A stretch of DNA of 24,169 nt from a virus: IMG/VR virus record IMGVR_UViG_3300036846_000406, positions 1 to 24,169 of that record. One strand, written 5' to 3'. This document shows positions 1 to 24,169 of the stretch, piece by piece. Position 1 is the first letter of the stretch. The number at the start of each line of letters is the position of its first letter. The translations under genes were made by a program, and so were the position numbers. The notes under the pieces were generated by a model. The model worked only from the letters and a program-made list of their open reading frames with translations, made no database searches and was not told where the DNA came from.

Positions 1-10
1 CAATCGTGGG

Positions 11-511
11 GTGGTGGTGATGGGCGCGCGTGGGTTCCCGCCTAAGCCGACCAGGCTCCGGGTCTTGCATGGCGATCACCCGGAGCGGGTCAACCGGGAC
101 GAGCCGCAGCCGCCCGATCTGCCGGTGGTGATGCCGCCGTGGCTGAGCCAGGAGGCGCAGCGCAAGTGGCGTGAGGTCGCGCCTGCGCTCGACTTCATGG
201 GCGTGCTGACGGTGGTCGATGTGGACATGCTCGCGGCCTACTGTGAGTGCTTCGCCCGGTGGCGGCGTCTGGTGACGATGGCGGCGAAGTCGCCGCCTGT
301 GTTCCAGCGCAAGGGACGCCAGGGGGATGACGGCGCCGAGGCGGAAACGGTGCTGGTCAAGAACCCGTTGTGGGGTCAGGTTCGTGACGCTGAGGCGGCG
401 TTGCGGGTGATGGCGCGCGAGTTCGGGCTGACGCCGAGCGCACGGTCGGCGCTGCACAACGCCGACTCGGCCGGGTATCACGGCGAGCGGCTGCTCACTG
501 GCGGCGGCTGA
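11..511 (+). CDS. terS: Terminase small subunit (P27-like)
   Basis: This is probably the DNA-recognition subunit of the packaging motor, which binds phage DNA and hands it to the large subunit. The protein has up to 166 residues. It has a basic N-terminus (GARGFPPKPTRLRVLHGDHPERVN), a central segment (PPWLSQEAQRKWREVAPALDFMGVLTVVD), and a C-terminal part ending in EFGLTPSARSAL. This pattern is typical of P27-family small terminases, where a 'G.p.....L.v..G.....' start leads into 'L...A...W....p.L...g.lt..D...l..yc'. Frame is open to the window edge; GTG codons at 11, 14 and 17 and ATG at 20 are all possible starts, and ATG 20 fits the family best. The large terminase gene lies just downstream. 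The call rests on motif recall and position, not on a database search. Confidence 0.82.
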   Translation: MVVMGARGFPPKPTRLRVLHGDHPERVNRDEPQPPDLPVVMPPWLSQEAQRKWREVAPALDFMGVLTVVDVDMLAAYCECFARWRRLVTMAAKSPPVFQRKGRQGDDGAEAETVLVKNPLWGQVRDAEAALRVMAREFGLTPSARSALHNADSAGYHGERLLTGGG

Positions 512-711
512 TGGGCTATCGCACCGAGGCGGTCATCGGGCTGGTGATGCTGGCCGCTGGTGGTGTGCTCGCCTGGACGGCGGTGATCATGGTCGTGTTC
601 GCGCCGTGGCCGCGCCGGTCGCGGCGGGTGCGGCTGTGGCTGCCGGATCGGTTCGACTGGACCGAGCCAGACACGAGGCCGCTGATCGGCGCGGGCGTTG
701 AGCGCCGCTGA
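511..711 (+). CDS. Small single-pass membrane protein, function unknown
   Basis: The predicted product has 66 residues. Residues about 7-31 form one strongly hydrophobic helix (AVIGLVMLAAGGVLAWTAVIMVV), followed by a basic, Trp-containing tail (PWPRRSRRVRLWLPDRFDW). The start ATG overlaps the terminase small subunit stop by one base (TGATG), and the gene overlaps the large terminase start by 14 bases, so it appears translationally coupled to the packaging genes. I do not recognise a family. Its position is unusual, because nothing in DNA packaging needs an integral membrane protein. A positive-inside tail suggests the C-terminus faces the cytoplasm. It may be an accessory insertion or a non-functional open frame. 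Confidence 0.5.
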   Translation: MGYRTEAVIGLVMLAAGGVLAWTAVIMVVFAPWPRRSRRVRLWLPDRFDWTEPDTRPLIGAGVERR

Positions 712-2323
712 TCTGCCGCCGTGCGGATTCGCGTTCGACGGGCGGCGGTGCCGCAAACGCGGCGATCACTGGTGCGCGATGCGCGCGAAGCACGTCCGGG
801 CGTTCTTCACCGAATTGCTGACGCACACGAAGGGCGACTACAACCGCAAGGCGTTCATCCCGGCTGGCTTCCAGTGGAACCGCATCCTGTCGCCGCTGTT
901 CGGCACGGTGATCTGGGACGACTGGCGCGGCCGGTACGTGCGGCGCTACCGGATTCTGTACCTGTCGATCGGGCGGAAAAACGGCAAGACCGAACTGGTG
1001 GCCGGGTGCATCCTGTACCTGTTGTGCGCCGATGGCGAGGCAGGCGCCGAGCTGTACGGGATGGCGCTCGACAGCGGCCAGGCCGGTCTCGTGTTCCACG
1101 TCGCGCAACGCATGGTGCTCAACTCGCCGGTGCTGCGGTCGCGGCTGAACGTGATCCGGGGCATCAGCCGGATCGTGGACGAGCAGACCGGCAGCTTCTA
1201 CCAGGTGATGCCGGGCGACGCGGAGGGCAACCTCGGGGAGAACCCGTCCGGCGCCTACATTGACGAGCTACTCACCCAGCGCGATAGGGAATTGTTCGAC
1301 GCGGTGCGGACCGGCATGGGCGCGCGAGCACAGCCGCTGTTGTTGCTGGTCACGACCGCAGAGAACGACCCAAGCGGGTTCGCGGCCAGTGAACGGGAAT
1401 GGTCCGAGCGCGTCGCGGAGGACCCGTCGCTGGAGCCGGACCGGCTCGTGGTGATGTACCGGGCGGCCGACGACGCCGACTGGACGAAGCCCGCGACGTG
1501 GAAGCAGGCGAACCCGGCGCTGGGTGACTTCCTGGAGTTCCGCACGCTCAACGGCGAGTGCCGGACGGCGCAGAAAAACCCGGCCGCGGAGCGCAGTTTC
1601 CGGCAGTACCGGCTCAACCAGCCGGTGTCGAAGCTGGGCCGCGCGATCGACCTGGCCGTGTGGGACGCCTCAGCCGGGCCGGTGCTGGCCGGGGACGAGC
1701 TGGCCGGGCGCGAGTGTTACGCGGGCCTGGACATGGCGACGACGCAGGACCTGGCGGCGCTGGCGCTCGTATTCCCGCCCGCCGATGGCGGCGACGGGTG
1801 GCGGGTGCGGTGGCGTCACTTCGCCCCGGCCGCGCGGCTGGATGACCTGAACCGGCGCACGGGCGGCCAGGCGGCGGTGTGGGCGGCGCGCGGCGAGCTG
1901 ACGCTGACCGATTCGGTGGTCACCGACTACGAGACGATCCGCGCCGCGATGGAGGCCGACCGCGACGCCTACCGGATTCGTGAAGTGGCGTTCGACCCGT
2001 GGAACGCGGTCCAGTTGGCGACCGAGCTTGCCGACGACGGGTGGGTCATGCTGCCGATGGGCCAGTCGGCGCGGTCGATGTCCGCGAGCACCGCCGAAAT
2101 GCTGCGGCTGATCGCGGCCGGGCTGTTCTGGCACGGCGCCAGCAAGATCATGCGCTGGCAGGCCGGGAACGCGGTGACGCGGATCGACGGCAACGGGAAC
2201 GTGAAGCTGGACAAGCAGAAGTCCGCCGAGAAGATCGACGGGCTGGTCGCGGCGGCGATGGGCCTGGACCGGGCGATGCGGCGGCTCGCGGAAGCCGCTG
2301 ACTACATCGCGGCCGGGTGGTGA
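698..2323 (+). CDS. terL: Terminase large subunit (ATPase and nuclease)
   Basis: This is the motor that cuts concatemeric phage DNA and pumps it into the prohead through the portal. The protein has 541 residues, normal for the family. The ATPase half shows Walker A IGRKNGKT (91-98), Walker B AYIDE (186-190) and the coupling motif LLLVTTA (215-221). The nuclease half shows acidic residues D345 (YAGLDMATTQD), D433 (AFDPWNA) and D514 (EKIDGLVAAAMGLDRA), matching the RNase H-like terminase nuclease. The start used here is TTG 698; ATG 779 is the first in-frame ATG and would remove 27 residues. Those residues hold a Cys/His cluster (C9, C18, H24, C26, H32) that could bind zinc. No strong ribosome binding site marks either start. 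Confidence 0.95.
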   Translation: MSAADLPPCGFAFDGRRCRKRGDHWCAMRAKHVRAFFTELLTHTKGDYNRKAFIPAGFQWNRILSPLFGTVIWDDWRGRYVRRYRILYLSIGRKNGKTELVAGCILYLLCADGEAGAELYGMALDSGQAGLVFHVAQRMVLNSPVLRSRLNVIRGISRIVDEQTGSFYQVMPGDAEGNLGENPSGAYIDELLTQRDRELFDAVRTGMGARAQPLLLLVTTAENDPSGFAASEREWSERVAEDPSLEPDRLVVMYRAADDADWTKPATWKQANPALGDFLEFRTLNGECRTAQKNPAAERSFRQYRLNQPVSKLGRAIDLAVWDASAGPVLAGDELAGRECYAGLDMATTQDLAALALVFPPADGGDGWRVRWRHFAPAARLDDLNRRTGGQAAVWAARGELTLTDSVVTDYETIRAAMEADRDAYRIREVAFDPWNAVQLATELADDGWVMLPMGQSARSMSASTAEMLRLIAAGLFWHGASKIMRWQAGNAVTRIDGNGNVKLDKQKSAEKIDGLVAAAMGLDRAMRRLAEAADYIAAGW

Positions 2324-2330
2324 GCCTACG

Positions 2331-2606
2331 ATGCTCGGCATGGAGTGTTGCGCTCGGGTGACAGGTGCCGAGTGCCACTGCGGGCGGTGTCACCAGACGT
2401 TCTCCGGGCTCGGGCTGTTTGAGCGGCATCAAGACGTGGACTACACCCGGCCGCCCGGCAAGGTGATCCTCTGCCGCGACCCGCTGCTGGACCTACGGCT
2501 GGTGCAAGGGAGCCGGGGTGTGTGGTGTACGCCTGCGGGGCTGCGGCGCCGCGAGAGCAACGCCCGGAGACTCGCTAGGGCCAATTCTGCCGGGAGGCAC
2601 CCGTGA
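2331..2606 (+). CDS. Small C2H2/C2HC-like zinc-finger protein
   Basis: The 91-residue product contains one recognisable zinc finger: CGRCHQTFSGLGLFERHQ around residues 17-34, with C17, C20, hydrophobic F24 and L29, H33, and C48 (VILCRDP) as a possible fourth ligand. Additional Cys residues lie at 6, 7 and 15. The C-terminal third is rich in Arg (LRRRESNARRLARAN), suiting nucleic acid binding. ATG 2331 or ATG 2340 may be used. The stop overlaps the GTG of the portal gene by four bases (GTGA), so the two are coupled. Small zinc-finger proteins between terminase and portal occur in other actinobacteriophages; their role is not known to me, and DNA binding during packaging is only a guess. Confidence 0.75.
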   Translation: MLGMECCARVTGAECHCGRCHQTFSGLGLFERHQDVDYTRPPGKVILCRDPLLDLRLVQGSRGVWCTPAGLRRRESNARRLARANSAGRHP

Positions 2607-3985
2607 CCGACCTTGATGTGCTCCGCGAGGCGTGTGCGGTGCAGCTCGACTGGCAGATTCCCCGCGCCGAGGTCTACCTGGCGTACTACGAGGGCGGCGC
2701 CGGGATCATCGCGCTGCTCGACACGGCCGAAAGGCAGACGTTCCGCAAGTTCCTGGACGAGTCCGCCGAGAACTGGTGCTGCCTGGTGGTGAACGCGGTC
2801 GCGGAGCGGCTGGCGGTGACCGGCTGGCGGTTCGGTGACTCCAGCGACACCGCGCAGTCGATCTGGCAGGCCAGCCACATGAACGCCGACCACAAGCTGG
2901 TCCAGCGTGACGCCCTGGTCACGGGCGGCGGGTACGTCCTGGTCCAGCCCGACGACGCCAACCCGACCGGCGTCACGATCACCGCCGAGAGCCCGTTGGA
3001 ATGCACGGTGCTCTACCAGCCGGGATCGCGGCGGGCGCGGCTGGCGGGCTACAAGCGGTTCGTGGAGCCGGTCAGCGAGAAGATCACCGAGGTCCTGATG
3101 ACCCCGGACACGATCGCAACGTGGTACCCGAACGCGGCCGGGCCGGTGCTGGCCGACAACCCGGCCGGTGAGGTCGGGCTGTTTGAGGTCGTGCCGCAGC
3201 CGCGGACCACGTTCGCGGGCGGCGCCAGCGAGCTTGACCCGTGCATCCCGATCCAGGACAGGGTGCATACGACCCTGTTCAACAGGTGCGTGGCCAGCGA
3301 CTTCGGGGCGTTCCGCCAGATATGGGCCAGCGGGATCAAACTGGCCAGGTCGATCATCACCAGCGACGACGGCAGCACTACTGAGGTCGCGGTCAAGCCG
3401 TTCGACATCGGCGCGAACCGGCTGCTGGTGAACGAGGACCCGGCCGGGCGGTTCGGCGCGTTTCCCGGCGACGGGCTGACCGGGTTCCTCGCGGCGGTGC
3501 AGCAGGACATCGAGGCGATGGCGTCGATCACCCGGACCCCCGCCTACTACTTCCCGACGACCAGGCTGGTCAACCTGTCCGCCGACGCGATCAAGGCGGC
3601 CGAGGCCGGTTTGGTGGCCAAGGTGTCCGACCGGGCCGACTTCATCGGTGAGGCGTGGACCGACGTGATGCGGCTGGCGCTGGCGCTGGTCGGTGACCCC
3701 GGCGCGACGATGGTTGACGCCGAGGTCATCTGGAAGGACTTTGAGACCAGATCGCAGGCTCAGTTGGCCGACGCGCTGACCAAGCTGGCGACTATCGGCA
3801 TTCCCGAGGAAGCGCTGTGGGCGCTGTTCGGCGCGTCGCCGCAGCAGATCGAGGACTGGAAGGCGATGAAGGCCGCCGAGCCGCCAGTCCCGGCCGCGCT
3901 GCCTAAGCCGGTCGGCGCACCGGGCGGCGCGGCCAGCGTCCCGGCGCCTGACGGCTCGCCAGCACCGGAAGGGGCAGCAGCATGA
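2603..3985 (+). CDS. Portal protein (SPP1 gp6-like)
   Basis: This protein forms the ring at one capsid vertex through which DNA enters and leaves, and it docks the terminase and the connector proteins. It has 460 residues, normal for the family. Family-like features are the N-terminal helical segment (DTAERQTFRKFLDESAENWCCLVVNAVAERLAVTGW), the mid-protein region with PLECTVLYQPGS and AGYKRFVE, and the long helical segment that ends in TRTPAYYFPTTRLVNLSADAIKAAEAGLVAKVSDR, a hallmark of this portal group. The C-terminus is Pro/Ala-rich and probably disordered. GTG 2603 has GGGAGG at 2592-2597, five bases upstream. The gene overlaps both neighbours. Confidence 0.92.
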   Translation: MTDLDVLREACAVQLDWQIPRAEVYLAYYEGGAGIIALLDTAERQTFRKFLDESAENWCCLVVNAVAERLAVTGWRFGDSSDTAQSIWQASHMNADHKLVQRDALVTGGGYVLVQPDDANPTGVTITAESPLECTVLYQPGSRRARLAGYKRFVEPVSEKITEVLMTPDTIATWYPNAAGPVLADNPAGEVGLFEVVPQPRTTFAGGASELDPCIPIQDRVHTTLFNRCVASDFGAFRQIWASGIKLARSIITSDDGSTTEVAVKPFDIGANRLLVNEDPAGRFGAFPGDGLTGFLAAVQQDIEAMASITRTPAYYFPTTRLVNLSADAIKAAEAGLVAKVSDRADFIGEAWTDVMRLALALVGDPGATMVDAEVIWKDFETRSQAQLADALTKLATIGIPEEALWALFGASPQQIEDWKAMKAAEPPVPAALPKPVGAPGGAASVPAPDGSPAPEGAAA

Positions 3986-4581
3986 CCAGTCCAGAGCCAA
4001 CGGCACCGCCGCTCCCCGCGCCGTCCAGCGGCAACGGACCGGCGCCGCTGCCCGCGCCGGGATCACCGCCAGCCCCGGCTCCACCGGCCGCCCCGGCTCC
4101 ACCACCGGCCGCCCCGGCTCCAGCCGGTGACGGCCAGGGCGACGCCGCCGAGCTTCGCGCCGCGCTGGCCGCCGCCCGCCGCGACCGTGAGGCCGTCCAG
4201 AAGGAGCTTGACAAGCTGCGGGCGCAGGGCATGACCGACCAGGAGCGCGCGGTCGCGGACGCCAAGGAATCGGGCCGCAAGGAAGCGTCGGTGGCGGCCG
4301 GGATCAGAGTCGCGGCGGCTGAGTTCCGCGCGCTGGCCGCTGGCAAGCTGGCCGACCCCGGCAAGATGCTGGAGGACGGCGACCTGAACCTTGCCCGGTT
4401 TGTCACCGACGACGGCGAGGTAGACAAGCGCGGCCTGGCGCGGCTGGTGGACAGGCTGGCGGCTGCCGCCGCGCCAGCGCCCAACCCCGGAACCGTCCCG
4501 GCCGGTCCGCGTGGCGCACCGCCCGAGCAGGACTTCCTCCGGGCCGCTCTCGGCGGCCACCCGCGCATCGGCGGCGGCTGA
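3982..4581 (+). CDS. Capsid scaffolding protein
   Basis: The 199-residue product fits an internal scaffold that organises capsid subunits during prohead assembly and then leaves. Residues 1-48 are an extremely Pro/Ala-rich low-complexity segment, encoded by short direct repeats near 4073-4126. Residues about 54-115 form a charged, heptad-like coiled coil (AELRAALAAARRDREAVQKE, then KLRAQGMTDQERAVADAKE). The C-terminal part (PPEQDFLRAALGGH) is short and amphipathic, as in capsid-binding tails of scaffolds. It starts with ATG 3982 overlapping the portal stop. There is no protease signature in it, and no prohead protease gene is evident nearby. Identification rests on composition, coiled coil and its place between portal and capsid genes. 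Confidence 0.82.
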   Translation: MTSPEPTAPPLPAPSSGNGPAPLPAPGSPPAPAPPAAPAPPPAAPAPAGDGQGDAAELRAALAAARRDREAVQKELDKLRAQGMTDQERAVADAKESGRKEASVAAGIRVAAAEFRALAAGKLADPGKMLEDGDLNLARFVTDDGEVDKRGLARLVDRLAAAAAPAPNPGTVPAGPRGAPPEQDFLRAALGGHPRIGGG

Positions 4582-4733
4582 CGCCGCGCCGGGCTGACAG
4601 TCCAACCGCCTACCCCGGTTGATCCATTCTCGGCCGCTGTGGGGAGCAACGGCCTGAGCGCCGGAACTGGCGCACGATCCCTCCACCCCACCTGTCCCGG
4701 CGCGGCGCCAGGAGTATCACGCTAGCTGACCGG
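4582..4733. terminator. Convergent intergenic region with hairpin, possible bidirectional terminator
   Basis: This gap separates the plus-strand scaffold gene from the stop of the minus-strand repeat protein, so transcription converges here. It contains an inverted repeat GCGCC (4658-4662) and GGCGC (4669-4673) around a six-base loop. No T-run follows on either strand, which is common for GC-rich actinobacterial terminators but weakens the call. The rest of the gap shows nothing I can assign. Confidence 0.3.
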
Positions 4734-5171
4734 CTATCGCCTGACTGGCTGGACGTAATCCGGGGCGTCGAACGGCGGCAGGTTGCCGAGCAGAAACTCC
4801 TTGAGCTTCTGCGCCTGCTCGGGCGGCAGCTCATCGACCGGCGGGGGAAGCACGATCGGGTGCGCCGGGTAGACCGGAATGTAGATCGGGTGCTCGGGAG
4901 ACAGTCCCGAGTCCGGGGGCGGGTCCACCGGCAGATAGATCGGGTGCTCCGGCTGCTCGCCACCGGGGGCGATCGGGTGCGCCGGGTGCTCGCCGCCAGG
5001 GGCGATCGGGTGCGCCGGGTAGACCGGGACGTAGATCGGGTGCTCGGGAGCCAGCCCCGAATCGGGCGGCGGGTCCACCGGAATGTAGATCGGGTGCTCC
5101 GGGTGGGCGTCGGCGTCAGCGGGCGTGTAACCCCAGCCCTGGACGACGAACATCTGTTGCTTGAGAGGCAT
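4734..5171 (-). CDS. Proline-rich HPIY-repeat protein, reverse strand, function unknown
   Basis: This is the only clear minus-strand gene in the window, and it sits inside the head module. The 145-residue product starts MPLKQQMFVVQGWGY, then carries about 90 residues of repeats built from HPIYIPV, DPPPDSGL and HPIAPGG, and ends with a helical segment (PPEQAQKLKEFLLGNLPPF). A 50-residue period is visible: two copies of a 99-base unit lie at 4854-4952 and 5004-5102, exactly 150 bases apart. The ATG at 5171 has a good ribosome binding site on its strand (GGAAGGA, five bases upstream), which argues for a real gene. No signal peptide or membrane helix is present. Extended Pro-rich repeats suggest a rod-like or sticky structural protein or a lysogen-expressed accessory gene. 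Neither can be decided here. Confidence 0.75.
   Translation of the reverse strand: MPLKQQMFVVQGWGYTPADADAHPEHPIYIPVDPPPDSGLAPEHPIYVPVYPAHPIAPGGEHPAHPIAPGGEQPEHPIYLPVDPPPDSGLSPEHPIYIPVYPAHPIVLPPPVDELPPEQAQKLKEFLLGNLPPFDAPDYVQPVRR
4854..5102 (-). repeat. Two 99-base direct repeats with 150-base period
   Basis: Copies at 4854-4952 and 5004-5102 are nearly identical and in phase, giving a 50-codon repeat in the proline-rich protein. The 51 bases between them contain a partial extra unit encoding HPIAPGGEHPAHPIAPGG. Differences between copies are mostly silent or conservative, so the duplication has been kept in frame. Confidence 0.8.
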
Positions 5172-5184
5172 GGCTGTCCTTCCG

Positions 5185-5213
5185 TTGGCATTGGTCTAGA
5201 CCAGTGACATACT
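5185..5213 (+). promoter_or_regulatory. Sigma-70-type promoter for the capsid gene
   Basis: TTGGCA (5185-5190) and CATACT (5208-5213) are separated by exactly 17 bases and match the -35 and -10 consensus at 5/6 and 4/6 positions. This is one of the best promoter-like matches in the window. The predicted start of transcription is near 5220. It would drive the major capsid gene, giving the capsid its own transcription in addition to read-through from upstream. Assigned from consensus only. Confidence 0.55.
5189..5206. promoter_or_regulatory. Operator-like palindrome in the divergent region
   Basis: TGGTCTAGACCA (5192-5203) is a perfect 12-base palindrome; extending to 5189-5206 gives 18 bases with one mismatched pair. 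It lies inside the spacer of the capsid promoter and 18-35 bases upstream of the reverse-strand gene's ATG. A dimeric repressor bound here would block both directions. No regulator gene is adjacent. Confidence 0.5.
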
Positions 5214-5343
5214 CGCACTGATGCCCGCGCGGCGTGATGCGGCGGGCAGCCGGTCACCGAATCCGGGCGACTCACAAGGCGGGACGCCGAGGCCGGGCCG
5301 GGTGCGCGGCGGGATGCGGCACCGGGCCGGTAGCGCAGAAAGC

Positions 5344-5359
5344 GGTGTGTCCACACACC
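5344..5359 (+). other. Leader hairpin upstream of the capsid ribosome binding site
   Basis: GGTGTG (5344-5349) pairs with CACACC (5354-5359) around a TCCA loop, ending 13 bases before the GGAGG at 5373-5377. It could stabilise the highly expressed capsid mRNA or affect its translation. The six-pair stem is modest. Confidence 0.3.
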
Positions 5360-5385
5360 TGCTCGCGTTACCGGAGGCCATTCTC

Positions 5386-6348
5386 ATGGCGCTTGGCGAT
5401 TTCAGTGGAGTAATCCCGCCACAGATCAGCGACCAAATCATGCAGGACGCCTTGCGGAGTTCGGCCGCCCTGCAACTGTGCAACCGCGTCCCGATGGGAA
5501 CCGGCGTCTTGCAGATGCCCGTCCCCAAGACCCTGCCGACCGCTTCGTGGGTGACCGCGAGCGGCACCGGCCGCAAGCCGTACACGAACATCGGGCTCCA
5601 GCCCGCCGTGCTGACCGCCGAGGAAGTGGCGGCAGTGATCGCGATTCCCGACAAGATGATCGAGGACTCCTCGATCAACCTGTGGGGGTTCGCCCGGCCG
5701 CTGCTCGCGCAGGCGATTGCGATGGCGCTCGACGGCGCCGTGATCTTCGGCCTCAACGCTCCCGCCAGCTTCCCGGCCGGGGGCGTCATGGGCGCCGCAA
5801 CGGCGATCAACGCCGGGTCCGACGCCATCGACTCGATCAACAAGGCGATGGCAGCGGTCGAAGCGGTCGGGCTCGACCCGGACGGGTCCGCGGCCGACCT
5901 GACGGTGCGGTCACGGCTCCGCAGCATCCGGGCGACGACCGGCGAGCTGGTGCTCGGCACGACCAGCATCGACAACTACCAGGTGCCGAGCCTCTACGGC
6001 CTGCCCGTCGCCTACACGCCATTCCAGAACAAGCAGGGCGCGAACCCGGCTGACTTCGTGACCGGCGACTGGGACTGGGCGATCCTCGGCGTCCGGCAGG
6101 ACATTCGCTACCTGCTCGACCCGAGCGCCGTCATCGCGGACGCATCTGGAGTCGTTCAAGTTAGCGGCTTCCAGGACAACGTGACCCCGCTGAAAATTTG
6201 GGCTCGGTTCGGGTTCGTGATCGTCAACCCGGTGACCGTGCTCCAGCCCGCAGGCGCGCACCCGTTCGCCAAGGTGGACACCGCCGCCGCGTCGGGCACC
6301 GCGCCGACCGCCACCAAGGCCGAGACAGGCACCAAGAAGGCCGCCTGA
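5386..6348 (+). CDS. Major capsid protein (HK97 fold)
   Basis: This is the main shell subunit. From ATG 5386 the product has 320 residues, beginning MALGDFSGVIPPQISDQIMQDALRSSAALQL. The pattern of a short helical start, a TASWV..G..KPYT..GL.P.VLTAEE.A.VI.IPDKMIEDS region, and a C-terminal WARFGFVIVNPVTVLQP strand is typical of HK97-fold capsid proteins of siphoviruses with a separate scaffold; there is no long delta domain. GGAGG at 5373-5377 is eight bases upstream of ATG 5386, which decides the start. The frame stays open upstream to ATG 5221, and that in-frame ATG lies at the predicted transcription start, so a leaderless form longer by 55 residues is conceivable. The extension contains a rare TTA codon at 5368-5370. 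The last ~25 residues are a low-complexity Ala/Thr/Lys tail. Confidence 0.92.
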   Translation: MALGDFSGVIPPQISDQIMQDALRSSAALQLCNRVPMGTGVLQMPVPKTLPTASWVTASGTGRKPYTNIGLQPAVLTAEEVAAVIAIPDKMIEDSSINLWGFARPLLAQAIAMALDGAVIFGLNAPASFPAGGVMGAATAINAGSDAIDSINKAMAAVEAVGLDPDGSAADLTVRSRLRSIRATTGELVLGTTSIDNYQVPSLYGLPVAYTPFQNKQGANPADFVTGDWDWAILGVRQDIRYLLDPSAVIADASGVVQVSGFQDNVTPLKIWARFGFVIVNPVTVLQPAGAHPFAKVDTAAASGTAPTATKAETGTKKAA

Positions 6349-6350
6349 CC

Positions 6351-6752
6351 GTGACCGCGCCGCCCGCGCTCGACTGGCACCTGTGGGCGCCTCCGCTCAA
6401 CCCGCCGACCGCTGGCGGGCTGCCCGAGGACGCCGCGCAGGCCATCGCTGACGCCACCTGGGACACCGACCCGCATCTGTGCGCGGCGCTCCAATGGGAG
6501 AGCTACGCCGCGATGCTCCCGGCCGCCACGTCGGTGTCTCAGGTTGCGACGGGCGTCCAGAGCGTGACGTACTCGCCGCCGATGCCGGGCGGCGACGCGG
6601 GCGCGGCGATGGCCAAGGCCGCCTGGCACCGCTCGCTGATGTGCAACGGCGGCTCCCCGGAGCTCGTCCTGGCGCCGCCCGCAGTGGCGACCGTGCCGGG
6701 GAACCCGTGGCTGTTCGACTGGGCCGAGTGGAACTGGTGGCCGGTCGCATGA
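6351..6752 (+). CDS. Head-tail connector protein (adaptor type)
   Basis: GTG 6351 lies two bases after the capsid stop and gives 133 residues (VTAPPALDWHLWAPPLNPP start, WLFDWAEWNWWPVA end). By position, the first gene after the capsid usually encodes the adaptor that binds beneath the portal, and the N-terminal helical part (LPEDAAQAIADATWDTDPHLCAALQW) fits a small helical connector. There is no strong motif. The ATG of the next gene overlaps its stop (ATGA). The name is based on gene order; the family is not otherwise recognisable to me. Confidence 0.6.
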   Translation: MTAPPALDWHLWAPPLNPPTAGGLPEDAAQAIADATWDTDPHLCAALQWESYAAMLPAATSVSQVATGVQSVTYSPPMPGGDAGAAMAKAAWHRSLMCNGGSPELVLAPPAVATVPGNPWLFDWAEWNWWPVA

Positions 6753-7126
6753 GCCTGAACCTCGGCGCCGATCAGGTGACGCTCTACAGCCCGCCAGCCG
6801 GGGCCGACGCGCACGGGTGGGCGCTCGCGCCGACCGCTGCGGTCTGGGCCGGGCTGGGCAGTCTCCAGCCCGTGCCAGGCCGCTCCGACGACGCGGCCGG
6901 GCCAGGCGGCGGCCACGGGCCGCACGACCCCGCACGCTCGCGCCTGGCGCTGCTCTACCTGCCGCCCGCCGCGAACCCGGCAGACGGCATGGTCGCGCAC
7001 ATCGGCGGCGAGCAGTACGCCCTGTCCCAGTGCCGCATCGTCACCGACCCGCGCGGGACCGGCGAGCTGGACTGCTGGACGGCAACCGCGACCGGCACGA
7101 GCACCTACCCGGCCGGGGGCGGCTGA
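6749..7126 (+). CDS. Head completion/stopper-type connector protein
   Basis: The 125-residue product starts MSLNLGADQVTLYSPP. It has a central Gly/His-rich stretch (GPGGGHGPHDPARS), then a strand-rich end (RLALLYLPPAANPADGMVAHIGGEQYALSQCRIVTDPRGTG). Small beta-rich proteins at this place in siphovirus genomes plug the connector after packaging. The gene is coupled to its neighbours: its ATG overlaps the previous stop by four bases and its TGA shares one base with the next ATG. Assignment is from position and fold impression only. Confidence 0.55.
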   Translation: MSLNLGADQVTLYSPPAGADAHGWALAPTAAVWAGLGSLQPVPGRSDDAAGPGGGHGPHDPARSRLALLYLPPAANPADGMVAHIGGEQYALSQCRIVTDPRGTGELDCWTATATGTSTYPAGGG

Positions 7127-7401
7127 TGGCTGGCGCGACGTTCCGCGTGACGAACCCGGAGGCTCCGCGTCGCGCGGCCGATCCGGGCATCGGCGGCATC
7201 GCTGACCGGATCAAGGGCGACGTGGTGGCCGCTACCCCGGTGCTGACCGGGCGGCTCGCGGCCGGGTGGCAAATCATCAAGGACCACGAGGGCGAGCGGC
7301 GCGTCGTCAACGCCGTGCCCTATGCGAAGTACGTCGAGTACGGCACCCGGTACATGAGCCCGGAGCCGATGATCGGGCCGGTCATGGCGAGGTACCGGTG
7401 A
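7126..7401 (+). CDS. Tail completion protein, HK97 gp10-like
   Basis: The 91-residue product carries the signature of the gp10/neck family: a helix (GIADRIKGDVVAATPVLTGRLAAGWQI), then VVNAVPYAKYVEYGTRYMSPEPMIGPVMARYR. The 'TPVdTGrL..sw' and 'pYA.yvEyGT....p.pml.pal' elements are hallmarks. It works at the head-tail junction, helping complete the tail or attach it to the connector. It is a little shorter than many members. Start ATG 7126 shares a base with the preceding TGA, and the GTG of the next gene overlaps its stop by four bases. Confidence 0.8.
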   Translation: MAGATFRVTNPEAPRRAADPGIGGIADRIKGDVVAATPVLTGRLAAGWQIIKDHEGERRVVNAVPYAKYVEYGTRYMSPEPMIGPVMARYR

Positions 7402-7742
7402 CCGCGCCGGTCGTCGCGCAGCCGGACCTGGAGGCGTGGGTCTGGGCCAACGTGAACGGCGTCGCCGGGGTCACGTCGTTCTGCTACGCGGTGGTCAACG
7501 AATGGCCGTTCTGGAATGTCGCCTACAGCATCCAGATCGACGCCCGCGCGGCGACGAAGCAGGCCGCCCGCGACGCGGCCGAGCAGGTCCGGCAGATCAT
7601 CGTCGGCCTCCCCGATGTCACCTGGCCGGACGGCTGGGTCAGCTACGCGCAGCCGGTCGAAGGGCCGTTCTGGCTGCCCGATCCCGATGGAGGCCCGAGG
7701 TATTGCGCGCGGTACGAGGTCCGCGCGCACCCGCCCAACTAA
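7398..7742 (+). CDS. Tail terminator protein
   Basis: The 114-residue product (VTAPVVAQPDLEAWVWANVNGVAG to GGPRYCARYEVRAHPPN) fits the tail terminator family, a ring that stops tail tube polymerisation and joins the tail to the head. Consistent features are a short N-terminal helix, a central strand-helix unit (AYSIQIDARAATKQAARDAAEQVRQIIVG) and a final strand that ends in a 'RY.a.y.v..r' motif. It lies exactly where expected, between the gp10-like gene and the major tail gene. Start GTG 7398 overlaps the previous stop. Followed by a 71-base gap, the largest in this part. Confidence 0.72.
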   Translation: MTAPVVAQPDLEAWVWANVNGVAGVTSFCYAVVNEWPFWNVAYSIQIDARAATKQAARDAAEQVRQIIVGLPDVTWPDGWVSYAQPVEGPFWLPDPDGGPRYCARYEVRAHPPN

Positions 7743-7747
7743 CCCGT

Positions 7748-7792
7748 CCGGGCGGTCCCGTGACCCCGATGGCCACGGACCGTGCCGCCCGG
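7748..7792 (+). other. Strong stem-loop upstream of the major tail gene
   Basis: CCGGGCGG (7748-7755) and CCGCCCGG (7785-7792) form a perfect eight-pair outer stem; inside it CCGTG (7758-7762) pairs with CACGG (7774-7778). The structure ends nine bases before the AAGGAAGG ribosome binding site. It occupies most of the gap and may be an mRNA processing, stability or attenuation element that sets tail tube protein levels. Confidence 0.45.
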
Positions 7793-7813
7793 CCGATCGG
7801 AAGGAAGGCACCA

Positions 7814-8443
7814 GTGAGCACAGCGACAGCGGAGAAGCCCGCGAACGGCGAGGCTGGCGGCGAGGCTCCCGGCTTGCAGGTCGTGACCTACGCCCTGAAC
7901 AGCAAAGAAGTCAACATCGGCACGCCGAACGGGCCAGGTGTCTACCTCGCCCCGGTCGGCACACCGCCGCCTGCGGACACGATCACCGCCTGGCCTGCGG
8001 CGTGGAACATCCTCGGCTACATGAGCGACGCCGGGCCGGTCGTGGCGCAGAACACCAACAAGCAGGACATCATCCCCTGGCAGTCGATGGCGCCGATCCG
8101 GTCGCCGGTCACCACCCGCGAAATCACGCTCCAGTTCGTCATGTGGCAGCTCAACAGCTTGACCCTCGCGCTGTACTTCCAGACCAACACGCCGACCCCG
8201 GCCGCCGACCAGTCATTCACGATGCCGGTGGTCACCAACCAGGCCGGGAAGCTGTGGGCGGTCGGCATCGACACGATCGACAACACCAGGGCCGTGCGAA
8301 TCGCCGCCACCAGGGCGCTCGTGACCGCCAACGGGAACATGCCGATCACCCGTGGCGCGGCGGTGCCACTCGATGTGACGCTCACGATGCTGGACGACGC
8401 CGGGACGATTTGCACCGTCCTGGTCGGTCCTCCGGGGCCATGA
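7814..8443 (+). CDS. Major tail (tube) protein
   Basis: From GTG 7814 the product has 209 residues. It polymerises into the hollow tail tube through which DNA passes. It shows a disordered Ala/Glu/Gly start, then a beta-rich body (NIGTPNGPGVYLAPVGT, YMSDAGPVVAQNTNKQDIIPW, TREITLQFVMWQLNSLTLALYF) like siphovirus tube proteins, in which the start describes 'G.vy.AP.GT..p...' and a 'lG..sddG' turn. AAGGAAGG at 7801-7808 lies five bases before the GTG and decides this start over ATG 7769. The next gene's ATG overlaps the stop (ATGA). Confidence 0.88.
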   Translation: MSTATAEKPANGEAGGEAPGLQVVTYALNSKEVNIGTPNGPGVYLAPVGTPPPADTITAWPAAWNILGYMSDAGPVVAQNTNKQDIIPWQSMAPIRSPVTTREITLQFVMWQLNSLTLALYFQTNTPTPAADQSFTMPVVTNQAGKLWAVGIDTIDNTRAVRIAATRALVTANGNMPITRGAAVPLDVTLTMLDDAGTICTVLVGPPGP

Positions 8444-8784
8444 ACCGGGCCGCCAGCAACGGGCGGTTCGACCTGGACGCGGCGGCTGCGGCTGCCGTGG
8501 CCGAGGCCGAGCCCGCACCGTTCCTGTTCACCTACAAGGGCGCCGAGTACCAGGTGCCACCCGCGACGAGCTGGCCGCTGGAAGCTCAGTCGCTCATCGG
8601 CAAGGGCGAGCTGGAGGCCGCCCTGGTGATGCTGCTCGGCCAGGACGCCTACGCGGGCCTGGTCGCCGCTGGCATGACCATCGGGGAACTCAACGTGCTG
8701 TTCACCGCCGTAGGCGAGGCAGCCGGGATGGAGAGCCTCCCAAACTTGTCGCGGCCTGCTACAGCCGGTTCGACCCCGACGTAG
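8440..8784 (+). CDS. Tail assembly chaperone, short form
   Basis: The 114-residue zero-frame product (MNRAASNGRFDLDAAAAAAV start) fits the first tail assembly chaperone, which coats the tape measure protein while the tube grows and is absent from the virion. Typical content is FLFTYKGAEYQVPPATSWPLEAQSLIGKGELEAALVMLLG, similar to the 'f.f.G..y.lp....w......l..gd...al..llg' pattern of actinophage chaperones. It ends at TAG 8782-8784. Residues P101-N102 are encoded by the frameshift site, so only the last 12 residues are unique to the short form. It overlaps the major tail gene by four bases. Confidence 0.85.
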   Translation: MNRAASNGRFDLDAAAAAAVAEAEPAPFLFTYKGAEYQVPPATSWPLEAQSLIGKGELEAALVMLLGQDAYAGLVAAGMTIGELNVLFTAVGEAAGMESLPNLSRPATAGSTPT

Positions 8785-9125
8785 AGGCCGCGATGCAAGC
8801 GGCGTACGGGCTCGACGTGCTCGACCCCGGCGTGTCCCCCCGGCGCGTCTGGGCGCTCAGTCAACGGCTGCCGCCGTGGGCGCGGCGGCCGGGCGAGGAC
8901 TGGTCGGTGGAGTCCGAGCTGCTGGCGCTGGTCGTGGACAACCTGGCCGACCTGACCTGGCTGGTCTCCCAGCTCGGCGGGGCGAAGTCTGCCAGGCCGC
9001 GACCCTTGCCCCGGCCGCAGGGCCGGGCGGCGGCTGGCGTGGCCGCAGAAGCGCTCCCGGCGCCGGGCGGCGGCCTGCTAGCGCAGCTCGGCACGATGGC
9101 CGGGGTGGCGGTGCTCGATGGCTGA
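8440..9125 (+). CDS. Tail assembly chaperone, long form by -1 frameshift
   Basis: A -1 slip at CCCAAAC (8739-8745) joins the first 102 residues of the short chaperone to a 126-residue extension in the other frame, giving about 228 residues. The extension begins LVAACYSRFDPDVEAAMQAAYG and goes on as LDVLDPGVSPRRVWALSQRLPP. This matches the usual second half of actinophage chaperones ('..yD.a.eaal...yg.Dl.....g.lswrrl..ll..lP'). The extension has no ribosome binding site or good start of its own near the slip, supporting frameshifted expression. Its end overlaps the tape measure gene start by eight bases. Confidence 0.87.
8739..8745 (+). other. Programmed -1 frameshift slippery heptamer CCCAAAC
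   Basis: The heptamer has the X XXY YYZ form and is in the correct phase: zero-frame codons are CCA (8740-8742) and AAC (8743-8745), which re-pair as CCC and AAA after slipping. It lies upstream of the zero-frame TAG and connects the two chaperone frames, as in lambda G/GT. Confidence 0.9.
8749..8793 (+). other. Stem-loop downstream of the slippery site
   Basis: TCGCGGCC (8749-8756) and GGCCGCGA (8786-8793) are perfect complements around a 29-base loop. The stem begins three bases after the slippery heptamer, a slightly short spacing, and may stimulate the -1 slip. Confidence 0.55.
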
Positions 9126-12108
9126 CGAGTACGGCGCACTGACGATCGTCGTCAACGCCAACACCGGGCCGATGCAGGTCCAGATCAAAAACGCGGCGGT
9201 CAAGGCAGGCGAGGAAGCGGGCGCGGCAACCTCCACGCACATGTCCAGGGGGCTCGCCAAGCTCGGCGGCGTCGCGGCCGGGGTCGGCAAGTCGGTCGGG
9301 GTCGGGCTCGGGCTGGCCACGTCGGCGGCGGTCGCGTTCGGCGTCCACGCCTTCAAGGCGGCCTCGCAAGTCGCGGGGATGAACGCCAGCCTGGCCGCGC
9401 TGGCGAAGGCCAACCACGTCTCGTTCGCCGCGATGACGCAGAACATGGACGCGATGCGGCGCCAGGGCATCGCCTACCAGGACGCGCAGCAGACGGTCGG
9501 GGACCTGGTACGGAACCACATCAACCTGGGGCACGCGACCCAGCTTTCACGGATCGCGCAGAACGCGGCGGCGGTGACCGGCCGCAGCTACAGCCAGGTC
9601 GAGCAGGGCATCACCCGCGCCATCGCGTCGGGGAACGCCTCCGCGCTGCGGCGGGCCGGGATCGTCGTGGACACCACGGCGAAGATCAAGGCGTTCGCCG
9701 CCGCGCACAACATCAGCACGACCGCGCTCACCCTGGAGCAGAAGCAGCAGATCACCCTGACCGCCGTGCTCCAGGCCGGGGGCCGCGTCGCCGGGGCGTA
9801 CGCCGCGCAGCTCAAGACGCCGCAGGGCGCCATGCACCTGATGAAGCTCACCGCCGAGGAACTGACCCTGAGCGTCGGCGGCCAGCTCGTCAAAGCCCTC
9901 ACCCCGGCGTTCACCGGGTTCGCCAAGCTCGGCCTGTCGATACAGGAGGCCGTGGCGCCGGGCGGCAAGCTCGCCCCGATCATGTCCGCCATCGGGACGG
10001 TCGTCGGGAAGCTGGCCGCGCCGCTGGGGTCGGTGATCACGAAGCTGTCCGGCTGGATCAACAAGCTGGACCCCGCCAAGGTCAAGAGCTTCGCCGCCGA
10101 GATTGTCAAGATCGGGCCAGCGCTGCTCGGCGCCGGGTCCGCGGCGGCCATCTTCACCGGGGCCGGGCTGCTCAAGAACGTCCCGATGCTGGGCGGCATG
10201 TTCGGGAGCCTGCTCGGGCCGATCGAGAAGCTGGGGCCAGCGCTGCTCAACCTGTCCGGGCCGTGGAAGTTCGTCATCGGCGGGTTCGTGCTGCTAATGA
10301 CGGTCTCCCCGCAGTTCCGGCGCGAGGTCATGCTGATCGTCACCACGCTGATCAAGGGGCTCGCGCCTGCCTTTGTCCAAATGGGCAAGTCGCTGCTGAC
10401 CCTGGTGCCGGTGTTCGTGGGGCTGGCCAAGGCGGCAGGCCCGGTGCTGGCCGTGGCGCTCGGCGCGCTCATGCCGCTGATCACCGCCTTCGTGGACGTG
10501 ATCCGGTTCCTGTCGCCCGCCCTCGGGCCGATCGTCACGGGCATCCTGGCGCTCGCCGGGGCGATGAAGGTCTGGGCGGCCATCCAGGCAATCCTGGACA
10601 TCGAGCTAAGCCCGTTTGAGCTGGTGATCATCGGCATCGTCGCCGTGATCGCCGGGGTGGGCCTGGCGGTCTACGAGGTCGTCAAGCACTTCCAGTTCTT
10701 CAAGACGATCTTCCTCGACGTGTTCCGCTCGACCCTCGGGTGGCTCAAGGCGAACTGGCCGCTGGTGGTCGCGATCATCGCCGGGCCAATCGGCGTCGTG
10801 GTGCTGCTGGTGGTCAAGAACTGGACCCGCATCCGGGCGTTCACCGAGAGCACCTGGCGGGCGATCAGCAAGTTTGTCATGGGCATCGTCCGCGACCTGT
10901 CCCGGTTCCTGTCCGGCGCCTGGGACCAAATCCAGCGCGCGATGCAGGCGGCCTGGCGGTGGGTGCTCAACGCCACCACGACCGCCTGGCGCACCTGGGG
11001 CAACATCGTGCGTGGCGCGGTCGGCGTGGTCGTCGGCGTCGTCTCGGACGGGTTCAACACCGTGCGCAGCGTCATCGGCAGCGCCTTGTCGCGGGCGATG
11101 GCCACGATCCGCGGCTGGGCAAGCTCGCTACTCGGGGCGGGCCGGTCGGCGGTGACGAACCTGCTGGCCGGGATCACCGGAGCCCTGGCCGGGATAGGCG
11201 CCTGGGTCAAGGCCCATGTGGTCGATCCGATCGTGAACGCGGTCAAGCACTGGTTTGGCATCGCCAGCCCCTCGACGGTGATGCGCGGGCTGGGCGAGTC
11301 GGTGACCGAGGGCTTCGTCAGCGGCATCGTGAAGGGCAACCCGGTCGCGGTGGCCAAGCACGTCTTCGGCGGCATCCCCAACGCGCTCGCCGCGATCGTC
11401 GGGAAGGGCATCGTCGGTATCGGCGGGCTGCCGTCCAAGGCGCTCTCGGCGCTGGGCTCAGTGGGCGGGTGGGCGCGCGGGATGCTGACCAAGGTCGGCG
11501 GGCTGTTCGGGCACCTGTTCGGCGGCGGCAGCGCCGGGGTGAGCCAGTGGGGCGGCCTGATGATGGCCGTCCTCAAGCACTTCGGCATCCCGCAACTATT
11601 CGGCACCTTTATGGCTCAAATGGGCACCGAATCCGGGGGCAACCCGAGGGCGATTAACCTGTGGGATTCCAATGCCCGCGCCGGGATTCCGAGCCAAGGG
11701 CTGATGCAGGTCATTCCCCCGACCTTCGCGGCGTACGCCGGACCCTACCGGAGCAGGGGAATCCTCGATCCGCTGGCCAATATCTATGCGGCGGTCGCCT
11801 ATGCGCTGAGCCGTTACGGCGGGTCGATTGGCGCCGTTCTGGGCCACGGCCACGGGTACGCCGCTGGCGGCATCCTCCGCGAGCCGGTGGCCGGGTTCGG
11901 CCTGCACACCGGCCAGCCCTACAGCTTCGGGGAGAACGCGCCACGGGTGCCGGAACGCTGGTCGCCGCTGACCGGCTCGGGCGCCGAGGTCGGCCGGGCG
12001 CAGGCCGTCGTGATCAACGTCTACCCGCAGAAAGGCCAGTCCGAGACGGAAATCGCGGCAGCGGTGTCGCGGCGGCTCGGCTGGGCGATGGCAACCGGAA
12101 GGGCCTAG
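9118..12108 (+). CDS. Tape measure protein with lytic transglycosylase-like domain
   Basis: This 996-residue protein sets tail length and is threaded into the tube. It starts MADEYGALTIVVNANTGPMQVQIKNAAVKAGEEAG. A long Ala-rich helical part is followed by hydrophobic segments at roughly residues 380-530 and 540-565 (for example WPLVVAIIAGPIGVVVLLVV), which may insert into the host membrane. Near the C-terminus, residues about 810-910 form an SLT-type lysozyme-like domain: LMMAVLKHFGIPQLFGTFMAQMGTESGGNP with candidate catalytic E838, then GLMQVIPPTFAAY and DPLANIYAAVAYALSRYG. This would cut peptidoglycan locally during DNA entry. The DNA of that domain uses noticeably more A/T-ending codons than its surroundings. 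The start overlaps the chaperone frame by eight bases. Confidence 0.94.
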   Translation: MADEYGALTIVVNANTGPMQVQIKNAAVKAGEEAGAATSTHMSRGLAKLGGVAAGVGKSVGVGLGLATSAAVAFGVHAFKAASQVAGMNASLAALAKANHVSFAAMTQNMDAMRRQGIAYQDAQQTVGDLVRNHINLGHATQLSRIAQNAAAVTGRSYSQVEQGITRAIASGNASALRRAGIVVDTTAKIKAFAAAHNISTTALTLEQKQQITLTAVLQAGGRVAGAYAAQLKTPQGAMHLMKLTAEELTLSVGGQLVKALTPAFTGFAKLGLSIQEAVAPGGKLAPIMSAIGTVVGKLAAPLGSVITKLSGWINKLDPAKVKSFAAEIVKIGPALLGAGSAAAIFTGAGLLKNVPMLGGMFGSLLGPIEKLGPALLNLSGPWKFVIGGFVLLMTVSPQFRREVMLIVTTLIKGLAPAFVQMGKSLLTLVPVFVGLAKAAGPVLAVALGALMPLITAFVDVIRFLSPALGPIVTGILALAGAMKVWAAIQAILDIELSPFELVIIGIVAVIAGVGLAVYEVVKHFQFFKTIFLDVFRSTLGWLKANWPLVVAIIAGPIGVVVLLVVKNWTRIRAFTESTWRAISKFVMGIVRDLSRFLSGAWDQIQRAMQAAWRWVLNATTTAWRTWGNIVRGAVGVVVGVVSDGFNTVRSVIGSALSRAMATIRGWASSLLGAGRSAVTNLLAGITGALAGIGAWVKAHVVDPIVNAVKHWFGIASPSTVMRGLGESVTEGFVSGIVKGNPVAVAKHVFGGIPNALAAIVGKGIVGIGGLPSKALSALGSVGGWARGMLTKVGGLFGHLFGGGSAGVSQWGGLMMAVLKHFGIPQLFGTFMAQMGTESGGNPRAINLWDSNARAGIPSQGLMQVIPPTFAAYAGPYRSRGILDPLANIYAAVAYALSRYGGSIGAVLGHGHGYAAGGILREPVAGFGLHTGQPYSFGENAPRVPERWSPLTGSGAEVGRAQAVVINVYPQKGQSETEIAAAVSRRLGWAMATGRA

Positions 12109-12110
12109 TC

Positions 12111-12509
12111 ATGGCAAACAACCCGTTCTTGTCCGACGCCGCAGCGAACGCGGCGGCTGCCGCCGTCACCGCACTGTGCAACGGCGGCACGATCCAGGTC
12201 CGGTCGGGCGCACAGCCCGCGAACGCGAACGCGGCGGCGAGCGGGACGCTCCTGGTGACGCTGACATTCGCGGCGACGGCCTACGGCGCCCCGGCCGCAG
12301 GCGTGGCCACCGCCAACGCCATCGGGGCCGCGAACGCGGTCGCCACCGGGACCGCCGCGTGGTTCCGGGCGTTCAAGTCGGACGGCACCACGGCGGTCTA
12401 TGACGGGTCGGTGGGCACGTCGGCCGCGGACCTGAACCTGTCCTCGACCGCGATCACCAACGGCGGCAACGTCGCGGTTAGCTCCCTGACCTACACGCAG
12501 ACCGAGTAA
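12111..12509 (+). CDS. Small phage structural protein, probably tail-associated
   Basis: The 132-residue product starts MANNPFLSDAAANAAAAAVTALCNGG. It shows the pattern of a widespread phage virion protein: 'l...L..G.i.v.sG.qPa......sGtlLvtLtf...afg....G.atAnai.......tGta.wfRa...dGt.vyDGsvGts.aDlnl....i..Gg.v.vss.t.t.p'. That match covers almost the whole length. The exact role in the particle is not known to me; here it lies between tape measure and distal tail genes. GGAAGGG at 12097-12103 is seven bases upstream of ATG 12111. Confidence 0.75.
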   Translation: MANNPFLSDAAANAAAAAVTALCNGGTIQVRSGAQPANANAAASGTLLVTLTFAATAYGAPAAGVATANAIGAANAVATGTAAWFRAFKSDGTTAVYDGSVGTSAADLNLSSTAITNGGNVAVSSLTYTQTE

Positions 12510-12538
12510 CCCGCCCGCCCGGCTCGGGAGGGCCTGCC

Positions 12539-15295
12539 ATGCCAGCTAGACGAGGACGCCGCGCCGCGACGCCGCGCACCCTGGCGCCCGTGCTGATCGT
12601 CCAGTGGACGCAGAGCGGCGTGAGCAACGCGACCCGTAGCGCGCCGGTCACCGCAGCCAGCCAGGCGGGCGACACGCTGCTCGTGTGCGTGGTCGCCAAC
12701 TCGACCAACTTTGCGAGCCCAACCTGCACCGATACGCAGGGCAACGTCTACACGCTCGACGGCAGCCAGGTCGCGACCAACCCGACCGGGGCGGTGTTCC
12801 GCTCGCCCGGTGCGACGGGCGGGCCGGGCGGCACGCCGACCAAGGCGCTATCCACGTCAGACAGCCTGACCCTCGGGGTGGGCTACTCGGGCACGATGTC
12901 GGTCGGTGCGACGGCGATGGCGGTCACGGGCGCCGGGGCGCTCGACAAGCTCCAGTTCAACGGCACCGGGGCCAGCGTGTCCAGCCTGACGCTCACGCTC
13001 AACAACGCGGGCGCCAACGACTCCATGGTGGGGTGCTGCTGGTCGCAGGTGGCCGGGGGCGCCGGATCGTGGAGCGCGCCGTTCACCACCGACACCAGCG
13101 TGAGCCAGACCCAAATGCACACCTGGGGCCACGTACTCGACGCGGGCGCGGCCGGGACGTTCAACGAGACCATGACCGTTGCCACCGGGCCGACGAACAT
13201 CCGCGGCGCCATGTGGTCGTTCCTGACTACCAGCGTCACCGGCACCGGGGCGATCCGGGCCAAGAAGATCGGGCTCGCCGGAACCGGCACCTACAGCCCG
13301 CCGATCACCGGCACGGGTGCCCTCGCCGCTAAGAAGATCAGCCTGGCCGGGTCGGGTACCTACACCGCGCCGATCACTGGCACGGGTGCCCTCGCGGCTA
13401 AGAAGATCGCGCTGGCAGGCACCGGCACGGTCGCTGGCGCTGGGATCACTGGCACGGGCTCAATCGCGGCTAAGAAGATCGCGCTGGCGGGCAGCGCTAC
13501 GACCAATCCACCAGTGAGCCGGGCCAACACGCTAGAGGGCGGGACGCAGGGCACGACGATCAGCGCGGCGAACTCTGGCGGTGCCTCGGGGGATGCTTTC
13601 AGTCAGTGCCTGGCTGGCACGAACGCGACGTGTGCCTATGACGGCACGCACGCGCACAGTGGCACCCTCGCCGCCTCGCTGAGCACAGGTGCCACCTCTG
13701 CCAACACTTACGTGTCATGGGCGCTCGGGCCTTTTCAGCAGGTCTGGGGCCGGTTCTATTACTGGGTCACCGCCAGCCCGACAGCCAATACCCGGATCGC
13801 CTCGTGCTACGCCAGCGGCATCACGACTGTGCGCGCGTTCATCCGGCACAACAGCGGCGGCAAGCTGGCTGCCTGTGACTCAACCTCGGCCATCCTCTGG
13901 ACCAGCACGAGCGCGCTGCCAGTCGGCCAGTGGGTCCGCGTCGAATTCGGCTGTCTCGGTGACCCCAGCGCGGGACAGCTCTGGGTGGCCTACTACGCCA
14001 GCCCAGAGAGCACTACCCCGACCGAGCAATTCACCAGCCCGGCGACGGCCAACCTGGGCGGCCCTGTCGGCTCGGTGGCCTTCGGTGTCAGCAACCAGGC
14101 CAACGTCCCGCAGACCTGGTGGGATGACATGGCCATCAGCACGGTCGGCCCGCTGGGGCCAACAGGTGCGCCGCCGCCGATCACCGGCACGGGGGCCGTT
14201 GCTGCCAAGAAGATCGCGCTGGCAGGCACCGGGACATTCAGCAGCGGGATCACCGGCACCGGGGCCATAGCTGCCAAGAAGATCGCGCTGGCAGGCACCG
14301 GCACGGCCAGCGCCACCCCCGGCCCGATCACCGGCACAGGCGCGGTGACTGCCAAGAAGATCAGCCTGGCTGGCACCGGCACGGTCACCGCGCCCGTGGT
14401 GGTCGCGCCCGCGATCGTGCCGGGGCCGACGCTGCTGCCGGTGATCTGGGACGGGCTCAGCCTGAACGACGGCGACCGGGGCGACGGGCTGACCACGGTC
14501 GTGACCAACATCGACGGCTGGTACGGCTCGCCCGCGCTGGCCGGGAACGACCTGGCGCGGGCGCTCACCGATGGCGCCATTTACGGGTTCAAGACGGTCG
14601 CGCCACGGGTGATCGCGATAACCGGGGCGGTGGTGGCCGCCGACGCGGGCTCGCGGGCCGTGCTCAACGCCTTCGCCCGGTCGCTGTCCGCCAAGGCGGT
14701 CGCCGCCGAGCCGGTGGACCTGCTCGTCGGAGAGGACGAGGGCTCCCCCGATGGCACCGTGACGTTGCTCGCGGCCAGCGTCCGGGCCGACAGCAGCCAG
14801 CTCGCCGTGGCCTGGACCGGGCGGCTGTTCTTCACCTGGACGGTTGAGCTGACCGCCGCCGACCCGCGACTGTATGAGGCCGCGTGGCAGTCGGCGGTCG
14901 TGATCCCGGCCGCGTCGGGCGGGCAGACGGGGCGGCTCTACCCGCTGACCATGCCGCGCCGGTACGCGAGCGCGACCGCCGCCAACTCGGTCCGGCTGAC
15001 CAACGACGGGAACGCTCCGGTCCCGGTTTGGGCCACCTACACGGGTGACCTGTCGGAGTCGCGGCTCACGGACGGGGCGACGACGGTCCACCTGGCGCCG
15101 CTGGGTGCAGCGCAGCAGATCACCGTGAACACTGAGACGCTGACCGCGACCGCGCCGGGCGGGGTGTCGCGGGCCTCGTACCTGATGGCCGGGTCGGCGC
15201 CGCTGGTGATCGCGCCCTACGCCACCGTCACCTGGTCGCTGTACGGCACCGGGGGCGGGCACGTCGCGCTGTCCTGGCGCGGGGTGTGGGCATGA
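12539..15295 (+). CDS. Distal tail (Dit-like) protein fused to repeat and lectin-like modules
   Basis: This 918-residue mosaic protein has five parts. Residues 1-232 are a beta-rich domain (AGDTLLVCVVANSTNF, DTQGNVYTLDG). Residues 233-325 hold four copies of a 23-residue repeat (core GTGAIAAKKIALAGTGT). Residues 326-547 hold a concanavalin-like lectin module beginning VSRANTLEGGTQGTTISAANSGG and ending WWDDMAISTVGPLGPTG. Residues 548-619 hold three more repeats. Residues 620-918 resemble siphovirus distal tail/Sipho_tail proteins (WDGLSLNDGDRGDGLTTVVTNIDGWYG through AVAWTGRLFFTWTVELTAADPRLYEA). The C-terminal part would form the ring at the tail tip; the N-terminal modules probably bind cell-surface sugars. 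GGGAGGG at 12526-12532 supports ATG 12539. The next gene overlaps by four bases. Confidence 0.85.
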   Translation: MPARRGRRAATPRTLAPVLIVQWTQSGVSNATRSAPVTAASQAGDTLLVCVVANSTNFASPTCTDTQGNVYTLDGSQVATNPTGAVFRSPGATGGPGGTPTKALSTSDSLTLGVGYSGTMSVGATAMAVTGAGALDKLQFNGTGASVSSLTLTLNNAGANDSMVGCCWSQVAGGAGSWSAPFTTDTSVSQTQMHTWGHVLDAGAAGTFNETMTVATGPTNIRGAMWSFLTTSVTGTGAIRAKKIGLAGTGTYSPPITGTGALAAKKISLAGSGTYTAPITGTGALAAKKIALAGTGTVAGAGITGTGSIAAKKIALAGSATTNPPVSRANTLEGGTQGTTISAANSGGASGDAFSQCLAGTNATCAYDGTHAHSGTLAASLSTGATSANTYVSWALGPFQQVWGRFYYWVTASPTANTRIASCYASGITTVRAFIRHNSGGKLAACDSTSAILWTSTSALPVGQWVRVEFGCLGDPSAGQLWVAYYASPESTTPTEQFTSPATANLGGPVGSVAFGVSNQANVPQTWWDDMAISTVGPLGPTGAPPPITGTGAVAAKKIALAGTGTFSSGITGTGAIAAKKIALAGTGTASATPGPITGTGAVTAKKISLAGTGTVTAPVVVAPAIVPGPTLLPVIWDGLSLNDGDRGDGLTTVVTNIDGWYGSPALAGNDLARALTDGAIYGFKTVAPRVIAITGAVVAADAGSRAVLNAFARSLSAKAVAAEPVDLLVGEDEGSPDGTVTLLAASVRADSSQLAVAWTGRLFFTWTVELTAADPRLYEAAWQSAVVIPAASGGQTGRLYPLTMPRRYASATAANSVRLTNDGNAPVPVWATYTGDLSESRLTDGATTVHLAPLGAAQQITVNTETLTATAPGGVSRASYLMAGSAPLVIAPYATVTWSLYGTGGGHVALSWRGVWA
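13235..13513 (+). repeat. Four in-frame repeats, first block (69-72 base units)
   Basis: Units begin at 13235, 13304, 13373 and 13445 and encode variants of ITGTGAxAAKKIxLAGTGT followed by a variable linker. DNA identity between units is high, for example the shared GCTAAGAAGATC core. Confidence 0.88.
13514..14179 (+). other. Lectin-like module inserted within a repeat array
   Basis: This 222-codon segment interrupts the repeats. Its start (NTLEGGTQGTTISAANSGGASGDAF) and its end (WWDDMAIS) are typical of a concanavalin A-like module common in actinobacterial and phage proteins. Codons such as TCT, ACT, TTT and TAT are more frequent than in flanking DNA, which suggests separate origin. Confidence 0.7.
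14180..14395 (+). repeat. Three in-frame repeats, second block (69-78 base units)
   Basis: Units begin at 14180, 14249 and 14327 and encode the same ITGTGAxxAKKIxLAGTGT core as the first block, on the far side of the lectin-like module. Confidence 0.88.
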
Positions 15296-16485
15296 CCGCG
15301 CCACCGTTTGAGGGCGGGACGGGCGACCCGGTTGCGCTGCCGCAGGGGTGGACGTTCTGGGCCGACGCCGCCGTGCCGCCCTACACCCGGATCGGGCAGA
15401 TCGAAGTGACCGGGTTCACCGCGAACTGGGCGCTGACCGGGTTCGGCGCCGGGGAGGCGGTGATCCCGGTTGAGGGCAACGCGCTGGACCGGCTCGGGCT
15501 GCTCTCGTTCTACGGATACAGGTTGTGGGCGTTCTACGGCGGCGTCCCGGTCTGGGGCGGGCTGCCGGTCGGGCTCACCGACGACGGCGGCAAGGCCGTT
15601 CGGGTGGCGCTGGTGGAGCTGCCGGGCTACCTGAACGTCAAGCAGTACGCGACCACGCACACCTATTCGCAGGTCGAGCAGACCACGATCGCGGGCGACC
15701 TGGCCGCGCGGCTCGACAACATCGGCGTGCCACGGATCATCGTGCCTGGCTCGGGGCACCTGCGGGACCGGACCTACACCTACCTGCAAGACAACCGGGG
15801 CAACCTGCTCACCGCACTGTGCCAGGTGACCAGCGGCCCGGAGTTCCGCAGCGAATACACGCTCGACGGCAACGGCAACCCGGTCTGCTCGCTGCGGATC
15901 GCCTACCCGCGCGCCGGGTCCGCAGCGTCCGGCCTGGCGCTGGTCGTGCCAGCGGGAGCCGTGTCCTACCAGGCGGTGTGGACTTCGGACCTGATGCGGA
16001 CGCGCACGTTCGCCGTGGGCGACCTGGTGCCCGGAGCCAGCGGCACCAAGCCGAGCGTCCTGGTCTCCACGCCGCAGGCGGCGCTCCCCGAGATAGACCA
16101 TGTGGACGACTACCCCGGCGTCACGGTGCTCAGCCACATCACCGAGCGGGCCAACACCGCCGCGAGCGTCTACGCCGGGCCAGCGCTGGCGCTCACGGCG
16201 GACGTGCCGGTGAACGCGCCGCCGCTCGGCTCCTACTGGATGGGCGATGACGTGGCGGTCGCGCTGGCCGACCCGCTGCTCCCGGCCGCGCTGAGCGCGG
16301 TGGGCAGGCTGACCGCCGCGTCGGTGGATGCGGCGGCGGGCACGGTCTCGTGGACGGTGACGATCACCCAGCCGCCGCCGCGGATCAGCTACCACCTGGC
16401 CGCGCAGCTCCGCTACCTGCGGGACCAGCAGGAGCGGATGTTCCGGCAGAATCTAGGCACTCCACCAGGAGGGACGAACCCATGA
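15292..16485 (+). CDS. Minor tail protein, tail hub-like
   Basis: The 397-residue product fits the tail-associated hub protein that follows the distal tail protein in actinophages. Supporting features are an N-terminal strand-rich region (RIGQIEVTGFTANWALTGFGAGEAVIPV), which in this family reads like a 'd...l....w...l...g.a.f.lp' start, the LWAFYGGVPVWGGLPVGLTDDGG turn that describes local coordinate output, and a mid-domain (TYTYLQDNRGNLLTALCQVTSGPEFRSEY). The C-terminus has a basic helix (LAAQLRYLRDQQERMFRQNLG). ATG 15292 overlaps the preceding stop (ATGA). A GTG at 15286 is also possible but less likely. Confidence 0.75.
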   Translation: MTAPPFEGGTGDPVALPQGWTFWADAAVPPYTRIGQIEVTGFTANWALTGFGAGEAVIPVEGNALDRLGLLSFYGYRLWAFYGGVPVWGGLPVGLTDDGGKAVRVALVELPGYLNVKQYATTHTYSQVEQTTIAGDLAARLDNIGVPRIIVPGSGHLRDRTYTYLQDNRGNLLTALCQVTSGPEFRSEYTLDGNGNPVCSLRIAYPRAGSAASGLALVVPAGAVSYQAVWTSDLMRTRTFAVGDLVPGASGTKPSVLVSTPQAALPEIDHVDDYPGVTVLSHITERANTAASVYAGPALALTADVPVNAPPLGSYWMGDDVAVALADPLLPAALSAVGRLTAASVDAAAGTVSWTVTITQPPPRISYHLAAQLRYLRDQQERMFRQNLGTPPGGTNP

Positions 16486-17432
16486 GTATGCCGACCGGCC
16501 TGCTGGAGTGGGGGCAAGCGGGCCAGTTCAACGCGATAGACGACCGCTCGGTGATCGCCGCCCTGTTCGCCTCCGGGGTCGGCACGGGCGGCCTGGTGAT
16601 CCCGCCGACGCTGACGGCCGGGTCGGGCCTGGCGGTGACGATCGGGCCGTGGCAGGCCGTCGTGGACTGCGGCGACGGGACCAGGGCCGTCATCGGCTCG
16701 CGGGCCTCAGCCACGTTCAACGAGACGGCGGGCGGGGCCAGCGCACGCGCCGACGTGCTCTGGGCCGATATCTCGCCGGACAACGCCACCTGGACGGTCT
16801 CCCTCATCACCGAGGCCGCGATGGCGGGCCGGACGGGCGTGTTCCTGGGGCTGATCCTGGTCCCGGCGTCCGCGAGCACGAGCGCGGCGATGGACCTGCG
16901 GCCGGGCAACGAGCGCACCCTCGGGCCGTGGGGCAAGGCGCAATTCCCGAACCTGACGGCGGGCTCAACGAGCTTCGGCACGATCGCGTCAATGGTCATC
17001 CCGGCCTACGACTCGGACGTGGGGGCGGTCTACGAAATTGAGACGTGGGGCAACGGGTCCATCACCCAGGCGGGCAAGTCGGTGCTGACCTTGCGGCTCC
17101 AGGTCGGCTCGACGGTGATGCAGTCGATCGGGTTCGGCGCGGGCTGCTTCGGCGGAAGCAACTCGTTCCGGTGGTGGGCGGTAAGCCGCCTGATCGTGGT
17201 GACGCTGGGCACGGCCGGGACGGTCCGCAGCTTCATCAAGGGCAACGTGTCGGAGTACAACGCGAACATCAGCGCGGGCAGCGGCAACTTCGGGGAGGCG
17301 TCCAGCACCGAATCGACCGGCACCTATGTCAAGGACTCGACGCGGGACGCCACCCTGGTCCTCCAGGCGTCGTGGGGGCAGTCGGGGCAGTCGATCACCT
17401 GCCAGACGGCGATCCCTAAGCGGGTCGCGTGA
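16482..17432 (+). CDS. Tail tip/receptor-binding-type minor tail protein
   Basis: The 316-residue product starts MSMPTGLLEWGQAGQFNAIDDRSVIAALF. Residues 1-145 resemble the N-terminal attachment domain of siphovirus tip proteins (IPPTLTAGSGLAVTIGPWQAVVDCGDGTRAVIGSRAS, then WADISPDNATWTVSLITE). The rest is beta-rich and Gly/Ser/Thr-rich, ending in KDSTRDATLVLQASWGQSGQSITCQTAIPKRVA, consistent with a trimeric cell-binding head. AGGAGGG at 16467-16473 is eight bases upstream of ATG 16482 and favours it over ATG 16488. Being the last gene before lysis supports a tip role. Receptor binding itself is inferred. Confidence 0.72.
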   Translation: MSMPTGLLEWGQAGQFNAIDDRSVIAALFASGVGTGGLVIPPTLTAGSGLAVTIGPWQAVVDCGDGTRAVIGSRASATFNETAGGASARADVLWADISPDNATWTVSLITEAAMAGRTGVFLGLILVPASASTSAAMDLRPGNERTLGPWGKAQFPNLTAGSTSFGTIASMVIPAYDSDVGAVYEIETWGNGSITQAGKSVLTLRLQVGSTVMQSIGFGAGCFGGSNSFRWWAVSRLIVVTLGTAGTVRSFIKGNVSEYNANISAGSGNFGEASSTESTGTYVKDSTRDATLVLQASWGQSGQSITCQTAIPKRVA

Positions 17433-17767
17433 CGGTCGCCGGGGTTACCCTGCTGGTGGCGTGCGTCGATACCGTGCTCGGCGCGCTGCTGCTGTGGCTG
17501 CTGATCGTCAAAGTCAACGGGAGGCTCACGATGCCGATAGGCGACAGGCGCCGCGAGCGCCTGGCCGACCGCGACGACCGCGACTGGCGGGCGCGGCGCG
17601 GCCACTACGCCGGGCTCGACCCCGACACCCCCGACCGGCCGCAGGTCAAGCCGGTCGGCCTGCCGCCCGTGGAGCGCCGGACGCACAACCTCGCGGACGA
17701 CGGGATCAGGGAGCGCGAGGACTTCCTCGGCGGGCCGTGGCAGGCAGGCGACGACGATGGCGATTAA
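17429..17767 (+). CDS. Single-pass membrane protein, candidate holin
   Basis: The 112-residue product has one membrane helix at residues about 4-27 (AGVTLLVACVDTVLGALLLWLLIV), then a long, highly charged soluble tail rich in Arg and Asp (DRRRERLADRDDRDWRARR). It overlaps the tail gene by four bases (GTGA) and the endolysin by 11, so it is made together with the endolysin. A holin or a spanin-like/holin-accessory role fits this place, but one helix and an 80-residue charged tail are atypical. No other holin candidate with multiple helices is present nearby. Confidence 0.5.
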   Translation: MTVAGVTLLVACVDTVLGALLLWLLIVKVNGRLTMPIGDRRRERLADRDDRDWRARRGHYAGLDPDTPDRPQVKPVGLPPVERRTHNLADDGIREREDFLGGPWQAGDDDGD

Positions 17768-18584
17768 GCGGAAGTGGATGCCCTCGCCGTGCTACCACTC
17801 GCGCGGCGGGATCAGGCCGTACAAGATCATCCTGCACACCGCCGAGGGCGCGCAGACGATCGAGTCGCTGGGCAACTTCTTTGCGAACAGCGCCAACCAG
17901 GTCTCCAGCCAGACCGGCGCCGACGACAAGCCAGGCGTCATCGGGGAGTACGTCACCAGGGGCAACGCGGCCTGGACTCAGGCGGCGTACAACGAAGAAT
18001 CCGTGAGCCTGGAGCTCTGCGGGTTCGCTAGCTGGTCGCGCTCGACGTGGCTCAACCAGCATGAGCAGATGATCCGCAACGCGGCGGCGTGGGTCGCGGA
18101 GGAAGCCGCCCACTACGGCATCCCGATCGTCGCGCTCAACAACTCCCAAGCGCAGGGCGGCGGGCGCGGCGTCGCCCAGCATGTCAACCTCGGGTCAGGC
18201 GGCGGCGGTCACGTTGACTGCGGCTCCGGGTTCCCGATGGACAAGCTCATCGAATGGGCCAAGGGCGGCGGCGGCACGGCCGACGCGGCGGTCAACGTAG
18301 CGGAGGAACCGATCATGCAACTCGTATTCGACGCGGGCAGTCCGGGGCACGCACCCGCCTGCTCCCTCTCGATCCCGAACGAGTATTCGCGGGGCAAGCA
18401 CAAGCTCCGGTTCTCGGCCAAGGACCCGACCGCCCTGCGGGTCGATTCCGGCTCGGGCGTGGAGGACGTGACGCTGGGGTACCTGGCCGCGCAGAGCGTC
18501 AACATTGACGACGGCAAGCGGACGTTCGTGGTGAAGCGGGACAGCGGCGAGTCGCCGGTCTCGGTGTGCCTTTCGGAGCGCTAG
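17757..18584 (+). CDS. Endolysin, N-acetylmuramoyl-L-alanine amidase (Amidase_2/PGRP)
   Basis: The enzyme cuts the bond between N-acetylmuramic acid and L-alanine in peptidoglycan to release phage. It has 275 residues. The catalytic domain covers residues about 20-170, with probable zinc ligands H27 (IILHTAEG), H142 (AQHVNL) and C155 (HVDCGSGFP), as in T7-type amidases; the VSLELCGFA strand lies in between. A Gly-rich linker (169-173) leads to a C-terminal domain (about 187-275) that I do not recognise and that may bind the cell wall. ATG 17757 has a poor ribosome binding site, whereas M187 (ATG 18315) has GGAGG eight bases upstream, so a separate C-terminal fragment may also be made. Confidence 0.9.
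   Translation: MAIKRKWMPSPCYHSRGGIRPYKIILHTAEGAQTIESLGNFFANSANQVSSQTGADDKPGVIGEYVTRGNAAWTQAAYNEESVSLELCGFASWSRSTWLNQHEQMIRNAAAWVAEEAAHYGIPIVALNNSQAQGGGRGVAQHVNLGSGGGGHVDCGSGFPMDKLIEWAKGGGGTADAAVNVAEEPIMQLVFDAGSPGHAPACSLSIPNEYSRGKHKLRFSAKDPTALRVDSGSGVEDVTLGYLAAQSVNIDDGKRTFVVKRDSGESPVSVCLSER
18302..18584 (+). CDS. Putative internal translation product: endolysin C-terminal domain
   Basis: GGAGG (18302-18306) followed after eight bases by ATG 18315, in frame with the endolysin, would produce an 89-residue fragment beginning MQLVFDAGSPGHAPACSLS. Several known endolysins (for example enterococcal Lys170 and clostridial CD27L) make their binding domain this way and assemble it with the full-length enzyme. 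The coding part is 18315-18584; the ribosome binding site is included in the span. The expression is inferred from the signal only. Confidence 0.5.
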
Positions 18585-18728
18585 GTGACGGCCAGGCGGG
18601 CGAGGCCACGCCGGTACCTGGTCCCGGGGCCGGGCGGGACGTGGCTGAACGCGGAAATGCTGGCGCGCGTGCCGCGCCGGAAGCGGTCACCGCGCGTAAT
18701 TCGCACGCAGCCTAAGCGCCGGAAGTGA
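18585..18728 (+). CDS. Small highly basic protein, function unknown
   Basis: GTG 18585 directly follows the endolysin TAG, with GGAG at 18575-18578 six bases upstream. It encodes 47 residues (VTARRARPRRYLVPGPGGTW start, RVIRTQPKRRK end), about one third Arg or Lys. It probably forms the last gene of the late operon. Such a basic peptide could bind nucleic acid, but high-GC sequence favours Arg-rich open frames by chance, so the case rests on the start signal and tight spacing. Confidence 0.45.
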   Translation: MTARRARPRRYLVPGPGGTWLNAEMLARVPRRKRSPRVIRTQPKRRK

Positions 18729-18944
18729 CCCGCGTCACCATTGATGGTGAGTGCGAAATAGGACGCTGACCTGGCGGAATGCTCGGGAGTTCGGGCAAGG
18801 GTAAGGACGCCTGAACGGGGGTCGGAGCCGTCAGAATGGCTCCTGGCAACGCCGAACCGATGTCACGCTACGTAATGCCGAAGCAAAGCGGGGCGGCTAA
18901 ACTGGGCGGCGCCATGCACACCGGAGAGGCAACAGGAGGACCAA
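18729..18944. other. Intergenic region with two hairpins, late-operon end and accessory-operon start
   Basis: Two inverted repeats are visible. TCACCA (18736-18740 with 18735) pairs with TGGTGA (18745-18750) around TTGA, ending the late operon within ten bases of its last stop. GGAGCC (18824-18829) pairs with GGCTCC (18838-18843) around eight bases. A weak -10-like TAAACT lies at 18898-18903, without a good -35. The region is likely to hold a terminator and the promoter of the Lsr2-like operon, but no element is decisive. Confidence 0.4.
18735..18750 (+). terminator. Hairpin after the lysis operon, terminator or operator
   Basis: A six-pair perfect stem TCACCA/TGGTGA with a TTGA tetraloop starts seven bases after the stop of the small basic gene. 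There is no T-run downstream, so an operator role is equally possible. Confidence 0.4.
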
Positions 18945-19328
18945 GTGGCAACGATTGTCCAGACGATTGACGACCTGCACAACTCCGAGGACGGCGAGCA
19001 GGTCAAGGCCGACCGCACGCACCGGCTCAGACTGGACGGGCGCGACGTAGAGCTAGACCTGACCGCCGCGCACCACGACGAGCTGGCGAAGCTGCTGGAG
19101 CGGTACTTCAAGGCGGGCCACCGGCCGCAGGACGCGCCGCCGCCCAGAGAGGTTCCGAGCCACGCCAAGATGAGCCGGAACGAGACCCGCGACCTGCGGG
19201 CGTGGGCCGACGCGCAGACGCCGCCGCTGAGCTACGAGCCCCGAGGCAAAGGCAGCTACTACTACTCGATGGACCTGCGGCGGAAGTGGGCCGCGCACAA
19301 GGCCGAGGCCGGGCTGAGGTATGAGTAG
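18945..19328 (+). CDS. Lsr2-like nucleoid-associated protein
   Basis: Lsr2 proteins bind AT-rich DNA, bridge it and silence foreign genes in Actinobacteria. This 127-residue product has the N-terminal dimerisation region (IVQTIDDLHNSED, then HRLRLDGRDVELDLTAAHHDELAKLLERYF) matching Lsr2's 'v.liDDldg......v.f.lDG..yeiDLs..na..Lr..l..y..a'. The C-terminal part (MSRNETRDLRAWADAQ) matches the DNA-binding helix region, and RGKGSYYYSMDLRRKW has RGK (100-102) where Lsr2 has its RGR minor-groove hook. It starts at GTG 18945 with AGGAGGA at 18934-18940. It could regulate lysogeny genes or interfere with host Lsr2; both are inference. Confidence 0.82.
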   Translation: MATIVQTIDDLHNSEDGEQVKADRTHRLRLDGRDVELDLTAAHHDELAKLLERYFKAGHRPQDAPPPREVPSHAKMSRNETRDLRAWADAQTPPLSYEPRGKGSYYYSMDLRRKWAAHKAEAGLRYE

Positions 19329-19548
19329 CGGCGCGGTGGTGCCGCTGCCGCGCGTGGGCGAGATAGTGGCGCCCGACGTGGCGGGGCTCGCCGCCGAGTT
19401 TCCCGAATGGGAAGTCGGGGTGGCCTGGATCACCGCGAGCAGCGGCCCGGACCACCGGATTCTGTGGGCACGCCGCGACGGGCGCTGGCTGGTCGGGGAG
19501 AGCCGCGCCGGGATGGCGCTGGCCATCAAGGGAGCGCAACGTGGCTGA
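19321..19548 (+). CDS. Small protein, function unknown
   Basis: The 75-residue product starts MSSGAVVPLPRVGEIVAPDV. Its core (LAAEFPEWEVGVAWITASSG, then HRILWARRDGRWLVGESRAG) resembles a widespread short actinobacterial module of the form 'L..efP.w.i......grw.A.r', often found next to regulators; no function is known to me. It overlaps the Lsr2-like gene by eight bases and the next gene by eight, so it is co-expressed with them. Confidence 0.62.
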   Translation: MSSGAVVPLPRVGEIVAPDVAGLAAEFPEWEVGVAWITASSGPDHRILWARRDGRWLVGESRAGMALAIKGAQRG

Positions 19549-19801
19549 GCAGGGGCCGGGAATGATGTTCAAGATCAGCGCGCGGATCACCAGGGCCGGG
19601 GCCGCCGAGCCCGCGTGGGAGCACTCGATAGAGGCCAACTACGCGACCGGCGCCGATGTCGCCTTGGCTATCGCTGACATGGGCAACGCGGTGGCCGACG
19701 CGCTGAACGACGTTGGCCGCAGGCGCGGGCCGGTGAGCCACGGGGAGCTGAACGAGCCGCCGCCCGGCTGGGCCGGGACCGGCTACCAGGGCAAGCCGTG
19801 A
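19541..19801 (+). CDS. Hypothetical protein
   Basis: The 86-residue product starts MAEQGPGMMFKISARITRAG and has a possible strand (FKISARITRAG) followed by a helix (DVALAIADMGNAVADALNDVG). I do not recognise it. It begins at GTG 19541, overlaps both neighbours (eight and four bases), and belongs to the Lsr2-like operon. Confidence 0.6.
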   Translation: MAEQGPGMMFKISARITRAGAAEPAWEHSIEANYATGADVALAIADMGNAVADALNDVGRRRGPVSHGELNEPPPGWAGTGYQGKP

Positions 19802-20478
19802 CCGGGCTGCCGCCCGAGCTTGCCCACATGCCGATCTGCCCGCACCGCGGACTGCCGATCCCGTACATCGCGGAGGTCGGGGACGACGGCGCGGGGCACT
19901 TTACGATCCTCGACCCGCGCCGCCAGCGGGAGTGCTACGAGCACCGGCTATGCGCGATGTGCGGGCTCCCGATGGGCGAGGAAGTGGCGCTGATCGGTGA
20001 CGTGGTGAGCCTGGAGCCGGGCGGGTTTTACATCGAGCCGCCCGTGCATGAGGACTGCGGGAAGCTGGCCATCGGCGGGCTGTGCCCGTACATCAGCCGC
20101 GAGCGGGTGCCGCGCCGGGCGCATGAGGACGACGGGACGATCGCCGTGCTGGGCACCCTGGACGACCTGGCCACGGTCGGCCGGGGCGTCGCCAAGCGGC
20201 CGGTAGTGATGGCGGTAGTCCACCGCTACAAGATGGCGATGCACATGGGCGGCACGAACCCGATGCCGGTGTTTGTGACCTCCCGGCCGATCCGGGTCCA
20301 CCGCTACGCCTGGGCCGACAACCGCGCCGTGCTGGTGGCGGTCACCGAGGCCGCGCCGCCACAACCGGCCGCGCCGGTCGCTGAGACCGCCGCACGGGCG
20401 TCCATAGGACCGGCAGGGGCCAGGCGGCAGCCGGTCCGCCAGACGCGCTCCCAGCGGCGGGGGCGGCATGGCCACTAG
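19798..20478 (+). CDS. Zinc-ligand-rich hypothetical protein
   Basis: The 226-residue product contains Cys/His sites likely to bind zinc: ICPHRGLPIPYI near the N-terminus, CYEHRLCAMCGLPMGEE around residues 46-62, and HEDCGKLAIGGLCPY around 84-98. This resembles rubredoxin-like or treble-clef knuckles, seen also in unnamed actinobacterial proteins with a 'CP.rg.piPy' start. The last 40 residues are Ala/Pro/Arg-rich and basic (GARRQPVRQTRSQRRGRHGH), suitable for nucleic acid binding. It starts at GTG 19798 overlapping the previous stop. The family is unknown to me. Confidence 0.62.
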   Translation: MTGLPPELAHMPICPHRGLPIPYIAEVGDDGAGHFTILDPRRQRECYEHRLCAMCGLPMGEEVALIGDVVSLEPGGFYIEPPVHEDCGKLAIGGLCPYISRERVPRRAHEDDGTIAVLGTLDDLATVGRGVAKRPVVMAVVHRYKMAMHMGGTNPMPVFVTSRPIRVHRYAWADNRAVLVAVTEAAPPQPAAPVAETAARASIGPAGARRQPVRQTRSQRRGRHGH

Positions 20479-20644
20479 GGAGGGCAACGGCCAGCCGTTG
20501 TCACCCGTGCCGGTGACGGTGATCATCACCGTTGACCGCACCGGGCGCATCGACGTGATAGCGCGCGGGCCGATCAAGGGGAAGGGGGGACTGCTGGCGC
20601 TGCTCGACGGCGCCAGGCGCATCGCTGAACAGATGAAGGACTAG
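20468..20644 (+). CDS. Small hypothetical protein
   Basis: ATG 20468 overlaps the preceding gene by 11 bases and encodes 58 residues: MATREGNGQPLSPVPVTVII, then TVDRTGRIDVIARGPIKGKG, and an amphipathic helix LLALLDGARRIAEQMKD. The strand-turn-strand-helix pattern looks like a folded small protein, and the reading frame has normal codon use. I do not recognise it. It ends 22 bases before the exported-protein gene. Confidence 0.55.
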   Translation: MATREGNGQPLSPVPVTVIITVDRTGRIDVIARGPIKGKGGLLALLDGARRIAEQMKD

Positions 20645-20666
20645 CAACCGAGCACAGGAGGACCAC

Positions 20667-21191
20667 ATGCAAGCACGAACGAGGACCGGCGCCCTGCTAC
20701 TGGCGGGCGCGCTCGCCGCGACCGGCTGCACGGCGGCGGCGCCTGCCGTGGCCGCGCAGCACCGAACGGTGACCTGCGGCTACTGGGTCGATGGGAACAA
20801 CTTTCCGAACGACGGCGCGCTGTCCGCCAGGCCGGGCCACACCCCGGCGAACAACGAGCTAGCGCACGTCGAAGGGACCGGCGCCTGGCAAGTGTGCTAC
20901 GACACCGGCAACCTGACGTTCTACCTGAAAGCCGACATCGGCGCGTGCCTGGGGATCAACAGCGGGCAGGCGGCCTGGCAGAACTGCGACACCGTGCAGA
21001 GCCAGGAATGGACGCTGGGCAGCAAGGACCCGCTGACCGGGAAGCGGCGGGTCCACAACCGCGCCGCTGGCGGGGTGCTGTGCGCCGAAGGGCCGCCGCC
21101 GTCGAACATTTTGTCGAACGCGGCCTCCATTGGCTGCTCCAACAACCACATGATGTGGGGCTGGGCGTCCCAGCCGCAGGTGCGCGGCTAG
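20667..21191 (+). CDS. Exported Cys-rich protein, possible lipoprotein
   Basis: The 174-residue product starts with a signal peptide: basic MQARTRTG, a hydrophobic core LLLAGALAA, and TGC at 19-21. C21 could be lipidated (LAATGC, a weak lipobox), or AVAA before Q31 could be a standard cleavage site. The mature part has six Cys (37, 77, 94, 107, 139, 157), suggesting three disulphides, and 'CLGINSG.....NC.....QEWTLG' plus 'HNRAAGGVLCAEG' resemble the ricin-B/QxW lectin style. AGGAGGA at 20656-20662 precedes ATG 20667. A surface protein in a temperate phage accessory region suggests superinfection exclusion or host conversion; this is inference. Confidence 0.72.
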   Translation: MQARTRTGALLLAGALAATGCTAAAPAVAAQHRTVTCGYWVDGNNFPNDGALSARPGHTPANNELAHVEGTGAWQVCYDTGNLTFYLKADIGACLGINSGQAAWQNCDTVQSQEWTLGSKDPLTGKRRVHNRAAGGVLCAEGPPPSNILSNAASIGCSNNHMMWGWASQPQVRG

Positions 21192-21202
21192 CCGGATGAG
21201 CC

Positions 21203-21254
21203 GGGTGGCCGGTGCTTGCGAGAATCCAGGCGGACACGCGAGCACCGGCCGCCC
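21203..21254 (+). terminator. Very strong hairpin after the exported-protein gene
   Basis: Bases 21203-21220 pair with 21237-21254 in an 18-pair stem with two T-G pairs, including a perfect GGCCGGTGCT/AGCACCGGCC core, around a 16-base loop. It starts 12 bases after the stop codon. Position fits a factor-independent terminator, though no T-run follows. Confidence 0.6.
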
Positions 21255-21333
21255 TCCCGACCCCGGTCCCGGCTGGCTTGGCTCAGGACTGGTCCTCCTG
21301 GGGGTCGGGCCGACCGGGGCCGGGCTTGCACTT

Positions 21334-21379
21334 CCCGGCCGGGGTGCTGGCCGCAAGGCACTGGGGAGCCCCGGCCGGG
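21334..21379 (+). other. Second strong inverted repeat, 11-base arms
   Basis: CCCGGCCGGGG (21334-21344) and CCCCGGCCGGG (21369-21379) are perfect complements with 24 bases between. Each arm is also self-complementary. It ends ten bases before the ribosome binding site of the next small gene. It may be a leader structure or part of a noncoding RNA together with the preceding hairpin. The rest of 21192-21403 shows no other gene I can support. Confidence 0.45.
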
Positions 21380-21403
21380 ACGACACGAGGGAAGGAAGTT
21401 CCG

Positions 21404-21541
21404 ATGGCTGAGCCTGCAACCGAGTACGCCTGCACGATCGTGGTCACCGTCCTCGCCGGGGATGTCGCTGAGGCTCGGGCGAAGCTGGACCGGCAGGTGC
21501 CGGTGAGCTACCGCGTGGTGTCGATCGAGCCCGCCGATTAG
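21404..21541 (+). CDS. Small hypothetical protein
   Basis: ATG 21404 follows GAAGGAAG (21391-21398) and encodes 45 residues: MAEPATEYACTIVVTVLAGD, then VAEARAKLDRQVPVSYRVV and SIEPAD. The strand-helix-strand pattern is compact and looks protein-like. I do not know the family. It stands alone between structured regions, so it may have its own control. Confidence 0.55.
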   Translation: MAEPATEYACTIVVTVLAGDVAEARAKLDRQVPVSYRVVSIEPAD

Positions 21542-21549
21542 GGGGTTGC

Positions 21550-21600
21550 AATCCGGGCGGCTCGCTCGACCACAGAGGGGACTGTGACCGTGCCCGGATT
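21550..21600 (+). other. Nested inverted repeat after the small gene
   Basis: AATCCGGGC (21550-21558) and GCCCGGATT (21592-21600) are perfect nine-base complements. Between them, CACAG (21571-21575) pairs with CTGTG (21582-21586) around AGGGGA. The outer arm begins nine bases after the stop of the preceding gene, so a terminator or structured RNA is likely. Confidence 0.5.
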
Positions 21601-21608
21601 AAGTGTCA

Positions 21609-21624
21609 CGACCCCTTGGGGTCG
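21609..21624. promoter_or_regulatory. Palindrome upstream of the integrase operon
   Basis: CGACCCC (21609-21615), TT, GGGGTCG (21618-21624) is a perfect 7+7 inverted repeat. It is followed by an AT-rich patch (GGAATAATTAA) and lies 25 bases before the -10-like sequence. It could be an operator for the integrase operon or a terminator stem. Confidence 0.5.
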
Positions 21625-21646
21625 GAATAATTAACCCCGGCACGGT

Positions 21647-21655
21647 TGTTATGCT
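21647..21655 (+). promoter_or_regulatory. Extended -10 promoter for the integrase operon
   Basis: TGTTATGCT (positions 21647-21655) contains a TGn extension and TATGCT, four of six bases matching TATAAT. No convincing -35 is present, as is usual for extended -10 promoters. It lies 49 bases upstream of ATG 21704. Confidence 0.45.
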
Positions 21656-21703
21656 GGCAGGGCCAGGCAACCCGCCCGGCCGCACCACCACCAGGAGGAC
21701 CAC

Positions 21704-22291
21704 ATGAACGAGCCAACGTGGCGCACCGCCATAGTTGACGAGACCGAGGGCTTCGACGGGCCGCAGTACACCGGCACCGAGGCCGACGCCACGGCGCAGG
21801 CCGACCGCGACGGGTTTACGGTGCTGGGCACCTTGGCCGACCCGCCCCGGCTGATACTGGGCCGCCGCCCCGAGGGCCGCTACACGCACCTGGTACGCCG
21901 GGAGTCCGGCTACGTTGCCGGGTGGTTCCGCGGCGAGCCGCCCGCCGAGTTTGTGGCCGAGTGCAACGCGAACGTGCCGCACGACCCCGCGCACGTCGAG
22001 GCGCTGGACTGGGCGGCCTGGGACCGCTGGTGCGAGCAGCTAGAGCCGCACGGCGCCGAGCACGCCTGCCCGCAGGGGCCGCTGTGTGAGCAGATGACCC
22101 GCTACCTGGACCTGATGGGCGGCTACGCCGAGGACCCGATGAGCGCGGCGTACGGGCACTACCCGGAGCCCGCCGACGACGAGACCGACTGCCCGCACTG
22201 GACCTGCCGGGGCATTGTGTACCAGCCGTGCGAGCAGTGCCAGCGCGACGCGATGGCCGACTACTACCGCGACCAGGAGGCCGGGCGATGA
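21704..22291 (+). CDS. Hypothetical Cys-rich protein, first gene of the integrase operon
   Basis: The 195-residue product starts MNEPTWRTAIVDETEGFDGP. The N-terminal half contains a FTVLGTLADPPRLILGRRPEGRYTHLVRRESGYVAGWFRGEPP region that looks like a compact beta domain. The C-terminal half has Cys pairs (ACPQGPLCEQ, DCPHWTCRG, QPCEQCQRD) that could bind zinc. I do not recognise it. AGGAGGAC at 21693-21700 precedes ATG 21704. The next gene overlaps its stop (ATGA), so it is coupled to the integrase; a role as a directionality or regulatory factor is possible but unsupported. Confidence 0.62.
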   Translation: MNEPTWRTAIVDETEGFDGPQYTGTEADATAQADRDGFTVLGTLADPPRLILGRRPEGRYTHLVRRESGYVAGWFRGEPPAEFVAECNANVPHDPAHVEALDWAAWDRWCEQLEPHGAEHACPQGPLCEQMTRYLDLMGGYAEDPMSAAYGHYPEPADDETDCPHWTCRGIVYQPCEQCQRDAMADYYRDQEAGR

Positions 22292-22563
22292 CGTGGGAGG
22301 ACGCCGCGACCGGGCTCCGGGTGGAGTTTGTGGTGCTGAGCCACGTTGACCCCGTGAACCGGGGCGAGCACAACCGGGTGCCCAAGCCGATCGACGGGCC
22401 GCAGTTTTGCGTGACGGCGCCGATGGGCGGCGGCGGCCGGTGCGCGGTGGGCGCCGCCCGCACTGCTGAGCAGCTTGCCGCGCTCGGGGTGTCCGCCGAG
22501 ACCATAGCCGCGATCGAGGCGGTGGCCAGGCCCGACGCCTACCGGGAGCAGGTGACCCCGTGA
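22288..22563 (+). CDS. Hypothetical protein upstream of the integrase
   Basis: The 91-residue product starts MTWEDAATGLRVEFVVLSHV. It has a beta-type N-terminal region, a Gly-rich turn (APMGGGGRCAVGAARTAEQL) and a final helix (SAETIAAIEAVARPDAYREQ). AGGAGG at 22275-22280 is seven bases upstream of ATG 22288, which overlaps the previous stop. Its own stop overlaps the integrase GTG by four bases. No family is recognised. Small genes coupled to serine integrases sometimes encode recombination directionality factors, but nothing in the sequence shows this. Confidence 0.6.
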   Translation: MTWEDAATGLRVEFVVLSHVDPVNRGEHNRVPKPIDGPQFCVTAPMGGGGRCAVGAARTAEQLAALGVSAETIAAIEAVARPDAYREQVTP

Positions 22564-24050
22564 CCGGCGTAGTGGCGCTGATCTGCCGGGTGAGCCCGCG
22601 CCCTGACGGCAAGGTGGAGGGCGTTGACGATCAGGAGAAGTGGGGCCGCGCCTACGCCGCGACGCGCTGGCCTGGGAGCCCCGTGGAAGTGTTTGCCGAC
22701 CGGGCGGTGTCCGCCACCAACGGTGACTACCGCGAGGGCCTGGAGCGGTTCCTCAAGGCGCTGGCCGACGACCGGGTGGCGCACGCCTGGGCGGTCGAGC
22801 AGTCCAGGGTGAGCCGCGAGACCGATGGCCGCTACCCGTGGTTCGCCGTGGCCGCGCAGATGGACGCGGCCGGGGTCGGGGAACTGCACACCGACCGCGA
22901 CGGGATCGTGCGGGTGGGCGATGCCGTGGCCGGGATCAAAGCCGTGCTGGCAGCCGAGGAGGTCCGAAGGATGAGGCGCCGGGTGAAGGACAAGAAGGAC
23001 GAGCTACGCGCGGAGGGCAACCTGCGGCGGGTGCTCGGGGGCGTGCCGACGCTGGGCTACACCTACCGCGACGGCGACCCGGACTGGAGCCCCGAGCCGG
23101 GCGCGGCGCGGCTCCTGCGGGACGTGGCCGCGCAGGTGCTGGCCGACCCCGAGCACCGGGTTAGGACCGCCTACGAGGCCGCGATGAAGCTGGCACGGCA
23201 CCGGAAGGTCCGCGACGCGGCGGGCCGGGTGCCGACCGAGAACATGGTCCGCGACGCGCTCCAGCGGCCAGCGACGGCCGGGCTGATCACCGAGGCCGCC
23301 GCCCGCGAGGGCGAGTACGGCAAGGTGGTCGGCCGGGCCGCGACGATCACCGACCCGCCGCTGCCCGAGCAGACCTGGCGCGACCTGCGGGCGGTGTTCG
23401 GCGGCCGGAAGCTGGGGCGCCGGGTAAGCAACGGCGACTACTGGGCCGGGCCGCTGCTCCGGTGCGGGAAGTGCGGCAACCCGATGTCCGGCGAACAGCA
23501 GAAGCCGCGCCGGGGCAAGACCGGAACGCCGGTCCCGTACTACCGCTGCATGAACCCGCACCCGAGCATGGGCATCACCCGGCCGTGCCGGGGCTGCTCG
23601 ATACGGGCCGCCGACGTAAACCAGATGATCCAAAGGGCGGTCGAGCGGTGGGCCGCGACCAGCCCCGCGTTTGCCGCCGCGAGCGCGGTCCGGGCGGGCC
23701 AGGCCACCGAGCGGGACCGGCTGGCCGCGGAGCTTGCCGACGAGCGGCGGCGCTGGACCCGGCTGGCGGTGCGGGCCGCGCGGGGTGAGTTTGACGACGA
23801 CCTGTGGGCCGAGGCCGAGCAGGAGCATGACGCCACGGTGGCCAGGATCGGGCGCGAGCTTGCCGCGATCACCGAGAACCTGGCCGCGCCGCCGATGCCC
23901 AGTGAGGTCCGGTGGGACAAGCTGACCGGCGACGAGCGCCGGGCGCTGGCCGCCCGCGCGCTGGTGATGCCGGTCAAGGTTGCGCCTGGGAACGGCGGCG
24001 GCGCTGCCCTGACCGCCACCGAGCGGATCGCACTGCGGGTACGCAAGTGA
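22560..24050 (+). CDS. int: Large serine integrase (site-specific recombinase)
   Basis: The enzyme integrates the phage into the host chromosome by cutting attP and attB with a 5' phosphoserine link. It has 496 residues, normal for the family. The resolvase domain (1-145) has R10 and S12 (ICRVSPRPDG), with S12 as the nucleophile, and the active-site Arg pair R83 and R86 (VEQSRVSRE); the usual Asp before the first Arg is Ser82. The recombinase domain follows (150-290; GVPTLGYTYRDGD), then a zinc ribbon with C302, C305, C330 and C343 or C346 (RCGKCGNPMSG, YRCMNP, CRGCS). A coiled-coil region lies at about 375-445. GTG 22560 overlaps the previous gene's stop. Confidence 0.95.
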   Translation: MTGVVALICRVSPRPDGKVEGVDDQEKWGRAYAATRWPGSPVEVFADRAVSATNGDYREGLERFLKALADDRVAHAWAVEQSRVSRETDGRYPWFAVAAQMDAAGVGELHTDRDGIVRVGDAVAGIKAVLAAEEVRRMRRRVKDKKDELRAEGNLRRVLGGVPTLGYTYRDGDPDWSPEPGAARLLRDVAAQVLADPEHRVRTAYEAAMKLARHRKVRDAAGRVPTENMVRDALQRPATAGLITEAAAREGEYGKVVGRAATITDPPLPEQTWRDLRAVFGGRKLGRRVSNGDYWAGPLLRCGKCGNPMSGEQQKPRRGKTGTPVPYYRCMNPHPSMGITRPCRGCSIRAADVNQMIQRAVERWAATSPAFAAASAVRAGQATERDRLAAELADERRRWTRLAVRAARGEFDDDLWAEAEQEHDATVARIGRELAAITENLAAPPMPSEVRWDKLTGDERRALAARALVMPVKVAPGNGGGAALTATERIALRVRK

Positions 24051-24075
24051 CCTCCGGGTAAACGAGAGTGCCCGG

Positions 24076-24103
24076 TTGAGTAACGCTCGTGCCTCGGTAT
24101 AGC
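24076..24103 (+). promoter_or_regulatory. Sigma-70-like promoter after the integrase
   Basis: TTGAGT (24076-24081) and TATAGC (24098-24103) are separated by 16 bases, each matching consensus at four of six positions. It lies 61 bases before the next ATG. The 24051-24163 gap is also a candidate place for attP, but no clear core site can be identified by eye. Confidence 0.4.
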
Positions 24104-24163
24104 GTTCTTTTGATCATGGGCCGGTCAAGATCACACACACATCCCGCGATTGCGGAGGGGACG

Positions 24164-24169
24164 ATGGTG
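24164..24169 (+). CDS. Start of next gene, truncated by window end
   Basis: GGAGGGG (24154-24160) leads to ATG 24164 at three-to-five-base spacing, followed by one further codon before the window ends. The product cannot be determined. By position after an integrase it may be a repressor or other lysogeny gene. Confidence 0.45.

Follow-up and report, generated by a model that had tools for sequence, protein, structure and literature searches.

A single minus-strand gene interrupts the head genes of a soil phage just before its capsid gene, which raises two questions: what is this gene, and what controls the capsid gene that lies behind it? The window (i.e., the whole 24,169-nt stretch analyzed here, IMG/VR record IMGVR_UViG_3300036846_000406) is a 24-kb virus record that encodes, on its plus strand, a terminase, an SPP1-type portal, a scaffold, an HK97-fold capsid, tail genes, an endolysin, and a large serine integrase (22560-24050). 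The scaffolding protein gene (3982-4581, plus strand) was recognized by a match to phrog_4708, and the major capsid protein gene (5386-6348, plus strand; start codon 5386-5388) by a match to Phage_capsid (1.2e-26), with a Shine-Dalgarno GGAGG at 5373-5377. Between the two, exactly as described in a first-pass annotation of this DNA, lies one gene of opposite orientation (4734-5171, minus strand), which we refer to as the HPIY gene after its repeats. The gene order terminase-portal-scaffold-capsid is shared by 22 contigs whose capsids are 65-85% identical to that of the window, as far as each contig extends; no relatives of this capsid were confirmed in 84,980 bacterial and archaeal species genomes. 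Two features of neighboring genes were observed in passing. The scaffold proteins of the lineage (3982-4581 and relatives) mostly carry a conserved D-F/W-L-R motif near the C-terminus, perhaps a capsid-binding tail, and a tail-region gene (12539-15295) contains many copies of an ITGTGAxAAKKIxLAGTGT-like repeat.

The HPIY gene encodes a proline-rich, mostly disordered protein of 145 aa. The anatomy noted at first pass was confirmed throughout: the gene has its own ribosome binding site (GGAAGGA on the minus strand, 5177-5183) and an ATG start; HPIY/DPPPDSGL/HPIAPGG repeats recur with a 50-residue period between two large copies; and the C-terminus, which carries FLxGNLPP, contains a helix (residues 117-127) that is the only predicted secondary structure. 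HPI occurs at residues 26, 44, 54, 65, 76, 94, and 104, and a 33-bp tandem repeat is present in the DNA of the gene. AlphaFold2 run on the family alignment returned an apparently disordered chain (pLDDT 53) that is uninformative except for the C-terminal helix.

Homologues are found in other phages. A single-sequence query detected 41 IMG/VR loci, and a query with the alignment detected 112, of which 80 were kept; in an alignment of 11 members, the PEHPIY repeats are invariant and an F..GNLP tail is common to all. Comparison with the nearest homologue (on contig L002) gave a dN/dS of ~0.25 (0.19/0.75), indicative of purifying selection, and the GC content by codon position is 0.78/0.44/0.87. 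A chance ORF is ruled out by the homologues, the dN/dS value, and the codon-position GC, which together identify the HPIY gene as a real gene of a real family. Among the databases searched, this family is known from uncultivated virus contigs only: no homologues were found in the isolated phages or plasmids searched, and 12 pattern matches in the 84,980 bacterial and archaeal species genomes yielded no confirmed member. The protein has no match in Pfam, PHROG, or NCBIfam, and thus belongs by similarity to no known head decoration family; it likewise has no match in the PDB or among the PADLOC models of known anti-phage defence proteins, and no description of the family was found in the open-access literature.

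The first-pass annotation had likened this layout to an accessory or moron-like insertion, and the comparison with relatives supports that reading. The gene is absent beside the capsid in all 22 of the closest capsid relatives, within the stretch that each contig covers. One relative, L064, represents an empty site: it aligns to window positions 4301-4724 and 5220-5700 with only ~25 bp between them, so that ~495 bp (4725-5219) were inserted or exchanged. Besides the HPIY gene, this cassette contains the capsid promoter in the form found in the window, and has no counterpart in L064 apart from those 25 bp. On its left, it is bordered by a non-coding stretch reaching back to the scaffold gene (4582-4724), which is ~83% identical to L064; the core of this stretch has a single exact match in IMG/VR, again L064, and contains the hairpin-like GAGCGCCGGAACTGGCGC.

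In addition, homologues occupy other positions and orientations in related phages. The nearest one lies in forward orientation between the small and large terminase genes of L002, a phage that shares 59% identity with the window in its terminase and 53% in its portal. Others lie after the capsid gene (L006 and L008), between portal and capsid (L041), before the terminase (L010 and L019), or after it (L030 and L032). The idea that homologues would also sit reversed before capsid genes was not borne out: those of L002, L006, L008, L010, L030, L032, and L041 are co-oriented with the neighboring head genes. On these comparative grounds, we regard the HPIY gene as mobile, accessory, and moron-like; it encodes a member of a family of short soil-phage proteins and would have been inserted in reverse between scaffold and capsid just upstream of the capsid transcription start.

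Does its product belong to the virion? Many HPIY homologues have a capsid, portal, or terminase gene as neighbor, and these genes belong to unrelated families; because the HPIY family keeps returning to head modules, it may be virion-related. The head association suggested at first pass gains support from this frequent adjacency, support of an indirect kind. Taken together with the anatomy of the protein, the neighborhood makes a virion role plausible: the product would be made late and be associated with the virion head, the conserved C-terminal helix and GNLPP tail would attach, and the repeats would form an extended arm. Alternatively, the gene might be a lysogenic-conversion or host-interaction moron without any tie to the virion, which we regard as possible rather than probable. 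The gene is reversed, mobile, and absent from relatives, the window carries a serine integrase, and several HPIY relatives adjoin endolysin/lysis or tail genes instead of head genes; however, no relatives were confirmed in cellular genomes, the homologues often adjoin head and packaging genes, and a simple consensus scan found neither a minus-strand promoter nor a terminator for the gene. For the independent control that had been ascribed to the gene, the same scan yielded no minus-strand promoter as a candidate. The HPIY gene resembles phage morons and accessory head-operon inserts in being a single gene on the opposite strand, absent from close relatives, with a precise empty site, but differs from them in having no promoter or terminator of its own detectable by the simple scan, and in the recurrence of its family in head modules. 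Its significance is that of a family of soil-virus proteins that has no match in the curated libraries searched and recurs in unrelated head modules. As a separate observation, the scaffold-capsid gap of another contig, L049, holds a different small minus-strand gene (~1255-1430, 55 aa, CxxC...H, MAYVPVQVWVPD...), whose relatives (on L308, L309, L310, and L311) sit elsewhere, e.g., in forward orientation after the capsid gene (L310) or at the small-terminase end (L308).

What, then, lies on the capsid side of the cassette? DNA similarity to the capsid relatives resumes at 5220 and extends over the 166 non-coding bases that precede the capsid start, and reading the relatives side by side revealed hairpins with compensating changes in this interval (5220-5385, plus strand), a structured RNA that had escaped the first-pass annotation. 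Fourteen sequences and a structure drawn by eye were the basis of a covariance model, and the structure was later tested on sequences outside the drawing set. The window matches the model at 5220-5370 with 132 bits, and 69 of 75 sources match in total (the model's E-values are rough). Among the six non-matching sources, two (L087 and L118) start inside the capsid gene; the remaining four were included for contrast and are HPIY loci from other phages. A second set of contigs was found with a 22-base DNA pattern that covers hairpin P2 only and is blind to the capsid gene; all 47 of these further contigs match the model, and the next gene after the leader is this capsid in 46 of the 46 that could be tested. 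Collectively, wherever a relative's contig reaches far enough upstream, the predicted leader precedes the capsid gene; this amounts to about a hundred soil phages, with the linkage examined in the contigs retrieved. The relatives that carry the leader are all metagenomic contigs, among them many fragments and some near-duplicates. The isolated actinophages Bridgette, JacoRen57, Muddy, and ReT1v-2 share the order portal, scaffold, capsid, with capsids ~32-33% identical, but their scaffold-capsid gaps are 17-39 bp long and contain no leader RNA.

The base pairs are well supported by covariation. In the first set, 90.2% of cells are paired, 27 of 34 pairs have changed on both sides (9-13 in slid structures), and compensatory cells number 218 against at most 51 in the slid controls. 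Since this alignment was fitted to the model and favors the structure, the second set matters: here, 93.0% of cells are paired, with 138 compensatory cells versus at most 29 in controls. The structure was recovered neither by plain RNAalifold on a MAFFT alignment nor by folding the single sequence (z -0.94). No match at the gathering score was obtained against Rfam 15 (4227 families) for the window and ten relatives, nor at E values up to 5 for four further relatives, and no description of such an RNA was found in the open-access literature. Copies of the hairpin motif elsewhere in the window do not exceed chance in number, and the best two lie within the leader itself.

We also considered whether the leader might be an N-terminal extension of the capsid protein. 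In the window the frame is indeed open (ORF 5221-6348), but it is open in only 11 of 106 leaders, and the distance from leader to start codon occurs in all three frames, which leads us to consider the leader non-coding. A simple scan found no intrinsic terminator in 4560-5400, and so none within the leader, which is not what transcription attenuation would call for. The leader does have the hallmarks of a structured cis-regulatory element, namely compensatory base changes and a constant place ahead of one and the same gene, downstream of a predicted promoter.

That promoter had been proposed at first pass as a promoter-like sequence for the capsid gene, separated from the HPIY gene by an operator-like palindrome. 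Of these two elements, the first proved sound. A consensus scan identified a sigma-70-like promoter, TTGGCA-17-CATACT (5185-5213, plus strand), of which one was found against 0.1 expected, and it is conserved in relatives: counted from the leader's first base, 103 leaders are preceded by a TTGAC-like box at -36 to -32 and by TAnnCT at -12 to -7. Because the boxes keep a fixed distance from the leader start, the RNA is predicted to begin at its own first G (5220). The palindrome fared differently. The 12-bp TGGTCTAGACCA in the promoter spacer (5192-5203) is one of 4 perfect 12-bp palindromes in the window, where simple 4^-6 chance predicts ~6, and it is absent from the promoters of relatives. 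We thus rejected it as an operator and regard it as a chance palindrome within the capsid promoter; the conserved control element would be the RNA on the capsid side. Given that the right edge of the HPIY cassette coincides exactly with the predicted transcription start, its arrival would have brought or kept a working promoter and left the leader RNA intact.

According to the model, the leader folds into five hairpins. P1 (5222-5248) is formed by 5222-5227 and 5243-5248, with a tip stem (5232-5234/5238-5240) and the tip loop UGA (5235-5237); P3 (5278-5288) and P4 (5296-5327), the latter with P1-like architecture, both carry the tip loop GGA. P2 (5250-5266) has the loop ACCG (5256-5259), which pairs with CGGU (5343-5346) in a predicted pseudoknot, and P5 (5344-5359) pairs GGUGUGU with ACACACC. 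Across the relatives, the pseudoknot between RCCG and CGGY is 99.2% paired and includes an A-U/G-C exchange, the A/T exchange representing few independent events on the tree (~2/4). As the 3' strand of the pseudoknot overlaps the 5' strand of P5, and P5 has covariation of its own, the two are expected to compete.

The tips of P1, P3, and P4 share the same small loop, NGA (UGU in P1 and P4 of a few phages), and 75 of 85 phages have an identical base N at all three. A quick capsid tree, the source of the counts of changes, shows that the tip base has changed at least 24 times among the concordant phages. When phylogenetically independent pairs of phages differ at the P1 tip, the tips of P3 and P4 follow in 12 of 12 cases for C (p 0.0005), ~12 of 14 for T, and ~7-8 of 9 for G, and the opposite change occurred in none. 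Shared ancestry alone does not explain this concerted evolution. Since the three tips change together, the simplest reading is that they have one shared binding partner, which would change along with them.

We propose that the leader represents a previously uncatalogued family of cis-regulatory RNAs controlling capsid expression. The capsid gene would be transcribed from its own promoter, starting at 5220, and the first ~165 nt of the transcript would fold into the five-hairpin, pseudoknotted leader. A single phage-encoded or phage-adapted partner, probably a protein, would bind several of the P1, P3, and P4 tips at once and thereby set the amount of capsid, either via translation initiation or by letting the polymerase continue through the structural operon; the present data fit both and do not separate them. 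A scan of the capsid and scaffold proteins for residues that change along with the tip base gave nothing convincing (best p 0.0018 among 260 columns and 0.0004 among 142 columns, respectively), no column clearly surviving multiple testing, and so the partner may be another protein. That the HPIY gene is absent beside the other leaders examined argues against a functional link between its product and the RNA. The account as a whole, in which a mobile HPIY gene abuts a conserved capsid promoter and a pseudoknotted leader with a tip-reading partner, seems to us reasonably probable.

More tentatively, the three identical tips may constitute a phage-specific recognition code whose letter changes in all three at once, lineage after lineage, with each regulator reading its own capsid message. 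If so, a regulator would ignore the capsid message of a competing phage in the same cell. Whatever its letters signify, a covarying leader linked to the capsid gene in a large lineage of soil phages points to dedicated RNA control of capsid synthesis.

Among specific versions of such control, a translational operator is a candidate to which we give limited credence. RNA-phage coat proteins and T4 gp32 act on their messages in this way, and here the capsid or scaffold protein would repress capsid synthesis until assembly uses up the free protein. The strict linkage to the capsid gene, the end of the leader at the Shine-Dalgarno sequence, three like hairpins that would suit a multimer, and the concerted change of their tips are consistent with this. 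Against it stand the failure to find convincing co-change with capsid or scaffold residues and the accessibility of the Shine-Dalgarno sequence, which shows no trend (0.37 vs 0.345 overall), being neither specially hidden nor specially exposed, and so lends no direct support to translational control. The leader resembles autoregulated leaders such as those of ribosomal proteins and the T4 gp32 operator in that a folded 5' RNA precedes the gene for a protein that is abundant and assembles, but differs in having no Rfam match and a partner that is putative.

Somewhat less likely, in our judgment, is antitermination of the kind known from lambda nut/boxB and HK022 put, in which the leader would modify the polymerase soon after it leaves the promoter so that it transcribes the long capsid-to-lysis operon. 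The RNA begins at the predicted transcription start, a long run of co-oriented structural genes follows, the simple scan detected no intrinsic terminator in the leader, and small-loop hairpins with concerted loop letters recall N/boxB pairs, which are phage-specific. As in lambda and HK022, a phage hairpin RNA would stand at the start of a long operon, its tip-loop letters varying between phages while the fold is kept. However, this leader always lies directly before the same capsid gene and has no Rfam match, and with three like hairpins, a pseudoknot, and a length of ~165 nt, it differs from those elements, to which a sequence relation is at most putative.

A metabolite riboswitch is improbable: the pseudoknot 3' strand (5343-5346) and P5 do share bases, would be mutually exclusive, and both covary, but one unvarying ligand should not make three tip bases change in concert again and again, and the leader precedes one phage gene only. 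Similarly improbable is a role in trans or as a structural RNA, for example in packaging or in building the capsid as with phi29 pRNA, with the capsid transcript serving only as its carrier. The complex fold with repeated hairpins and the head-gene context might suggest such a role, but the RNA matches no Rfam family, and the capsid reading frame follows it immediately throughout. Finally, the hairpins themselves vary in one clade (L043-L045), where P1 and P4 carry UGU tips instead of NGA, and an extra hairpin precedes the Shine-Dalgarno sequence.
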